DNA of 58,895 nucleotides from IMG/VR virus record IMGVR_UViG_3300013006_000001, positions 1 to 58,895 of that record. The stretch is one strand, 5' to 3'. The first letter of the stretch is position 1. Each line of letters starts with the position of its first letter. This document shows, piece after piece, positions 1 to 58,895 of the stretch. Below the pieces are notes generated by a model, which worked only from the letters and a program-made list of their open reading frames with translations, was not told where the DNA came from and did no database searches. The position numbers and the translations under genes are program-made. Origin of the DNA: a virus.

Positions 1-123
1 AGGTATGGCTACATGATGCTGGTCATCGGCAACAACAACAGTTGGGGCCGTGGGATCAGCGGCAAGGAGGCTTACGTCAACTGCGGAAAGCCAACTGAAT
101 GGATTGTGTATCAGGTCTACCCA
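1..123. repeat. Terminal direct repeat, left copy
   Basis: The first 123 bases are identical to the last 123 bases (58773-58895). The reading frame of the interrupted gene continues through the junction without a break. This shows a circular or circularly permuted molecule assembled with an overlap, or a short true terminal repeat. The sequence alone does not separate the two, but a repeat lying inside a gene favours a circular assembly overlap. Confidence 0.95.
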
Positions 124-327
124 TTCGTGCATGTAGATGACATGGGCGGACTGACCTTGGAGTACAAGCACTTCCCGCTTGACAAGGAATGGCATTCGCT
201 TGACCAGACGATGAAGTTTGTCGGGAGAAGCAGTGGCACCAGCCACTACAACGACACCCTGAACGATGACCTGATTGCAGAACAACGCATAAGGATTACC
301 CAGAAAAGGAGGGCCAGTGATGGCTAA
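1..327 (+). CDS. Hypothetical phage protein, C-terminal part (gene crosses the window ends)
   Basis: This is the distal part of a gene that starts with GTG at 58674 and runs through the circular junction, giving about 141 residues in all. The N-terminus is basic (Lys/Arg-rich), and the middle has a mixed alpha/beta composition with a MLVIGNNNSWGRG stretch. No signal peptide or membrane segment is visible. The start overlaps the stop of the gene at 58244-58681, and its own stop lies 8 bp inside the next gene, so it sits in a translationally coupled row of right-arm genes. I do not recognise the family. Confidence 0.8.
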   Translation, partial: RYGYMMLVIGNNNSWGRGISGKEAYVNCGKPTEWIVYQVYPFVHVDDMGGLTLEYKHFPLDKEWHSLDQTMKFVGRSSGTSHYNDTLNDDLIAEQRIRITQKRRASDG

Positions 328-823
328 GTTCAAGACCAAGGTGGTGACCGACGAGGCGCAGGTTCCTGCGTCCTTCTTCAAGCTGTCCACAAGGTACCAA
401 ACCCACAGCCGGGAACATTCCGCGCTTGTGCATGCGGTGCGGAGTGGGCATGTGCCAGCCTGCAAGCTGGTCAGAACGACCGGCGACTGGAAGACGGGCC
501 GATTGTTCCTGTGTGCTGCTTCCGCCGAGGCGTTCCTGCTGGAGCGGTTCGCACCCAAGCCAGTGCATCCGACCATGGATGTGTCTTCCGTTGAGGAACT
601 GGTTGCGACTGTGCCTGAGCCCGAAGACAATGGGATGACAGGCGAGCAGGCCATTGCCCTGACTGCCCGTTTGCGACACCTTGAGATTGCAATCCACGAC
701 CTGACTGCAGCGATGCAGCTTCAGACCGAGGCGTTGGCGAAGAGCCAGAAGAGCGAGTACGAGTACGGTTTCGTGGACCCTGCGGGAGTATGGCACGGCG
801 AACTCCCAGAAGGTAGTGCTTGA
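320..823 (+). CDS. Hypothetical protein
   Basis: This 167-residue soluble protein starts at an ATG seven bases after AGGAGG; the GTG three bases upstream is less well placed. The first 75 residues are basic and contain a region near KTGRLFLCAASAEAFLLERF that could be a small DNA-binding fold. Residues about 100-145 are predicted helical and could pair as a coiled coil. The last residues (YGFVDPAGVWHGELPEGSA) are acidic and Gly-rich. It overlaps the preceding gene by 8 bp. No confident family assignment. Confidence 0.75.
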   Translation: MAKFKTKVVTDEAQVPASFFKLSTRYQTHSREHSALVHAVRSGHVPACKLVRTTGDWKTGRLFLCAASAEAFLLERFAPKPVHPTMDVSSVEELVATVPEPEDNGMTGEQAIALTARLRHLEIAIHDLTAAMQLQTEALAKSQKSEYEYGFVDPAGVWHGELPEGSA

Positions 824-878
824 CATCAAGTACGGTGTCGAGTAGGATTCGATGAACCCCAACCAAAGAGGTGATTGC

Positions 879-1613
879 ATGAGCAAAGGATTGATACTGC
901 ACGCGGGTGCAAAGCAGGCCGACTACGATGCGGTCTGTGAGGTGGTGACTCCCGTGGCAACGGACACATGGTGCCCGGTTCCACACGACCTGCTTATCCG
1001 GCAGGTAACCCAGACACTGAGCAGCACGGGCATCTCCGTTGTTGAGCAGTCGTTTGGCCTGAGCAAGGATGGCATGAAGATGTTTGGTGTGATGACCTTG
1101 GGTGGGGGCAGCGACTATGCCGCCACGCTGGGCATCCGCAACAGCCACGACAAGACCTTCCCGATTGGTCTTGCCTTGGGAGCAAGGGTGTTTGTGTGCG
1201 ACAACCTGTCGTTCAGCAGCGAGGTTGTGATCAAGACCAAGCACACACGGCATGTGCTCACTCGCATGTCCTCACTGGTCAGCACCGGTGTGGCCAAGCT
1301 GATTGACCGACGCCGCAGTCAGGACGAGCGGATTGCCCTCTACAAGGAGACGGAAGTGCGGGGCCTGCCCCACCTCCACGACCTTGTGCTCAGGACATAC
1401 CGCAGCAAGGCCATCCCGGCAGCAGCTATCCCGCTGATTCTTGATGAGGTGGAGAACCCTCATCACCCAGAGTTCAAGGAGCCCACACTGTGGAGCTACT
1501 TCAACTGCGTGACCGAAGTTCTCAAGGGTTTCGCAGACGTTCAGTCCCGGACGCAGCGGTTGCACGGTGTCGTTGACGCCGACTGCCCGTCCCTGCTTGC
1601 AGTCTCTGTCTAG
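879..1613 (+). CDS. DUF932-like phage/plasmid protein
   Basis: This protein has 244 residues from the ATG at 879. That start follows an AGAGGTG site and is preferred over the in-frame ATG at 852. The central stretch GIRNSHDKTFPIGLALG followed by RVFVCDNLSFSSE and a KHTRH segment matches the pattern of the DUF932 family, found on phages and plasmids and often near replication or recombination genes. Its biochemical role is not established. There is no membrane segment or signal peptide. It lies in the rightward early-type cluster, 14 bp before a small HTH gene. Confidence 0.75.
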   Translation: MSKGLILHAGAKQADYDAVCEVVTPVATDTWCPVPHDLLIRQVTQTLSSTGISVVEQSFGLSKDGMKMFGVMTLGGGSDYAATLGIRNSHDKTFPIGLALGARVFVCDNLSFSSEVVIKTKHTRHVLTRMSSLVSTGVAKLIDRRRSQDERIALYKETEVRGLPHLHDLVLRTYRSKAIPAAAIPLILDEVENPHHPEFKEPTLWSYFNCVTEVLKGFADVQSRTQRLHGVVDADCPSLLAVSV

Positions 1614-1626
1614 AAAGGACAACCAG

Positions 1627-1869
1627 ATGATCAGCGCCAAAGAGTTTGCCATTGCATACCGCAATGCCATGGACAGTGGGTGGACCTACAAGGAACTGGC
1701 CGACCACCTTGGGATTGAAGTGCAGGCATTGCATGTCAAGATTCACGGGTATCGGAAGGAAGGCAAGAAGCTGCCGAAGCTGAAGTCTTCCGCCCGTTCC
1801 AACGGTGACCGTGAGCAGCGGACCAAGGAGTTCAATGACATCATCGCGGCCAAGAGGAGCTATCGTTGA
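1627..1869 (+). CDS. Small helix-turn-helix protein, possible regulator
   Basis: This is an 80-residue basic protein with an AAAGGAC ribosome site upstream. Residues about 17-40 (WTYKELADHLGIEVQALHVK) have the spacing of a helix-turn-helix: 'ELADHLGI' as the first helix and turn, 'VQALHVKI' as the recognition helix. The Lys/Arg-rich tail could contact DNA backbone. It is the only clear small DNA-binding protein in the right arm, so it is a candidate transcriptional regulator, but no target site is evident. Its stop overlaps the TTG start of the next gene. Confidence 0.65.
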   Translation: MISAKEFAIAYRNAMDSGWTYKELADHLGIEVQALHVKIHGYRKEGKKLPKLKSSARSNGDREQRTKEFNDIIAAKRSYR

Positions 1870-2297
1870 GAACACACAACCCCGAAGAGGATGAGGGCCA
1901 GCCAGTTGACATGAGGTTGACTGACATTGACATCATCCAAGACCTGTTCTATTCCGATGCGATGGGCAAGCGGTTGAACTACCTAGTCAACGCACGCAAG
2001 TACGTTGCTGCGATGAGGGACCTACGCATCCTGTGCAGGTCTTCGTCCAGTGATCCGTTTGACATCGCGTCTGAGTGGAGAAGGCTGTGCGGAATCGTTG
2101 GCGATTCGTTCATGGCAGACCTGTTGTCCACCCCCTTGGAGTGGCAGCAACTGGTCTACCTGTGTGACGAGGTGGTCAAGCCGTGGCAGCACCACGACGA
2201 TTACGTTGTGGTCTGGATGCAGAAGGACGGCAAGGTTGTTGCCCGCCGTTCAGAGGATGGATTCTACAGTTTCACTGTCGAGAACAAGGAGTTTTGA
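1866..2297 (+). CDS. Hypothetical protein, TTG start
   Basis: This 143-residue soluble protein starts at a TTG that overlaps the TGA of the HTH gene and is preceded by AGAGGAG with 6-7 bp spacing. An in-frame ATG lies at 1911, but its upstream site is poor. The composition is mostly helical, with Trp-rich segments (EWRRL, EWQQL, VVWMQKDGK). The C-terminal VVVWMQKDGKVVARRSEDGFYSF looks like a short beta hairpin unit. No family recognised. Coupling to the upstream gene suggests co-expression. Confidence 0.6.
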   Translation: MRTHNPEEDEGQPVDMRLTDIDIIQDLFYSDAMGKRLNYLVNARKYVAAMRDLRILCRSSSSDPFDIASEWRRLCGIVGDSFMADLLSTPLEWQQLVYLCDEVVKPWQHHDDYVVVWMQKDGKVVARRSEDGFYSFTVENKEF

Positions 2298-2298
2298 T

Positions 2299-2397
2299 AT
2301 GATTGGCCTCATCATGGCGGTGTCAGAGAGCGTTGACTTCTTGTTCTGTGCGGTGGCAGTAGGGATCATCTTGGTCCTGTCCTGTGTGACACGGTAG
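2299..2397 (+). CDS. Small single-pass membrane peptide (32 aa)
   Basis: This short ORF starts at an ATG just after the preceding stop and follows AAGGAG. It encodes 32 residues, of which about 18-29 (FLFCAVAVGIILVLSC) form one hydrophobic segment ending in Thr-Arg. It is too short for standard gene callers. Spacing and ribosome site support translation, but no homologue is recognised. It could also be a leader upstream of the structured intergenic segment that follows. Confidence 0.45.
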   Translation: MIGLIMAVSESVDFLFCAVAVGIILVLSCVTR

Positions 2398-2445
2398 AGT
2401 TCGGCAGGCTATCGGGAATCTCGGTGGCCTGACCATGCGGCGCTT

Positions 2446-2524
2446 GCGGCGGGGTGTGCGGCTTTGGCTTTTTGTGCGGCACCCCGCCGCCGCTGCACCA
2501 TCATCCCGAAATCTGTTTCGGGAT
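2446..2524 (+). other. Two strong hairpins in the 2398-2629 intergenic segment
   Basis: The first dyad pairs 2446-2456 with 2480-2490 (11 bp, GC-only apart from one pair). The second pairs 2503-2511 with 2516-2524 (9 bp, perfect, TCTG loop). Neither is followed by a good T-run, so an intrinsic terminator is not proven. They sit after the small membrane peptide and before the repeat-flanked coiled-coil gene. A transcription attenuator, an RNA-processing site or a scar of insertion of the downstream cassette are all possible. Confidence 0.6.
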
Positions 2525-2596
2525 CATCACAAGAAACGCTGGAAAACAAGGTGTGACACATGCGGGGGACTTGCTGTGTAGTTGCGGGGTCGCCGA

Positions 2597-2637
2597 CGCT
2601 GCACCATTCCAGATTCAAGAAGGTGACACATGCCATT
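2597..2637 (+). repeat. Direct repeat, copy 1 (leader and start of coiled-coil gene)
   Basis: Positions 2597-2615 are identical to 3670-3688, and the resemblance continues through the ribosome site (GAAGGTG) and the first codons (ATGCCATT). A shorter relative (CGCTGCACCAT) occurs at 2491-2501. The copy here drives the start of the gene at 2630. It looks like a duplicated translation-initiation cassette. Confidence 0.85.
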
Positions 2638-3643
2638 CGATGATTTGACGACGCTGCCGAAGCCGGAAGACTGGCCGCCGCACATCCGCCCTCGTGAGGC
2701 TGGTGTTGAGCCAACCAAGACGCCGGTGGCGTGGGCCGTGGAGAGCCGGCGCGGGATTGAGGGCTTGTATATTTTGCAGTCGGTCGCGTGCGACAGGGCA
2801 ACTCATTGGGGCGAGGAATGCCGCGTTTTTCCACTTTACGCCGCACCTGTCGCGGTTCCGGCGGATCAACCGCCGAAGCCCTCCGGCGTTAACTTCGCCT
2901 TCGCGCTTGCTGCGGACGTTGTTCGATGTGTCGCCGAAATTGAGAAAGAGCGACACGACGCGGCGACGTGTTGCGGGGAGCGACAGGTGACGGCTAAACC
3001 CGTGGAAATCGACGGAGATAAGCCGGACGTTGGCGAGGGGTGGCGCTGGCTCAATAACGAGTGCCTGCGTCCGGGCGACATGGTGCTGATCCATCCAAGC
3101 CACGGCGACCCGCACGAAGAATGTTATTTCATGGAAATTGATGCCGAATTAATCGGAAGCACATCGGGGCCTTCCGGCAACTTCCGCCGCCGCGTGACGC
3201 CAGAGACAAAGGCGCCGCCGGACTCGCAAGAACAAAGGGATTCTGACGCTTGGCGGCGGCGGGCGTACAAGCTAGCGGACGAGAACACCGCGCTCCGCAG
3301 CGAGGTGGAGCGGCTGAAGAAAAGCGAGGCGGCCCTGCGGGCGGGGCTGGCAAACCTGCGAACAGGGCTAGCGGAGGCGAAGAACACAAACTTGGTGGAC
3401 TACATCGACGCCTTGCTTAGTGACGCATGGCGACAGCACGAAGAGATTGAGGAACTCCGCAGCGAGGTGGAGCGGCTGCGGCTGGTTGGCAGCGACTCGC
3501 AGATTCTCAAACGCGCCGCACAGTTGATGTGCGAACACGAACCGCATTTTCTATTCAGCATCAACTCAATGCTTGGCGTTGCCGACAAACTCGACGGCAA
3601 GAGCGTTGCTCTGGACGTTGAGCGGACGGTAGGTGGCTCATGA
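2630..3643 (+). CDS. Coiled-coil protein, unknown function
   Basis: This 337-residue protein is preceded by GAAGGTG. The N-terminal 100 residues carry scattered Cys/Trp/His. Around residues 137-165 is a compact motif (GWRWLNNECLRPGDMVLIH). Residues about 205-245 and 265-290 are heptad-rich coiled coils (ALRSEVERLKKSEAALRAG; ELRSEVERLRL). A 21-nt block coding RSEVERL is identical at 3296-3316, 3458-3478 and again in the next gene at 3944-3964. Its base composition is more GCG-rich than that of its neighbours. Function unknown; it probably arrived together with its small neighbour as a cassette. Confidence 0.7.
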   Translation: MPFDDLTTLPKPEDWPPHIRPREAGVEPTKTPVAWAVESRRGIEGLYILQSVACDRATHWGEECRVFPLYAAPVAVPADQPPKPSGVNFAFALAADVVRCVAEIEKERHDAATCCGERQVTAKPVEIDGDKPDVGEGWRWLNNECLRPGDMVLIHPSHGDPHEECYFMEIDAELIGSTSGPSGNFRRRVTPETKAPPDSQEQRDSDAWRRRAYKLADENTALRSEVERLKKSEAALRAGLANLRTGLAEAKNTNLVDYIDALLSDAWRQHEEIEELRSEVERLRLVGSDSQILKRAAQLMCEHEPHFLFSINSMLGVADKLDGKSVALDVERTVGGS

Positions 3644-3669
3644 GATCATCCGACATCGCCGCCCGCTGC

Positions 3670-3710
3670 CGCTGCACCATTCCAGATTACAGAAGGTGGA
3701 AAATGCCATT
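3670..3710 (+). repeat. Direct repeat, copy 2, with relic start codon
   Basis: Positions 3670-3688 repeat 2597-2615 exactly. The ATG at 3703 corresponds to the real start of the upstream gene but here opens only an eight-residue reading frame (MPLENNNE, stop at 3727-3729). That frame overlaps the ATG of the next gene at 3722. This looks like a decayed copy of the initiation cassette now acting as a leader peptide. Confidence 0.8.
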
Positions 3711-3721
3711 GGAGAATAATA

Positions 3722-4093
3722 ATGAGTAACCACGTTTGTGAAATAGATAAAACTTGTGCTTGTTCTATTGTCGGTCTGGAGCCTAATGAAAAATGTCCTA
3801 TGCATGGTGCTGGAGAATATCCTCCCCGATGTGCAGATTGCGGGAAATTTATCGCAAAAAGAGAAAACGCGGAGACGCGGGCGAGCAGTCGCCAGTACGT
3901 CAACGAAGACAACATGAAGCTGCGGGCAGAGAACGCCGCGCTTCGCAGCGAGGTGGAGCGGCTGCGGCTGCGACCGGATGAGGTGGAGGCTATTATCGTT
4001 GCGTCAATAGAAGCAAACGCGCTGGTTGTCCACGAAACAGCCCATTCGCAGTCGCTCCGCAATCTGTTGGCAAGGCATGGAGGTGGGCAGTGA
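3722..4093 (+). CDS. Cys-rich / coiled-coil small protein
   Basis: This is a 123-residue protein. The N-terminal 45 residues hold several cysteines and histidines (CEIDKTCAC, CPMH, CADCGKF) that could bind one zinc. Residues about 65-85 form the same coiled-coil unit (NAALRSEVERLRL) as the 337-residue protein, and the DNA block is identical over 21 nt. It is a shortened paralogous cassette. Its start lies inside the stop of the mini-ORF at 3703-3729, suggesting translational coupling. Function unknown. Confidence 0.65.
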   Translation: MSNHVCEIDKTCACSIVGLEPNEKCPMHGAGEYPPRCADCGKFIAKRENAETRASSRQYVNEDNMKLRAENAALRSEVERLRLRPDEVEAIIVASIEANALVVHETAHSQSLRNLLARHGGGQ

Positions 4094-4302
4094 AGAGTCT
4101 ACTTAGAACTGCGTCGATAGGTCTTGGTGTCATAGGCATGGTTGGCTTGGGCTGGCCATTCATGTACGCCAAGGCGTTCACTGTGCCTCACGGGGACGCT
4201 GACGGCATCCTGTTCCTATACCTGTTCCTGTTTCCTTGGGCGCTGATCATGTTGATTGGCAGCGGGTTCCTGTGGTATCTCAGCAGAGAGGATGAGCAAT
4301 GA
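4090..4302 (+). CDS. Small two-pass membrane protein
   Basis: This 70-residue protein starts with GTG and overlaps the previous gene by 4 bp (GTGA). Two hydrophobic segments are visible, about residues 9-26 (IGLGVIGMVGLGWPFMYA) and 40-62 (ILFLYLFLFPWALIMLIGSG), with a short charged tail (SREDEQ). Such proteins can act as holins, superinfection-exclusion factors or membrane anchors. Nothing here decides between them. Its stop overlaps the next start. Confidence 0.65.
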   Translation: MKSLLRTASIGLGVIGMVGLGWPFMYAKAFTVPHGDADGILFLYLFLFPWALIMLIGSGFLWYLSREDEQ

Positions 4303-4592
4303 TGAATGACGTTGACTTGGCGCTGACCATCTGCACTGCAAGCAGGTGGTTGGATTGCAATGGGCTGGACAAAGAGGACGCCGACCACATCAAGCAGTCG
4401 CTGCGAGATGGTGCCGCTCGCCTGATTGAACTCTCTAGGAATGAGCGGGAGGTGACGGCACAGAGCGAGGCTCTGGCCACCATGCAAAAGCAGTTGCAAG
4501 AGATGTGGGATGCTGTCAAAATGCAGAACTTCTTTGAGAAGATTGACAAGCAGTTGGAAGTGTGGACATCTGATCAACCAGTGGAGGAATGA
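4299..4592 (+). CDS. Hypothetical helical protein
   Basis: This acidic protein has 97 residues. It starts at the first of two adjacent ATGs, seven bases after GAGG; the second ATG at 4302 is also possible. The C-terminal half (residues 50-85) is a predicted amphipathic helix (LATMQKQLQEMWDAVKMQN). No domain recognised. It overlaps both neighbours by a few bases in a coupled row. Confidence 0.6.
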   Translation: MMNDVDLALTICTASRWLDCNGLDKEDADHIKQSLRDGAARLIELSRNEREVTAQSEALATMQKQLQEMWDAVKMQNFFEKIDKQLEVWTSDQPVEE

Positions 4593-4936
4593 TGGCAGAA
4601 GAACGAGCGATTCACCCAGCCTCTCAGGAGTTCCTCAAGATTCTGGAGGACATCCGGTCACTGCACTTGGCCAAGTCCAAGGACTACGGCTCAGACACAG
4701 ACCCCTTCGCCAACATCCGCAACGGGGCAGAGTTCGTTGGTATCAGTCCATGGAGAGGGTGCATGGTCAGGGTGTGCGACAAGATTCAACGGCTCAAGAC
4801 CTACTGCCAAAAGGGCACGTTGGTGCATGAGTCTGTTGAGGACACGCTGATGGACCTCGCTTGCTATTCCATCCTGTGTTTGGTACTCCACCGTGAAGGA
4901 GAGAGTGATGCCCGACCAGATGCTGCCGCTCAGTGA
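4592..4936 (+). CDS. Nmad1 (DUF1599)-like protein
   Basis: This 114-residue protein starts at the second ATG, best spaced from GGAGG. The sequence FLKILEDIRSLHLAKSKDYG, then WRGCMVRVCDKIQRL and ESVEDTLMDLACYSILCL, fits the 'nucleotide modification associated domain 1' (DUF1599) family, an all-alpha MazG-like fold. It is common in phages and linked by context to nucleotide metabolism or DNA modification. The KDYG...D..AN and E..DTL.DLACY positions are those usually conserved. No modified-base synthesis enzyme is recognised nearby, so its substrate is unknown. Confidence 0.7.
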   Translation: MAEERAIHPASQEFLKILEDIRSLHLAKSKDYGSDTDPFANIRNGAEFVGISPWRGCMVRVCDKIQRLKTYCQKGTLVHESVEDTLMDLACYSILCLVLHREGESDARPDAAAQ

Positions 4937-5123
4937 GGATGACATAGCACACATGACTCACCGCATGAGGAAGTGTGGCAGTGCGAACTGCTGGACAGGA
5001 ACGAGCGGCACGCTTGCGAACGACGTTCGTCTGCTGCTGCAGGAAAGGGCAAGACTGTTGAACGAACTAGCAAAGAGGAGTGAAGATGACCAGAGCATTC
5101 GGGTACGGGAGGGTATCGACTAG
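4908..5123 (+). CDS. Hypothetical protein
   Basis: This is a 71-residue protein. The ATG at 4908 is six bases after AAGGAG and is preferred over the GTG at 4893. It is mostly helical (MTHRMRKCGS; DVRLLLQERARLLNELAKR) with a CGSANCWTGT loop holding two cysteines. It overlaps the Nmad1-like gene by 29 bp and the serine recombinase by 38 bp. The double overlap suggests a compact co-translated unit. Family not recognised. Confidence 0.5.
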   Translation: MPDQMLPLSEDDIAHMTHRMRKCGSANCWTGTSGTLANDVRLLLQERARLLNELAKRSEDDQSIRVREGID

Positions 5124-5847
5124 CGAGCAAGGCAACTCCATCGACAATCAGGAACACCGGCTCACTGAGTACATCAAGAGCAAGGGATGGGAGCTTGGTG
5201 GCATCTACCTCGACGAGGCGGTGTCAGGCAAGAAGGTGGAGGTGGCCAACCGCAAGGCTGGCAAGAAGCTGTGGGACCAGCTACGGGCAGGGGACTGGGT
5301 GATCCTCACCCACCTTGACCGTGCGTTCAGGTCCTCCAAGGATGCACACAACACGCTCTCTGCGTGGATGAAGCTGGGCGTCAAGGTGTACTTCCTTGAC
5401 ATCGGCTGCGACCTCGACACCAGTGAGGGCAGGCTGCTGTTCGGTGTGCTTGCATCCTGTGCTGAGTATGAGAGCAACTGCATTGGCATGAGACAGAAGA
5501 ACATCTGGGCCTACATGCGGCGCAATGGCGTGGCCTATGGCAACGCCCGTCCCTTCGGCTGGATCAAGAAGGATAGGGTCTTGGTGCCGTGCAACAAGGA
5601 GCGTGAGGTTGGCGACTTGGTCGTTCAGCTACGCAAGAAGTTCATGAGTTGGGAGCAAACAGCACTGGCTGTCCTGCACGCTGGCCACCGCAGGCCGCAT
5701 GCAATCAGGGGCCATGGCTACTACAGCCCGTCAACACTGGTCAGTTTGCACCGCGCCGCTCAAGCTGGATACCCAAAGAAACCGCAAGCGTTTTGGCAAG
5801 CCGACGCGAACGCAAGGAAGCAATCCGCAAAGGCAGGTCATGCTTGA
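5086..5847 (+). CDS. Serine recombinase (resolvase/invertase family)
   Basis: This 253-residue protein starts at an ATG five bases after AGAGGAG. Residues 5-15 (FGYGRVSTSEQ) hold the catalytic serine at S11. The arginine-rich active-site motif HLDRAFRS follows at 76-83. Residues 86-150 form the dimerisation helix region (GRLLFGVLASCAEYES), and a helical DNA-binding C-terminus follows. It lacks the long cysteine-rich domain of large serine integrases, so it resembles resolvases or invertases more than phage integrases. It may resolve genome dimers or invert a segment. Its last 107 bases are antisense to the sigma-factor gene. No attachment site was identified. Confidence 0.9.
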   Translation: MTRAFGYGRVSTSEQGNSIDNQEHRLTEYIKSKGWELGGIYLDEAVSGKKVEVANRKAGKKLWDQLRAGDWVILTHLDRAFRSSKDAHNTLSAWMKLGVKVYFLDIGCDLDTSEGRLLFGVLASCAEYESNCIGMRQKNIWAYMRRNGVAYGNARPFGWIKKDRVLVPCNKEREVGDLVVQLRKKFMSWEQTALAVLHAGHRRPHAIRGHGYYSPSTLVSLHRAAQAGYPKKPQAFWQADANARKQSAKAGHA

Positions 5848-6274
5848 CGGCAATCGCCCTGATGGTGCAGCCATCTAGGAACCTGTCGCCAGCAATGGCC
5901 CTGTCGCATTCGGGCAGGGCCTCAATGGCAAGGCGTATGAAGTTGACCTCATCAAACTCAGGAAGCTGGTACTCAGCCTGCTCTATGCTGACCCTGACCC
6001 CGGGCACTCGCGTTGTCTTCTTGATGCTCTTGAGCATGGAGTTCAAGATGGCACGGGCGAAGTACGCCTTGGGGTAAGGCAGGCGGGCTGGGTCATAGGT
6101 GCGTGCTGCCTTGACCAGCGCGAGGTAGCCGTCACCTTCAAGGTCTTCGACGTACATGGACCGCTGCCAGCTAGGGCGTGACTGGACAAAGTACCTAGCC
6201 AGATTCCTGACTAGGTGCATCCACTCGTCAATTAAGGCGAGGTGTCGCTTTGATAGCTTTGATCTCTTGCTCAT
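5741..6274 (-). CDS. Sigma-70 family RNA polymerase sigma factor
   Basis: This protein has about 177 residues. The N-terminal half carries a region 2-like segment (YVEDLEGDGYLALVKAARTY followed by YFARAILNSMLKSIKK), the core-binding and -10 melting part. The C-terminal half (ALPECDRAIAGDRFLDGCT...RAIAVKHDLP) resembles region 4 with its helix-turn-helix for -35 contact. The ATG at 6295 is an alternative start; neither start has a strong ribosome site. It overlaps the preceding membrane-protein gene by 47 bp. With no phage RNA polymerase seen, it could redirect host polymerase to phage promoters. It is last in the left arm and converges on the serine recombinase. Confidence 0.8.
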   Translation of the reverse strand: MSKRSKLSKRHLALIDEWMHLVRNLARYFVQSRPSWQRSMYVEDLEGDGYLALVKAARTYDPARLPYPKAYFARAILNSMLKSIKKTTRVPGVRVSIEQAEYQLPEFDEVNFIRLAIEALPECDRAIAGDRFLDGCTIRAIAVKHDLPLRIASLRSRRLAKTLAVSLGIQLERRGAN

Positions 6275-6452
6275 GGTGGTCGAGACGAACCTCATGTTCC
6301 TTGAGTTCTGCCTTCAGTTCCTCCAGCATCCTTGGCAGCGACTGGATTGTGTCGGCAATCACAGCAACCTTGGCATGTATGGAGAAGGCCCAAGGCACAA
6401 TGGCTGCGCCGAGAGAGATCACCAGCAACCACACCTCTGTCTCTGGGCTCAT
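6228..6452 (-). CDS. Small membrane-anchored coiled-coil protein (XhlA-like topology)
   Basis: This 74-residue protein starts at an ATG that overlaps the previous stop (TGATG). Residues about 7-25 (VWLLVISLGAAIVPWAFSI) are one transmembrane segment. Residues 35-70 are a charged coiled coil (MLEELKAELKEHEVRLDHHE). The arrangement of a single membrane span plus coiled coil resembles phage holin-associated XhlA-type proteins, though here the span is N-terminal. It sits among other small membrane proteins and two protease genes, which supports a role in lysis. The assignment is by topology only. Confidence 0.6.
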   Translation of the reverse strand: MSPETEVWLLVISLGAAIVPWAFSIHAKVAVIADTIQSLPRMLEELKAELKEHEVRLDHHEQEIKAIKATPRLN

Positions 6453-6613
6453 CAGAAATCTCCGTTCACCATGCTCAACAAAATTTTCCCAGCCACCTTG
6501 GCTATCTTCCCTGTTCTCATGTGGCCAAGGATTACGTCGATGACCTGTTGCTCTTGCCCTTCCGCAAAGCTGTACAAGTGGCAATGACCACCGTAGGTTG
6601 CGGAGATTCTCAG
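6452..6613 (-). CDS. Small hypothetical protein, start uncertain (possible CTG)
   Basis: An open frame of about 53 codons lies exactly between two genes. Its stop overlaps the ATG of the next gene (TGATG). The only start at the coupling position is a CTG whose TGA neighbour is the stop of the upstream gene (CTGA), with AGGAG upstream. An in-frame ATG further upstream would overlap the previous gene by about 70 bp. The product (ATYGGHCHLYSFAEGQEQQV...) is soluble with no known domain. The gene-sized gap and coupling on both sides argue that it is translated. Confidence 0.45.
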   Translation of the reverse strand: MRISATYGGHCHLYSFAEGQEQQVIDVILGHMRTGKIAKVAGKILLSMVNGDF

Positions 6614-6933
6614 GATAGACTCTCCTGCGCCTGAGCTTTCATTTCGTTCCAGTCTGTTTTTTTCCGGTTCGTAAACCATTTGACGAGCCACTGCGAGATG
6701 ATTGAGATGATGATGGGCAGGACAATCATGGTGAAGATGAAGCCACAACGCCTGTCTTCTTTCACCTTGTTGGCGATAGCTCTCCGGTATTCCTTGATGC
6801 GAACTTCACCTTCAGGGTAGACAGCAATGCCAGCCAGCGCAATTCGTTTTGCGTGGCGAGACATTTCGTCGGCTCTGGTTTGTTCGACGCACAGGTCAGC
6901 AATGCCACTGGCTGTCACTTCTTCTTCTTGCAT
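6610..6933 (-). CDS. Small membrane protein, unknown
   Basis: This 107-residue protein starts at the ATG at 6933, seven bases after AGAGGA. The first 60 residues are soluble and helical (acidic QEEEVTASGIADLC, then RADEMSRHAKRIALAG). Residues about 69-91 (CGFIFTMIVLPIIISIISQW) form one membrane span, and the C-terminal 20 residues are charged. It overlaps the cysteine-rich secreted-like protein upstream by 19 bp. It belongs to the run of small membrane proteins next to the protease genes. Function unknown; holin or anchor possible. Confidence 0.6.
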   Translation of the reverse strand: MQEEEVTASGIADLCVEQTRADEMSRHAKRIALAGIAVYPEGEVRIKEYRRAIANKVKEDRRCGFIFTMIVLPIIISIISQWLVKWFTNRKKTDWNEMKAQAQESLS

Positions 6934-7130
6934 ACACAATCCTCTGGACAAATACAGAACGTCCTGTGCCCGTCTCCATGCACAATAAACCCTTTGCCTT
7001 TGCATTCAGCACAGCACTTGGCAGGGACCGGCTCAACTTTTTTTTCTACCATTGCATACGCAGAATATACTGCCACCTCACTGGGGAGGGGCCCCCGTAT
7101 ACCTGCAAAAAACATGAGAAGGTACATCAT
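6915..7130 (-). CDS. Small Cys-rich protein with N-terminal signal-like segment
   Basis: This protein has 71 residues. The first 10-12 residues (MMYLLMFFAGI) are hydrophobic, like a short signal or anchor, and residues about 38-70 are cysteine-rich (CCAECKGKGF, CICPEDCVCKKKK). The pattern CxxC-x-G-x-G and the closing CxCKKK suggest a metal-binding or disulphide-linked mini-domain. Its start overlaps the stop of the papain-like gene (ATGATG), so the two are probably made together. An export partner of the protease is possible but unproven. Confidence 0.6.
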   Translation of the reverse strand: MMYLLMFFAGIRGPLPSEVAVYSAYAMVEKKVEPVPAKCCAECKGKGFIVHGDGHRTFCICPEDCVCKKKK

Positions 7131-8023
7131 CGCTTCAGCATCCCGATGGTTCCAAGGTCTGGCAGCGTTGTCTGTGGGTAGCCCTGCACATCTGAGTAGG
7201 CCCAGCAGTCGCCGTTGTCCACGCAGATGGCAGCATCATCCGCACGGGAGATGATCATCCCGGGGACAGGGGCAGGGTAGTCAGACGGCCAGTCGTCTGG
7301 CTGGACATTCCACGCACCCCAAGACTGCATCAGGAAGATGACATCGAACGGCCAGAACTGGCGGGTGTAGTCGTAGCCGCCGATGTGCATGTCATGGCCC
7401 CACCCCTTAGATACTCTGGGGTGGTAGTTGCCCTTGGGGTTCTGCGACCACGCAGCCGTCTGGCCTGAGTGGACTCCATACCCGTTGTAGAGGGCATCGC
7501 ATAGGTCTTCCATCGTCTTGATCTGGGTGATGGTGCCGACCTTGTGCTCACTGCACAGTGCCTTGACTGCTGCCGGGGGGCCGCTGCCATTGCCCCACCG
7601 GTTGCCAATGGAGAAGTTGTACTTGCTCAGGTCTACGGCATCGTATTTCTTGCGGGCGAGGAAGCCTACGTCCCGAACGAACCGGGCAGCGCGGGCTGGG
7701 CTCATGCCCTCACCCCCTCCACGGGCTCCGTATGTGGGCTCTGTGGCCCCTCTGGCGAACCATTCCTCTGCAGACCGCCCTGACAGGATACCTGCCGCCC
7801 TAGCTGAATCCCGGGCGTTCCTGTCGCCATGGCTGGTGCAGTCCGGTCCTGTCTGCACCTCGCTGAAAGCCAGCGGGTCGAGCGCCAACTGGTACTGCCA
7901 GAGCATGGCGCGCTTGCCCTTGCCTGATCCCGGGGCACAGGAGAAATACTGGACGGGCTGGCTGGCGAGGAAGCTGTCCTTCTCTCGCTCGTCCGGCACG
8001 TAGCCTTGGAACATCTCACTCAC
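7127..8023 (-). CDS. Papain-like (C1-type) cysteine peptidase homologue
   Basis: This is a 298-residue protein. Residues 57-62 (QTGPDC) provide the oxyanion glutamine Q57 and nucleophile C62. Residues 208-216 (WGHDMHIGGY) hold the general-base histidine, probably H210. Residues 231-237 (LMQSWGA) correspond to the papain NSWG motif, but with Gln in place of the usual Asn. The fold assignment is strong, and I recall similar proteins in planctomycete and related phage genomes. No signal peptide or propeptide is evident. It sits after a secreted-protein gene and before a Cys-rich gene in a coupled operon. It could degrade envelope or host proteins, or act as a lysis enzyme in place of a muralytic endolysin. 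Confidence 0.8.
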   Translation of the reverse strand: MSEMFQGYVPDEREKDSFLASQPVQYFSCAPGSGKGKRAMLWQYQLALDPLAFSEVQTGPDCTSHGDRNARDSARAAGILSGRSAEEWFARGATEPTYGARGGGEGMSPARAARFVRDVGFLARKKYDAVDLSKYNFSIGNRWGNGSGPPAAVKALCSEHKVGTITQIKTMEDLCDALYNGYGVHSGQTAAWSQNPKGNYHPRVSKGWGHDMHIGGYDYTRQFWPFDVIFLMQSWGAWNVQPDDWPSDYPAPVPGMIISRADDAAICVDNGDCWAYSDVQGYPQTTLPDLGTIGMLKR

Positions 8024-8429
8024 ATTGCACCTTCACTGCTAGGCAGTTGTCGTGCAGCTTGTCTGCTACTGTCGAGCCGTCTCCCAACTCTTTATTGAGT
8101 GGCAATGGCTCCAGCCCTACGCCCTCCAGCAGTAGGGTGTCGATGGCTTTGTCCAATCCGGGGTACTTCCCTACGATTGGCTTCTTCGCAAACGCCAGAT
8201 GCAGGGCCTGCTTGTTCATGAGCCGCCATGTCGGCGTGTCCTTGATCAGGTCGCCGCCGTCTCGCTGGGTGATGTCAGCCAACGCTCCGTAGTATGCGGC
8301 CAGATCACGCCGCTCTTCACGTGTGGCTCCACGCATCTTCTTGGATACTTCGCCGCTCTTGTCGCCGCTGGCTGGCACGAACGACAGAGCAAGCAGCATG
8401 GCACAGACTGCGAGCGGGATGTACTTCAT
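8016..8429 (-). CDS. Secreted protein of unknown function
   Basis: This 137-residue protein starts at the ATG at 8429, five bases after AGGTGG. Residues 1-22 form a typical signal peptide (MKYIPLAVCAMLLALSFVPA) with likely cleavage after ASG. The mature part is helical with a conserved-looking segment (ALADITQRDGGDL; HLAFAKKPIVGKYPGLDKAI) and ends with two cysteines. It overlaps the papain-like gene by 8 bp. I recall this pairing of a signal-peptide protein and a papain-like protein elsewhere in phages. Its role is unknown; it may be a partner or inhibitor of the peptidase. Confidence 0.65.
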   Translation of the reverse strand: MKYIPLAVCAMLLALSFVPASGDKSGEVSKKMRGATREERRDLAAYYGALADITQRDGGDLIKDTPTWRLMNKQALHLAFAKKPIVGKYPGLDKAIDTLLLEGVGLEPLPLNKELGDGSTVADKLHDNCLAVKVQCE

Positions 8430-8650
8430 GGAGCCACCTGCAGCAGGGCATGCAGCAAGGCGTTGCATGCAGCAATGACTTCCTTGTCGGTTGATTCGTC
8501 CCTGATCCTCACGATGCTTTCAATGGCATCAAGGGACTTGGGCTTTGAGGATGGCCTACTGTTGTACATCGCAATCAGCTTTGGCCCGAGCGCCGTGGCA
8601 ATTCCAACGATGAGCAACAGGATGATGGCAAGGACTTGATATTGTGTCAT
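8426..8650 (-). CDS. Small N-terminally anchored membrane protein
   Basis: This is a 74-residue protein. Residues about 5-27 (QVLAIILLLIVGIATALGPK) form one membrane span followed by a basic stretch and a soluble helical tail (SIVRIRDESTDKEVIAACNA). It overlaps the subtilisin gene (ATGA) and the secreted-protein gene by 4 bp each. In the protease cassette it may serve as a holin-like or docking component. No family is recognised. Confidence 0.6.
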   Translation of the reverse strand: MTQYQVLAIILLLIVGIATALGPKLIAMYNSRPSSKPKSLDAIESIVRIRDESTDKEVIAACNALLHALLQVAP

Positions 8651-9582
8651 ACAACTTTCCCGCCGGGAATCCAGATGGTTACGCCAGCGACTTGTTCGAT
8701 GGCTTGGTAGTTCACAAGGCGATGGGGATCAATCAGTCCCCACCCATACAAGGAATCCCTTCCTGCGTCACCTGCATCCACGCAGGTCTGCGACAGGGCT
8801 TTGGCAATGGCATTCCTGTCCGCCTTCTCGTCGCCACGTAGCGAGGAGACGTACAACGCCAGCACCCCAGCCACGAATGGTGCCGCCATGGAGGTGCCAC
8901 TGAGCGTGGCATACCCACCGTCGAGCCAGCATGAGGTGATCTCCTCGCCGGGGGCAGCGACCAGAATCTCTTTGCCCCTGCTGGAGAACTCACAAGCCTT
9001 GCCGTGTTTGTCCACAGCACCGACACCAATCGTCTCCATGAACGCAGCGGGATAGAGGACAGGCCCGCCGTCGTTGCCAGCAGCACACACCACAATCACA
9101 CCCTTGTCATAGGCGTACTTGATTGCGGCATGCAGTCGGTCTTCAGGCTTGGCTGTGCCCAGAGACATGCAGCAGATGTGGGCACCTGCATCAGCAGCAA
9201 AGCACACGGCTTCCGCCACAGCCTTCTGTGATCCCATGCCTGAATGGCCAAGCACTTTGAGGGAGAGGAGCTTGGCATCAGGCGCAATGCCGTGCATCCC
9301 TCCGTTGGCAGCAATCACACCGGCAACGTGAGTGCCGTGCCCAACCGTGTCTACCTCCACTGAGTCGGAGGAGAAGTTCCGGCGGTCGAGGACTGCATGC
9401 TTCAGGTCTGGGTGAGGAGCGACACCTGAGTCCACAATCGCCACGGTCACACCCAGCCCCTTGGTGCGTGACCAAAGGGCCGGGATGCCGTATGACGAAA
9501 CACCCCAGTCGATTACGCCAGTGCCGCTCTTGGGCAGGACGGCAAGCTCGACTCGGTATGGTGGCAGATGTACAAAGCTCAC
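8647..9582 (-). CDS. Subtilisin-like serine peptidase (S8 family)
   Basis: This 311-residue protein starts with GTG, overlapping the previous stop (GTGA). The catalytic triad is complete: D51 in VAIVDSG, H82 in GHGTHVAG, S231 in LSGTSMAAPFVAG. The oxyanion asparagine is N170 in CAAGNDGG. There is no signal peptide and only about 40 residues precede the core, so a classical inhibitory propeptide is absent. It is therefore likely cytoplasmic or released at lysis, unless exported by another route. Uses could include virion protein maturation, host protein degradation or envelope attack. It lies in the same coupled operon as a papain-like peptidase. Confidence 0.93.
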   Translation of the reverse strand: MSFVHLPPYRVELAVLPKSGTGVIDWGVSSYGIPALWSRTKGLGVTVAIVDSGVAPHPDLKHAVLDRRNFSSDSVEVDTVGHGTHVAGVIAANGGMHGIAPDAKLLSLKVLGHSGMGSQKAVAEAVCFAADAGAHICCMSLGTAKPEDRLHAAIKYAYDKGVIVVCAAGNDGGPVLYPAAFMETIGVGAVDKHGKACEFSSRGKEILVAAPGEEITSCWLDGGYATLSGTSMAAPFVAGVLALYVSSLRGDEKADRNAIAKALSQTCVDAGDAGRDSLYGWGLIDPHRLVNYQAIEQVAGVTIWIPGGKVV

Positions 9583-9947
9583 TTGTCGTTCGCACTCTGG
9601 AGGGCTTGCAGGATAGAGATGATCAGCGGCAGCACCACGTTGATGATCACCTGCCAGTCAAAGCCAAGCGCACCGCACTCAGCACCGACAGACAGCAGGT
9701 TAATGTCGCTGGCGTATGCGGCCACGCAGGAGTCTTCGTCCTCGTCGCCGTACATCAATGCGGCAACAGGGGCGAGCGAGTGCTTCGTCTCGTCCTGCAG
9801 AACCGGGAGAACGACACGGGCAATCTTGTCAAGGATGGCCCACTGCTCAATTAGAGGGAGCGTGTCCTTGTACGTCTTGGCGATGGCAACTACCTGCGTG
9901 AGTTGGTCGCGGTGAGCGAGCAACCACCTGACTACTGCGTAATTCAT
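9579..9947 (-). CDS. Hypothetical protein with C-terminal hydrophobic helix
   Basis: This 122-residue protein is first in the protease/membrane cassette. The N-terminal 60 residues are amphipathic helices. The middle is acidic (MYGDEDEDSCVAAY). Residues about 95-115 (FDWQVIINVVLPLIISILQA) could insert into the membrane. The start codon is ATG with only a distant AGGG upstream. It overlaps the subtilisin gene by 4 bp. The family is not recognised; a pore-forming or membrane-docking role is possible. Confidence 0.6.
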   Translation of the reverse strand: MNYAVVRWLLAHRDQLTQVVAIAKTYKDTLPLIEQWAILDKIARVVLPVLQDETKHSLAPVAALMYGDEDEDSCVAAYASDINLLSVGAECGALGFDWQVIINVVLPLIISILQALQSANDK

Positions 9948-10016
9948 GTCTTGGGCCCTAGGGTTTAATTGTCGATTCCTTATACAATCTAATGTCCTCC
10001 GGGCGGAGGCGGCAAT
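9948..10016 (-). promoter_or_regulatory. Candidate promoter region of the protease/membrane cassette
   Basis: This is the only gap of note between 5.7 and 12.5 kb. On the minus strand it holds a -10-like TATAAG (plus 9979-9984). Upstream lies a perfect dyad (CCTCCG-CC-CGGAGG, plus 9997-10010) where a -35 box would be, but no TTGACA-like hexamer. This could be an activator- or alternative-sigma-dependent promoter for the eight genes down to the sigma factor. The assignment is tentative. Confidence 0.35.
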
Positions 10017-10361
10017 TCACCATTCCTGCAACCGGCAAGCCACCTGAATCCTGCCCAACTCTGCCCAGAAAGTAGGGTGGTGGTGTGGGTCTGGGCTGCT
10101 ATGGTCGTTCAGACTGAACGTGCGGGCGTGCGCCCATTCCTCGCACAGGGTATCAAGCATGCCATCCATCGTCTGGCTTGACCTGATCCAGATGACCCCC
10201 CGGAACTCCTCGTCATCAAAGAAGAAGTAGCCCAAGGCTTCCGGCATTTTGTCAGCCGGTCGAAGGAGTATCCTGACCGGGAACAGGAGCGAGAAGTTCT
10301 TGGTTGCAAAGCGTCTGAACTTGCGGACAAGCTGCCGCTGCGACCGCAAATCGTGGGACAT
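10017..10361 (-). CDS. Hypothetical protein, possibly metal-binding
   Basis: This 114-residue protein starts at an ATG seven bases after GAGG. A segment LDTLCEEWAHARTF followed by HHHPTFWAELGRIQ resembles the helix-bearing metal sites of small zincin-like phage proteins (E-E-W-A-H plus later His), though a full HExxH is absent. The N-terminus is basic. It overlaps the resolvase-like nuclease gene by 110 bp in another frame, an unusually long same-strand overlap. It is the last gene of the nuclease cluster. Confidence 0.6.
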   Translation of the reverse strand: MSHDLRSQRQLVRKFRRFATKNFSLLFPVRILLRPADKMPEALGYFFFDDEEFRGVIWIRSSQTMDGMLDTLCEEWAHARTFSLNDHSSPDPHHHPTFWAELGRIQVACRLQEW

Positions 10362-10644
10362 CTGACAGCCTCATAACGACAACCCAAGGCTGGTTGTTCC
10401 GGCGGTGAAGGACCACCGGAACCTGATCCTCGGCATCTTCTATGGCCTGCTTCAGCCACACATATAGATTGCCCTTCTCGGTTCGCTTGACCTCCAGATG
10501 GACGCCCTCGCAGCCGTGGACAATGTCCGGGCTTTCGCCACCGCCAGAGAACTGCTGTCCCCTGCGGCTGGGAACACCCATGACGGCTGACCATTCCTTG
10601 GACCCCTCCAGTTCCCCGCGAACGCCTTTCTGCCGTGAGTTCAT
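10252..10644 (-). CDS. Holliday-junction-resolvase-like PD-(D/E)XK nuclease
   Basis: This is a 130-residue protein. The active-site pattern E11 (RGELEG), D40 (ESPDIV) and E51-V-K53 (LEVKRTE) fits the PD-(D/E)XK superfamily. The motif RRGQQFSGGGESPDIV is typical of phage proteins annotated as Holliday junction resolvases. The core ends near residue 95 and the remaining tail is probably disordered; that tail's DNA also encodes the start of the next gene. It likely resolves branched DNA made by the ERF/exonuclease recombination system. Confidence 0.8.
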   Translation of the reverse strand: MNSRQKGVRGELEGSKEWSAVMGVPSRRGQQFSGGGESPDIVHGCEGVHLEVKRTEKGNLYVWLKQAIEDAEDQVPVVLHRRNNQPWVVVMRLSDVPRFAVAAAACPQVQTLCNQELLAPVPGQDTPSTG

Positions 10645-10904
10645 TTGACCACCTGCGCCATCTCGGATACTAGCTTGGCTCCTCTACCAGAGAAGTCTCT
10701 GCATTCAATCTCTTGCAGTGTAGGAAATTGCTCGAGGATATACTGACATAGCTTAGTGCCGGACATTCTGTTCATGGCCTTCTCGTTCTTTGCTATCCAA
10801 GTTCCTGCTACGTTCCAGAACGCGAAGTCTCTGGCGTCCCCAAGGGTAGGCCAGTAGACGTAGATGTTGTAGGTCGTTGTCTTCCAGTGTCCAGAGGAGT
10901 TCAT
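10641..10904 (-). CDS. Hypothetical protein
   Basis: This 87-residue protein starts at an ATG preceded by GGAGG and overlaps both neighbours by 4 bp. The N-terminal part is aromatic (YNIYVYWPTLGDARDFAFWN); the C-terminal part is mixed helical (LCQYILEQFPTLQEI). There is no signal, membrane span or known motif. It is embedded between nuclease genes and presumably co-translated with them. Confidence 0.55.
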   Translation of the reverse strand: MNSSGHWKTTTYNIYVYWPTLGDARDFAFWNVAGTWIAKNEKAMNRMSGTKLCQYILEQFPTLQEIECRDFSGRGAKLVSEMAQVVK

Positions 10905-11272
10905 TCGGGGGCCTCCGCTCTAAGTAGGGACTTGATCACATCGTTCACATGCCATGGTTTTTCTTTGGCGGCGCATTGTTCCAGCAGGTAGTGCGTCAGC
11001 GTTTCGCCAGTCTGTATGTCCTGCAAGTCACCGACCAGCCTGCCATATGAATCCCTCAGCCAGTCGGCATTGATGAAGTACAAGCCATCCGGTTCCTGAT
11101 GAAGCTCCACCCAGTCCAGCACCAGCGTCCTGCATGCCTTGGTGCATTCGATACCTTCGAGCACCATGTGCTGAGATACCTCTTGGCCGATGTGAGGCAG
11201 CACCACCCTGATCATCAACGTGTCAGAGCGAGTAACGCGGATGACTCTCACAGTCGGCGGATAGACCTGCAT
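10901..11272 (-). CDS. Staphylococcal-nuclease-like protein, catalytic residues apparently missing
   Basis: This is a 123-residue protein. The order of segments fits the SNase OB-like fold: VIRVTRSDTLMIRVVL (first strands, with the conserved D-T), MVLEGIECTKACRTLVLDWV (usually RLxGIDxPE..A), then DSYGRLVGDL and LTHYLLEQCAAKE (usually YGRxLgdl...L...LL..G.A). The expected arginine before the GI motif reads Gln-His-Met and the catalytic Glu is not evident. It may bind rather than cut nucleic acid, or the active site may be remodelled. The fold call rests on pattern matching only. Confidence 0.6.
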   Translation of the reverse strand: MQVYPPTVRVIRVTRSDTLMIRVVLPHIGQEVSQHMVLEGIECTKACRTLVLDWVELHQEPDGLYFINADWLRDSYGRLVGDLQDIQTGETLTHYLLEQCAAKEKPWHVNDVIKSLLRAEAPE

Positions 11273-11652
11273 GTGTTCTGCTTTCGTTCGTCTAGGTAAT
11301 ACTGATCCGGTGGTTCAGGATCATAGCCAAGGTGCTTCTTGTTTTTGAGCACAGCCAAATACGCAGGGTCATAGTTGTCTGGGTCTGAGTCCTGCTTGGC
11401 CCACAGCAGTGTACGTTTGTTGATGTCGGGCGTCAATGCGTACACCTTGCCAGAGTGGAATACGCCGTGGCATCTGTCACAGAGGAGAAGGTAGTTCCTC
11501 TTGTCGTTTCCCTTGGAGCGGGAGAATCCTCCCATCATGTGGTGGACTTCCAATTCCCTGCCATACGCCATCTGTGGCCACCAGCAGACAGCGCACTGCC
11601 TTTGTCCTACCAGCCACAGGTTAAGCTCGCTTTTTTCTTTTGGTGTTTGCAT
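11248..11652 (-). CDS. HNH endonuclease
   Basis: This is a 134-residue protein. CAVC at residues 20-23 and CDRCHGVFH near 58-66 form the structural zinc site. LEVHHMMGG (around residues 34-42) gives the HNH catalytic His-His. The layout matches phage HNH enzymes that nick DNA during packaging or mobility. It overlaps the endonuclease VII-like gene by 32 bp and the SNase-like gene by 25 bp. It may be a homing enzyme or part of the recombination set; no intron or inserted gene is evident around it. Confidence 0.85.
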   Translation of the reverse strand: MQTPKEKSELNLWLVGQRQCAVCWWPQMAYGRELEVHHMMGGFSRSKGNDKRNYLLLCDRCHGVFHSGKVYALTPDINKRTLLWAKQDSDPDNYDPAYLAVLKNKKHLGYDPEPPDQYYLDERKQNTCRSIRRL

Positions 11653-11977
11653 TGTGTGGCTTGCACTTTGTCAGGATGTACTTCTTCAGCATGTCGGCAC
11701 GCTTGGGGCACTCTTTGATGTTGCCCACCGATAAGTTGCACTGGCGGCACAGCACGCCTCTAACAACTCCAGTTCTCTTGCAGTGATCTATGTTGCGTGC
11801 TGACGAACTCTTGAAGATGCTTCCGCAACACTGACATCGCGTCTTTGCCAGCAACGCTTTGAGTTCCGACTCAGTGACGTTGTATCTGGTGAGCCGCGAA
11901 CTGATAGAGAAACATGGGCTGCAGCGTCCCCTAGACAGACGCCGGGTCACCGCGTTGCACCTCTTGCAATACTTCAA
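11621..11977 (-). CDS. Endonuclease VII-like recombination nuclease
   Basis: This protein has 118 residues from a TTG start that overlaps the upstream nuclease gene by 47 bp. CQCCG (around residues 48-52), then NIDHCKRTGVVRGVLCRQCN, matches the zinc-bound His-Asp-His-type active site of T4 endonuclease VII (Recombination_endonuclease VII family). An N-terminal CxxC pair (CKRC, CSPC) suggests a second zinc site. It would cleave branched DNA such as Holliday junctions before packaging. It is therefore the second junction nuclease encoded here. Confidence 0.85.
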   Translation of the reverse strand: MKYCKRCNAVTRRLSRGRCSPCFSISSRLTRYNVTESELKALLAKTRCQCCGSIFKSSSARNIDHCKRTGVVRGVLCRQCNLSVGNIKECPKRADMLKKYILTKCKPHNANTKRKKRA

Positions 11978-12494
11978 GGTGCTGGCTCTCAGAGATGCAG
12001 CAGGACGGCAGTCCTTTCCGCAGGCTGTCGGGGGACATCACCAAGCGGGGGCCGTGGCCAAAGTCGCGGGACTCTCCAGACCTAATGTCCTGCTGGCTGC
12101 ACCAGCCAAACATCTTTCCCTTCATCTGAGCGGCGTCAAAGACAACGAGTGCATAGAAGTCCTTCCATATCTTTGGAGGATCATTCTCTATGAGAAGAGG
12201 TCCGTATGGATTGGTGCTTGTCTTCACATCCAGAGTCAAGCCGCCGCACAGGAAGTCGCAGCCGCCATCGCCTTCAGCAAGGAGGCGGGTGTCAACGTCC
12301 ATCCCTGACTCAAGGGCAAACACAAGCTCGCCAGCAAGGCCAATGAGGTGGGTGTTGTGCTTGCACCACAGTCTGGTGGAAACATAATCCTGCTTCTGTC
12401 CAGACCGGGCATCAGCAAGGGCAGCAAGGGCATCGTAGTCGCCCTTCAAATCCCACCAGCCATCACCCAAGTAAACGGAATTCTCACCCAGCAT
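11931..12494 (-). CDS. PD-(D/E)XK nuclease-like protein
   Basis: This 187-residue protein starts at an ATG preceded by GGAGG. The motif GLAGELVFALESG (E56), then GDGGCDFLCGG (D80) and LTLDVKTSTN (D89-V-K91), is the PD-(D/E)XK active-site layout seen in restriction-like nucleases. The C-terminal third is not recognisable. It is the first gene of the nuclease cluster after a 388-bp noncoding stretch. It may degrade host DNA or act in recombination. Confidence 0.75.
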   Translation of the reverse strand: MLGENSVYLGDGWWDLKGDYDALAALADARSGQKQDYVSTRLWCKHNTHLIGLAGELVFALESGMDVDTRLLAEGDGGCDFLCGGLTLDVKTSTNPYGPLLIENDPPKIWKDFYALVVFDAAQMKGKMFGWCSQQDIRSGESRDFGHGPRLVMSPDSLRKGLPSCCISESQHLEVLQEVQRGDPASV

Positions 12495-12882
12495 GTGACC
12501 TCCATGTCAGCACTGAATCTACCCACCAACACGCTGAGTGAGCAACCCGTTCAAGCGGTGGTGAGCGAGAGGCAAAGACTCCGCGCTGTGGCGGGAGTCG
12601 ATGCTGTTCAAGCGGTGGAGCCGCGTATCAGCAAAGCCAGTGCATTGTTGTTCACGGGGTCCACATGGTCACATCCTTTGCCCCGGCAGAGCGCCCCTCG
12701 GGTACGCCAAGGCTGGAGTCTTATGAGCATGCCTTGCTATCTCTGCAGGTGCCGCGTCGTGCGGCACAGGTGCCCCCTCTTGTCTCACCGCATCAGCGGC
12801 ACGTTGGCGGGGGGCCGAACTTCAGACCATTTGGCAACAGGGCCTATGTCGAATCAGTAGCCTACAGCGCCCGCTGTGGCTG
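12495..12882 (-). promoter_or_regulatory. 388-bp noncoding stretch with direct repeats and hairpins
   Basis: No convincing coding frame is seen; the longest frames are on the opposite strand and look like chance frames. Two identical 13-base copies of GTTCAAGCGGTGG lie at 12549-12561 and 12606-12618, 57 bp apart. Between them is an imperfect dyad (12577-12600, GACTCC...GGGAGTC). A 6-bp hairpin lies at 12750-12766 (TGCCGC-loop-GCGGCA). No tRNA cloverleaf could be built by eye. It probably carries the promoter/operator of the nuclease cluster. Confidence 0.5.
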
Positions 12883-13146
12883 TCAAGGCCAGCTTGGATA
12901 GAACACCACGCCACGGTCAGGAGCACCCTTGACCTCAATGGCGTTGGCCCGCTTGAAGCCCTCTGCAATGGCCTGAGCGACCTTCATCTCATCGACGCCA
13001 TACCGGTCGCCCCAGTTGTCCTTGACGAACACAGCAAGCTCACGGCGGTCCTGCTCCGACGCAGGGCCTTCCTCCTCCCGGCTCATCCACACTCGGATGG
13101 ACAGGTCCGCAACTTCGACTGAAACAATGTTCTCGTAAATCTTCAT
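12883..13146 (-). CDS. Hypothetical protein
   Basis: This 87-residue protein starts at the ATG at 13146, five bases after GGAG and overlapping the stop of the upstream mini-gene. The sequence is acidic and mixed (IVSVEVADLSIRVWMSREEE, then VAQAIAEGFKRANAIEVKGA). It has the look of a small alpha/beta protein. No family is recognised. It is the last gene before the 388-bp noncoding stretch. Confidence 0.6.
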   Translation of the reverse strand: MKIYENIVSVEVADLSIRVWMSREEEGPASEQDRRELAVFVKDNWGDRYGVDEMKVAQAIAEGFKRANAIEVKGAPDRGVVFYPSWP

Positions 13147-13253
13147 GGCTCTCCCCATACGTTGGTAATCTTCAGCTTCAACTGCTCAATCTCTTTCCTC
13201 AGGCGTTCGTTCTCTTTCTTCAACTGTTCAATCAAGGTTTCTTGGGTAGGCAT
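13143..13253 (-). CDS. Leucine-zipper-like mini-protein (36 aa)
   Basis: This short ORF begins at an ATG inside the end of the upstream gene (26-bp overlap) and ends with a TGA overlapping the next ATG. It encodes MPTQETLIEQLKKENERL... with leucines or isoleucines at heptad spacing for about 25 residues, then ITNVWGEP. Exact coupling on both sides and the clean heptad pattern argue that it is a real gene. A dimerising accessory peptide is possible. Confidence 0.55.
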   Translation of the reverse strand: MPTQETLIEQLKKENERLRKEIEQLKLKITNVWGEP

Positions 13254-13758
13254 ACTTTGGAATCGCAGCTTCTGGAGACAGGAGGTGTTTGAACTTCGGG
13301 ATGCCAGAACGTGGGCACACACCCAGCCCTTCCAGAACCTGCTTGTTGAACGACGCCATCTCCAAGATCACGCGAGGCGGTGGGTCTTCGTTGTAGAACC
13401 ATGGCCGGAACGATTCGTTCAGCGGCTCTGCTTCTCTCAGGCGATAGGCATTGGAGCGAACGTCCTTAGCCCACTGCCTGTCCTCTCCAAACATCTCAGC
13501 GATGTCTGCGTTTGTGAAGGACTTGTCATTCATCACAACCAAGGCACATCTCTCCTTGCTTGGTGGCCGCTTGCACCGCAGAAGGAACGCCTTGGTGGCA
13601 ATGATCATTTCAATGTCAAGGCCCTTCGACCTCGCCACCTTCCAGCGGGACTCCCGGTTGATGATCAGCCGCCGCCACATCTCTGGGGCCATAGCCAAAG
13701 CATGCCGCAAGCCAGCGGCGGGCTCGTCCAAACAGAGTAAGCCTTGCATCAGAGTCAT
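13228..13758 (-). CDS. Hypothetical protein, N-terminus uncertain (possible +1 frameshift product)
   Basis: About 176 residues. The body (PEMWRRLIINRESRWKVARS; KSFTNADIAEMFGEDRQWAK) contains a helix-turn-helix-like segment (FTNADIAEMFGEDRQWAKDV) and looks genuine. No start in this frame has a good ribosome site; candidate ATGs are at 13758 and 13749. The upstream frame (13616-13861) has a good N-terminus but its end looks like noise. A single +1 shift near 13730 would join them, by programmed frameshifting, a sequencing error or a mutation. Confidence 0.55.
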   Translation of the reverse strand: MTLMQGLLCLDEPAAGLRHALAMAPEMWRRLIINRESRWKVARSKGLDIEMIIATKAFLLRCKRPPSKERCALVVMNDKSFTNADIAEMFGEDRQWAKDVRSNAYRLREAEPLNESFRPWFYNEDPPPRVILEMASFNKQVLEGLGVCPRSGIPKFKHLLSPEAAIPKYAYPRNLD

Positions 13759-13861
13759 CCTTGACTGGCTCCTTGGTAAAAGTGGTTGGGAACGCATGGT
13801 CTACCTCAAACTGTTGGAGGATGTCCGACAGCACATCATCGGTTAAGTAGTCTTTGGTCAT
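13616..13861 (-). CDS. Short ORF overlapping the helicase 3' end, possibly the N-terminus of the next gene
   Basis: This 81-codon frame starts at ATG 13861, overlapping the helicase stop. The first 45 residues (MTKDYLTDDVLSDILQQFEV...) look like a natural acidic N-terminus. The last 35 (GRARRWLAACFGYGPRDV...) are compositionally odd and overlap the next gene. It may be an independent overlapping gene or the 5' part of a frameshifted one. Confidence 0.45.
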   Translation of the reverse strand: MTKDYLTDDVLSDILQQFEVDHAFPTTFTKEPVKDDSDARLTLFGRARRWLAACFGYGPRDVAAADHQPGVPLEGGEVEGP

Positions 13862-14867
13862 AGCGACGAGCCCTCTCCTTGTTGAATAGTTGTTTCACCC
13901 AAGGGGTTTTGACCTTGTCGCACCCCCAGTTAATGTAGCAGTCTGGAAGCTCAGACATCTTCATGTGGGCGTAGGCACCCTTCAGCGGGTTGCGGTACGT
14001 CCCCACCTTGGACTTGCCATTCTCCAGATCAAACTCCCTTCCGACAACCCGTCCGCGAGCCTGACCTTCCATGAGCTTCCGGCGGGCCTCAATCTCCTTG
14101 GCCAGCCGCATCTTCTCAATCTCCATCTGGGCCATGGCATCAAGGTCTGCCTGTGTCAGGGGCTCCTTGGCCTGCGCCACGCCCTTCTTCACCGCCACCC
14201 GGATGTCCTCGTCTGCCGTGAGGAACATGTCCACTGAGGTGATGAGCCTGTGATCCAAGGTCGCGTCTGTGCAGTCCACAATCTTGAACCGCGTCTTGCC
14301 ACTGGCAGCGATGGCAGCGATGCGGGACTCAGCCGTTGACCCCGGGAAGTCTACAGTCCCGGGAAGGGGCCTTGTAGCCCTCCCGACGCACTGCAGCCAG
14401 AAGGACCTTGACCGCGTGGGACGCCCTAGGATCAGCGTCTGGGTGGGCGGATGGTCAAATCCTACCGCCACCACCTGACAGTTGACGAGGACCTGCGCCT
14501 CCCCCGACTTAAAGGAGTGCAGCGCAAGGTTGCGTTCCTCGTCTGGCATGGTGCCGTAGACGAACACAGCCTTGATGCCGTAGTTGTTGTTGAGATAATG
14601 GCAGACCCCCTTGGCCGACGCCACAGATGAACAGAACACCACGGTCTGCCCCTCCATCTCCTCCTTGGTGATCAGCGCAATCCGGTGCAGGTTGGCTTCC
14701 TTCTCCACGGCAGCGTTCAGTTGCTGCTGGTTGAAGTCACCGCCCGACATCCTGACGCCTGACAGGTCCAAGCCCTCGACCTTGGAGATAACGCACACCG
14801 GTGGCACAGACCACCCGTTGTCGATAGCCCACTGCATATCATGGTTAACCGTCGCAATCTCGTACAT
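13836..14867 (-). CDS. SF2 helicase, C-terminal (RecA2) half as a separate ORF
   Basis: This protein has 343 residues from the ATG at 14867, six bases after a perfect AGGAGG. It carries the second helicase lobe: TVVFCSSVASA (motif IV area, about residue 75), AQVLVNCQVVAVGFDHP (motif V, about 124) and QCVGRATRP (motif VI with the arginine finger, residues 159-167). The last 140 residues are a helical extension (QADLDAMAQMEIEKMRLAKE) ending in a basic tail. Motifs I-III lie in the upstream ORF. The two products may associate to form one helicase. Confidence 0.8.
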   Translation of the reverse strand: MYEIATVNHDMQWAIDNGWSVPPVCVISKVEGLDLSGVRMSGGDFNQQQLNAAVEKEANLHRIALITKEEMEGQTVVFCSSVASAKGVCHYLNNNYGIKAVFVYGTMPDEERNLALHSFKSGEAQVLVNCQVVAVGFDHPPTQTLILGRPTRSRSFWLQCVGRATRPLPGTVDFPGSTAESRIAAIAASGKTRFKIVDCTDATLDHRLITSVDMFLTADEDIRVAVKKGVAQAKEPLTQADLDAMAQMEIEKMRLAKEIEARRKLMEGQARGRVVGREFDLENGKSKVGTYRNPLKGAYAHMKMSELPDCYINWGCDKVKTPWVKQLFNKERARRYDQRLLNR

Positions 14868-15378
14868 CGTCGCCCTCCTCCTCTGTTGATCCAACCATTG
14901 CCCGACCGTCCATCCTGAACGGCGTGGCAGTAAACCCAGCCACCATGGCACCACGGTCCTGAAACCACTTCAGCATCCGCCTCACTGGCTCAGACATCAT
15001 CATGTGGGCCTCATCCACAATCACCAGCCTGATCTCCTCAAACCGCTCATACCTAGGCGAACCTCCCCGCCTAGACAGGAGCGTCTGCTTTGACGCCACC
15101 ACAATCTTCGCTGGCCACATCTCATCGGCAGAGTAGTCTGCCATCTCAATGTCGGCATCGCTGTCTGTGATGGCCTTGACCTTGTCGCAAGCCTGCCACA
15201 CCAGTTCCCGCAGCGGACAGATGATGAGCGTCCTGCCATCAATCTGGTCAGCCAGAGCAACGAACATGACCGTCTTGCCCGCACCCGTGAAGACGCCGTT
15301 CAAGACAGCCTTGCGCCCCTCGCGCATGGCTGCAAGATTGGCGTCCACAATCTCTTTCTGATAGTCACGTAGAATCAT
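14845..15378 (-). CDS. SF2 DEAH-type helicase, N-terminal (RecA1) half as a separate ORF
   Basis: This protein has 177 residues from the ATG at 15378, five bases after AGGAGG. It holds motif I (TGAGKT, residues 31-36), Ia/Ib (ICPLRELVWQ), motif II (VDEAH, 121-125) and motif III (TATPFR, 150-155), then runs out of frame after MDGRAMVGSTEEEGDD. The second lobe follows in the +1 frame with a 23-bp overlap. It resembles phage UvsW/DEAD-type helicases that act in branch migration or recombination-driven replication. It follows the SSB gene in the recombination operon. Confidence 0.8.
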   Translation of the reverse strand: MILRDYQKEIVDANLAAMREGRKAVLNGVFTGAGKTVMFVALADQIDGRTLIICPLRELVWQACDKVKAITDSDADIEMADYSADEMWPAKIVVASKQTLLSRRGGSPRYERFEEIRLVIVDEAHMMMSEPVRRMLKWFQDRGAMVAGFTATPFRMDGRAMVGSTEEEGDDVRDCDG

Positions 15379-15465
15379 CTGAACCTCCTTTGAAAAAAGG
15401 CACCCGGGGAGGGCAGGGGAGGAGGAGGAAAACCCCACCCCCCCCGGGGCCGCGCGCAATCCAAA

Positions 15466-15810
15466 CTATGCCCAGTCCGCTGCCATGTCTTCCTTCTTGG
15501 CAGTTGCACCCTGTGGCTTACCGCCAACGAGAGTGATGTTGTCAACACGAATCACAGTGGCCGTCCGCTTCTGGCCGTCCTTCTCCCACTCCTGATTGTC
15601 CAGCGTCCCCTCAACGAGGACCTGAGTGCCCTTGGCCAAGTAGGCAACGACCTTGCCACCCCGCCAATACTCGCAACTGAACCAGTGCGTCTTGTCCTTG
15701 AAGGGATCAGACACAGCCAGACGGAACTTGACCACTTCCTTCTCTCCGACCTTGCGAATCTCAGGGTCACTGCCCAGATTGCCCAAGGCCACGTAGCGTT
15801 GAAAACTCAT
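15466..15810 (-). CDS. ssb: Single-stranded DNA-binding protein (OB fold)
   Basis: This 114-residue protein starts at the ATG at 15810, five bases after AGGAG and overlapping the ERF stop. MSFQRYVALGNLGSDPEIR, VVKFRLAVSD, HWFSCEYWRGGKVVAYLAKG and VLVEGTLDNQEWEKDGQKR are the classic strands of bacterial-type SSB. The C-terminal tail ends DMAADWA rather than DDDIPF, a weak acidic tip. It coats the single strands produced by the exonuclease and works with ERF annealing. It lies between ERF and the helicase pair. Confidence 0.92.
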   Translation of the reverse strand: MSFQRYVALGNLGSDPEIRKVGEKEVVKFRLAVSDPFKDKTHWFSCEYWRGGKVVAYLAKGTQVLVEGTLDNQEWEKDGQKRTATVIRVDNITLVGGKPQGATAKKEDMAADWA

Positions 15811-16505
15811 TGCTTCTCCTCCCACTTGGTGACGAACTCCTCCTTGCACCGCTCATACACAGAGCGGGACACCGCCTTCTCCCTTGCTCGGAGTTCAACA
15901 ATGGCAAGGGCCTTCTTTGCTGCCGCTGCGTCAGGGGCCTCGGCAATCTTCTTCAACATGTTTGACAGGTACACAAGATCAGGAGCCACGCTCCTGACTG
16001 GCTCTTCGTGCCGCTGCGGCGCTGGGGCATAGTCCCCTACTTCGCCGTCGTTGTCAACCTCCCCCACCCAAGCACCGGTCAGAGACAGCAGAAGCTGTCG
16101 CTTGCCGTAGGTGATTGCAGAACCAAAAGCCTGCATGCCAGCAGGGATGGTTACCTGCTTGCCGCCGACGTTGCGGTTCTGGTCGTGCATGATCAGCGGG
16201 ACACTGCCGCAAATCCATTCCCCGCTGACATGGCGAAGGAACCCCATCAGAATCCACGCTCTGGTGCCGTCAGGCAGCATGGAGTAGCAGGGCTGGAACT
16301 GTGGCAGGGCAAACCCATTGGCCGTCAGCGGTCCAACCAGAGCCTCACAGCAGCCCTTGTACGTCGCGTACTTGCTGTTGAGGTGGCTGTTGGCAGTGTC
16401 GGTCGCAATGGTCGGGAAGACCTTCTGCGCCGCTGCCAGACCCTTGACCAACGCATTCGTCTCGGGCGATGTGGTCGCCCCAAAAAAATCATTGAACGTC
16501 TTCAT
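15807..16505 (-). CDS. ERF-family single-strand annealing protein
   Basis: This 232-residue protein starts at an ATG preceded by GGAGGAGG. The N-terminal 150 residues match the ERF/Rad52-like recombinase pattern: LVKGLAAAQKVFPTIATDTA, HLNSKYATYKGCCEALVGPL, then AFGSAITYGKRQLLLSLTG. The remaining part is a linker and a helical, charged C-terminus. The protein anneals complementary single strands, allowing circularisation or recombination of the phage genome. It is directly downstream of its nuclease partner and overlaps that gene by 17 bp. Confidence 0.9.
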   Translation of the reverse strand: MKTFNDFFGATTSPETNALVKGLAAAQKVFPTIATDTANSHLNSKYATYKGCCEALVGPLTANGFALPQFQPCYSMLPDGTRAWILMGFLRHVSGEWICGSVPLIMHDQNRNVGGKQVTIPAGMQAFGSAITYGKRQLLLSLTGAWVGEVDNDGEVGDYAPAPQRHEEPVRSVAPDLVYLSNMLKKIAEAPDAAAAKKALAIVELRAREKAVSRSVYERCKEEFVTKWEEKQ

Positions 16506-17331
16506 ATAGCTCCTCCTCCTTACGTACAAACCTCGGTACCTCCAACTCCTCTATCCCCTGATCCGCAGGGATATAGACGCCAGTTGCAATCCGCAACGCA
16601 GCGATGTCCATCGTATTTTTCATCCGCACTCCAGCGGCCTGCACTATGTCCTCTGGCAGGTAGAACACCCGTGTGCTGTACGGGGCCATGGTCTGGCAGA
16701 ACACGAACGGCATGCGGTGGTGAGGCAGTCCCATGGCCTTGGCACCCTCCACGTAGAGCCACTCTTGTTCTGCATAGCCGTAGTCCGTCATCGACCTCCA
16801 AAGTTGATTCCACTTGGACGAGGTGGTCTTCAGGTCCCACCAGCAGTATGGGGTGCAGCCGTCCGGCCTGACCTTGACCCTGTGCCTGCCAATCTGAAAG
16901 AACACGCTGACCTGATTCTCATTGGTGTCATCCACCAGCCTGCGGGCCTGCGGATGTTTCATCAGGTTTTCCAACATGGACTCAAGCTGGAACTGCGTCT
17001 CGTCGTTGCACACCATGCCCGTCTGAGACTCGCACCACTCGTCATATGCCTTGCCCCTGCGGTGTCCGTTTTTTGCCAGCACCGATGAGGGTGGAGACAC
17101 AATCATATCGGACATCTTCTTGCCCATGCAGACGCCTTCGACAATGCGGTCGAACATACTGCCGATTCGGATGGAGTTGGTGTATGGCACCAGAGAGTGG
17201 CCAAGGTCCATCCACTGCTGCGCTTCCCCTCCATGGGAAGCGGTAGCGTGGAGATAGGACCGGGAGAAGAAGTCGTTCCTTGACCGGTAATCGTCACCGC
17301 TCATCCCGATGGCCTTAAAGGGCAAATCCAT
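16489..17331 (-). CDS. RecE/exonuclease VIII-like PD-(D/E)XK exonuclease
   Basis: This protein has 280 residues from the ATG at 17331, five bases after GGAGG; an ATG four codons upstream lacks a site. The motif IRIGSMFDRIVEG (D61 region), RVKVRPDG (D157) and YCWWDLKTT (D166-x-K168) gives the PD-(D/E)XK exonuclease active site. The conserved Tyr/Gln segment YGYAEQEWLYVEG matches the RecE C-terminal/Cas4-like group. It would resect double-stranded ends for the ERF annealase, forming a two-component recombinase. It is first in an operon with ERF, SSB and the helicase pair. Confidence 0.88.
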   Translation of the reverse strand: MDLPFKAIGMSGDDYRSRNDFFSRSYLHATASHGGEAQQWMDLGHSLVPYTNSIRIGSMFDRIVEGVCMGKKMSDMIVSPPSSVLAKNGHRRGKAYDEWCESQTGMVCNDETQFQLESMLENLMKHPQARRLVDDTNENQVSVFFQIGRHRVKVRPDGCTPYCWWDLKTTSSKWNQLWRSMTDYGYAEQEWLYVEGAKAMGLPHHRMPFVFCQTMAPYSTRVFYLPEDIVQAAGVRMKNTMDIAALRIATGVYIPADQGIEELEVPRFVRKEEELYEDVQ

Positions 17332-17401
17332 GTCATCCTCCATGAAGACCTGAGCACCGTGAGGGGTAGTCCTTCACGCTCACTGCGCAGGTACGGCAGC
17401 T

Positions 17402-17429
17402 AGTTTAGCTGGAGGAATGGGGCTGTCAA
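17402..17429 (-). promoter_or_regulatory. Candidate sigma-70 promoter of the recombination operon
   Basis: On the minus strand a perfect TTGACA (plus 17424-17429) is followed after 16 bp by TAAACT (plus 17402-17407). The -35 box lies inside a dyad (GGGG-TTGACAG-CCCC) that could be an operator or the end of the upstream transcript. The start would be near 17395, leaving a leader of about 60 nt with a further dyad (CGTGA...TCACG). Confidence 0.55.
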
Positions 17430-17453
17430 CCCCTGCCCAAAAGAATCTCAGAC

Positions 17454-20400
17454 CTAGCCAATGCCAAGGGCCTGAAACGGGTCCATCTCTGCCTTCTTCT
17501 TCTCGCGTGCCTTGCGAGCGGCCTCGGTCTGGATGATCTTGTAGAGGAGATACATCTTCTTCTGTGACTCTGGGAGATTAGGCAGGTCTTCCTTTGGCAC
17601 GGTAATGTTTTCGTAGGTCCTGACGCCGGGGGTTGAGGAGAGAAGAATGTTCAGGGCATCACGGGCAGCAAGCTGTTTGGTCCGTTCTTCGTCTACGTCC
17701 TGAAACTTCACACCTGTAAGTGCGTTCACTAGGAACTTGACTGCCCGTTCTTGTGGTGAGAGTCGCTGATCCGTGAGTTGGCGTGTCGTGCCAAGGACGC
17801 GGGAACCGCCGGGGAGGTTGACCAGAATCTGTTCTGCCGTCCGGCCCGGGGCGCCCATCGTCTGCTCCAGCATGGAGTAGAGGTCGGATAGCTGGCGACC
17901 AGAGTAGAACTGGCGATTGGTCAGGCTCTCAAGCGGCCCCTTAATCAGTGGATTGGTTTGCCCAAGGATGTTGAGCCCTGTCTTCTGCAGGCCGGACATC
18001 AGCTTTTCGTATGCCGTGTTGCCGATGCCGGGGGTTCCAAGGTTGATTGGACCCTCATATGGCAAATCCATGTTGGTTAGGAATCGCTGCAGAGGACTGT
18101 CTGCGCTCAGACCAACCAGAGGGAACCCTCCCGGGAGCGGGATGGAGGCAGACTGCCTGAGATAGTCAGGCGTGAACATGTCTTCCTTTGGTTCAGTGCC
18201 ACGGTTGGTTGCACGAATCGTTTGCCCCATACCTCCTGAAGGGTGGTTGATAACTTGATCTGCAATGTATGGGGTGATGCCCTTTGTGTACGAATAGAAT
18301 GGGAAAATTCTCTTGAGTACGTCTCGCTCTACATCGGTAAATGCTTCAGGCTTATAGTTCACCTGAGTCAAGTCTGCCAGCCTTCTTGCCTCGACTGGAG
18401 AATTGCCCTTGCGAATGGCTGCAAGGTAGGTGCCGTACCGATTGCCAGCGTCAGTGAACTCTGCTGCACGGTCGCCCGCCTCCAGCAGGGGATTGGTGTT
18501 GCCAGAACTTCCTCTGGTGGACATGAAGTCCCACAAGGCGCCGCCCCATGTGCGGTCTGGGTTGTACGCCATCTTGCTCATACTGGACCGCATCTTGCCA
18601 GCAGCGCCCGGAAACCCCTCAACCATGTTGGTCGATGAGGCACCACGCATGAGGTCATCAGATGCTGTGCTGCTTCCAAGACCTTGCCCGCCAGCGTCAA
18701 TCAGGAACTGGCGAACCCGCTCCTTGGGGTCCTTGATGCTGCCGTAGAACGTGTCTTCAAGCCGCTTGGCAAGGGATGGCGAAAACCACCCACCATCAAA
18801 GTAATTCCCTCTTCCAATCTGCGTCCCAATAGCCCAGTCAATGGGGTTGAACAGGCCCTTTGTGGCAGATGCAAACGAGCCAGAGTAGGCGTCTCTGGTG
18901 TAGCGTGCTGGCCACAGCAGCGCCAGCGTCTTGAAGCCCTTGGTGTAGGCGTCATAGGAACTCAGCAGTTCCTCAAAGCCGGGTGTCGGCCTGCCCGGGC
19001 TAATACGCGAGGCCCACTGATCAATGAAGGTCTTGTCAATGGACATCTCGTCTGGGTGCGTGCCGGTAGCCGCCGCCCATGCAGCAGAGAACTTGTCCTT
19101 GTCAAAACCCAGCTTCTCTCCAGCTTCCTGTGCGGAGTAGTTGACTCCACCCGGGACTGTGTCCACAGCCCGGAACTCAGCGGCCATTGGGCCACCCTTC
19201 TCCGGGTTGATCATGTTCATCAGGAACTCGGCGTTGGACTCCACGCGAGCGCGTGACTGACCATAACGCTTGATCTCATTGAAGATGTTCTGACCGAAGA
19301 TTGGCACGCCCTTCTGGGCATGCTGTGGGTCCATCTTGCGGACGAAGTCAGCCAGCTTAATGTAGTCTTTGGCCTTGCTTGCTTCGTGCTTGGCCGCAGC
19401 TTCATTGAATGTGTCAAGCCTGCTCTGGTCTGCGGCTTGCGTGTACTGCGTCCGCAGATTGTCAAGGTCGTCGGACAGCTTGTCTCGCTGCGCAAGCTGG
19501 GCGATTGCGTCATCAAGCTCCTTCTGCAACGCTGGCTGGGGAATCCCATTGGGGTCCCCGACCAAGAAGGTGTTCATATTGATCTTGTCTTGCAGTTGCT
19601 TCCTTGGAGGGAATCCGCGAAGCTGTTGCTCAATGCCTGCAATCTGCTTGGTCAGCGGGTGTCCCTTGGGCAGGTCCGCTGGAGTGGTCCAGTTCTGCGT
19701 GTCTGGATTGAACTCATCGTCCAGATGCGAGTAGACACCGCCACTGTTCCTCTGAATCTCAGGGAAATGCGTCCTGTGGTAATCGTCCAGAACCTGCCGC
19801 ACTTGGTCGTTTGGCGTGTTGCGAAGTAGCTCGGCAAGCTCCGGGTTGTCGGACATGCGGTTGAGAACGTATGTCCCGCCAAGAACGTCAAGCTCTCGCT
19901 TGCGGCCAACAGACGAGGCATCAGAAACCTCGGCAACTTGTGGCCCCCTGCGAAACTTGAGCCACTGTCGCACCTGACCAAGCCGACCCTCTTTGTTTGG
20001 CCCCGGCACCATCTCGTTGTCGAACCGTACCTGCTGGCGCGGGAAGAACTCGGTGCCTGCCTTTGACCAGTAGCTATCAAGCGGAAGACCAAGGCTCAGT
20101 GCGTTGGCTTTGGCTTCTTCTCTGAATCCCTGAAACCACTTGACAAGCTGGCCGTGTGGAGTTGTCTCATCCCTTGCAACCTTCATTGCGGCAGCAGTCT
20201 TCAGCCGTGACTGGACGGCACGGTCATAGGCTCGCTTGGCTGCGTCATAGTCAGGGGCGCCAAGAACCGGAGCGGGAGGAAGGTCCGGCAGCTTGTTCAG
20301 CACATCCAGACCTTCCATGATGTTCCGCATCACGCTGGTGTATTCGGGATCATTCGGCGTGAGTTGGACCGGAACGCCGTCAACGTCGATTGGCTTAGAC

Positions 20401-21359
20401 TGCAGGTCAGCGATTACAGCACCCTGCTGCTTGGCAAACTCCCTGTTGAAAGGAACCTCTCGCTGGCGGCGCAGGTTCTCTGCCTGTCGGGCACGCCATT
20501 GGTTCTCAACCGTTGTCTGCTTGGCAACGTCTGGGTTGAACCATCGCTGCGATGTTAGGTATGCAGGTCCAAGAACCGGTGCATACTTGGCACCCTCTCC
20601 AAGGTCATCGGCAAACTTGGCCAGAAAATCTCCAGCCTTCTCGCCGTAGAAGTCCGTCGCCCCAACGTCATAGCCCATGAACCCAAGCTGGTTGGTGCGG
20701 GTGATGGGGTCATCCATCAACTGATCAACGGTGCGTCCAGTTCGTTTGGTCACCTTCTCTGCGTTGAACAGGAAGTTCTTCTTGGCTTCCTCTCTGGCGA
20801 CATCATCTGTCATCGACTCAAGTAGGGAGCGAGTTGTGCTTTTGCGAAGATGCTCGCGGATGCCCTTGTTAGCGGCGTATGCGGCAACGTCTGCACCTTG
20901 CAGCAGGCCAGCCTTCTGGGCCAGCAGTCCAGCAGCAGTCTTCGCCCCCTTGCCCAGCAGAACGTTCAGTCCAAGCGAGGCGTAGGTTGTGGGGTCAAGC
21001 AAGACTTCTGCAGCCAGACCGCCGCCGAAGTTGCTCCACGTGTCCTCGTCACCAGCCAAGCCATAGCTACGGGCAAGCTCCCTCCCGCTGACGCGGTCAT
21101 CGGTGGTTTCGTACAGAGCCGACGCCGCCTTGCCTAGGCCACCATGCAAGCCACCGCGAACGATGGACCCCGGCGTATCCAGCAACCACCCAAGGCCAGC
21201 GATGCCAGACGAGCCAACCTCTGCCAGCTTCTTGAGCATGGAAGACTTTTCATCTTCCGGCAGAAGGTCCTCAAGCGTAACGTCCTCGCCACGGGCTTCT
21301 GCCTGTGCGCGTAGCAGCCCGTTTGGATCATAGAGATCATAAAGAGGTGAGCGTGCCAT
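17454..21359 (-). CDS. Large polyvalent virion protein (LPD38-like), probably ejected
   Basis: This 1,301-residue protein is the largest in the genome. The N-terminus is acidic and helical (about 1-270); residues about 300-700 are helical with charged linkers (DDLDNLRTQYTQAADQSRLD). The C-terminal half carries the pattern I associate with large polyvalent-protein domain LPD38: FKTLALLWPARYTRDAYSG, GDRAAEFTDAGNRYGTYLAA, LTQVNYKPEAFTD, then LKRIFPFYSYTKGI. In short-tailed phages such giants are packed in the capsid and injected with DNA. It is the last gene of the virion cluster. An enzymatic site is not evident. Confidence 0.7.
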   Translation of the reverse strand: MARSPLYDLYDPNGLLRAQAEARGEDVTLEDLLPEDEKSSMLKKLAEVGSSGIAGLGWLLDTPGSIVRGGLHGGLGKAASALYETTDDRVSGRELARSYGLAGDEDTWSNFGGGLAAEVLLDPTTYASLGLNVLLGKGAKTAAGLLAQKAGLLQGADVAAYAANKGIREHLRKSTTRSLLESMTDDVAREEAKKNFLFNAEKVTKRTGRTVDQLMDDPITRTNQLGFMGYDVGATDFYGEKAGDFLAKFADDLGEGAKYAPVLGPAYLTSQRWFNPDVAKQTTVENQWRARQAENLRRQREVPFNREFAKQQGAVIADLQSKPIDVDGVPVQLTPNDPEYTSVMRNIMEGLDVLNKLPDLPPAPVLGAPDYDAAKRAYDRAVQSRLKTAAAMKVARDETTPHGQLVKWFQGFREEAKANALSLGLPLDSYWSKAGTEFFPRQQVRFDNEMVPGPNKEGRLGQVRQWLKFRRGPQVAEVSDASSVGRKRELDVLGGTYVLNRMSDNPELAELLRNTPNDQVRQVLDDYHRTHFPEIQRNSGGVYSHLDDEFNPDTQNWTTPADLPKGHPLTKQIAGIEQQLRGFPPRKQLQDKINMNTFLVGDPNGIPQPALQKELDDAIAQLAQRDKLSDDLDNLRTQYTQAADQSRLDTFNEAAAKHEASKAKDYIKLADFVRKMDPQHAQKGVPIFGQNIFNEIKRYGQSRARVESNAEFLMNMINPEKGGPMAAEFRAVDTVPGGVNYSAQEAGEKLGFDKDKFSAAWAAATGTHPDEMSIDKTFIDQWASRISPGRPTPGFEELLSSYDAYTKGFKTLALLWPARYTRDAYSGSFASATKGLFNPIDWAIGTQIGRGNYFDGGWFSPSLAKRLEDTFYGSIKDPKERVRQFLIDAGGQGLGSSTASDDLMRGASSTNMVEGFPGAAGKMRSSMSKMAYNPDRTWGGALWDFMSTRGSSGNTNPLLEAGDRAAEFTDAGNRYGTYLAAIRKGNSPVEARRLADLTQVNYKPEAFTDVERDVLKRIFPFYSYTKGITPYIADQVINHPSGGMGQTIRATNRGTEPKEDMFTPDYLRQSASIPLPGGFPLVGLSADSPLQRFLTNMDLPYEGPINLGTPGIGNTAYEKLMSGLQKTGLNILGQTNPLIKGPLESLTNRQFYSGRQLSDLYSMLEQTMGAPGRTAEQILVNLPGGSRVLGTTRQLTDQRLSPQERAVKFLVNALTGVKFQDVDEERTKQLAARDALNILLSSTPGVRTYENITVPKEDLPNLPESQKKMYLLYKIIQTEAARKAREKKKAEMDPFQALGIG

Positions 21360-21371
21360 ACAAACCCAACG

Positions 21372-23846
21372 TCACTTTGAAGGCGGCTCGGCGGGTGGCG
21401 CCTGAAACGGTTCTTGCGCAAACTTGTCTTGATACGCCTGAGAAACACGAATAGGTTCATCAAACAAGGAGTCGATAAGCTCATGAAACTCTGGGCCGTA
21501 AAGGTCCTTCAGCTTCTTCTTGCGAGAATTAAGAACAGCGGGAGTGTGTGGGTATGCGCTGTAGTCAACTAGCTTTGCCACCTTTCCATCAATCTCAGTG
21601 GCCTTTCTGTCATACCGTTCAGCCTTGTCCCTCTCCATGGCGGCAAGTTGCTGCTGTGCAATCAAAGCCTTCAGCGGATCAGGGTCATTCAGTCGCGCCT
21701 CTGCGGCGGCTTGAGCTTTTCCTGCTTCAGTCTGAGCGTCCAGTGGAGTCGTTGCGTTTGCGCGAGACAACCTAGTTGCTGCAACTACGTTCTGCCATTC
21801 TTTTGGCAGTGCGGTGAACATATTGGCTTCGTTCTTGCCCTTGTTGGAACCAGCAAGCATCATCTGGTTGGTGTACCGCTCGCGGCGCACAGCCTCAGAC
21901 TCTGCCTGATTGTTCTTGCGAATCCGATGCACAGGCTGCATGGCCTGATGGATTTCGGCGCGAGACATTGTTGCGGGGTTGAGCTTTAGCTGAACAACCC
22001 TCTCGTCAAACATTGCCTGCGCTTCTTGCTTTGTAACCCCAGACGCAGCGGCGACTCGGTCAATCAGACTGTCAAGACCCTTGCGGGCTCTCTCGTCCTC
22101 AAGCTGAGTGCGGTTCTCACGGTTCTTGATCTGAAGCGGAGTCAACGCCGGTGATGGAGAGCGCTGGTTGCTCTCTGCCATTGCAATTGAGTTGGGGAAT
22201 TCGTGAGTGCGGTCAGGTCCAAACTGACCTGCAGTTCCCGGCGCTGCACCAGTAGGAACCGCAGACATCACGCCGCCAAGGCGACCAAATCTTTCTCGCT
22301 CCCTGTCGCTGATTGCTCGTTCACCAGCCATCCGCTTATCCCAAGCAGCCTGCTCGTCAGCAGCCTTCTGTGCCTGCGCGGCAGTGACGTTGTCCATGCC
22401 ACGGCCAAACGACGATGCGGCCCGACTCTCACGGTCCAAGTCATGGCCATAGGCAGCAAGACGCTCTCTGGTTTCTTGAGCAACGCCAGCGTTGTACCGC
22501 AGCTTTCTTTCTTCCTCGGAGCCAGCCGCCACGCCGCTCTCCCCAGTGTAATCGTCACCGGGCTGTGGCCCCATGGCTGCTCGTTGACGTTCACGAAGCG
22601 TGTTGGGGGCGGCAGGGTCAGCCGTGAGTGGAGTCTGCTGCTGTGCAGGGCCTCTCGCTGGTGCCGCCCCGGGCTGCGGAACAGGAGCCCGACCACCTCG
22701 CGGCCATGGGCCGGGAGCATTTGGTCGCTTGGTCTGATTGCGTCCGCCGGGGTCGCGTGAGTGGAACCTTCCGCCGGGGCTGTTTGGATCAGGGAAGGAG
22801 TCTGCCTCAATGTATTCGCGGTGAGCGGACCAGTCCTCTGGCATGTCAGGAGCAAGGTTGAACGGCTGCAGAGGAATGCCACGGTCAGCATAGAACTTGA
22901 GCACCCAAGCCCTGTCCTGTTCTTTGATGGACTGCTTGTACTCGTTGCTGTCTTCTGGGTACACCAGCCGACCGCTTGCGTCCCGCATCGTGAGCACATC
23001 CTCCCAATATGGAAGGTCGCGCTGCGCGGGGGCAGCAGTGGGTGCTGGCGGCTTGGCGCCGGGAGGCATGAGGGGGCCTCGGCCACGGGCAGGTGTTGGC
23101 GCATCAATCTGCGCAGCCCATGCCGGTGGGCTCCACGCTGGGGCAGTGGCTTCAGTTGGCGTTTCTGGAGGAACAGGGAACGGCCATCCGCCGCCACCCG
23201 TTGGAGCGGTAGCTGTGCGAGGCTCTGGGGGCACAGGAGGAGCGGTTCGCACTGGCTGGACAGGAAGGTCGTTCTCAACCGCCATGGGTTGGGCAGCGCC
23301 TTGCAGGTTGTCTACGTAGTCGCTGAACTCACGCTGAATCCTTTTGATTCTCTGGCGTTCCTCCTTAGTCGAACCGTATGGAAACGGAGAGGCGATGTCT
23401 TTGATGCCCTTGCCGCGAGCGATGGTTCGTGTGTACTGGCTTTGCTTGTAGTCACCGCCATGCTGGCCTTCTGTCTGCCTGTTGTACTCAGCAACCTCTG
23501 GGTCTACCTCTTCGGCGGCGATGTTGTACGCGCGAACGGCAAGCGGACTGTCGGCGCCCGGAGCAGGCAGTCGCTTCACCTTGCCCATGACCTCATCATA
23601 GGTGGTTTCATTCTTTGGAGTAAGTCGCGTCCCGTCTGCGTACACAACCTCTTCGGGTCGTGTTCCACGAATGGCATACTCAGGCACGAATTGCGGTTCG
23701 TTCCGATAGTATTTGTAGTTTGTTTCTGGGTCTGGATTAGGCGTTCCATAAAGTGGATTGCCGTACTGATCTTCCTCGCCGTAGGCATACGGGAAAATCT
23801 GCTCAAGGGAGAGGACCTTGGTTGGAGTCTTCTTTTTCTTGGACAT
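21372..23846 (-). CDS. Proline-rich structural or internal virion protein
   Basis: This 824-residue protein has an N-terminus that is basic and repeats Tyr/Pro patterns (YGNPLYGTPNPDPETNYKY). Residues about 190-440 are dominated by Pro, Ala, Gly and Thr (PPVPPEPRTATAPTGGGGWP) and probably extended. The C-terminal 300 residues are helical and charged. It lies immediately before the giant polyvalent protein and after a row of small virion-like genes. The size and position resemble the internal core proteins of podoviruses, but no family is recognised. Confidence 0.55.
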   Translation of the reverse strand: MSKKKKTPTKVLSLEQIFPYAYGEEDQYGNPLYGTPNPDPETNYKYYRNEPQFVPEYAIRGTRPEEVVYADGTRLTPKNETTYDEVMGKVKRLPAPGADSPLAVRAYNIAAEEVDPEVAEYNRQTEGQHGGDYKQSQYTRTIARGKGIKDIASPFPYGSTKEERQRIKRIQREFSDYVDNLQGAAQPMAVENDLPVQPVRTAPPVPPEPRTATAPTGGGGWPFPVPPETPTEATAPAWSPPAWAAQIDAPTPARGRGPLMPPGAKPPAPTAAPAQRDLPYWEDVLTMRDASGRLVYPEDSNEYKQSIKEQDRAWVLKFYADRGIPLQPFNLAPDMPEDWSAHREYIEADSFPDPNSPGGRFHSRDPGGRNQTKRPNAPGPWPRGGRAPVPQPGAAPARGPAQQQTPLTADPAAPNTLRERQRAAMGPQPGDDYTGESGVAAGSEEERKLRYNAGVAQETRERLAAYGHDLDRESRAASSFGRGMDNVTAAQAQKAADEQAAWDKRMAGERAISDRERERFGRLGGVMSAVPTGAAPGTAGQFGPDRTHEFPNSIAMAESNQRSPSPALTPLQIKNRENRTQLEDERARKGLDSLIDRVAAASGVTKQEAQAMFDERVVQLKLNPATMSRAEIHQAMQPVHRIRKNNQAESEAVRRERYTNQMMLAGSNKGKNEANMFTALPKEWQNVVAATRLSRANATTPLDAQTEAGKAQAAAEARLNDPDPLKALIAQQQLAAMERDKAERYDRKATEIDGKVAKLVDYSAYPHTPAVLNSRKKKLKDLYGPEFHELIDSLFDEPIRVSQAYQDKFAQEPFQAPPAEPPSK

Positions 23847-24559
23847 CAGTAGGAACCTCCTCGGATGATCTGCATTTCGTGTGCCCGTGGCATAGAGTCA
23901 GGGCGAGACAGTTCAATCGCCCTCCCTCTTGGAATGCCCTTCTGGATCAGCGACTTGACGAAATCCCGCTGCTGCGGACTCGTGTAGGTTACGCCATCAA
24001 TCGGGTCTTCTGTCGCCATAACCTGCGGGACTGGCCTCTGCATGTTGGAAAGGTCTGCGGTTGTCATTGGGGCGCGAGCGGTGGTTGGGGACATCATGTC
24101 TCCACCGACATACATGGCCCCGCCGCCACCAAGTGCTCCAAGAAGTCCCTTCGAAAGCGAGCCACCAACCTCGCCGCCGGTGTCCCTAATGCCAGCAAGA
24201 AGCTCTTCAAGGTGTTGGTCGCCAGCAAGACCTTCGGCTATCTCTGACTCACGAAGGCCCTGAGCCATACGTTCTTCGTCAATGAGCCTTGAGTTCATTG
24301 CTTGCTGGAACATCTCGCGTTTGCTAAGTGGCATGCGTGTTGCGCGAGCGGCGTCAGCAACCATGTTGACTTCCGGGTCACCGCTATACGCAGCGGAAGA
24401 ACTGGCAAGCTCCCGCTCAAGCTGCTGCGACGAGGCCGCGTTGGCAAGTCGCAGTCTGTCTTGCAGTGCTATGATGTCTCTTGGGTTCGCGCCAGACTGA
24501 ATCATCTGGCGGATCATATCACCCAAAGCGTCCGCTGCGTTTTCCGTTGGACCGGCCAT
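23846..24559 (-). CDS. Virion-cluster protein with glycine-rich middle
   Basis: This is a 237-residue protein. The N-terminal half is amphipathic helix (DALGDMIRQMIQSGANPRDI; QLERELASSSAAYSG). Residues about 125-155 (GGSLSKGLLGALGGGGAMYV) are glycine-rich and could be membrane-active. The C-terminus is mixed and ends RGGSY. Glycine-rich amphipathic proteins in this position can be ejected membrane-interacting proteins. It overlaps both neighbours (41 bp and 1 bp). Confidence 0.55.
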   Translation of the reverse strand: MAGPTENAADALGDMIRQMIQSGANPRDIIALQDRLRLANAASSQQLERELASSSAAYSGDPEVNMVADAARATRMPLSKREMFQQAMNSRLIDEERMAQGLRESEIAEGLAGDQHLEELLAGIRDTGGEVGGSLSKGLLGALGGGGAMYVGGDMMSPTTARAPMTTADLSNMQRPVPQVMATEDPIDGVTYTSPQQRDFVKSLIQKGIPRGRAIELSRPDSMPRAHEMQIIRGGSY

Positions 24560-24839
24560 TCTTCACCTTTGGCTTGTTGTAGACTTCTTCGGACTCATGC
24601 TCAGGCGACTCTTCGCCCTCTTCTTCTTCGACCATGGGGACGTTAGCCTTGCCGTGCATCTCCTCATCCAAGTCAGCCAGTTCGTTCTTCTCTGGCTTCT
24701 CTTGCTTCTTGTCCTTGCCTGTCAGCTTCTGGAGGATTGACTCCTCGTCGCCGTCTTTGGTGGTCAGCAACTGCTTGACCAGCCTCTTGAGGGCGGCGTT
24801 TGTCAAGTCATCAAGGTCCAAAGACATCTTTTGATTCAC
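24519..24839 (-). CDS. Acidic/lysine-rich small protein
   Basis: This protein has 106 residues from a GTG that overlaps the previous stop (GTGA) and follows GGAGG at 9 bp; an ATG at 24827 is an alternative. Residues 1-30 form a helix; residues 40-90 are highly charged and low-complexity (KDKKQEKPEKNELADLDEEM, then a Glu-rich run), ending in a basic tail. Likely disordered. Scaffold-like or chaperone-like roles are possible; no family recognised. Confidence 0.55.
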   Translation of the reverse strand: MNQKMSLDLDDLTNAALKRLVKQLLTTKDGDEESILQKLTGKDKKQEKPEKNELADLDEEMHGKANVPMVEEEEGEESPEHESEEVYNKPKVKNGRSNGKRSGRFG

Positions 24840-25228
24840 TTCAGGAGTCCTCCGAGAAGTCCGATTGCAGTCTGCTGACGCTGTAGGTTGGCCATCTGCT
24901 GCTGGTATGCGTTCTGTGTATTGAGCCCGCCAAGTGCCTGTGCAAACTGACCTTGGGCCTGCTGGCCCTGTAGATCAATGCCCGAACTGAAGACATTGTT
25001 CTGCAACTGGTTGCCGTAGGCGTCGGCAATCCCCTGCGACATCTTGTTTGCAGAGTCGATTCCGGCTTGATTCATCTGGGCCCCGCCACGGGAGAATCCA
25101 GCACGGTCATACTGCTTGACGTTGAACCGTGGGTCCCCAGCCGCCATGGCATTGGAGTAGTCGTTGTTGAACGCCCGCTGAGTTCCAGAGAACTGCGGCA
25201 GTGATTGGTTGACGCCGACCTTGTTCAT
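24836..25228 (-). CDS. Gln/Asn-rich small virion-cluster protein
   Basis: This is a 130-residue protein rich in Gln, Asn, Ala and Gly (YGNQLQNNVFSSGIDLQGQQ; QQQMANLQRQQTAIGLLGGLL). It is predicted helical with no membrane span. It is similar in composition to its upstream neighbour (103 aa), so both may derive from one duplicated internal virion protein. It overlaps both neighbours by 4 bp. Confidence 0.55.
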   Translation of the reverse strand: MNKVGVNQSLPQFSGTQRAFNNDYSNAMAAGDPRFNVKQYDRAGFSRGGAQMNQAGIDSANKMSQGIADAYGNQLQNNVFSSGIDLQGQQAQGQFAQALGGLNTQNAYQQQMANLQRQQTAIGLLGGLLK

Positions 25229-25536
25229 CTGTAGAGGTTCCTGAGAAGGTCAGATAAGGCGCCGTACTGTGAATTCTCAATGTCAGACGCCTGCTTGCTG
25301 GCTGTGCTCATCTGGTTCAGTCCGCTGAGTGCCAGACCTTGCTGCGCCTGCATCTGCTGAAGCGCGTAGTTGGCGTTCGCCTTCTGGGAATTTACGTTGA
25401 ACTTGGCCTCGTTGTCCATGGACAACTGGCGCATCACATCGGCGTTCGCGCCGGGGAACTTGTAGGGCGATGTGGCCCGTGGCATCTCGGACTGGAACGG
25501 CTGGTTCTGCAGTCCTGTCTGGAAGTTGTAGTTCAT
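25225..25536 (-). CDS. Gln/Asn-rich small virion-cluster protein
   Basis: This 103-residue protein starts NYNFQTGLQNQPFQSEMP. The middle is helical and Gln-rich (NYALQQMQAQQGLALSGLNQ), and the end is DLLRNLYR. It resembles in size and composition the next gene of the row. Such proteins near the tail module are often minor virion or ejection proteins; the family is not recognised. Confidence 0.5.
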   Translation of the reverse strand: MNYNFQTGLQNQPFQSEMPRATSPYKFPGANADVMRQLSMDNEAKFNVNSQKANANYALQQMQAQQGLALSGLNQMSTASKQASDIENSQYGALSDLLRNLYR

Positions 25537-25542
25537 GTTTGG

Positions 25543-26823
25543 CTAAAATCCCCGCGAGCCGTAGCCGGTCCTGTTGGCGCTGAAGAATGGATTGGCCACC
25601 ATCTGCTGCGAACCCGCTCCGCGCCCCATGGAGCCACCCTGAACTTGCCCGCCAGTGTAGGCCATCGTGCCGTCAGGGTTCCTGTAGCCAGCCGGAATCG
25701 AGTAGTTGCCAGCCGCGAGGTTTGCATACGCCTGCCCCATTGCATCAATGCCACCCATAGCACCACCGACAGAACCACGGTTCCACAGGTTGTTCAGGTC
25801 GCCACGGTTGGCGTTGAAGCCTGTGCCCATGTCGCCACGGTATGCACCAAGGTTGGCGTTTTGCATGCCGTAGCCTTGGTTAATGGAGTTTAGAATTGGG
25901 CTGTAATCGGCAGTCCTGTCGTTGGCGTAGAACTGATCCATGCCTTGCATGGAGGCGCCAAGGTTCTGGTTGCCAAGAGACTGCAGGCCACCAAGCGTCT
26001 GGCCAAGGAGCATGGACGGCTGGCCACGTGAGGAGTAATGCTGCGCATCCAGACGGTTCATCCCGCCGAGAGAGTTGGCGTCGATGCGATTGGCTGTGTC
26101 GTTGGAGCGGACTGCGTTGAACGAGTTGTCCAGACCAGCGAATGCGCGGGACGATAGGCCAGACAGGGCGCTTGGGTCATACCCTCCACCGCCGTATGAC
26201 GGGGCATAGGCTCCGTAACTGCCGCTGGCAATCGGGCTGCCGTCAGGACCGGTGGCTTGGAAGTTGGAGCCACCGTAGCCGCCACCCATGCCGCCCATTG
26301 CGCCTCCGATGGCGTTGGCCGCTGCCATGCCTGTGCCAGCCTTGACGTAGCTGTCACCTAGCCCAGCCAATGCTTGATTCCGGGAAGAGCCATACCCGGA
26401 CACAGCGGCTTGATTGGCCGCATTCATATCGCTCAGGGCCTTGCTGTACGCGGTCTGGTTGGAGGCCCAAGCACCCATGGCAGAGCCTGCAGCAGAGCCG
26501 TAGGCCCCAAGTGCAGCAGACCCCATGTTTCCAATAGAGCCCTGTCGAGCCGCCTCGGCCATTCCCTTGGCCGTATTGGCAGACCCCCGCTCGGAGGCAA
26601 TTGAACTGGCCAGACCGGAAAGAGCCCCTGCCTGCGAGCCGTAGGCGTTCGCGCCGGCATTCGCCAGCCCACCCAGCCCTTGGGCGTAACTGCCGTACCC
26701 ACCGGAGTAATTGGCCCCAAACCCCGGCAACTGTTGGTACAGAGTGCCGGTGTTTTGGATGCCAGCCACAGCCTGTGCGTTCTGCAAAGGACTGCCACCG
26801 ACCTGCTGAAACGTGATTCCCAT
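25543..26823 (-). CDS. Gly/Ala/Ser-rich virion protein
   Basis: This 426-residue protein is very rich in Gly, Ala, Ser, Asn and Tyr. Repeated patterns include GGYGSYAQGLGGLANAG, AAANAIGGAMGGMGGGYGG and SINQGYGMQNANLGAYRG. Charged residues are rare. The composition fits an elongated or membrane-interacting ejection protein (podoviral internal protein type) rather than an enzyme. It precedes the row of Gln-rich small proteins and follows a tail protein. Confidence 0.55.
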   Translation of the reverse strand: MGITFQQVGGSPLQNAQAVAGIQNTGTLYQQLPGFGANYSGGYGSYAQGLGGLANAGANAYGSQAGALSGLASSIASERGSANTAKGMAEAARQGSIGNMGSAALGAYGSAAGSAMGAWASNQTAYSKALSDMNAANQAAVSGYGSSRNQALAGLGDSYVKAGTGMAAANAIGGAMGGMGGGYGGSNFQATGPDGSPIASGSYGAYAPSYGGGGYDPSALSGLSSRAFAGLDNSFNAVRSNDTANRIDANSLGGMNRLDAQHYSSRGQPSMLLGQTLGGLQSLGNQNLGASMQGMDQFYANDRTADYSPILNSINQGYGMQNANLGAYRGDMGTGFNANRGDLNNLWNRGSVGGAMGGIDAMGQAYANLAAGNYSIPAGYRNPDGTMAYTGGQVQGGSMGRGAGSQQMVANPFFSANRTGYGSRGF

Positions 26824-26845
26824 GGGTTTCTCCTACCTATCAGTG

Positions 26846-28024
26846 TCAGTTATTGCGGGGGATCAAGATCATTTTGTTTCCGAACACCGGCTTCAAGTCG
26901 ATTCCGGCCAGAAAATTGCCACCCCCGCCAGACGCAGTGACATCCTGCAGCACAGATGCGTATGAGGTTTGCTTCTGGAGGGTTATGTTCCCCGTAACAC
27001 TGACGCCGGTTATGAGAGTGGCTGTGTCGGTCGTTGTGGTGGCAGTAGCCGAACCGCCAATCGTGACGCCAGTTGGCTGGTAGATGGTTGCCGTTGCCGT
27101 GGACGATGTGACTTGGCAGCTTACCGAATTGAATCCAACGGCTGTGATGTAGGTGATGACCGATGAAGTGGCGCTGACGCTGCCAGTCAGACCGCTGCCG
27201 GTCAGAACGACGTTGGTCAGGAAAGTCTTTTGTGAGGTCGTTGTTGAGACGCTCAGGCTGGCACCGCTGCCGGTGACATCAGTCAGGTACGCCAATTGAG
27301 ACTGCGTCTTGTCCAATTTTGGAGGTGGCAGCTTCTTCATCTTTGGATACGCGCCGCAAGACTCCCAGTATTTGAGCGGCACAGAGGGGTACCCTCTTCC
27401 TCCTCCTTGCTCTGGAGGTCCCAACCAAGGCATGTTGACTGGGAACGGAGGAGTTCCCGGACTTCCAACGTCGTTGAATGGGTCGCCTCCAATACCGCCG
27501 CCAACAGGGTATCCGTTGGGAGTAACTGAGAATGAAGAGCCGCCGTTCGCCATGGACGAGTTGACCCTGAACGGGATTCCATCGTCGCCAGTAATCATCG
27601 ACACACTGAGTTCGTTGGTCGTGATGTAGTTGGCGTTGACAGTGTCGAACTGACTGGGGCCACCTACGTTGAACGTCGGCCCGCCGTAGAAGTTGGACGC
27701 ATTGAAGTAACTGTCGGTCGGAAAGAAGAACTGGGAGCCGCTGTAGTTCACAGAGTTCCAGTCTCCCGCCTTGTAGCCCGGAATGTCTGTGAAGCCGCCG
27801 TTGCCAGCCTGACCAAGGATGTCCTTGAAAGCGGACGGGTCCCATGTTTTGCCGCCGTAGACGCCTCGGTTGTTGCCAGAGGAACCGGGCTGAATGTTGA
27901 CCTGACCTCGGTGTGTCAGAGGCTGGTTGCAATTCCCAAGAGACTGGGCCAACGCCTTGATTGCTGCTGGCGGCAGGACGTTGTTGAGGGCATCAACGAC
28001 TGCGGGAATTGACTGGGTAAACAT
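26846..28024 (-). CDS. Tail-associated protein with C-terminal Thr/Ser-rich repeats
   Basis: This 392-residue protein starts at an ATG that overlaps the previous stop by 1 bp. The first 250 residues are Gly/Asn/Pro-rich with few charges. Residues about 255-370 contain at least four imperfect repeats of 25-30 residues, each with a V-T-G-S-G turn and a run of Ser/Thr (LTDVTGSGASLSVSTTTSQK; FLTNVVLTGSGLTGSVSATS). This suggests a beta-rich stalk. It probably belongs to the tail tip or fibre attachment. Confidence 0.6.
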   Translation of the reverse strand: MFTQSIPAVVDALNNVLPPAAIKALAQSLGNCNQPLTHRGQVNIQPGSSGNNRGVYGGKTWDPSAFKDILGQAGNGGFTDIPGYKAGDWNSVNYSGSQFFFPTDSYFNASNFYGGPTFNVGGPSQFDTVNANYITTNELSVSMITGDDGIPFRVNSSMANGGSSFSVTPNGYPVGGGIGGDPFNDVGSPGTPPFPVNMPWLGPPEQGGGRGYPSVPLKYWESCGAYPKMKKLPPPKLDKTQSQLAYLTDVTGSGASLSVSTTTSQKTFLTNVVLTGSGLTGSVSATSSVITYITAVGFNSVSCQVTSSTATATIYQPTGVTIGGSATATTTTDTATLITGVSVTGNITLQKQTSYASVLQDVTASGGGGNFLAGIDLKPVFGNKMILIPRNN

Positions 28025-30621
28025 CAGCTTCCTGCTCCATCGACCATGGCGTCATAGATGATGATCTGGTCGCTCGACTGTTCGCCAGAGATTTCCAGAG
28101 CAACGTGCCTGTCAGCGCCCGCCGAACGTGGGTCGAAATGCCCCGAATACTTTGCCATTGCCACGCCTGTTGCGTCACCTAGGGCAGACCTTGTTTTCTT
28201 TAGATTGATGAAGGAGCCATCGGTAGTGGCCTCAAATCCGGCCCCGCTGGCGTACTGAATGGCGTTGGCCCGTGGGGTCTGGGAATTGTTGTAGTGCAGC
28301 TTCGCCGCCAGTGTGGCATCGCTTGTCGTTGGGTCATAGACAATCTGGATGGCTCGGGATTGACTCTCTGGCTTGAGTGCAAGGTTTCCGGTACGCATCT
28401 TGTAGGACACGTTGGCCGACACATCAACCAGCCCGCTTGGCTTGGTGAAGTATCCGGCAGTCCCGAACAAGCTGTCACACTTTCCGCTGTTCCAGATGGA
28501 GACAGACGCCGTCATGCTGGTCGGGTACGTCTCCTCCCACCATGCCTTGGTGGTTGCGCAATAGCACAATGCCCTGATGATTCCCGTGTCTCCAGCCTTG
28601 GCGTAATGCAGGCGGATGATCTTTCTCAGGTAGTCGCAAGACACGTGGAACTCAGACCTGCGGGTGAGGTCGATGATTCCGTCACGCCAGTAGTTGTCCA
28701 CAGGAACAGACACTGGGTCTTCCTGCTGCCCGTCAAAGGCGTACAGGCCGATGCTGTCTGCGATGAAGGCAACGCCGTTGAGCATGGCGTGGCACCGCTG
28801 ATTCAGCATCCCGCGATAGCACGCCAGAAGCAGAGACGCATCAATCACCGGCTGCGCGACGTAAGACAGCTTGTAGGCGTGGGCGTTCTGGAAAATGAAG
28901 AGCGAAGACGCCATTGGGATGAGGCCCTGAATGGTGTCTGGCGTTCCTGTGTTCTGCTGCAGGATAAGTTCGTTCACCTCACTCACAGACTCTGGCTCGT
29001 CAATCTCTGAGTAGAACAGAGAGTTGTTCTTGTCTCCAGTCAGGTCAAAGGCGTACCAAGCCCTGTCCTGAAACATGCAGGCGATGCCAAAGTTCCCGGG
29101 TGGGACTTCAAACCGTCGTGCGTTCAATTGGCCGGACGGGAGAGTGACAGGCATCAGGCCAAAGCCGGTGCGGTCTGGGTCAACCAAGTCGGGGTCTTGA
29201 ATTGTGTCAACATACGATGCAGAAAAACTTGCTCTCTGAATCGTCGCAACGCGGTACAGAATGACAGACTGGTCGGACGATGTCCTCCACAACTCCATCG
29301 CCGTGACGCGGTCATCAAGAGTCCCGTGCGTGAAGTTCCAAGTCAGGGATGCGGAGGATTCGCCAGTGTCAATCTCCACAAGCTCTGAGATTGAAGACGG
29401 CACTGGTCCATTCTGGGACTCTGGGGTGCTGTCCAGATACCGGATGGCACACTGGTAAACGCCACGCATGTTGGACGAGATGATTGCCGACGCCTTGGCT
29501 GGCGTTGGATAGATGATTGCTTCTGGCACCGCTGTGTACAAACCACCTGCGTATACGGAGGTGCCCGTCACGTTGCCTGTTGAGTTGACGTAGGCGGTTG
29601 CTGCTGCTCCCCCGCTGTATGGATCAGAGCTTGCAGCACGAACGGAAACCAGCGGCTGTGTCTTGTACCCAGAACCAGAGCTTGAGACGGTGATGGAGTT
29701 GACGCGGTAGGACATCTTGACATCCAGAGTGACCCCAGCCATGCCGCTGATGTAGGCCGTCACTCCTGTTGTTGTCGCCCCTGTCCCGCCGGACAAAATC
29801 GAAACCGGACCAATCGTGTGGTCATCGTTGATGTAGACCGTCCCCATGGCATTGGTCAGGCCCTGAGCGGTTGAGAACGAGACGGTCATAAGGCTTCCGG
29901 CGCTGGTGCTGGCCGTATTGCTCGCCGTCCCTCGCCCAACAACCAGAACGTCTGAGACACTGCCGATGACGCCGACAGACAGGGACGCACCAGTGCCTTG
30001 CCCGCCAGTTACCTCGACGGTTGGAGCGGTCTGATAACCAGACCCCTTGTCCGCAACAGTGACGGCAGAAAGCTGGCCGTTCATAATCTTGGCTTGGGCT
30101 TTGGCTGGAACTGCGTAGCTTCCGCCAGACAGCGTGATTGTCGGAAGCTGCGAGAACCCGGAGCCCGGACTGATGACCTGAATCCCAGAGACGTAGTAGC
30201 TGGCTGACGTTGCAGCAGTAACCGCCGGTCCACGGGCTGGCGGAACAATCCCCACCGGAGTTGCCGACACAGACCCACCCGACCACCGGATTCCACGGCC
30301 CATACCGTCGAACCCGTACATGTCGTTGAACCGGCCCTTGATGAACGACATTGGGCGGATGGTCACTCCAGCAACAGCAGCGGTCGCAGCGGCACTGGTG
30401 CCTCCACCTCCGCTGATGGTAATTGTGGCGGCGGAATACCCTCGCCCGGGATTGACGATTGCCACTGACGCAACAGCCGTGCCAGCCATGATGGCGACAG
30501 CAGACGCACCGGTTCCGTTGCCGGTGATTGCAACCGTAGGCAGCCCCGTGTAGCCGGTTCCTCCAGTCACAAGGCCAACCTTGATGATTCCGCCGGTCGT
30601 TCTGGCTGCTAGCTGAGTCAT
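28024..30621 (-). CDS. Large tail nozzle-like protein with Gly-Tyr beta repeats
   Basis: This is an 865-residue protein. Residues 10-360 carry many short repeats of the form G-x-G-Y-x-x-x-P-x-[VI]-x-[IL] (TGGTGYTGLPTVAITGNG; GSGFSQLPTITLSGG; GSGYQTAPTVEVTGG), probably a beta array. From about residue 385 a different domain follows (YQCAIRYLDSTPESQNGPVP; ELWRTSSDQSVILYRVATIQ), as in podoviral nozzle or 'tail tubular B' type proteins. Gene order after the adaptor gene supports a nozzle. The repeats seem to be an addition to that fold. Confidence 0.6.
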   Translation of the reverse strand: MTQLAARTTGGIIKVGLVTGGTGYTGLPTVAITGNGTGASAVAIMAGTAVASVAIVNPGRGYSAATITISGGGGTSAAATAAVAGVTIRPMSFIKGRFNDMYGFDGMGRGIRWSGGSVSATPVGIVPPARGPAVTAATSASYYVSGIQVISPGSGFSQLPTITLSGGSYAVPAKAQAKIMNGQLSAVTVADKGSGYQTAPTVEVTGGQGTGASLSVGVIGSVSDVLVVGRGTASNTASTSAGSLMTVSFSTAQGLTNAMGTVYINDDHTIGPVSILSGGTGATTTGVTAYISGMAGVTLDVKMSYRVNSITVSSSGSGYKTQPLVSVRAASSDPYSGGAAATAYVNSTGNVTGTSVYAGGLYTAVPEAIIYPTPAKASAIISSNMRGVYQCAIRYLDSTPESQNGPVPSSISELVEIDTGESSASLTWNFTHGTLDDRVTAMELWRTSSDQSVILYRVATIQRASFSASYVDTIQDPDLVDPDRTGFGLMPVTLPSGQLNARRFEVPPGNFGIACMFQDRAWYAFDLTGDKNNSLFYSEIDEPESVSEVNELILQQNTGTPDTIQGLIPMASSLFIFQNAHAYKLSYVAQPVIDASLLLACYRGMLNQRCHAMLNGVAFIADSIGLYAFDGQQEDPVSVPVDNYWRDGIIDLTRRSEFHVSCDYLRKIIRLHYAKAGDTGIIRALCYCATTKAWWEETYPTSMTASVSIWNSGKCDSLFGTAGYFTKPSGLVDVSANVSYKMRTGNLALKPESQSRAIQIVYDPTTSDATLAAKLHYNNSQTPRANAIQYASGAGFEATTDGSFINLKKTRSALGDATGVAMAKYSGHFDPRSAGADRHVALEISGEQSSDQIIIYDAMVDGAGS

Positions 30622-30878
30622 GTCGGCCCCTGAGCGATGTACACTTTTCCGTCTGCCGTCTGGTAGACGATTGAATCAGACGCAATTGGCCTAGCATAGC
30701 GGAACGCAGAGACAATAACGGACGTTGTGGCCGTCAGGTCTGAGAAGCCTGCTGTCGTGTTGCCAAGTCGGACGTTCAGTCTTCCGGGAGAGATGACCTG
30801 CATGTTGACCTGAGTCACTGCGGCCCCAACAGGCACCTCATAGGGAGAGGCATTTGTTACAAGCCCTGCCCATTTCAT
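30618..30878 (-). CDS. Small tail-module protein
   Basis: This protein has 86 residues from the ATG at 30878, seven bases after GGAGG and overlapping the adaptor stop by 4 bp. It is beta-rich (VTQVNMQVISPGRLNVRLGN; SDSIVYQTADGKVYIAQG), and the ending looks like a small beta-barrel. It lies between the adaptor and nozzle genes and likely contributes to the tail connector. No family is recognised. Confidence 0.55.
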   Translation of the reverse strand: MKWAGLVTNASPYEVPVGAAVTQVNMQVISPGRLNVRLGNTTAGFSDLTATTSVIVSAFRYARPIASDSIVYQTADGKVYIAQGPT

Positions 30879-32011
30879 GGCGAACCTCCACTGAAGTTGT
30901 CGGCCATGAGCGGCGTCCTCCACCCCATGGCATCCCACACGATTGCGGAACCCGTCTGTGCCCTGATGACAGAGTCGTTCTCCATGGCAAGACGCAAGTC
31001 ACGCTGGTACAGAGCGTATGCCTGCTCGGGCTTGTTGCCACGAATCCGCGACAGCCAGTATTCGCTGGCACTCATCATGCAGTTCTGGATTCCGGGAGGA
31101 CAGTCGATTGGGTCAGTCACCATGTACTTGACGCTGCTGAAAGTCAGGGCGTCTTGAACCGTGAGTGTGGTGGCGTTTGTCACCGCCGTAATCAAAGTCT
31201 CGTAGACAAACGGGGACAGGCTGTCCTCTGATCCCGGAAGATCAGCCCCTCCAACGCGAAGCACAGAGCCCACCATTGCGGAAGAGAATGCTGTCCCGAC
31301 ACCAAGGACAGTGGTGCTGCCGGAAGCACTGATGGTGCCCTGTCGAGACGTAGCCTCATGCCCTGAGATTCTCAGGTTTTTGTTTGTGCGACGGTAGGTG
31401 AAGTCCAGTGTTGCCACGGTCGCCGGGTATCCAATGATCCTCACGGCATACAGGCCAGTGCCATCGTATGGCACAACGGTCCAGTAGGAGGGCGGGCCCT
31501 GAATGCTCTGGGCTCGCTCCATCTTCATCGCCTGATCAGGAGACACGTACATCAGAGGTGCCAGCCGGTCCTCGTTGACGGGCGGGTCCATGTTCCTGAA
31601 GTCTGACGGCAGTGGGTAGACCGTGCGGTACAGCGAAGCAGGCGTTGCCGTTGTCAGGTCCTTGGGGAAGTCCAGCACGCTGTCAAGGACGAGGGTGTTG
31701 TCGTTCGTTCTCGACCGGACCTTGCAGACGATGTTGTTGATCCGCATTTCTCTGTAGATAGAGTCTGCAGGAAACGGGTCGCCAGTTGTTCGCGTGACTG
31801 TCGATGTCGCCGCGTCATAGGACACAGAGCCAAACCAGTTGGCGGCGAACACGATTCGGCAGTGCGTGTTGTAGTATTGCCAGTCCCGCAGCCACACAAC
31901 CTCTCTTGTGGCCCGCCGGATGGCGGAACGAATGTCCTTCTGCTCGGCGTCTTGGGGACCGCCGAACGAAGAGGTGATGAGATATTCGACAACGTCAAAG
32001 TAGGTCAGCAT
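30875..32011 (-). CDS. Tail adaptor-like (tail tubular A-like) protein
   Basis: This is a 378-residue protein. The N-terminal helical part (DAEQKDIRSAIRRATREVVW, then YYNTH) and the C-terminal helix bundle (CMMSASEYWLSRIRGNKPEQ; YQRDLRLAMENDS) resemble head-to-tail adaptor proteins of short-tailed phages. Between them (residues about 205-310) is a beta insertion (GTISASGSTTVLGVGTAFSS; YETLITAVTNATTLTVQDAL). It would join the portal to the nozzle. It overlaps the thioredoxin-like gene by 17 bp. Confidence 0.65.
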   Translation of the reverse strand: MLTYFDVVEYLITSSFGGPQDAEQKDIRSAIRRATREVVWLRDWQYYNTHCRIVFAANWFGSVSYDAATSTVTRTTGDPFPADSIYREMRINNIVCKVRSRTNDNTLVLDSVLDFPKDLTTATPASLYRTVYPLPSDFRNMDPPVNEDRLAPLMYVSPDQAMKMERAQSIQGPPSYWTVVPYDGTGLYAVRIIGYPATVATLDFTYRRTNKNLRISGHEATSRQGTISASGSTTVLGVGTAFSSAMVGSVLRVGGADLPGSEDSLSPFVYETLITAVTNATTLTVQDALTFSSVKYMVTDPIDCPPGIQNCMMSASEYWLSRIRGNKPEQAYALYQRDLRLAMENDSVIRAQTGSAIVWDAMGWRTPLMADNFSGGSP

Positions 32012-32279
32012 GCAACCATTCCCTCAAGTCTTCAATGCCGACGTAGCCAACTCTGGCACGAACGACCTTGCCGTTCCGATACAGGCGAAGTGCCGGTACC
32101 GGCTCCCACTCATCCGCCTCAATCACTTCCACACTGCCAACAACTCCTGACAGAACTTCGGGGTGCGCGGCCAAGTCATCCTTCAGACGGACGCACGCCA
32201 CGCAGTCTTCCCGTGACGAGATCACAAGGTCCATCTCACCAGAAAACGCCAAGCACGCCAGCAGAATCGACCAAGTCAT
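31995..32279 (-). CDS. Secreted thioredoxin-like mini-protein
   Basis: This 94-residue protein starts at an ATG six bases after GGAGG. Residues 1-13 are hydrophobic (MTWSILLACLAFS), suggesting export. Residues 18-32 (LVISSREDCVACVRL) hold a CVAC redox motif. The cis-proline area is VPALRLYRNGKVV, and the end GYVGIEDLREWLHA fits the last thioredoxin helix. The protein is close to a minimal thioredoxin fold. It lies directly before the tail adaptor, so it may help disulphide formation in tail proteins or act on the host envelope. In the 94 bp upstream I see only a weak promoter-like pair (TTGCCG, then TATGCT after 18 bp). Confidence 0.75.
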   Translation of the reverse strand: MTWSILLACLAFSGEMDLVISSREDCVACVRLKDDLAAHPEVLSGVVGSVEVIEADEWEPVPALRLYRNGKVVRARVGYVGIEDLREWLHADLL

Positions 32280-32373
32280 GTGAGTCCTCCTGCATTAAGT
32301 GTCCTGAATCAAAGCATAACGAAACATCGCTCTGCTCGGCAAGCCTTGCGGTATGTCTGTTAGTGTATCCGAG

Positions 32374-33141
32374 TTACCAGACTCTTGCCCAAGGAACTAC
32401 GTTGGTTTGGTCAAAGGATGACGCTGTTGACGGGATGTCTGAGTATCCGTCCTTCTTGCCGCTGCACTTGGGGGTGATGGCGAGAGCGAACGTGTTGGCG
32501 GCGCTGCCGATGAACTGCGGCGGTGTGGTCGCAACGAACAGGCACGCTATTCCATACCGAGAGCCTGCATTGAGCGTGTACGAGGACGCGAACGAGCGGG
32601 TGTACAGGGTGTTGGTGTCAGAGAACAGCGATGTGTCGTTAGCGGTTTGTGCAACCAAAGTCGCCGTAGTCTCGTCAAATGTGTACAGGCCGAACTTGGC
32701 GAGAGTGATTCCAGAACCGCCGGTGCCGCTCACCATGGATATCTGAGTTGCGGTGAAGGTGGTCAATGGCGAGAAGAATCCCCATGTAGCCTGCCCGGAC
32801 TGCGTCGGGACGTTGGTCATTGCCGCCGCACTGCGGTTGAACGTCTCGGCCATGTACGGCGTGATGTTCAGGTTGAGTGCAATCCCTGCCACTCTGGCGA
32901 TGGCGCTGGACAGCAGTGAGTCTGCGATTGTCCCGGTTGTCAGCAGGCTGGCGTCGGTGACCGCGTCCGCTGACAGGAAGTACGTCAGCGAGTTGTATGC
33001 TGTTGAACCGTCGCCAAACTTGCACCGACGAGAGTCTGTCTCATACCCGATGACGCCGTACCCAAGCACCGGGTTCGCAGCCGCCATCGCTGCCGCTGTG
33101 TTGCGGATATGCTCAAACGTAACTCGGGTTGCGAACTCCAT
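32374..33141 (-). CDS. Tail fibre with Mtd N-terminal-like domain
   Basis: This is a 255-residue protein. Residues about 8-55 (IRNTAAAMAAANPVLGYGVI, then KFGDGSTAYNSLTYF) match the short beta-prism repeat found at the N-terminus of major tropism determinant and many phage fibres. The C-terminal 130 residues (GITLAKFGLYTFDETTATLV; YTLNAGSRYGIACLFV) are homologous to the end of the 614-residue fibre, probably a receptor-binding or trimerising domain. It lies directly after the fibre-associated protein gene. It is likely a second, shorter receptor-binding fibre. Confidence 0.75.
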   Translation of the reverse strand: MEFATRVTFEHIRNTAAAMAAANPVLGYGVIGYETDSRRCKFGDGSTAYNSLTYFLSADAVTDASLLTTGTIADSLLSSAIARVAGIALNLNITPYMAETFNRSAAAMTNVPTQSGQATWGFFSPLTTFTATQISMVSGTGGSGITLAKFGLYTFDETTATLVAQTANDTSLFSDTNTLYTRSFASSYTLNAGSRYGIACLFVATTPPQFIGSAANTFALAITPKCSGKKDGYSDIPSTASSFDQTNVVPWARVW

Positions 33142-33498
33142 TCATAGCCCCGATGCTTCCAGAAACGCGGCGTCAACGGCAGCGGAGTCCATGCCGAAAC
33201 CAGCAGCCATTTGAGCCAACATGCTGCTAGAGCGATGGATAACTGGCTCATACTCCCACTCGATTTGCGTCTCTTCTCTGACGCTGTCTGGCAGGGCAGC
33301 TATGGCTGCGTCAACCTGCGCTAGCGTGATGCCGTGACGCACCAGCCACTTGCGTATTTGTGCAGCAGTCACTGAGTCCGGCGTGACCGGAGGCGAGTCA
33401 GGCGCAGACTGATTTGTTCCGCAGTAGTTGCCGTCATCGTCATATGCTTTCCACGTTTTCAGTCCGTCTACAATCCCGATGTATTCAGTGCGTCCCAT
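33142..33498 (-). CDS. Fibre-associated protein (assembly/chaperone-like)
   Basis: This is a 118-residue protein. The second half (AAQIRKWLVRHGITLAQVDA; EWEYEPVIHRSSSMLAQMAA) is a helical unit commonly encoded next to phage tail fibres; the family function is unclear and a fibre assembly role is usually supposed. Its stop is immediately followed by the start of the shorter fibre gene, and its start overlaps the stop of the long fibre gene by 1 bp. Confidence 0.65.
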   Translation of the reverse strand: MGRTEYIGIVDGLKTWKAYDDDGNYCGTNQSAPDSPPVTPDSVTAAQIRKWLVRHGITLAQVDAAIAALPDSVREETQIEWEYEPVIHRSSSMLAQMAAGFGMDSAAVDAAFLEASGL

Positions 33499-35342
33499 TA
33501 TGTGAACCTTGCAAAAGGAAGCGTTCCATTGTTGACAAGAGTGCCGGTGGTGGCGCAGCTTGTCGGCAGGTCTGTCTGCGATAATACTTGACCGGACACG
33601 CGCGGGGTAATATTGGCCGATAGTCCTGTAGACTGAACTCTTGTGGTCATGTTACCCATTGTGGTTCCAGTGTTGAGAACAGCGACCCCGTACTTAGTCC
33701 CAGCCGTGAGGGTGTACGAGGTTGGGTAACCACCGGCGGAAGCAAGCACGCGACTGTACGCGGTATTAATTGCGGCGAAGTTCGCAGTGTTGCTGGCAGT
33801 GCGAGCAACGAGGGTGGCTGTCGTTCCGTCGAAAGTGTACAAGCCGAACCTAGACAACGTCAGACCAGAAGACGCGACGCTGCTGCTGTACATTGTAATC
33901 GTCGTTATCGTTTTTGTAACCAGCGGTGTGAAGAAAGTCATCCACATATTACCAGTTTGGAAAGTGGTGCTTCCAGACGCCAGCATGGACGGGAAAACTT
34001 CGACAGCGGTACCATCACCTCCCAGCCAATTGTCAAGATACGAGATTGTCGGTATGTTGGCACTCAGCCTTGCGTCGGCAAGGGTGCCAGTGAGGTCGGA
34101 CGCGAGCCCGCTCGTTGCGACAGTTGCCAGACCTGTCACTGCGGACGAAGCAATCGACGCAGCAGTTGTCAACACGCCCGATGTGGTGGTCACAACAATC
34201 TGGCCGGACGTTGAGCCGATTGCGCCTGCGTTTGTGATGTTGCCGTGAGTATGCGACAGCGTGGAACTTGGGGTGCGGCTGTCAGATAAACGTGTGTCAT
34301 TTCCTTTCACGACCTGACCGCTGGTGGCATCCCCTGCTGCCGCAACGTCAAGCGAGGACGAAGTACCAAGCGTCGGCTTTGAGGTGAGGTCGGCATACAG
34401 CCCGGATGTGGCAACCGTGGCAAGTGTTGGCGTGCCTGTGATGGAGGCATACGGCAGGCTGGTTACTGGGGCGGCAACACTGATGGTCCCGTCGCCTGCG
34501 ATTGTGGTGTTGGACCCCTGTTTGACCCCGCCCAAAACGCTCGACGTTGCAACCGGTAGTGTGTAGGCAGATGGCGTGCCTGTTAAATCGGAGTAACTCC
34601 CCGAAGTTGCAACCGTAGCCAGCGTGGGCGTGCCGGTGATGGAAGAGTATGGGAGGCTGGTGACCGGTGCCGCCACAGAGATTGTGCCGTCGCCGCCAAT
34701 GGTGACGTTGCTACCCTGCTTGACCCCTCCCAAAACGCTCGCCGTAGCCACCGGCAGGGTGTATTCGGACGGGATGGTGGGCTTTCCGGTAAGGTCGCTG
34801 TAGTTGTTGGAGGTCGCCACGGCCCCTAGGCCCGTAATCGTGCCCGCCGACTGGGTGCCGGTGTGATTGGACCTCTGTATGGCGTAAGCCTGCACAGCGG
34901 CGTCTGCGGTGCCCACAAACGCAGTTGTGGGTATCTGCTGGCTGATGTTCCCGGACGCAGGGCTGGGCACGGTCGGGGTGCCAGTGAAAGCTGGGGAATT
35001 TAGGGTGGCGAACGAGCCTAGGGCGGCTTTCCCGTCAAGCTCGGCACGAAGGCCGGTCACCTGAGCAACGGCCAACTGGACAGCATCGGACCCGCCGGTT
35101 CCATGAGATGAAGCATGCTGGGACGGGGCGAAGCTGGCTGGCTTGTTGAGCAGCGCAGCCCACTCAGTTGATCCGCTGAAGTAGGTCAGTGAGTTGTAGG
35201 CAGTGACGCCGTCGCCCAGCTTGGCCCGATAGGTGTCCGTCTCATAGGCGATGACGCCATACCCCACCACCGGATTGGCAGCAGTGAACCCCGCCGCCGT
35301 GTTGCGGATATGGTCGAACGCTACTTTTGTGGTGAAGCTCAT
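33498..35342 (-). CDS. Long tail fibre with repeated shaft and Mtd N-terminal-like domain
   Basis: This is a 614-residue protein. Residues about 8-55 carry the Mtd N-terminal-like unit (NPVVGYGVIAYETDTYRAKL, then LGDGVTAYNSLTYF). The shaft (residues 95-430) holds repeated blocks of about 70 residues beginning TLPVATASVLGGVKQGSN and ending ITGTPTLATVATSG. A segment SDSRTPSSTLSHTHGNI is typical of phage fibre shafts. The C-terminal domain (TLSRFGLYTFDGTTATLVAR) is shared with the 255-residue fibre. It likely binds the host surface. The DNA repeats could support recombination and shaft-length variation. Confidence 0.8.
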   Translation of the reverse strand: MSFTTKVAFDHIRNTAAGFTAANPVVGYGVIAYETDTYRAKLGDGVTAYNSLTYFSGSTEWAALLNKPASFAPSQHASSHGTGGSDAVQLAVAQVTGLRAELDGKAALGSFATLNSPAFTGTPTVPSPASGNISQQIPTTAFVGTADAAVQAYAIQRSNHTGTQSAGTITGLGAVATSNNYSDLTGKPTIPSEYTLPVATASVLGGVKQGSNVTIGGDGTISVAAPVTSLPYSSITGTPTLATVATSGSYSDLTGTPSAYTLPVATSSVLGGVKQGSNTTIAGDGTISVAAPVTSLPYASITGTPTLATVATSGLYADLTSKPTLGTSSSLDVAAAGDATSGQVVKGNDTRLSDSRTPSSTLSHTHGNITNAGAIGSTSGQIVVTTTSGVLTTAASIASSAVTGLATVATSGLASDLTGTLADARLSANIPTISYLDNWLGGDGTAVEVFPSMLASGSTTFQTGNMWMTFFTPLVTKTITTITMYSSSVASSGLTLSRFGLYTFDGTTATLVARTASNTANFAAINTAYSRVLASAGGYPTSYTLTAGTKYGVAVLNTGTTMGNMTTRVQSTGLSANITPRVSGQVLSQTDLPTSCATTGTLVNNGTLPFARFT

Positions 35343-35572
35343 TGAATGGTCAGGATCAGTGGTGACACCGTCCCGCCTTCCGTCAGGCCAATCAAGTTCC
35401 CGTTACCCGCCCCCGACACAGCATAGTCCAGTTCCAGCCAACGCTTGACGCCATCGCCAATCTTGAAGAAGTGCAAGTCAGTGTCATATCCGGGTTCCCC
35501 CGGAAGCAAGATTGGGTTCTTGGTCCTCCACTCTTCGGTTGAGCCGCGACGTACCTCAATCTTTGCCATCAC
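35339..35572 (-). CDS. Isolated Mtd N-terminal-like beta-prism protein
   Basis: This is a 77-residue protein consisting almost only of one repeat unit (KIEVRRGSTEEWRTKNPILL, then FFKIGDGVKRWLELDYAVSG), related to the N-terminal domains of the two fibres. It ends with a short threonine/valine-rich strand. It may be a fibre base plug, an adaptor, or a relic of a third fibre gene. It overlaps the long fibre gene by 4 bp and the preceding gene by 4 bp. Confidence 0.65.
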   Translation of the reverse strand: MMAKIEVRRGSTEEWRTKNPILLPGEPGYDTDLHFFKIGDGVKRWLELDYAVSGAGNGNLIGLTEGGTVSPLILTIQ

Positions 35573-36123
35573 ACACCCCGGTTCTTAGCCTTGTAGGAGT
35601 GCTTCTCAATCACCATGTGTCGAATCTCGCCCTTGGACAGATTCGGATGCAGCTTCTTGTACTTCTTGGCTTCCTCGCGGATAATGCTCTCGCTCATCTT
35701 CACCCGCTTGGGAGGAGCAACGCCGGGGTCATAGTTCACAGAACCACTGACCATCAGCCGTCGTTCCTTGGCCACGTTGAGGATGTCATCGTTCCCAGAC
35801 ACCCATGCACGCGGGTCCCGCCAGCCACGCTTGTCGGCAATCCCGCCGCAGTAGTATTTCCCCTCAATGGAAATCCCTGCCTGCCTTGCTTCCTTTGAGA
35901 TGTACCTAGCCTGATTGACCGGCATCTCATCCAACTGCTGATTGTTCATCCGCCCCTGCATGAAGGCACGGTCAGAACCCTTGGTTCCCGGAGGAGTCTG
36001 CAGGGCACACATCAAGGCCCAGCTTTCAGACTGACCGTCCCTGATCATGCGGCAGTAATGGTCCCTGATTTCCTTGGGAGCGCACTCAATCTCATCTGGC
36101 ATGTGGACGTAAGCAGTTGACAT
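35569..36123 (-). CDS. Hypothetical protein in the packaging/tail module
   Basis: This 184-residue protein starts at the ATG at 36123 after AAGGG; the frame open further upstream overlaps the next gene and is not used. The N-terminal half is helical (APKEIRDHYCRMIRDGQSES), with a middle GRMNNQQLDEMPVNQARYIS, and the C-terminal quarter is basic (EEAKKYKKLHPNLSKGEIRH). It could bind nucleic acid. No family recognised. Confidence 0.6.
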   Translation of the reverse strand: MSTAYVHMPDEIECAPKEIRDHYCRMIRDGQSESWALMCALQTPPGTKGSDRAFMQGRMNNQQLDEMPVNQARYISKEARQAGISIEGKYYCGGIADKRGWRDPRAWVSGNDDILNVAKERRLMVSGSVNYDPGVAPPKRVKMSESIIREEAKKYKKLHPNLSKGEIRHMVIEKHSYKAKNRGV

Positions 36124-36140
36124 TCTGTAGCCCTTGTGGT

Positions 36141-36419
36141 TCAGCACTTCCACGCACGAAGTGACTTGTTGATCCGGCTGTCGGGGTCGTTTGCGGTTTT
36201 CTTGCTGGTCAGTTTCTTCTTCATTCCTTCCATGCGGGCACAGAACGAGTCTCGCCTCGCACCACCTTCTGGCTGCGGAGGTTTGAGGTTTGCACCATGG
36301 GCACGGTTGTAGGAGGCTCGCCCCTTGGCGTTGAGCCCACCTTCTTCGGCTTGGCCTTCCTTGCGGGTCCACGCACCACGGGACTTCACCAGCTTGCGAA
36401 TGTGGTCTGCACTATCCAT
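36141..36419 (-). CDS. DUF6321-like conserved phage protein
   Basis: This 92-residue protein is highly basic. The end (GARRDSFCARMEGMKKKLTS, then DPDSRINKSLRAWKC) and the middle GRASYNRAHGANLKPPQPEG form a pattern I recognise as the DUF6321 family, strongly conserved in many phages beside portal or terminase genes. Function unknown; the charge suggests DNA or RNA contact in packaging. It overlaps the portal gene by 8 bp. Confidence 0.8.
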   Translation of the reverse strand: MDSADHIRKLVKSRGAWTRKEGQAEEGGLNAKGRASYNRAHGANLKPPQPEGGARRDSFCARMEGMKKKLTSKKTANDPDSRINKSLRAWKC

Positions 36420-38445
36420 TTGGAGGTCCTTCCTGTGGTGGGCCAGATGGCGGGCCTTGTGGTGGTCCCGGCGGCGGGCCTCCTTGTGGAGGTGGTCCGG
36501 GAGGTGCCCCCGGGGGCGGTGGCGGTGGCGGCGGAATCATGTACTTGGCAACGTCTACCTGCAGGGCCTTGCCCCAGTCTGTCAGCAGAGCATTGAAGAG
36601 TTCCGGCTTTCCGGCCTGCATCATGCCAGTAGCGACCGGCATGATGATCTGCATGGCGTTCTGGATGTTCTCCACGCGGGTTGCCACGTTGGGCTTCCTC
36701 GCACTGCCAGCCTCAATGCGGTAGTCATACTCGCGGACAATCTGCTCGGGGTCTTGGTTCTGAACATGCAACTGCCAAGCCTGTGCCGCCATGGGACCCA
36801 TGAGGGGGGCGATGTCTTGGGGCTGGACGAACCACCTCGCCATCAACGCCTCTTTGCGGGCACACTCAGAAAGGGCATCCTCAAGGATGTTGGCGTAGTC
36901 ATCTGGCCGGACGGAGATTTGTTCCGCCTTCACGTTGGCTTCGGCAGCAGAGCGGAACTGGTTGCGTGTCATCCCGTACAGAAGCTCAGTCAGCCCGACA
37001 CGCCGGTCGAACATGGCCGTCACTTCGGAGATGATGTGCCACATGTCTTGGGTAACCCCGGGCATGTTGAACACAGCCATCACATCGTTGACAGACCGCC
37101 CAACAGCCTCGGAGATTTCCACAACGGAGAACCCGCTATCGTCCTGCTCCAGAATCTTGGACTTGAAGTTCTCGTCGGCAGACTTGGCCACGCCAACAAT
37201 CGTCTTGGCGCTGATGGCAATCTTGGTGGCAAGGAACGACATGGCCCAGTTGATGAACCGAAGCTCGCCAATCCCCGGCTTGATGAGCGACACGGGGTAG
37301 GAATACCCCGGCTTCCAGTGCAAGGCGTACAGGGTGAACGGCCAACTGCGTGGGTAAATCCAGAACGGCACAGGCCACTGAGCGTTCATAAACAAACGCT
37401 GCGGCACACCGCTCTCGTCCACCTCGTCCTCAAGGATGTCCCGTGGAATGTTGAGCGGGTAGTCGCAACCCTCTGCAACGACGATGTAGCAGTTCTGGCC
37501 GACTGAGTCGAAGTAGCCTTGGAACTCCTTGCTGGAGTCCTTGAGCCTGTCTCCAAACCCGGTCTTGGAGTAGATTTCCCAGTAGCAGATCAGGTCGTTG
37601 GTGGTGCCGTTCTTGCGTTTGTACTCGCCGCCTTCGCCTTCCTCAGAACGGGAAGCGTAGCTGGCGAGGTGGCCCTTCAGGTCCTCTCGCCTCAGACCGA
37701 ACTTCGCAGCGACCTCGTCAATCGGTTGGGTCCGCATGCGAGCCGCCCACCGGATGTCATGGTAATCGTCGGCATCTGGGTCCCAGAGGAGGTTGTCAAA
37801 CGAATCGTAGAATGACCCCGGGATTTTGACGGTGCTTCCCGGCGGCTCATACAGTTCGTGCCACCACACGCCGACACCCTTGATGAACGCCTCTTCCACG
37901 ACCTTGCGGCTGTGGGTCTTGGCGTCCAGTTCAGTGGGGGTGTAGTTGAGGTAGTATTCCATCAACGTGGAGATGATGCCACGCTTCTCTGTGAAGAACT
38001 GCTGCTGCATCATCATCTGCTGATACTGCATGGCCCCCGGGTCAGGCATCATCACCGGCTGACCATCTGGCCCGATGATAGGTCCGTTGGGCCCCATCGC
38101 CGGAATGGGAGGCTGTGGCATGATCCCCATCATCTGCGGACTGACTTCAGGGTACTGCCGTGGAGTCACTGTCCGAACAGGGTTGCGATGGTGGATCACT
38201 GCGGCGAACAGACGCACAGCCTCCCAGACGCGATTGACAACCATGCGGAACGGAGGGGGCGTGATTCCACGGTTGTACCCCCGGTCACCCCGGGCGTACT
38301 TGTTTTCCCACATGAACTCCGGGTCGCCGCAGAAGAACTGCATGGCTTCCCATGCGTCCTCTTGGAACGGCTTCTTGTGCTTCTTCGCCTGCCCAATAAG
38401 TTTGAGCCACGACGAAGCAATGGATTTCAGCGGGTTTGCGTCCAT
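36412..38445 (-). CDS. Portal protein
   Basis: This 677-residue protein starts at an ATG six bases after AGGAG. Size, gene order (between terminase and tail genes) and features such as YDSFDNLLWDPDADDYHDIR, a central helical stem region (ELRFINWAMSFLATKIAISA; GVTQDMWHIISEVTAMFDRR, then TELLYGM) and a Pro/Gly-rich tail (PPPPPPPPGAPPGPPPQGG) fit podoviral head-tail connectors. The last 60 residues are a Pro-Gly run that is probably flexible. Twelve copies would form the DNA gate through which the terminase packages. Confidence 0.82.
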   Translation of the reverse strand: MDANPLKSIASSWLKLIGQAKKHKKPFQEDAWEAMQFFCGDPEFMWENKYARGDRGYNRGITPPPFRMVVNRVWEAVRLFAAVIHHRNPVRTVTPRQYPEVSPQMMGIMPQPPIPAMGPNGPIIGPDGQPVMMPDPGAMQYQQMMMQQQFFTEKRGIISTLMEYYLNYTPTELDAKTHSRKVVEEAFIKGVGVWWHELYEPPGSTVKIPGSFYDSFDNLLWDPDADDYHDIRWAARMRTQPIDEVAAKFGLRREDLKGHLASYASRSEEGEGGEYKRKNGTTNDLICYWEIYSKTGFGDRLKDSSKEFQGYFDSVGQNCYIVVAEGCDYPLNIPRDILEDEVDESGVPQRLFMNAQWPVPFWIYPRSWPFTLYALHWKPGYSYPVSLIKPGIGELRFINWAMSFLATKIAISAKTIVGVAKSADENFKSKILEQDDSGFSVVEISEAVGRSVNDVMAVFNMPGVTQDMWHIISEVTAMFDRRVGLTELLYGMTRNQFRSAAEANVKAEQISVRPDDYANILEDALSECARKEALMARWFVQPQDIAPLMGPMAAQAWQLHVQNQDPEQIVREYDYRIEAGSARKPNVATRVENIQNAMQIIMPVATGMMQAGKPELFNALLTDWGKALQVDVAKYMIPPPPPPPPGAPPGPPPQGGPPPGPPQGPPSGPPQEGPPNG

Positions 38446-38468
38446 GGAATCTCCTACATATCAATGCC

Positions 38469-38795
38469 CTAGCGACCCCGCCGAGCCTCAAGTTCAGCGA
38501 TTCTCTTGTCCATACTGGCCAGCTTCTCAGACAGGACAGCGTACTGGGAGGGCTTGACTTCCCATGTCCCGTACTGCTTCCACTCCGGGAATTCCAGCAG
38601 TCCCGGGTCGCCCTTGTGGTGGACCGAGAACTTCTCGTTGCCGCCGTAGCCCGGGGAGATCACCCACAGGATCAGGCTGCGTCCACCCACCTTCGACACC
38701 ATGCCGGGAACCGGCTCAGACCCACCGTGCTGAGTCCACAGAACCCAGTCACCGACCTCAACCTCTGGCATTTTGTAAACAACTGGCTCGCTCAT
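38469..38795 (-). CDS. Hypothetical protein between portal and terminase
   Basis: This is a 108-residue protein. The N-terminal 75 residues are beta-rich (VEVGDWVLWTQHGGSEPVPG; GGNEKFSVHHKGDPGLLEFP), suggesting a small barrel. The C-terminal 25 residues (LSEKLASMDKRIAELEARRG) form a coiled coil. It overlaps the terminase stop by 4 bp. The position suggests a packaging accessory, but no family is recognised. Confidence 0.6.
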   Translation of the reverse strand: MSEPVVYKMPEVEVGDWVLWTQHGGSEPVPGMVSKVGGRSLILWVISPGYGGNEKFSVHHKGDPGLLEFPEWKQYGTWEVKPSQYAVLSEKLASMDKRIAELEARRGR

Positions 38796-40522
38796 GTCTT
38801 TTTTCCTTGTGGTCCTAGGATGATGTGATTGCCGCCCTCACCACCCTGTCGCTTTCGTTTGTCTTCCAGATACTTCACCCACCACGGCTCCGGGCCGGGA
38901 GGGGCTTTCGGCGGTTCGTGATACTTCGGCTCTGCAGCACACAGGTACTCAAGCACCTGACAGGCATGGACCTCGCCCCGCGTCTGGGGTTCGTCAGTCA
39001 CATACACTTGGCCGTTGAGGCTCGTTGTCTTCTTTCGGTAGCGGCGAAGCTCCCGCATCAGGTTGGGGCAGGAGTCCTCCCAAAACTTCAACTTGGTTGT
39101 CCCGTCCCCCCGGATGTGCAGCATCTGCCGCACCATTGCCGTGCGGGCTGTGATATCGTCTGACCCGGGAGTAAACCCGTGGCCAGACCGGCGGGACTTG
39201 ATTTTCCGCTTGCGGAGTTCCTCGGTATACAACTCATGGGGTAGTCTACCAGAACCGATGTCTCTGAGGCGACCGCCATGGTAGTCAAGGATGAAGTCCC
39301 AGAAGATTTGGTTCTGTGCCTTCTTGGCAAACTCCTCACCGAAGATCAGTGCGTTGCAGTCCCGCAGATACATCTCATCATAGATCAGGATGAACTTCTC
39401 GTCGGGAGGCACAGCAGCAAAGAGGCATGCCATGACGGTGTGCCCGGGATCAATGCCAACGTAGCGAGTCCAGTCATCAGGAATCTTGGGAAGGTCGGCT
39501 CTGCGGACAACGTGGACGGAGGGATTGAACGTGGGGTACATGAGGGAAGACTCAGTTGTGAACTCCCCTTCCGCTCGCATCCTGACTTCGTCGGCCCCAA
39601 GCTCCGACCACCGCTCAATGTTCTTCTTTTTCTCTCCATCGTCAATGTGCCTGTTGTCGAGGAACCGCAGGGTGAACTTCTTGATGATGGCCTTGGGGTC
39701 ATTGGCTGCACGGTCGGCTCGCTCGCACAGGCCAAGCAAGGCGTCGTTCTTTGACCACGGCATGGCAGACCAGACGAACTTGCCCTTGCGGTCGGCAAGG
39801 CGAGCCTGCATTTCTCCGACATACCTCTCGTTATTGATGTCCTCGTCTATGTGTACCAAATCTGCCGGAAATCCCTGCGGTGGTTCACCCTCAGAGGAGA
39901 AGCAGAAGATACGCCAGCCGTTGACCAGTTCCACAGAGTTGAGGTACCCGGCGTTCTTCTGCACCCAAGAGATGTCCTTGATCATCCTTGGCGGAATCAG
40001 CGGAGGGGCTGGCTTGGCTTCAGCTTCCCTGTCGCCGTCTTCGTTGGGGCGGTAGGCTCGCCACCGGTTGGTGGTCTTGTCCCGGATGATCTTGAATGCC
40101 CCGGCACGAAACAGCATGGGGTACACGACCATGCCGATGTGGACCCAGTTTTTGCCGATGATGGCAAGGTTGCCGCCTTCAATGGGGTACTTGTGGTACG
40201 GGTCCTGCCCTGTCGCCGCGCGCGCATCCTCCACAAACGTGGACAGGGATTTCCCGGAGCGATTTCCCCCGACAACAATCCGCTCTGACACACCACACTT
40301 GTGGAACTCGTCCTGAAGCGCCATCGGCTCGTAGAGCTTCAGTGCCTCAATCCGACGTTCAGCTATCTCCGCTTGTATCTCCCGAAGATTGCTCAGAGCA
40401 TGCTGAGTCAGGTTGTCCAACGCATTCTTCGCGTCGGCTGGAGGCGGCGTATCGGAAGGACCCTTGCCGTTGTCCGGTGGTTCCGGTGGTGGGGGCGGGG
40501 GTATTGGGGGATGCTTCTTCAT
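38792..40522 (-). CDS. Terminase large subunit (packaging ATPase/nuclease)
   Basis: This is a 576-residue protein. After a proline-rich leader (1-30), Walker A is at 85-92 (GGNRSGKS), Walker B at 221-227 (DLVHIDE, with D226 and E227), and the coupling area is SAMPWSKND. The RNase H-like nuclease begins at YVGIDPG (D358) and continues with YDEMY and DYHGGRL. It translocates DNA into the prohead and makes the terminal cuts. The nuclease acidic residues look intact. Small terminase and portal genes flank it. Confidence 0.93.
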   Translation of the reverse strand: MKKHPPIPPPPPPEPPDNGKGPSDTPPPADAKNALDNLTQHALSNLREIQAEIAERRIEALKLYEPMALQDEFHKCGVSERIVVGGNRSGKSLSTFVEDARAATGQDPYHKYPIEGGNLAIIGKNWVHIGMVVYPMLFRAGAFKIIRDKTTNRWRAYRPNEDGDREAEAKPAPPLIPPRMIKDISWVQKNAGYLNSVELVNGWRIFCFSSEGEPPQGFPADLVHIDEDINNERYVGEMQARLADRKGKFVWSAMPWSKNDALLGLCERADRAANDPKAIIKKFTLRFLDNRHIDDGEKKKNIERWSELGADEVRMRAEGEFTTESSLMYPTFNPSVHVVRRADLPKIPDDWTRYVGIDPGHTVMACLFAAVPPDEKFILIYDEMYLRDCNALIFGEEFAKKAQNQIFWDFILDYHGGRLRDIGSGRLPHELYTEELRKRKIKSRRSGHGFTPGSDDITARTAMVRQMLHIRGDGTTKLKFWEDSCPNLMRELRRYRKKTTSLNGQVYVTDEPQTRGEVHACQVLEYLCAAEPKYHEPPKAPPGPEPWWVKYLEDKRKRQGGEGGNHIILGPQGKKT

Positions 40523-40539
40523 GTTCGCCGCAACTCCAA

Positions 40540-41157
40540 TCAGCTTTTACTTGTGGGAATTCCGCCAACGTGATCTGGCCCACCGGTGAGGGAGGGTACC
40601 GCCGACATTCCCCCAAGATTCCCGTCGAGGAGCGAAACCATCGGCAAGCCGCGCACTGGAACATGCTCTACCCTTTCTGCGTTTACCACTACTGTTTCCA
40701 TCAGTCGCTTCTGTAGCTCCTGATCCAATTCATCTTCCGACCACAGGGTGAGCGGCTTCTTCGCCCCGCCCATCGCGGTGTTGGCTGAGACAAGCCTGAC
40801 CACCGTGTCGAGCATCTTCGTTCTGAAGGCCCCACCCTGCGGTGCATCAAAGAACTGCTTCATGTAGGCATTGGCAAAACCACGGGCCCCACCGAAATAC
40901 TCCATCAGGACTTCAAGAAGCTCTGAGGAGTGAGGGATGTTGGCCCCACCAATCTTGGCAGACGCAAGGAACAGGTCTACTGCACCCTTCTCAATCTGAT
41001 CCAGCTTGGCGTTGGTCTTCTTCTTCCGGCCCTTCTTCTCATGTGCATTGCGACAGCCCTTGCAGCGGGCGTGGAACCCGTCCTTTGATTTGTGGAAGTT
41101 CTCCTCTGTGAGGGGGAGACGCTTGCCGCAGTTCATGCAAGTGCGTTCGCTGGTCAT
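40540..41157 (-). CDS. Candidate small terminase-like zinc-finger protein
   Basis: This protein has 205 residues from the ATG at 41157, overlapping the glycosyltransferase stop by 4 bp. Residues 7-36 carry a C2-C2 zinc finger (CMNCGKRL...CKGCRNAHEKKG) of the kind found in HNH and transcription-type proteins. Residues about 45-165 are helical with LLEVLMEYFGGARGFANAYM and TKMLDTVVRLVSANTAM, like terminase small subunits. The position just before the large subunit supports DNA recognition for packaging. The assignment is contextual. Confidence 0.55.
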   Translation of the reverse strand: MTSERTCMNCGKRLPLTEENFHKSKDGFHARCKGCRNAHEKKGRKKKTNAKLDQIEKGAVDLFLASAKIGGANIPHSSELLEVLMEYFGGARGFANAYMKQFFDAPQGGAFRTKMLDTVVRLVSANTAMGGAKKPLTLWSEDELDQELQKRLMETVVVNAERVEHVPVRGLPMVSLLDGNLGGMSAVPSLTGGPDHVGGIPTSKS

Positions 41158-42056
41158 CGTCCTAGCAGCCCTGTGCCACACTGGCTGTTTATGAGGGCTG
41201 CAACTTCTGGAGAGGGCTTGAAGTCCACCAGCTTGACACGGGAGTCATAGCCGGTTTCCCAGCATGCCTTCAGCTTGGACGATACGTCCTTGGCTTCAAC
41301 GAAGATAGGCTTGCTGACACACTTGGGCTTCCAGTGTCCGGCCCATGCGTCCCAGTTGCAGTACACCGGGTTGTAGCCCAGCTTCTCCACTCCGACCAAG
41401 GACAGGTCGCGGGTCATGGTTACGTCCTCAGTGGACGCCTTCTCACAGCAGTATTTGTCCTTCCACTCATAGTAGAACCATGGGTGGTCGCCCTGCTCCT
41501 TGGGCTCTGTCAGATCAAACACTCGCATGTCATACATGATCAGGCCGGTCGGCAGGGCGGCACACGCCTGAATGCCAGCCATCGACGCGGCAGAGTGCCG
41601 GTCATACATCTCAAGGTTGAAGTCCGGGTTGGGGTGCTCGCTCTGCTGGTTGTTCCAGCGGAACACGTAGACGCACTCAGCCGGTGGTGGGCCACAGTAC
41701 GGGGCACCAACGCAGGCAGGGCCCTTGTGGTAGTGGTCCACAAGGAAGTCCAACGTGGACATGAAGAAAGGCTTGGCGCCCTCGGTCCCGGCGAGGATGT
41801 CCGGCTTCATGTCGGAATCCACCATCAGGAGGAAATCGACCTTGGCCTCGCGGGCAATCAGCACGGCCCTGTTGCGGGTCATGGTGATGGGCGTGTCGGA
41901 CAGGTTGAACACCCGGATGGTGTCGATACGCTTGTCCTTGGATGCCTCCACGACGAGAGGGATCATCCACTCGCGGATGTCTGGCACCTCAGAGGAGATG
42001 CCGCCATTGCCGCCGTAACTGAAAGTGCAAATCGCTACGTTAAACTTCTGTTCCAT
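41154..42056 (-). CDS. GT-A-fold glycosyltransferase-like protein
   Basis: This protein has 300 residues from the ATG at 42056, five bases after GAGG. The N-terminus (FNVAICTFSYGG) begins the nucleotide-sugar fold. TMTRNRAVLIAREAKVDFLL leads into the metal-binding DSD (residues 80-82, VDSDM). A helical region and AALPTGLIMYDMRVFDL, then DVTMTRDLSLVG, follow. It may decorate virion or host surface sugars. It is unusual in the packaging gene row; similar enzymes in phages modify capsid or tail proteins. Confidence 0.75.
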   Translation of the reverse strand: MEQKFNVAICTFSYGGNGGISSEVPDIREWMIPLVVEASKDKRIDTIRVFNLSDTPITMTRNRAVLIAREAKVDFLLMVDSDMKPDILAGTEGAKPFFMSTLDFLVDHYHKGPACVGAPYCGPPPAECVYVFRWNNQQSEHPNPDFNLEMYDRHSAASMAGIQACAALPTGLIMYDMRVFDLTEPKEQGDHPWFYYEWKDKYCCEKASTEDVTMTRDLSLVGVEKLGYNPVYCNWDAWAGHWKPKCVSKPIFVEAKDVSSKLKACWETGYDSRVKLVDFKPSPEVAALINSQCGTGLLGR

Positions 42057-42100
42057 GGTTGCCTCGGGGGGGAAGTACCAATTCACCTAGAGCCTATCAA

Positions 42101-43204
42101 CTACTGCTGGAAAAGGCCAGACAACGGGTTCTGCCATCCGTTGCTCACCATGTCGCCAGCCTGCTGCCACATCTGCGGGATGTTGTACTGTGGTGCCTGC
42201 CCCCATGTCGGAGGCGGCGCACCTTGCCCAAGGTACGTCCCTTGGTTCGCCTGATACCCAGCAGTAGCGTCGTTGATGTTCTGGATGAAGGCGTCTCGCT
42301 GCCCGTAGTTAGGCTGGGAGGAGTAGCCGCCGTTCATGTTCCCGTACTGTGCGGTGAACGTGCTCTGCGGGACATTCTGGTTTCCAGAAAACGGAAAGGT
42401 TTGCTGGTTCTGTTGCTCCGAACCAGCGGAAAAAAGCCGGTTGTGTACCATGCCCGGAGAGCCCTTCGGCGGCGCGACTTTCCTCCTGCCGTCGGGGTCG
42501 TACTTGTCCGAATATGGCCCGTCATCAATCACAATCGGGAAATCCTCCATTTGTGATTTGCCCGGGTTAACTGTCGGCTGCTGACCTCCTCCGTACCGAC
42601 CGCTTTCGTTTTCTGGAATCACTGTCAGATTTCCGACATTGTATCTCTGATCTGGGAGGTTCATTTGTTGCTGCCCATAACTGCCGTATGGGCTCTGCTG
42701 CTGCCCGCCTCCCCAAGGACTGGCGTTGGTGCCGAATGGAGGCGATGGCATAAAGGAAGGCTGAGACTGCTGGCCTCCAAATCCACCGGTGCGAGGCACA
42801 GAATCAGCGTACTGTGCGTATGGATTGATGTTCCCCTGAAACGCCTGCTGCTGCGGCATTTGTTGCTGGTTGCCCTGTGGCTGTCCAGCGGTTCTCACCA
42901 CTGAGTTGAACCCCGTCTGTCCCGGGACGTATGCGTTTGTCGGGAGCTTTGACTTGGTTCCCTTTACCTTGTTGGTGAGTCCCTTGTCTGCTGCAGCAAC
43001 ACGGGCAGACTCGTACTGCTCCTGCTGTGCCTGCTGGTTGTACGCCTTGTTCATGGCGCTGATCTGCATGGCGTTCATCGGGGCCTTCTTGCCGCCTGCC
43101 TGCGGACTTCCGCCATTCCCCATCTCCGACCACCACTGCTGCGGGGTCTTGCCAGTTGTCGTTTTAGACAAATTGGATGGTGTAATTGACATTGAAGGCG
43201 GCAT
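42101..43204 (-). CDS. Gln/Gly/Pro-rich virion protein
   Basis: This 367-residue protein is low-complexity: Gln 15-20 percent by eye, with Gly, Pro, Asn and Tyr (QPQGNQQQMPQQQAFQGN; GGGQQQSPYGSYGQQQM). Few acidic residues. The N-terminal 80 residues are basic and helical. Such proteins next to capsid genes may be flexible head or tail decorations. It starts at the ATG at 43204 overlapping the preceding stop (TAATG). No family recognised. Confidence 0.6.
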   Translation of the reverse strand: MPPSMSITPSNLSKTTTGKTPQQWWSEMGNGGSPQAGGKKAPMNAMQISAMNKAYNQQAQQEQYESARVAAADKGLTNKVKGTKSKLPTNAYVPGQTGFNSVVRTAGQPQGNQQQMPQQQAFQGNINPYAQYADSVPRTGGFGGQQSQPSFMPSPPFGTNASPWGGGQQQSPYGSYGQQQMNLPDQRYNVGNLTVIPENESGRYGGGQQPTVNPGKSQMEDFPIVIDDGPYSDKYDPDGRRKVAPPKGSPGMVHNRLFSAGSEQQNQQTFPFSGNQNVPQSTFTAQYGNMNGGYSSQPNYGQRDAFIQNINDATAGYQANQGTYLGQGAPPPTWGQAPQYNIPQMWQQAGDMVSNGWQNPLSGLFQQ

Positions 43205-43350
43205 TACTGAGGTCCTTGCTTCTGGGTGACTTGGTTTGTGCCGACACCGGTGCCGTTGATCATGCGCAGACGCTCGGCATCCTGTGCTGGAGGAGGAGTC
43301 CGCACTTGCTCAATCAGGCGTCGGATGTAGTCAAGGTTTTCAATGGCCAT
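43204..43350 (-). CDS. Small hypothetical protein (48 aa)
   Basis: This is a 48-residue product from the ATG at 43350 (AIENLDYIRRLIEQVRTPPP), downstream of a strong terminator hairpin. The N-terminal half is a helix, the rest polar. It may be the first product of a separately transcribed unit, or arise from read-through of the capsid transcript. The ribosome site is weak. Confidence 0.45.
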   Translation of the reverse strand: MAIENLDYIRRLIEQVRTPPPAQDAERLRMINGTGVGTNQVTQKQGPQ

Positions 43351-43357
43351 ATAGACG

Positions 43358-43389
43358 AAAAGCCTCTGGCCAGTTTCCCAGCCAGAGGC
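43358..43389 (-). terminator. Intrinsic terminator after the capsid genes
   Basis: On the minus strand a perfect 9-bp stem (GCCTCTGGC / GCCAGAGGC, plus 43362-43370 with 43381-43389) and a 10-nt loop are followed by TTTT. It lies just after the 93-aa gene that follows the capsid genes. It would reduce transcription from the capsid unit into the packaging/tail unit. Confidence 0.75.
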
Positions 43390-43416
43390 CCCCCGAAAGC
43401 CCAACCAAGGGCTATG

Positions 43417-43698
43417 TCAAGAGCCGACAATCCCGTAGCTCTGAAGAGCGGTCTTCAGGCTGGCGAAATCCGTCACTGCAGCAGAGGTGGCCTGCGAGCG
43501 ACCGGCGACACCGAAGAAACTGATCACACTGGTGGTCACTCCACCCAGCACCAGCGTGCCCGTTCCGCCGTTGGGCGAAATCGTCACGGCTGTAGGACTG
43601 CCGGTGGTGTGACGCAAGACATTGTGAACTTCGTCAGCCAGCTTGTGGTTGGCCAGTCCGACAACGAGCTTGCAACGGTCAAAATCATCCGTGGCCAT
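43417..43698 (-). CDS. Small capsid-cluster protein
   Basis: This is a 93-residue protein. It has a helical start (DRCKLVVGLANHKLADEVHN), then a beta-rich part (TAVTISPNGGTGTLVLGGVT) and a helix at the end. It lies between the decoration-like protein and the terminator. It could be a minor head or head-completion protein. No family is recognised. Confidence 0.6.
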   Translation of the reverse strand: MATDDFDRCKLVVGLANHKLADEVHNVLRHTTGSPTAVTISPNGGTGTLVLGGVTTSVISFFGVAGRSQATSAAVTDFASLKTALQSYGIVGS

Positions 43699-43700
43699 TC

Positions 43701-44309
43701 TTAGCTCCTTGACAGATTGATGTTCACAAGGCAGACGTTGGTGGTTGCCGCAACAGAAGCCACCGTGGACAGGGCACGACCAATCGCATTGCGATGCGAT
43801 GTGGTGTTGGTCACAGACACGGTCTGAGCAAAGCCACCCGTGGCAGCGTTGGTCGCACCACCGGCGGCGGCAGTCACACCAAACATGTCCGAATCAGCGC
43901 TGGATGCGAGTCCAGTGCCAAGGTGAACCTCAGTGGGACCTGCAACCGTAATCAGGAACACCTCGCCGTCAGCAACACCCGCTGGCGGGAGATACTCATC
44001 GGTCACGCCAGCGGGACCGTTCCCGTCAGTCGTGCGGATGTAGGCGTCAACCTCAGTGGTGCTGCCTGCCTTGAACGCGACCAGACGCTTCCCGTAGAGG
44101 GTAGTGCCAGACGAGTTCTTGACCGCGATGCACCGCTTCAGACCGTTGCTGCGGACAACGCCGGTAATCGGATTCACATCAGGGAACAGCTTTACAATGC
44201 CGACCACGTTGGTGCCGTAGCCAGCAGAGGGGCCATTCAGGGAGTCATTGGGAGTTGTCAGACCGAGAGTCTGGCCCAATGCAATCGGCGGATCATCGTA
44301 GAAACCCAT
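43701..44309 (-). CDS. Probable capsid decoration protein
   Basis: This 202-residue, beta-rich protein follows the major capsid gene directly. Segments such as CIAVKNSSGTTLYGKRLVAF, EYLPPAGVADGEVFLITVAG and TNTTSHRNAIGRALSTVASV match the small beta-barrel layout of head decoration or head-fibre proteins that sit on capsid hexamers. There are no catalytic motifs. The position and size support this role. Confidence 0.6.
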   Translation of the reverse strand: MGFYDDPPIALGQTLGLTTPNDSLNGPSAGYGTNVVGIVKLFPDVNPITGVVRSNGLKRCIAVKNSSGTTLYGKRLVAFKAGSTTEVDAYIRTTDGNGPAGVTDEYLPPAGVADGEVFLITVAGPTEVHLGTGLASSADSDMFGVTAAAGGATNAATGGFAQTVSVTNTTSHRNAIGRALSTVASVAATTNVCLVNINLSRS

Positions 44310-44328
44310 TTGTTTGCTTCTTTCTTTC

Positions 44329-45444
44329 TTAGGCCAGAGCGGCGAGTTTGAAAAAGTTGCGAGGAGACTTGAACTTCAGATTCCCTAAGCAGGAAACCAC
44401 GTAGCGGAACTGTTGAGTGACCTCATCATAGAACGGTCCTTCAGAGTTCATCAACTGAGACTCCAAGCAGAGCAGTTCCATATTCCCGGTGGCCAAGCCG
44501 TAACCCGTATTGGCAGGGATAGAGTTTTCCCCCGAGATTTCGACGCCGTCCAACTCAAACACATCAGTGAAGCCGTAGCTACGCAGACCGTTGGTCCGAC
44601 TCACAATCACACGCTCCTTGGGGTCGAGCGAGTTCAGGAAGTCGATGAACAGACGGCGGTCCAGCAGAACGGTGTCAACCTGATCTTCCTGACTGTCGTT
44701 CCGGCGGGTCTGGTGAATCGCTTCACGCAGGGCCCGGGTGCAGTTCGTCAGCCACGTAGAACCACCGAAGTAGGTGGATGTGTAATTGACAATCACAGGA
44801 GAGAAGAAATCATACTCTGGGTCGGCAAAGCCGTTGGGCCAAATGCTGTTGGTACCCTGCGAACCACCGTAAGAACCCAGCACGGTAGAGATACCGGCGT
44901 AGGTGTCGCTCGGATAGCCGAAGGGATCAGCAGAATTTGCCGTCGAACGCTGGGCACCGTTGGTGATGTTCACCGTACCGGCATTGGCCATCATCGACTC
45001 AAGACCATGGAACCGGAGTTCGTTGCCGCTGGCATAACCATCGACCACCCACTCCCGGGCGAGGTACTGTTCCATGGAGGTCAGAAGGCGGGATGCCATC
45101 TTGCCTGCCACGTTCACAAGTGCCTGAGCACCACGGTTCTCCATCATCTCGCGCTTGTAAATCGCGTCCGTCACTTGGCTTCCACGCCATTCAAGTTCAA
45201 GTCTCTTCCAGAGATTCTGGCGAGCAAAACTACGTGGCGTCTCTCCGTTGTTCCCGCTTGGGGTATGATTCCTGTACTGGATTTCCCAGTCGAAACCACG
45301 CCCTGCCATGTTGGTCCGAACGCGGCCATTGCCTTCCAGAAGGCTATACAGCTTATACTTACGGAGCGACGCAATCTCCTCTTCCTTGAGGTGATTCACT
45401 ATGGTCGTAGCAATAGACCGTGCCCAATCAACATTTGATGCCAT
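44329..45444 (-). CDS. Major capsid protein
   Basis: This is a 371-residue protein between scaffold and decoration genes. The helical N-terminus (WARSIATTIVNHLKEEEIAS, then LRKYKLYSLLEGNG) and the beta-rich core (FDWEIQYRNHTP; SGENSIPANTGYGLATGNME) fit an HK97-type fold. The long central insertion (residues about 150-240) may form a surface domain. No cleavage site is evident. It overlaps the scaffold gene by 1 bp. Confidence 0.85.
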   Translation of the reverse strand: MASNVDWARSIATTIVNHLKEEEIASLRKYKLYSLLEGNGRVRTNMAGRGFDWEIQYRNHTPSGNNGETPRSFARQNLWKRLELEWRGSQVTDAIYKREMMENRGAQALVNVAGKMASRLLTSMEQYLAREWVVDGYASGNELRFHGLESMMANAGTVNITNGAQRSTANSADPFGYPSDTYAGISTVLGSYGGSQGTNSIWPNGFADPEYDFFSPVIVNYTSTYFGGSTWLTNCTRALREAIHQTRRNDSQEDQVDTVLLDRRLFIDFLNSLDPKERVIVSRTNGLRSYGFTDVFELDGVEISGENSIPANTGYGLATGNMELLCLESQLMNSEGPFYDEVTQQFRYVVSCLGNLKFKSPRNFFKLAALA

Positions 45445-46478
45445 CAGAGAACTCCATCATTCTTGAGTTGACCGAGTAGACGGTCCTGAAAACTCTGCCG
45501 CCCGCGAGGTGCTTGCGGTTCAGTCGTACCTGCACTGCGGTTCGCCGTGCGGGTGGCCCGCTCGCGGAGGAACTGCATGTTCTGGGCTTCTACGCTGGGC
45601 GGCGCGGGAGGCGCCGATGCGTACTGAGGCTGGCTGGGATACTGCGGGGGGGCGTACTGCGGCTGCATGCTTTGCTGGTAGCGAGCCTGCAGGAGGTCGC
45701 GGTGCAGCATGCTAGTGGCGTACTTCCATCGTGCCTGCGAGCCATTGACACCGTTCTCGGCAGCTTCCCGGATGTAGTGCTGGATGGCAGACCCTTCCTG
45801 AGAAATCTGGCCGGGGGCGGTGTAGAGCCAGTCGGCGTTCTGCTGCTCAAGGTCCTTGACGTAGTTCTGCTCGGTGTACTGACCAAGCTGACCCTGCACA
45901 AGCTCTTGGGCCTTCTGCTGTGCAATCTGCTCAATGAAGGGCTTGAGCGTGTTTTCGGGGTCCGTCACGAACCGTCGAGCGAAGTCGGCGGTGTACGCTT
46001 GGTACTCCCGCAAGGACTGCTGTGCTTCAAACGGAGCTTCTGGAGAAATGATCTCTTTGCCGGTCGATGGATCACGAACGATGTAGCTCTTCCACGTGTC
46101 CTTGACGGCGGGCGGGTTCCACCACTTCGGAGTCTCTGCAGGCTTGGGCCGTGCGGCTTCAGCCTGAGCTTGTTTCCAAGCGAGATACTCACGTTCGTTG
46201 GTGAGGTATTCTTGAGTCTTGGGCAGCAGGGACTGGTACTGGTTGAGTTGCCGCTGGGTTTCCTGAAAGCCGGTGTGAGCCCGGTACAGGTTCTGGGCAA
46301 TCGACAGGTCATCCTGCCCTTGGAAGTCCGGCAGTGACCGGAACGCTTCGTAGGGGCTGTAGCTCTGCTGCGCCGGTGCGGAGTCATAGCTCTGGTTGGA
46401 ATAGGAAGTATCAGATGCGGGCGCAGTGTCTACCGACACATCTGCACCCGACACATCCTGAACGTCTTCGTCTGCCAT
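45444..46478 (-). CDS. Scaffolding protein
   Basis: This is a 344-residue protein. It has a strongly acidic start (MADEDVQDVSGADVSVDT), then coiled-coil and Gln-rich helices (YRAHTGFQETQRQLNQYQSL; PFIEQIAQQKAQELVQGQLG), a Pro/Gln/Tyr-rich linker, and a basic C-terminal helix (QSFQDRLLGQLKNDGVL) of the kind that contacts the capsid protein. It is directly before the major capsid gene and overlaps it by 1 bp, which fits a scaffold. Confidence 0.75.
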   Translation of the reverse strand: MADEDVQDVSGADVSVDTAPASDTSYSNQSYDSAPAQQSYSPYEAFRSLPDFQGQDDLSIAQNLYRAHTGFQETQRQLNQYQSLLPKTQEYLTNEREYLAWKQAQAEAARPKPAETPKWWNPPAVKDTWKSYIVRDPSTGKEIISPEAPFEAQQSLREYQAYTADFARRFVTDPENTLKPFIEQIAQQKAQELVQGQLGQYTEQNYVKDLEQQNADWLYTAPGQISQEGSAIQHYIREAAENGVNGSQARWKYATSMLHRDLLQARYQQSMQPQYAPPQYPSQPQYASAPPAPPSVEAQNMQFLRERATRTANRSAGTTEPQAPRGRQSFQDRLLGQLKNDGVL

Positions 46479-46545
46479 GTTCTTTCCTTTCGGGGGAGGT
46501 GACTACTAGGAGACTGTCCCCTAGGCCCAAAAAGCGAACAAGATT

Positions 46546-47466
46546 TCACTCGTCTTGTTGCAATGCACCAGCACCAGCGGTCACCGGAGCGGCGATTCCG
46601 TACTTGCGGAGGATGCGGATTTGATCCTCTGTCCCGGGGAACATGACGTAGTTCCTTGACCCATAGCCACCAAACTGCCGTTGGTGCGGCGCGAGGAAGC
46701 GGGACATGCCGTCCCAGTACCGGACGCCCGGAACTCCGTTGTCAAAAAGAGCTTTTGAAACCTGTTGCTTTACCTTGTCCTTGTAGCCGACGTTGAACGC
46801 CGCATCGTCCGGTAGCCTGCGGAGGATGTCAGGAGTTCTCCCCATTGACTCATACAATCCTCGTCCAGTCCACTTGTCTGGAGATTCCATTACTGGAAAT
46901 CCAAATTTCTCGGCTACTCTACGAACGCTCTCGGGCTGACTGTTGAAGTCTGCGTCCCAGTCCAGAAGCGAGTCCTCTGGGTGGGCTATCTCAAGCTCGT
47001 ATCCAGTGCCAAGTTTCTTTATCGCCTCTTCTGTATCAAAGTTCGGGTCGTAATCGGCGTTCTTGGCCCGCTTTCCAATGGTGTGTTCTATAGCCTGTGC
47101 CGGATAATCAAACCCCATCCAGTCGTCATCATTCAGTGCAGTCAGGTAGTTTTTCTGTCTTGGATCAAAGCCTTGAAGGTTGTGAACAACATCCATCACA
47201 TCCTCTGGAAGAGCATCGTCCGGTAACACTCTCAGAAAGTCTTCTCGCAACTTTCTGTAGGACAGGTTGCGGCGGTAGTCAGCAGCGGTCTTCTCTTTTC
47301 CGGCGCTGTAGTGACCGTATGCGTAAGCCTGATTCTTTTCACCTGTCCCAATAAACTTGGGGTCGAGCTTATCGTAGTGGTACGGCAAAGGGCTGCCATG
47401 GAATGAGTTGATTGGTTTTCCAACCAGCCTCCTGATGCCATCGACCAGTTCTTCGTTTGTTGCCAT
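46546..47466 (-). CDS. ADP-ribosyltransferase-like polyvalent protein (ART-PolyVal)
   Basis: This protein has 306 residues from the ATG at 47466. Residues 21-26 (SFHGSP), 40-55 (GTGEKNQAYAYGHYSA) and the C-terminal GVPGVRYWDGMSRF...RNYVMFPGTED match the ART-PolyVal family seen in phage polyvalent proteins. Such enzymes transfer ADP-ribose to targets; the target here is unknown. Phage ART proteins can be virion-borne and modify host proteins on entry. It starts MATNEELVDGIRRLVG, closely like the next gene. It lies in the capsid cluster, so packaging is likely. Confidence 0.78.
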   Translation of the reverse strand: MATNEELVDGIRRLVGKPINSFHGSPLPYHYDKLDPKFIGTGEKNQAYAYGHYSAGKEKTAADYRRNLSYRKLREDFLRVLPDDALPEDVMDVVHNLQGFDPRQKNYLTALNDDDWMGFDYPAQAIEHTIGKRAKNADYDPNFDTEEAIKKLGTGYELEIAHPEDSLLDWDADFNSQPESVRRVAEKFGFPVMESPDKWTGRGLYESMGRTPDILRRLPDDAAFNVGYKDKVKQQVSKALFDNGVPGVRYWDGMSRFLAPHQRQFGGYGSRNYVMFPGTEDQIRILRKYGIAAPVTAGAGALQQDE

Positions 47467-48089
47467 CACTTAGCCTGCGGTAAGAGTTCCCTAAGCGCCC
47501 TGAGAACTGCTTCGTTCTCTTCCTGTCCGGGGCGAACGTATGGCTTGTTCTGCCACAGCACAAGGTCGGGGCGAGTGCTCTGCCATCCGCCTGTGTCTGG
47601 GAGAATCTCGTCAAACAAACGCTCTGGCGTCAGATGCCTTGCGCGTACTTCACCGTAGGGATGAATTCCTACCGGATACAGTGCGCTTGGGTTTCTTCTG
47701 GCAAGCTCAAGCATTCTTCCTCTGCCCTCATGCCCCTCCACAGCCCATGCACCGGGCTTTTGCCGGACATACAGAATCGGATTGCCAATAGGCTCTCCAG
47801 CATCAATTGCCCGCCGCAGGTATTCGTCAGATTCTGGCCTGTCTCCAACATTTCTTCGGGGATTGACTCGCCTGAACTGAGATGGCTGCATGTATGCCTG
47901 AAAGCCACGGTAGTCAATGTTTGCCGAGTCGCCCGTTCCGCCCATGGTCAGACTTCTAGGGTCGAATGCAATTCCTGCGTGTCGCCTAGGAGTCGCCGCG
48001 CTGACAGAACCGATTCGTGCAATGAGTTCGTCAAGTGAGCTTCCGCCGACTGCGCCGATTGCGCGAACCATCTCTTCGTTTGTTGCCAT
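47466..48089 (-). CDS. Hypothetical polyvalent-type protein with ParB-like motif
   Basis: This is a 207-residue protein. The N-terminus (MATNEEMVRAIGAVGGSSLD) is similar to that of the ADP-ribosyltransferase. Residues about 75-140 (ESDEYLRRAIDAGEPIGNPI; EGHEGRGRMLELARR) recall the 'GHxRxxA' strand-turn-helix of ParB/Srx-type folds. The rest is polar with GIHPYGEVRARHLTP. Polyvalent proteins often carry such nuclease-like domains. Function unknown; possible delivery with the virion. Confidence 0.55.
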   Translation of the reverse strand: MATNEEMVRAIGAVGGSSLDELIARIGSVSAATPRRHAGIAFDPRSLTMGGTGDSANIDYRGFQAYMQPSQFRRVNPRRNVGDRPESDEYLRRAIDAGEPIGNPILYVRQKPGAWAVEGHEGRGRMLELARRNPSALYPVGIHPYGEVRARHLTPERLFDEILPDTGGWQSTRPDLVLWQNKPYVRPGQEENEAVLRALRELLPQAK

Positions 48090-48092
48090 TGA

Positions 48093-48761
48093 TCAGATTC
48101 CAAACGGCTTGATGTTGACGGTCGGGTATAGATACTTGTCCTTGGCGTCGATGTGCATGAACAAGATGTCGCACTGGATGGCGATGCACTCCAAGTAGTG
48201 GACCTCGCCAATCAGGACCGGCACGAAATTCATGTGCAGCATGTAGTCGAGGTAGTTGCCCATGTTGGGGGCACCGGCGTTGTAGGGCATCAGCGGGCAT
48301 TCGGTGTAGATAAGCTCAACAGTCTTGAGCGCCTCAACGGCCCCGTCGAGGATGTCAAGCTCTGCACCCTGACAGTCCAGCTTGATGAAGGTCGGAGGCG
48401 TCAGTCCCTCGCTCTCCACGACGAAGTCCAGCGTCCGGCACGACATCACCTTGGGGGCCACACCGTCATACCAGCGTGTGTTTTCTTTGAGATAGGAATC
48501 CCCTGTCAATGCCCTGCTGTAGAACTTGACCTCATCCACCCCCGGCGCACTCAGGCACACGATGGAGTGGCCAGTGTTGACGCCGTGCAACTCCTTGGCG
48601 TGCTCCTCGTTGGCCTCAAACATGTGGAACTTGCTGTCGGGCAGCACCTCCTTCATTTCCTGCGTCCAGTCTCCGCAGTAGGCTCCGATGTCATAGACCG
48701 ACGGGATTTCCATCCCGTTGTTGGTGAGGCCCTTGATGAACTGCTTCAGGGGGAGTGTCAT
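48093..48761 (-). CDS. FkbM-family SAM-dependent methyltransferase
   Basis: This protein has 222 residues from the ATG at 48761, eight bases after GAGGA. Motif I is VYDIGAYCGDWT (residues 22-33), the acidic ribose-binding loop FEANEE (48-53) and the FkbM signature FIKLDCQGAELDIL (125-138). The enzyme likely methylates a hydroxyl of a sugar or small molecule. In phages such enzymes modify surface glycans or virion glycoproteins. With the glycosyltransferase at 41-42 kb it suggests glycan decoration of the virion or of the host surface. Confidence 0.88.
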   Translation of the reverse strand: MTLPLKQFIKGLTNNGMEIPSVYDIGAYCGDWTQEMKEVLPDSKFHMFEANEEHAKELHGVNTGHSIVCLSAPGVDEVKFYSRALTGDSYLKENTRWYDGVAPKVMSCRTLDFVVESEGLTPPTFIKLDCQGAELDILDGAVEALKTVELIYTECPLMPYNAGAPNMGNYLDYMLHMNFVPVLIGEVHYLECIAIQCDILFMHIDAKDKYLYPTVNIKPFGI

Positions 48762-48765
48762 TTTT

Positions 48766-49554
48766 CTATTCCTCTTCTGGCTTTCCTGCTGCGTATACAA
48801 ATCCATGGATGCCTAGTTCAGGGAGGAACTCCTTGGCTGCGGCTGCTCCCTTGGCTCCCGGGCGGAAGACACCAGTGTATCCGGGAAATGGGTCAAGGAT
48901 GGCCCCTGACGCCACAGCGAACGGATGCCGCAGATAAGTGGGCATGCCGACCTTGCGTGCGTATTCCAGCCCGCCCATCGGTGAGCCATCGCCCTCATAG
49001 AACGAATCCGCCGTGCCCTCTCGCTTGCCAAGGACGGCTGAAACTGGCGCCGCCACCGTGGCAAGATGTCGCTGCAGGGATTCGTGCGAATCTGGGTAGG
49101 AGCCGGGGTCAATGGCGTCCGCTGCTGCGAGCGCACCGGTGTACGCCGTGCCGGGGAGGGCGTCAAAGTAGGTCAGGACGTTGCCGATTGGCATGCCCTT
49201 CTTGGCGTAAACATCAAACGGCTGGCGGTTGTATGGCGACCGGAGGTCCCGTCCCATGCTGGGGTCTTCTGCGTATGCCCGGACAGCACTGCCCAACCCC
49301 CTTGGCAGTAGGTCATAGTCGGCGTTGTTGCCGCTCCACTGCGTCTTGTTTCCATACGCCTTCTGAAGGCGGTTCAGCATCCAGTCGGCACGGTGCTGGT
49401 CAATGAGTTCTTGTCTGGTCTTGGGGGTAGACGTAAAAACGCCGGGGTGTTCCATGACAAGCTGAAGCGTGCTTCGCTCGGGAGGCATCTGTCGCTGTTG
49501 CTCTGCCAGCAGTTCGCGGATGTATCCTGCTGGATCATCAAGCGGTTCAGCCAT
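48766..49554 (-). CDS. Hypothetical protein
   Basis: This protein has 262 residues from the ATG at 49554. It starts AEPLDDPAGYIRELLAEQQR and has a central helical part (TYFDALPGTAYTGALAAADA; LQRHLATVAAPVSAVLGKRE) and a Gly/Pro-rich end. A hydrophobic helical segment around residues 210-230 (PFAVASGAILDPFPGYTGVF) is present. It may be another polyvalent-type virion protein, since its neighbours are. Family not recognised. Confidence 0.55.
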   Translation of the reverse strand: MAEPLDDPAGYIRELLAEQQRQMPPERSTLQLVMEHPGVFTSTPKTRQELIDQHRADWMLNRLQKAYGNKTQWSGNNADYDLLPRGLGSAVRAYAEDPSMGRDLRSPYNRQPFDVYAKKGMPIGNVLTYFDALPGTAYTGALAAADAIDPGSYPDSHESLQRHLATVAAPVSAVLGKREGTADSFYEGDGSPMGGLEYARKVGMPTYLRHPFAVASGAILDPFPGYTGVFRPGAKGAAAAKEFLPELGIHGFVYAAGKPEEE

Positions 49555-50401
49555 AGGACGCCAGCCTTTCAATAAGCGGCTTGTTGTTGACAACCTTCGG
49601 CATCCGCTTCAGTATTTTCTTCTGCATCTGCCCCGGTAATCCAAGGTACAGCTTGACCGATGGCATCAAACTCCCTTGAGTGCCGTCTGCCCGCAGCCGC
49701 TCGTCTGGGTTGTCCGGGGAATTGGGGTCAATGTTCTTGTGGTTTTCCACATACCACATCAGCGCGTCTCTTGCCTGTTCAGGAGTCTCCACCAGAACAC
49801 CCTTGTGGTGGGCGTACATTCTCTTGATGACTGCCAGACGCACATCCACTTCGCTTGGGGACAACGCATAGTTCTCGTACCTGTCATTGGCGTACACGCC
49901 GTCAGGAGATGGAAGAAGCGGGGTGTCCTTTCCCGGCCTGCCTGTGGTTACGTGATGGCTTAGTTCGTGCTCCAATGTTTCTTGAGCACCTGCGTGCGGG
50001 TGCTCGCGGTAGTGGTCGGATATCTCAATGAATGGAGCCCTTCGCTCTGTGGCTCCATCTGTTAGCGGGTCATTGCCTTCAAAATTGAGATTGTCAGTCC
50101 CAATCCCCTGCCACGCATACGAACCATTGACGTTCTTGTCGTTCAAGTGCTCCGCGTACTTGATCCTGATTGGCTCGTCCAGTCTGGCAGGGTCCCACTC
50201 CTTAAACTCCGGGTCCGGGTCTGCCTTCATTGCAGCCTGAGCTTTATCGACTGCGTTCTGCAGACCGCCGACCTTCGTGTACCAACGTTTGATTTGGCTG
50301 CCCGGAGTCAGCACGTTCCCGGCTTGAGAACCATCAACGTCCCAAGTTCCGCCCTTGGGCGACTGAAGGAACCGGCGGATTGGTTCGCCCTCTGGGTCCA
50401 T
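49547..50401 (-). CDS. Putative zinc-metallopeptidase-like polyvalent protein (HExxH)
   Basis: This protein has 284 residues from the ATG at 50401. The motif ETLEHELSHHVTTGRPG holds HELSH, the HExxH zinc site, preceded by AQE. Downstream is a glutamate-rich segment (NYALSPSEVDVRLAVIKRMY) that could give the third ligand. It is not a classic peptidase family but resembles zincin-like domains in phage polyvalent proteins. It may act on host proteins after injection. Confidence 0.65.
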   Translation of the reverse strand: MDPEGEPIRRFLQSPKGGTWDVDGSQAGNVLTPGSQIKRWYTKVGGLQNAVDKAQAAMKADPDPEFKEWDPARLDEPIRIKYAEHLNDKNVNGSYAWQGIGTDNLNFEGNDPLTDGATERRAPFIEISDHYREHPHAGAQETLEHELSHHVTTGRPGKDTPLLPSPDGVYANDRYENYALSPSEVDVRLAVIKRMYAHHKGVLVETPEQARDALMWYVENHKNIDPNSPDNPDERLRADGTQGSLMPSVKLYLGLPGQMQKKILKRMPKVVNNKPLIERLASYG

Positions 50402-50817
50402 CAGTTGTACTCCCAAGTGTGGGTCTTAGGATTGAACGTCCGGCTGTAGCTGCCATCCGGCCCAACCTTTGGCTCGGCCCTCTTGGCGGCTTCTTTCTCG
50501 GCGTTCATCGCCGCCAGCCTGCGCATGAGCCCATCCTGCTTGAGCCGTTCCATTGCAATCTCATGCTGGTATGCGCGTTCGTCTTCAGCTTGTGATACGC
50601 GGCGCTTGTTCTCCTCTGCAAACGCCCTCTGGGTCATGTCAACCATGCCGCGAAGGTGCTCGCCCTGTTCTGCTGGGGTTGGCAGATGAGGGAGTGGCGA
50701 TTCGTACCCATCGTCATCTGGGTTGACGTAGCGTTTGGCGCGAGCCTTTGCCCTGTCCTCTGCCGTCATTCGCGGCCCGCCGGGGATCATCGCCTGTGGG
50801 TCTTGTGGGTCCGCCAT
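50401..50817 (-). CDS. Hypothetical coiled-coil protein
   Basis: This protein has 138 residues from the ATG at 50817, six bases after AAGGAG. The N-terminus is Pro-rich, followed by charged helices (EQGEHLRGMVDMTQRAFAEE; HEIAMERLKQDGLMRRLAAM). It is probably a coiled-coil structural or accessory protein. It overlaps the metallopeptidase-like gene by 1 bp. No family is recognised. Confidence 0.6.
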   Translation of the reverse strand: MADPQDPQAMIPGGPRMTAEDRAKARAKRYVNPDDDGYESPLPHLPTPAEQGEHLRGMVDMTQRAFAEENKRRVSQAEDERAYQHEIAMERLKQDGLMRRLAAMNAEKEAAKRAEPKVGPDGSYSRTFNPKTHTWEYN

Positions 50818-50818
50818 G

Positions 50819-51067
50819 TCATTCTCCTTGATATTCTCTAGGGACGTACCTCGGGACGCGAGGGCTAACTTTCTTGTTGTAGTCCTCAAGACGCTTCATC
50901 AGCGCGTCCTTGGCGTCTCGCATCGGAAACTCGTCGGGCAGTGGCATTGGACGGCGCCTTCGCAGCACATCTTGACCCGGCTCTAACTGCGTATGTTCAA
51001 TCTCATGCTCCAGTGAACGCGGCTGTGCCTGCATTCTGGATTTCGTGTGCCTCGGGACGTTGGCCAT
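50819..51067 (-). CDS. 82-residue protein with HExxH motif
   Basis: This protein has 82 residues from the ATG at 51067, with the same AAGGAGAATGA site as the next gene. It contains HEIEH in LEHEIEHTQLEPGQDVLRRR, matching HExxH. The protein is very small for a metallopeptidase, basic, and Arg-rich near the middle. It may be a shortened zincin, a metal-binding accessory or a coincidental match. It shares its initiation context with its neighbour. Confidence 0.5.
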   Translation of the reverse strand: MANVPRHTKSRMQAQPRSLEHEIEHTQLEPGQDVLRRRRPMPLPDEFPMRDAKDALMKRLEDYNKKVSPRVPRYVPREYQGE

Positions 51068-51068
51068 C

Positions 51069-51449
51069 TCATTCTCCTTGTGTGCGTGCCAGTACAGATT
51101 GAATGCTCTTCCTAGACCGATAGATGGACAGTTTGATCAGGGCAGTTGCCATAGTGGCAGAGAACGGCAGGCCCCTGATCTCGGCCTCATGCTGCAACCA
51201 GCCTGTGATTTCTTGGAGGTGTGCCTCACATTGGTCTGGGCCCCACTCATCCATGACGGCGGCATGTCGGTAGCACTTGCAGCCGGGGACAGGGCGGAAC
51301 CCCATCCACGCCAGTGCCTTCTTCAGATAGGTCCCGGCACCAGTGAAGGACTGGCAGGTAGCAAGGCAGATGCTGGACTGGGTGCGAATCTCCCGTGGGC
51401 ACCTTTTGCACCGGAGAACTTCCCCATCTCTCTCAAAGGAACACTGCAT
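51069..51449 (-). CDS. Cys-rich conserved phage protein
   Basis: This is a 126-residue protein. The first part has cysteines in CSFERDGEVLRCKRCPREI and CLATC. The second half (GCKCYRHAAVMDEWGPDQCE; WLQHEAEIRGLPFSATMATA) is a helical unit I have seen attached to or beside phage and bacterial glycosyltransferases. The cysteines may bind zinc. Function unknown. Confidence 0.6.
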   Translation of the reverse strand: MQCSFERDGEVLRCKRCPREIRTQSSICLATCQSFTGAGTYLKKALAWMGFRPVPGCKCYRHAAVMDEWGPDQCEAHLQEITGWLQHEAEIRGLPFSATMATALIKLSIYRSRKSIQSVLARTQGE

Positions 51450-51452
51450 AAA

Positions 51453-52109
51453 TCACAGAGTCACTTCCAAGTAGCTGTCATCGTAGTACGAGAGACTCCC
51501 CGCAGAGCCGCCAACAAGCTCACCGCCCGTAATCGTGCCGCCAGTGACGTAATTCACCTGAAAGTTCCCGATGGCATAATCCTCTCCCGTGTTCAACTGG
51601 TAGGCCGTGGACGAGTTGTCGCACAGCCTGCGGATGTTGAGTTGAACGCCGGACGGGCTGAGGACATACGGGGTGTTCAGGCTTACTGACGGGTTCTGGA
51701 AGTTGAAGTAGACGATGTAGACGTTCTGACCAGAGACGGTGCCGATGTTCTTGTACCACCTGTAGTGAATGGTCCCGCCAGACGTGTAGCTCAAGTCAGC
51801 GCCGTTGGACATCGCGGCGCGGCAGTAGGCCACGGCGGTTCCGGTGCAGTCCAGAACAAGTCTTCCAGCAACCACGTTGCTAGCCCCGTCCCCAAACGCC
51901 TGAGTCCCCTCATACGTCAGGCAGACTGATCTGGGCATTCCGCCAATCGTCAGGCCAAGAGCCGTAACGGCCAGAGCACTCACTGCCGAATCGCCGGAAT
52001 CAAGCGTGCCGGGGGTCAAGGCCATCGACAGTGAAGATGGGTAGCTTTTGCCGACACAGGGCGCGTAGTCGGTGCAACACTGGTCGCCACCACAGCAGGC
52101 ACATGCCAT
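51453..52109 (-). CDS. Beta-rich putative virion protein
   Basis: This 218-residue protein starts with a Cys-rich stretch (ACACCGGDQCCTDYAPCVGK). The remainder is beta-rich and polar (NVVAGRLVLDCTGTAVAYCR; GQNVYIVYFNFQNPSVSLNT). It has the look of a virion or tail decoration protein. It is preceded by AAGGAGACTTTTT and is the first gene after a 402-bp noncoding stretch. Confidence 0.6.
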   Translation of the reverse strand: MACACCGGDQCCTDYAPCVGKSYPSSLSMALTPGTLDSGDSAVSALAVTALGLTIGGMPRSVCLTYEGTQAFGDGASNVVAGRLVLDCTGTAVAYCRAAMSNGADLSYTSGGTIHYRWYKNIGTVSGQNVYIVYFNFQNPSVSLNTPYVLSPSGVQLNIRRLCDNSSTAYQLNTGEDYAIGNFQVNYVTGGTITGGELVGGSAGSLSYYDDSYLEVTL

Positions 52110-52511
52110 AAAAAGTCTCCTTACAGGCTAGTGTCCAGAGCCACCAGAATGCGATTTAACGGGCGTTTGGCTGGGGTGGTGTGAAGCGACATGTTCACCG
52201 CCAAGCGGGCCGTAGGGGGCGAATGCGACATATGGGGGCCAGTAGGGGTGAAAAGTCCCGGAGAGGGATTGACAATGTATGAGAGATTTTATGGGGGGGG
52301 TAGCCCTTGCTCAACCGCCACAAACCCCCCATTGTGACGGCTTTGCCAGTGATTCGACGTTCTAAGGGACCGATTCTACGCTGGTGGCACGCCTGCGGTT
52401 AGCCTTTCCGGGTTGCAAGCGGGCCGGATTCCAGCAGTTCGGCCCATGAAAGGGCCCGGGCGAACGGCTTGAACCGCTCGCCCGGGCTGGGAACCGTGCA
52501 TCAACCCCCCT
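52110..52511 (-). promoter_or_regulatory. 402-bp noncoding stretch upstream of the virion cluster
   Basis: No coding frame is convincing. It contains the terminator-like hairpin at 52454-52487 near its upstream edge. The rest should hold the promoter of the virion cluster, but I see no standard sigma-70 pair on the minus strand. The plus strand has a TTGACA (52269-52274) without a suitable -10. Runs of G (around 52291 and 52325) are conspicuous. Confidence 0.45.
52454..52487 (-). terminator. Strong hairpin after the 409-aa gene, probable terminator
   Basis: A perfect 10-bp stem pairs 52454-52463 with 52478-52487 (GCCCGGGCGA / TCGCCCGGGC), extended by CGG/CCG inside. On the minus strand it follows the stop of the 52512-53741 gene and is followed by CCTTT. 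The U-run is short, so termination may be partial. Confidence 0.5.
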
Positions 52512-53741
52512 CTACTTCGTCCAGTGCCAGAGATGCGTGGTGGTGTGGACGACCTCGGCCGGGTTCCACTGTCGGGGGGCGACGGCTCCGGCGACGCCTG
52601 CGACCGGGTGCGTGTCGGTGTCTCTGGCCATCGTGCCTACCCTGCTGCGTCCCTGGAGAAACCGTGCCAGTGGTGCGGGTCGGCTGTCACGGACCACGCA
52701 AGCCGGAAACGTGGTCGGTCTGCCGCGCCCTTCGACCATTACCCTCATCATGTGGTGCTGGCCGTTGTCGTCCGTGTACTGGCACTGCTCCATGTGGTAA
52801 TTGGGATACTGGCCAGCGCCCCCGGCAATGGAGACTGCGTCGGCAGGGACCGTGGGCAACCCCTCGGCCATTCCTCCTACCAGAGCCTCGGCAACCGTCT
52901 GGGGGTCGAGCGCGACGGTCTTCGGCCATGGGCGACCGGGGCCGTAATGCGTCCCCCGGATTGAACCCATGTCGGCCATCATCGCAACGGTTGCCGGGTT
53001 GATTCCCCCGGCCCAGTAAGACGATTTACCGGGCATAGGCTTCCGGTTGGCATTCCTGCCGTCGCCAGTGCCAGACAGCTCGGAGAACCGCCACCCGCAA
53101 CCCTTACACCGGCCCCGAAGACGCATTGCGGCGTCTGTCCATGTGAGAATGCCTGCTGCGGCATTCTCGGCCTGCGACCGGTCAAACAGGAGTTCGGTAG
53201 CATGGTCAACGCAGTCTTCAAGCATGATCCGCGCCTCGGCTGGGGTCCATTTCCCCCGGCCTGCTCCGGTATCCCAGATGAATGCCATTTTCAATCGTTC
53301 GCGAATGGCGACGGCCTGCGCTTCGGTCAGCGTGGTTGGGTTCCATCCTTCCCCGGTCGGCTGCTCCTGCTGTCCTGCTGCGGCCGATTCGCGGAAAGCT
53401 TTTGCGGCGTCCCTGAGTTCGGCCAGAGCCGCGCGGGCGTCGGCCATTCGACGTTCGGCGCGTTGCTTGGCAGCGGTATGCCGGAGTCGGTCGGCTCTGG
53501 CCGATTCGATGCGGTCGTTGGCCAGTTCGCTTTTGGCCATGGCCGATTCGTGTTGACGCAAGAGCCGCGCCCGTTTTTTCGGCTGCGTCGGCAAACAGTC
53601 TGCCGCAGCGATTTCGGACTTCCAAGCGGTCGCGACATTACGTGCGACGGCCGACATTGCGGCCTGCTCCCTTTCGGCTGCTTTGGCTGCTGCTGCTGCG
53701 TGGTGGTCGATGGATACTTGGATGGCGGCAAAACTGAGCAT
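52512..53741 (-). CDS. First left-arm gene, Ala-rich coiled-coil/zinc protein, unknown
   Basis: This protein has 409 residues from the ATG at 53741, six bases after GAGGGT. Residues 1-130 are Ala/Arg-rich coiled coil (AAAAAKAAEREQAAMSAVAR; ADARAALAELRDAAKAFRES). Residues about 205-225 hold CKGCGWRFSELSG, a possible zinc knuckle. The last third is mixed, with YHMEQCQYTDDNGQHHMMRV. The DNA has three copies of GGCCGATTCG (53382, 53499, 53541) within the coiled-coil part. As the only gene between the control region and a terminator, it may be an early-expressed regulator or replication initiator. This is inference from position only. Confidence 0.6.
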   Translation of the reverse strand: MLSFAAIQVSIDHHAAAAAKAAEREQAAMSAVARNVATAWKSEIAAADCLPTQPKKRARLLRQHESAMAKSELANDRIESARADRLRHTAAKQRAERRMADARAALAELRDAAKAFRESAAAGQQEQPTGEGWNPTTLTEAQAVAIRERLKMAFIWDTGAGRGKWTPAEARIMLEDCVDHATELLFDRSQAENAAAGILTWTDAAMRLRGRCKGCGWRFSELSGTGDGRNANRKPMPGKSSYWAGGINPATVAMMADMGSIRGTHYGPGRPWPKTVALDPQTVAEALVGGMAEGLPTVPADAVSIAGGAGQYPNYHMEQCQYTDDNGQHHMMRVMVEGRGRPTTFPACVVRDSRPAPLARFLQGRSRVGTMARDTDTHPVAGVAGAVAPRQWNPAEVVHTTTHLWHWTK

Positions 53742-53794
53742 GGTAGATACCCTCGGGTGTGATCCGTTCGCGGAAGTCGCGACCGGCTTTCCAG

Positions 53795-53824
53795 AGTGTA
53801 CCAAAGCGTAGTTTGCCTTGTCAA
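53795..53824 (-). promoter_or_regulatory. Candidate sigma-70 promoter for the left-arm first gene
   Basis: On the minus strand TTGACA (plus 53819-53824) and TACACT (plus 53795-53800) are separated by 18 bp, about 55 bp before the ATG at 53741. The -10 matches TATAAT at four positions. This would start leftward transcription of the gene at 52512-53741. Confidence 0.5.
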
Positions 53825-53856
53825 GCGGGGGCTAAAAGATTTTTCCCCGTAGTTTC

Positions 53857-53982
53857 CACTATGGTAGGAACTATACACTTTACCGGGGGAATTCGTAGAT
53901 TTTTCGGCTATATAGTAGGAACGCGCGCGAGGGAAAATCTTTTCCCCGGGGAAGGTTAACCTGTATAGTTCCCCCCATAGTG
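53857..53982. repeat. Two divergent copies of a 21-bp element
   Basis: 53857-53877 and 53962-53982 are reverse complements at 19 of 21 positions. Read outward, each is TGTATAGTTCC-NN-CCATAGTG. A related TATATAGTAGGAAC lies between (53909-53922). The TATAGT core resembles a -10 box, so these could be divergent promoters, possibly used by the phage sigma factor, or repressor operators. Confidence 0.8.
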
Positions 53983-53993
53983 GCACAATTCGA

Positions 53994-54182
53994 CCGCGTC
54001 CGGACAATCGTCCAAACGCGGTTCGGATTCGGTTCGGTTCGTCAACCCCCCCCGGGGGACGATGGCCGATTGTACACTACCCTTTCGGGTGGTGTACGCC
54101 AGTTCACTTCCCCTCTTCTGGGGGACAACTGGCATTCCGTACACTCCCCCATCGGGAGGGTCCCTACCTTCGGGTGGTGTAC
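53994..54182 (+). ncRNA. Hairpin array, possible structured RNA or leader
   Basis: Consecutive dyads: 53994-54021 (CCGCGT/ACGCGG with inner GGAC/GTCC), 54072-54097 (11 bp with one T-G pair, TTTC loop), 54098-54133 (GCCAGTT/AACTGGC with inner CCCC/GGGG), and 54139-54182 (GTACAC/GTGTAC with inner ACC-TTCG-GGT). The second and fourth share the GTACAC...CGGGTGGTGTAC pattern. It could be a structured leader of the rightward transcript, a small RNA, or DNA cruciforms at an origin. Whether it is transcribed is unknown. Confidence 0.5.
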
Positions 54183-54357
54183 CCCCCCGGCTGGGGGATA
54201 TGGGGTGATCCTTGTGGGTCATCCGAAGCAGACGGGCAGCGCAGGCTGCTGGTGGCAGGGGAACAGCCGATAGGCCCTTCGACGCTTGGCTGTTTCTGAC
54301 AGGTGAGGTATGCCACCAGAGCCTGTGTCTCCCGAACCGTGCGATTAGGAGAAGCCA

Positions 54358-54648
54358 ATGGCGATGAATTTCGCGGTGGCTGCTCCATTCCGCAAGTTCA
54401 AGGACTTCGGTGAGTTCCAGTTGTCCGCAAATCTTGGCGAGATTGCCATCAAGCGGGCAGGTGGGTATTGCGAAGTTGTTTGGAGTGAGGAGACGGCTGG
54501 CAAAGGCCGTGAGTGCATCAAGAGAGTTTGGTGCCTCATCCTCGACCTTGTGGCGATGGAGCAGGACCCGGAGGAGTTTCGGTATGTGTGGGATGGCAGA
54601 GACATTGTTGCCATATCCCTGTACGGAAACCTTGAGTTTAGGTTGTGA
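54358..54648 (+). CDS. First right-arm gene, hypothetical protein
   Basis: This 96-residue protein starts six bases after AGGAG. It is mixed alpha/beta: VAAPFRKFKDFGEFQLSANL, a central EETAGKGRECIKRVWCLI, and YVWDGRDIVAISLYGNLEF at the end. No family recognised. As the first gene after the control region it may be early-expressed. The downstream gap (54649-54731) has a 7-bp hairpin (54666-54693). Confidence 0.65.
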   Translation: MAMNFAVAAPFRKFKDFGEFQLSANLGEIAIKRAGGYCEVVWSEETAGKGRECIKRVWCLILDLVAMEQDPEEFRYVWDGRDIVAISLYGNLEFRL

Positions 54649-54731
54649 GTGAGATTGTGTGAAGCCACCCAGTAGGCGAGAGTCTTCTGGGTGAGTTCGT
54701 GTGATCTTTTCCTTGAGATAAGGAGAATTCG

Positions 54732-54923
54732 ATGGGGACCAACCCCGCAGAAATGGCTCCCGTGGAGATGTCATCCATGGGGGCAGTGTGTGTGTGCATT
54801 GCATTCACTGTTGTGTGCATCACAATCGCCCTGCCTTTGCTGGCAATGGGCGGGCAGCAGGTCATAACCCTCCTTGAGAGGTATGACGAGTGGCAGTTCA
54901 CGAAGCGACACAACAATCCTTGA
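54732..54923 (+). CDS. Small single-pass membrane protein
   Basis: This 63-residue protein is preceded by AAGGAG six bases before the ATG. Residues about 17-40 (GAVCVCIAFTVVCITIALPL) form one membrane span. The C-terminal 20 residues are charged (LLERYDEWQFTKRHNNP). Early small membrane proteins may act in superinfection exclusion or host takeover; nothing specific is seen. Confidence 0.65.
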   Translation: MGTNPAEMAPVEMSSMGAVCVCIAFTVVCITIALPLLAMGGQQVITLLERYDEWQFTKRHNNP

Positions 54924-54942
54924 GAGAAAGGAGAACGCTGAG

Positions 54943-55299
54943 GTGAGAGAGAAACTTGAGTTGGGCCCGGTTCCCTATGAGGAACCATGCCAGCAGCTAG
55001 GCCCCAACTACGATGCGGTGGCTGCGAAGCATGAGTGCAACCGCTACTGCAATCAGTTGGTCCGGCAGTTTGGCAAGCCGCCAGCGGGTGTGAGTGTCAG
55101 TGTCAGGGGATTCGCGCACGATTTCGGGACCTATTACGAGGCTTGCGTGCTGTTTGACCCTGACAGTGAGGAGCAGACTGAGTACGCCTACAAGCTGGAG
55201 TCAGACGGTCCCGCAAACTGGGATGAAACGGCACTGGCTGAGATCAAAGCAATCGACTCAAGGAGTGAGGTGTACGGCAAGGATGCCGAGCGGTTGTGA
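54943..55299 (+). CDS. Hypothetical protein, GTG start
   Basis: This protein has 118 residues from a GTG nine bases after AAAGGAG. The sequence is acidic with a central beta unit (GVSVSVRGFAHDFGTYYEAC, then VLFDPDSEEQTEYAYKLES). The pairing of a short helical N-terminus and a beta sheet suggests a compact fold. No family recognised. It is followed by a UUCG-capped hairpin. Confidence 0.6.
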   Translation: MREKLELGPVPYEEPCQQLGPNYDAVAAKHECNRYCNQLVRQFGKPPAGVSVSVRGFAHDFGTYYEACVLFDPDSEEQTEYAYKLESDGPANWDETALAEIKAIDSRSEVYGKDAERL

Positions 55300-55303
55300 G
55301 AAA

Positions 55304-55331
55304 CCGCCCACATGCTTCGGTGTGTGGGCGG
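55304..55331 (+). other. 12-bp hairpin with TTCG tetraloop between genes
   Basis: 55304-55315 pairs with 55320-55331 (CCGCCCACATGC / GTGTGTGGGCGG with two G-T wobbles) around a TTCG loop. No T-run follows, so it is not a typical terminator. It may be an RNA-stabilising or processing hairpin between the early genes and the tandem paralogue pair. Confidence 0.65.
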
Positions 55332-55364
55332 ATTCGTGCAACTTCTTAACCCTAGGAGGACGAT

Positions 55365-55754
55365 ATGAAAGCAGACATTGCCCAGAAGTGGGCTGCTGCT
55401 CTGTTGAGCGGCGAATACAAGCAGGGCCGCAGCGGCCTGAAGACTTTCGACGTTGCTGCAGATCACACCGTGACAACTCGCCACTGCTGCCTTGGAGTCC
55501 TCTGCGATATCTTCGCAAAGGAGACAGGCTGCGGCGGGTGGAACGCAGGCACGTTCGTGATCAGTTCAACTGAGAAGGACAGCGGCATCCCGCCAGAGGA
55601 AGTCCAGAGATGGGCTGGCATGAGGTTTCGGAACCCAAATGTACCGCTCTTGACCTTGACCGGAACTCAGACGCTGGCTGGTCTGAATGACTCAGGCAAT
55701 TACAGTTTCGAGGAGTTGGCAGAAATCATCCTTACCCAGCAGGAGAAGTTATGA
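55365..55754 (+). CDS. Tandem paralogue A, small conserved phage protein
   Basis: This 129-residue protein starts five bases after AGGAGG. It shares with the next gene the pattern W-A-x-x-L-x-S-G-E-Y-K-Q-G, then the CCLGVLCDIF cysteine motif, then G-G-W-N, P-x-E-V-Q-R-W-A-G-M, N-P, and an end of LND followed by E-E-[LI]-A. The family is widespread in phages and functions are not known; the conserved Cys-Cys and W-A-G-M may form a small binding site. It overlaps its paralogue by 4 bp. Confidence 0.75.
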   Translation: MKADIAQKWAAALLSGEYKQGRSGLKTFDVAADHTVTTRHCCLGVLCDIFAKETGCGGWNAGTFVISSTEKDSGIPPEEVQRWAGMRFRNPNVPLLTLTGTQTLAGLNDSGNYSFEELAEIILTQQEKL

Positions 55755-56125
55755 GAGCAGCGATTGCAAAGGAGTGGGCCGACTCACTCCGCAGTGGTGA
55801 GTACAAGCAGGGCAAGCATGTCCTGCGGAGCGAAGGCAGCTTCTGTTGCTTGGGTGTGCTTTGTGACATCTACCGAACCAAAGCCTCAGGTGGCTGGAAT
55901 GGCATTCGATTCGTTGCTTTCGATGGGACCAGCAGCGAAATTGAACTGCCGCTGGCTGTGAGGACATGGGCTGGAATGCAGTCATCCAACCCGGTCAATC
56001 CTAAGCTGTTCCTTGAGGAGTCAAGGGGTCAGGGCCTTCCTGCCACCTTGTCCGACATGAACGACGAAGGTGCGACATTCGAGGAAATCGCTGATTTGAT
56101 TGACAGTTGCCACGAAACTTTCTAG
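55751..56125 (+). CDS. Tandem paralogue B, small conserved phage protein
   Basis: This 124-residue protein starts at an ATG overlapping the previous stop (ATGA). It has the same framework as its neighbour (ADSLRSGEYKQGKHVLRSEG, FCCLGVLCDIY, GGWNGI, RTWAGMQSSNPVNPK). Differences in the variable middle loop suggest different specificity. The pair is a clear tandem duplication that has diverged. Confidence 0.75.
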   Translation: MRAAIAKEWADSLRSGEYKQGKHVLRSEGSFCCLGVLCDIYRTKASGGWNGIRFVAFDGTSSEIELPLAVRTWAGMQSSNPVNPKLFLEESRGQGLPATLSDMNDEGATFEEIADLIDSCHETF

Positions 56126-56133
56126 GAGGGCCT

Positions 56134-56895
56134 ATGTGCCTAGCAGTGTATAAGCCCAAAGGTATAGTCCTACCATGGGACTACTACCAGAACGGCTGGG
56201 ACAACAACTCGCACGGTGCGGGTTTTGCTGTTGTCAATGACGGTACCCTTCTGGTCAGGAAGGGGTTCTTCAAGTTCGATGATTTCTGGCGGGAGTTTCA
56301 GCAGCATGAGCACAAGCAGGCAGTGATTCACTTCCGATATGCGACTCATGGTGCTCAGAATCATACCAACTGCCACCCCTTTGCGGTGAGTGACGGTTTG
56401 GTGATGGTTCACAATGGGATTCTGGACATTGCATGCAGCAATCCCAAGCTGTCCGACACGTGGCACTACGTCGATGAGGTGCTGACGCCGATGGCAAAGC
56501 GTGACCCTGACTTCTTCCTCCACAACGAGGTGGCATTCATGGGCGGTGCAGCCATCAGGGGCAGCAAGTTCATCTTCCTGCGTGCGGATGGCGAGTGGCG
56601 TATCTGGAACGAGGACGCAGGCGAGGAGTCGGATGGTGCTTGGTTCTCCAACACCACCTACAAGTCTGCCCGTGCAAAGTCTTACTGGTGGCACAAGAAG
56701 GATGAACCCATCGTCCTGTGCGATGAGCCAGATGGCGAGTCTGTCTACTACCAGTACCTAGACGGTGCCGAGAAGTGGCAGTACGAGGACCTCATCAAGG
56801 CTGGCTACACAATCAGTGAGATTGACGATTACATTGACACCGAGGGAACAGAAGTATTAGGCGAGCTTCTCGCCACAACCGAGGAGGAGATATGA
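56134..56895 (+). CDS. Class-II glutamine amidotransferase
   Basis: This protein has 253 residues from the ATG at 56134, which follows AGGAGG and places the nucleophile Cys at position 2 (MCLAVY) as required in the N-terminal nucleophile family. Residues 66-83 (HFRYATHGAQNHTNCHPF) form the glutamine-binding motif; VHNGIL follows at 92-97. The enzyme would release ammonia from glutamine for a partner ligase. The partner is probably the amidoligase encoded next, whose start overlaps this stop. Such pairs are known in phages and are thought to modify peptides or cell-wall components. Confidence 0.88.
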   Translation: MCLAVYKPKGIVLPWDYYQNGWDNNSHGAGFAVVNDGTLLVRKGFFKFDDFWREFQQHEHKQAVIHFRYATHGAQNHTNCHPFAVSDGLVMVHNGILDIACSNPKLSDTWHYVDEVLTPMAKRDPDFFLHNEVAFMGGAAIRGSKFIFLRADGEWRIWNEDAGEESDGAWFSNTTYKSARAKSYWWHKKDEPIVLCDEPDGESVYYQYLDGAEKWQYEDLIKAGYTISEIDDYIDTEGTEVLGELLATTEEEI

Positions 56896-58247
56896 ACACG
56901 ACCGAAGAGACTGTCGAGTGCCACGACGGCACAGTCCAGCCCACTGCGATGTGTGTGGAGATGGCCACCGGCGAGTGGGCGCCAGTCATCGACTGCCTGC
57001 GGGCACATGACGGCACATGGTTTCTTGATGGTGACGATGACTACATCCAGACCGGCAGTGAGGAGTGGGCACTCCGGGCAGACTGTGTCGAGTGCTACAG
57101 TGGAGACTGGAACCTGACAGTCAACTGCCTTGAGGACTGGGCCGGCAACTACTTCCTTGATGGCGACGATGACTACGTCGAGATCACAAGGGGTAGGCAT
57201 CGCCATGACTACGCCCACACAGATGATGTGGTCTACTACGAGGGCGGTTACATCCTCTCAGAGGACTGCACTTCCTGCGACGATTGCGGGGAGTCAATCC
57301 CAGACAACGACCTTGAGAGGGTGGAGAACGGCGGCCATGTGTGCCCGTCTTGTGTCAGCGACAACTACTACGGCTGCGACACCTGCGGTGACCTTGTCCA
57401 CAGCGACAACGTCCACAGCACCGATGACGGCACGTACTGCGAGGAGTGCTGCCCAGAACCAGAGGAGGCCGATAACGGCAACGCTGTGATCAAGAGCTAC
57501 TCAGACAAGTCTTCCATCAGCCTGCCGTCAGAGTCTAAGGACCTCCTGCAGTATGGCCTTGAGCTTGAGGTCGAAGGCCAGTCACACTGCAGCCGACTTG
57601 ACGCTGCCAACTGGGTGCGGACTCATCTCCCGGCCAGCTACGCAGTCTTCAAGGAGGACGGCTCACTCGGCAGCAAGGGCTTCGAGATTGTGACACGCTG
57701 GGATTCCGGCGAGGTTCACAAGCGTGAGTTCGACAAGATGCTGACCGACAGCCCGGGCAGGCATATCACAAGCTGGAGGTCTGGCGACTGCGGCATGCAC
57801 ATCCATGTACGCAAGAGGGCACTGACCGGCCTGCAGATTGGCAAGATGCTCTGCTTCATCAACAGCCCAGACAACCGCGAGTTTGTCGAGCGGGTTGCTG
57901 GCCGTGCAAGCAATGAATACAGCCTGCTCAAGCCAGACAAGAAGGTTGGCGACGGCGGCAAGCGTAGCGTGGACCGGCGTGAAGCACTCAATGTGACCAG
58001 TTTCTCTTGCGAGTTCCGCATCTTTCGCGGCACGCTCAAGCGAGAAAGCTGGCACAAGAATCTGGAATTTGTGCAGGCTCTCGTCGAGTTCTGCCAGCCC
58101 GCTGACCGTTCGATTCACGAAGCTGTGCGGTTCGACAAGTTTGTCGAGTGGGTTCAGCCACAGCACAAGAAGTACCCCAACCTCCATGCTTGGATGGTGG
58201 GCAAAGGTTACGCAGTCGCACCCAAGGAAGGAAGGAAGCCTGAATGA
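56892..58247 (+). CDS. Zinc-ribbon/amidoligase (COOH-NH2 ligase) protein
   Basis: This is a 451-residue protein. Residues 10-95 contain two repeats of about 45 residues, each ending FLDGDDDY (44-51, 88-95). Residues 126-187 hold paired CxxC sites (CDDCG, CPSC, CDTCG, CEECC), a double zinc ribbon. From residue 220 the amidoligase (COOH-NH2 ligase) pattern begins: YGLELEVEG, KEDGSLG (D256), GFEIVTRW (E265), CGMHIHV (300-306), then EFRIFRGTLK. It would join an amine, perhaps ammonia from the adjacent amidotransferase, to a carboxyl. The zinc part may bind the target. It overlaps both neighbours by 4 bp. Confidence 0.82.
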   Translation: MNTTEETVECHDGTVQPTAMCVEMATGEWAPVIDCLRAHDGTWFLDGDDDYIQTGSEEWALRADCVECYSGDWNLTVNCLEDWAGNYFLDGDDDYVEITRGRHRHDYAHTDDVVYYEGGYILSEDCTSCDDCGESIPDNDLERVENGGHVCPSCVSDNYYGCDTCGDLVHSDNVHSTDDGTYCEECCPEPEEADNGNAVIKSYSDKSSISLPSESKDLLQYGLELEVEGQSHCSRLDAANWVRTHLPASYAVFKEDGSLGSKGFEIVTRWDSGEVHKREFDKMLTDSPGRHITSWRSGDCGMHIHVRKRALTGLQIGKMLCFINSPDNREFVERVAGRASNEYSLLKPDKKVGDGGKRSVDRREALNVTSFSCEFRIFRGTLKRESWHKNLEFVQALVEFCQPADRSIHEAVRFDKFVEWVQPQHKKYPNLHAWMVGKGYAVAPKEGRKPE

Positions 58248-58681
58248 AGATCAGAGTGCGGTTCCACTTAGGAAAGGGCAAGCACTTCCGCAAGTGGCAG
58301 ATCAAGGGCAAGGATTCTGAGGGCAAGTTGCTGAAGACCAGCTACTTCCCTCCAGAGGGCAGCACCATCGTGATGCACGGCTGCAAGCTGGTGGTCCGAG
58401 AACGTGCAGCCCAGAAGATTCATGCCGGCGCGAACAAGTCCGTGTGTGCATGGGTTGAGTGCGACGGCATCGCCGTCTCTACCCTGCGAGATGTACCCGG
58501 CAAGGTGGTGGGTGTGCTGTCCTTCAACCCAAGGAAGAACTCTCACTGGACGATGACAAGCAGTCAACATAAGTTGCTTGCTTGTGCGATTGAGAAGAAC
58601 CAGAGATTCGCTACGCTGGTCACCCTTGACCGGCAGATACTTGTGATTGCAACCCCAGAAAAGGAGATTGCCAGTGAGTAA
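58244..58681 (+). CDS. Hypothetical phage protein
   Basis: This protein has 145 residues from an ATG overlapping the amidoligase stop (ATGA). It is basic and beta-rich: MKIRVRFHLGKGKHFRKWQI, FPPEGSTIVMHGCKLVVRER, then VCAWVECDGIAV. The pattern GxxFxxWQI...VxWV...V...SFNPR is familiar from phage proteins of unknown function. It may be a third component of the ligation system, because it is coupled to it; this is inference from position. Confidence 0.65.
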   Translation: MKIRVRFHLGKGKHFRKWQIKGKDSEGKLLKTSYFPPEGSTIVMHGCKLVVRERAAQKIHAGANKSVCAWVECDGIAVSTLRDVPGKVVGVLSFNPRKNSHWTMTSSQHKLLACAIEKNQRFATLVTLDRQILVIATPEKEIASE

Positions 58682-58895
58682 GGCAAAGAAGCCTCGACTG
58701 AAGAGGCTTGTTCCCGAGAAGCCTGACAGTCAGGTGCTGACAAAGGCAGAGTTGAACCTTCTGCGGCCCAGTAGGTATGGCTACATGATGCTGGTCATCG
58801 GCAACAACAACAGTTGGGGCCGTGGGATCAGCGGCAAGGAGGCTTACGTCAACTGCGGAAAGCCAACTGAATGGATTGTGTATCAGGTCTACCCA
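58674..58895 (+). CDS. Hypothetical phage protein, N-terminal part (continues at position 1)
   Basis: This frame begins with GTG at 58674, overlapping the previous stop (GTGAGTAA). Its N-terminus is basic (SKAKKPRLKRLVPEKP). The frame is open to the window end and continues in the left-end gene. From 58773 the sequence repeats the left end exactly. Together the two parts give about 141 residues. Confidence 0.8.
   Translation, partial: MSKAKKPRLKRLVPEKPDSQVLTKAELNLLRPSRYGYMMLVIGNNNSWGRGISGKEAYVNCGKPTEWIVYQVYP
58773..58895. repeat. Terminal direct repeat, right copy
   Basis: These last 123 bases are identical to positions 1-123. The frame of the interrupted gene is preserved across them. They mark the circular closure of the assembly. 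Confidence 0.95.

Follow-up and report, generated by a model that had tools for sequence, protein, structure and literature searches.

A divergent phage pair of overlapping glutamine amidotransferase-like and amidoligase genes with a doubled zinc domain

Earlier work on LUZ24-like phages (PMC3890496) and on OM43 phages (PMC10580990) described an association between amidoligases and glutamine amidotransferases (GATs), and the pair has been termed a putative peptidoglycan-modification module (PMC11945000). For the phiEco32 pair, a block to superinfection was proposed by Iyer et al. 2009, as the passages quoting that work in PMC10580990 and PMC11318856 give it. Our search of the literature found no biochemistry for any close member and no experiment identifying a substrate of the pair.

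The DNA analyzed here (the window) is a stretch of 58,895 nucleotides that spans positions 1 to 58,895 of IMG/VR record IMGVR_UViG_3300013006_000001. An exact direct terminal repeat of 123 bases (positions 1-123 and 58773-58895) indicates that the record is probably a complete genome, a circle of 58,772 bases. Genes for the portal, the large terminase subunit and the major head protein lie on the minus strand and identify a tailed phage. A serine recombinase with a resolvase domain and an integrase-like phrog_95 match is encoded at 5080-5847, and the phage carrying it may be temperate or DNA-inverting. Directly upstream of the GAT-amidoligase pair are two tandem overlapping paralogues (55365-55754 and 55751-56125) of phrog_18067, a family of unknown function, with a common CCLGVLCD motif.

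The preliminary description, made from the sequence alone, had outlined three overlapping open reading frames in this region, and all three are found on the plus strand as drawn, with a four-base overlap at both junctions (Table 1). The GAT stop and amidoligase start share the letters ATGA at 56892-56895, and at 58244-58247 the third gene starts across the amidoligase stop in the same manner.

Table 1. Features of the GAT-amidoligase region in window coordinates
Feature	Coordinates	Strand	Remarks
Class-II glutamine amidotransferase-like P0001, 253 aa	56134..56895	+	Cys2; R68, T71-G73, N94-G95, D108; GlmS-like fold
P0001 C-terminal helical tail, residues ~205-253	56746..56892	+	alignable to relatives of GAT-then-amidoligase order
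Zinc-ribbon amidoligase P0002, 451 aa	56892..58247	+	4-bp overlap with the end of the GAT gene
Acidic repeat unit 1, residues 21-52, CVE...FLDGDDDYI	56952..57047	+	sequence
Acidic repeat unit 2, residues 65-96, CVE...FLDGDDDYV	57084..57179	+	about 50% identity with unit 1
LIM-like double zinc ribbon, C129xxC132-x18-C151xxC154-x7-C162xxC165-x17-C183xxC186	57276..57449	+	four CxxC pairs
Amidoligase (glutamine-synthetase-like) catalytic domain, residues 219-425	57546..58166	+	E224, E226, D256, S258, E265, H303, H305, R338, N367, E374, R376 invariant
P0003, 145 aa, third overlapping gene	58244..58681	+	Phage_L5_gp82 family

The first protein, P0001, starts at an ATG preceded by AGGAGG, has the N-terminus MCLAV, and contains the motifs HFRYATHG (66-73), HNG (93-95) and SDT (107-109). 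Across the 22 members of the GAT alignment, Cys2, R68, T71-H72-G73, H81-P82, H93-N94-G95 and S107-D108-T109 are invariant, and we take these to correspond to the catalytic cysteine and glutamine-binding residues of GlmS, so that P0001 keeps the catalytic and glutamine-site residues of a class-II amidotransferase. Cys2 and the R-x-A-T-H-G motif are thus as the preliminary description had them, whereas its N-H-P motif reads C-H-P-F in this protein. Profile matches are weak but real (GATase_6, 8e-5; GATase_4, 5.5e-4; both below the Pfam cut-offs); the glmS profile is matched at E=2.7e-11, yet far below its equivalog cut-off, and phrog_25883, an uncharacterized phage family, at 2.5e-18. The predicted structure has a mean pLDDT of 87.7, and by fold it comes closest to the glutaminase domain of GlmS in its glutamate-bound form, with PurF and EgtC also among the matches.

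Assignment of the second protein, P0002, to the amidoligases is well supported, though indirectly by profile. Full-length P0002 gave no match to Pfam PF12224 (Amidoligase_2), and the profile check proposed for it earlier is marginal even with the trimmed catalytic domain (E=0.055, below the cut-off). The same profile is matched by 25 of the 26 aligned members, P0002 being the sole exception, and the matches above the curated cut-off include two full-length proteins from IMG/VR contigs (L001 and L002) that are 39-40% identical to P0002; since full-length relatives exist at this identity, the genes can be regarded as genuinely coding. Fifteen residues, namely those listed in Table 1 together with G222, G257, G263 and F417, do not vary among 13 proteins, the annotated amidoligases of LUZ24, tf and phiEco32 being part of this set. 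They take in the motifs E-x-E, DGS, E, H-x-H, R, N and E-x-R, so the Glu, Asp and His ligands whose loss would have counted against the assignment are retained, and P0002 shares the active-site residues of accepted PF12224 members. Comparison of profiles relates the window's amidoligase group to the LUZ24/tf/phiEco32 group at E=2.9e-9.

The structural model of P0002 is consistent with this assignment. Its catalytic domain has pLDDT mostly above 90 and a YbdK/glutamine-synthetase-like fold; against the PDB the best match is YbdK, with YbdK and glutamine synthetases at E of about 1e-5, and against phage amidoligases E-values reach down to 9e-25. A sequence search of solved structures with the amidoligase found none. 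TM-scores over the whole protein are low, probably because the comparison included the poorly modelled N-terminal part, and the argument from fold therefore rests on the E-values and the motif pattern.

These fold matches bear on how the two proteins might work together. EgtA is a ligase of the glutamine-synthetase-like superfamily and is paired with the GAT-II-fold protein EgtC, a gamma-glutamyl amidohydrolase and not an ammonia donor, while YbdK is a gamma-glutamyl-cysteine ligase. The window's pair likewise joins a ligase with a GAT-II-fold protein, and the P0001 model matches EgtC, also in the form that contains the natural substrate, with a weak match to NCBIfam EgtC in sequence (E=0.0043). 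If the phage enzymes acted in an EgtA/EgtC-like manner, the amidoligase would link an amine to glutamate or to some other acid, and the GAT-fold protein would later cut the gamma-glutamyl amide as a hydrolase, with no feeding of ammonia. The YbdK match and the presence of a gamma-glutamyl cyclotransferase and RimK-like ligases in related clusters point in the same direction. However, the GlmS glutaminase domain, and not EgtC, is closest to P0001 by both sequence and fold, and the tight coupling of overlapping genes suits a two-subunit enzyme better; we consider the EgtA/EgtC-like course rather unlikely.

The N-terminal part of P0002 holds two acidic repeats and a double zinc ribbon, as had been described. 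The repeat units, of about 32 residues each, are identical at 16 of 32 positions as judged by eye; L001 and L002 have a single unit. Residues 51-123 have low pLDDT, and unit 2 is not confidently folded. Resemblance of the zinc domain to LIM is limited, in that the Pfam LIM profile gives E=0.31 and the middle cysteine pairs are separated by 7 residues, as opposed to 2 in LIM domains. The N-terminal 213 residues alone found no meaningful match in the phage records.

A zinc ribbon of at least two CxxC pairs precedes the catalytic domain in almost every relative whose N-terminus is complete, and the doubled four-pair form also occurs in L001, L002, L014, L015 and MW202733. The idea that the ribbon is a fusion peculiar to this phage was consequently rejected, and the suggestion that it betokens a distinct substrate is not supported, as a domain common to nearly all complete relatives is a family trait and no mark of a special substrate. 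Amidoligases of the same subfamily in a C. difficile phage (L008) and a Microcoleus phage (L009) are without a zinc ribbon.

The prevalence of the ribbon is, at the same time, an argument for the idea that the zinc domain guides the amidoligase to a given protein of the host or the phage, whose carboxyls would be amidated or tagged and its function changed, with no involvement of the cell wall. This idea also draws on a BFVD relative named as a LIM domain containing protein and on the occurrence among the P0002 fold matches of PafA, the protein-modifying Pup ligase of the same superfamily. Against this, binding of the GAT partner or of nucleic acid would be just as plausible a task for a zinc ribbon, and the LUZ24/tf/phiEco32 enzymes have no ribbon and still retain the GAT neighbor, so that targeting of this kind appears unlikely. 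A more specific form, in which a two-subunit phage enzyme would amidate carboxylates in the side chains of a single selected host protein, to which its acidic repeats and LIM-like zinc domain would direct it, seems to us quite unlikely.

The third gene is probably a neighbor and not part of the enzyme pair. P0003 matches Phage_L5_gp82 (PF25735) at 1.1e-7, above the cut-off, and no relative of it was found in the phage records or adjoining the pair in any fetched locus. The proposal that it belongs to the system is accordingly not supported, and a three-gene operon was rejected as a conserved unit; what is conserved in the related loci is the neighborhood of GAT and amidoligase.

That neighborhood is nearly constant. 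A search with the amidoligase profile yielded 55 viral contigs, near-duplicates included; a GAT adjoins the amidoligase on the same strand in 51 of them, and the remaining four end where the GAT would be. Intergenic gaps range from -20 to +97 bp, and both orders occur, with the GAT leading in the window, L001, L002, L014 and L015 and the amidoligase leading elsewhere. Distance matrices of the two proteins are correlated over 21 dereplicated loci (r=0.89, permutation p=2e-4), a figure to which shared phage ancestry contributes and of which it can be a source. In one contig, IMGVR_UViG_3300011115_000265 (L003 and L020), there are two cassettes of amidoligase, GAT and ATP-grasp genes that differ from each other, one close to either end. 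Two scans of genome contigs, each with one or two short peptide patterns, found no relative in bacteria, and only three plasmids with an amidoligase were found, all from C. difficile. Phages that infect widely differing hosts carry the pair, and the functional link between a class-II GAT and an amidoligase that had been proposed is supported by the conserved residues and this two-gene neighborhood.

Taken together, the PF12224 matches, the invariant residues, the fold matches, the adjacency, the correlated distances and the published view of the module lead us to favor, at somewhat better than even likelihood, a reading in which the GAT and the amidoligase together make up one amide-forming enzyme that depends on glutamine and acts on a peptide. 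Cys2 at the N-terminus of P0001 would release ammonia from glutamine, and P0002 would activate a carboxylate with ATP and join it to the ammonia passed on from its partner in the complex, while the zinc domain probably serves to hold either the partner protein or the substrate. A peptide would most likely be the substrate, with the stem peptides of peptidoglycan or a peptide of the cell surface as the favored candidates, and the modification might alter the infected cell, for example against other phages. Modification of peptides or peptidoglycan had been anticipated in the preliminary description, and the present evidence supports it as probable; action early in infection, which that description had read from the position in the right-arm gene cluster, may be regarded as putative.

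Several observations count against the two-subunit reading. P0002 itself falls below the PF12224 cut-off, and the amidoligases of L008 and L009 have no adjacent GAT detected. The ATP-grasp ligase and gamma-glutamyl cyclotransferase of the LUZ24/phiEco32 clusters would be superfluous for a simple amidation, and a RimK-like ATP-grasp gene lies nearby in 23 of the 55 contigs; the pair may thus belong to a longer pathway. Phage-ZRK32, which has the same gene types, raises the further thought that the enzymes serve the general nitrogen and amino-acid metabolism of the infected cell as auxiliary metabolic genes, a role proposed for that phage from growth effects and not from enzyme assays (PMC10945688). 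The conserved extra domains and the pairing suggest a specific substrate instead, and we hold such a general metabolic role to be very improbable.

The window's pair can be placed among the known systems. The LUZ24/tf/phiEco32 module has a PF12224 amidoligase that adjoins a class-II GAT and carries the same motif residues, as in the window, but its amidoligase is without a zinc ribbon, its GAT is longer, and it also includes a COOH-NH2 ligase, a RimK-like ATP-grasp protein and a gamma-glutamyl cyclotransferase. None of these three was found among window open reading frames of at least 60 aa in searches with LUZ24 proteins and an ATP-grasp profile, the cyclotransferase and COOH-NH2 ligase being sought by single LUZ24 sequences only. 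The OM43 phages MEP401 and MEP402 (PMC10580990) and the podovirus MW202733 have a zinc-ribbon amidoligase of the same subfamily beside a class-II GAT; they differ from the window in having the amidoligase before the GAT and in an identity of 24-30% over the amidoligase, and the ribbon is single in MEP402 and double in MW202733. Mycobacterium phage Marvin also resembles the window, in that gp105, which has CxxC pairs, is homologous to amidoligases and the adjoining gp106 is a GAT, but the order is reversed, a 79-bp gap separates the genes and gp105 has a long C-terminal extension. Marvin gp105 (L006 3560-4921) is annotated as hypothetical, and a Tesla protein in BFVD with the same length (453 aa), which matches the amidoligase model, is named a glutamine amidotransferase domain protein.

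The IMG/VR contigs L001, L002, L014 and L015 share with the window the order GAT then amidoligase, the double zinc ribbon and, in three of the four, the 4-bp overlap; they differ in having no P0003-like third gene. The pair as such is therefore already known from LUZ24, phiEco32 and MEP401/402, and that of the window is a divergent new member, in which the gene order is inverted, the zinc domain is doubled and an ATP-grasp partner was not detected. It is compact, consisting of two overlapping genes in a genome that appears complete and in which neither an ATP-grasp nor a cyclotransferase partner was detected, and this compactness makes it a convenient minimal set for experiments on the function of the pair.
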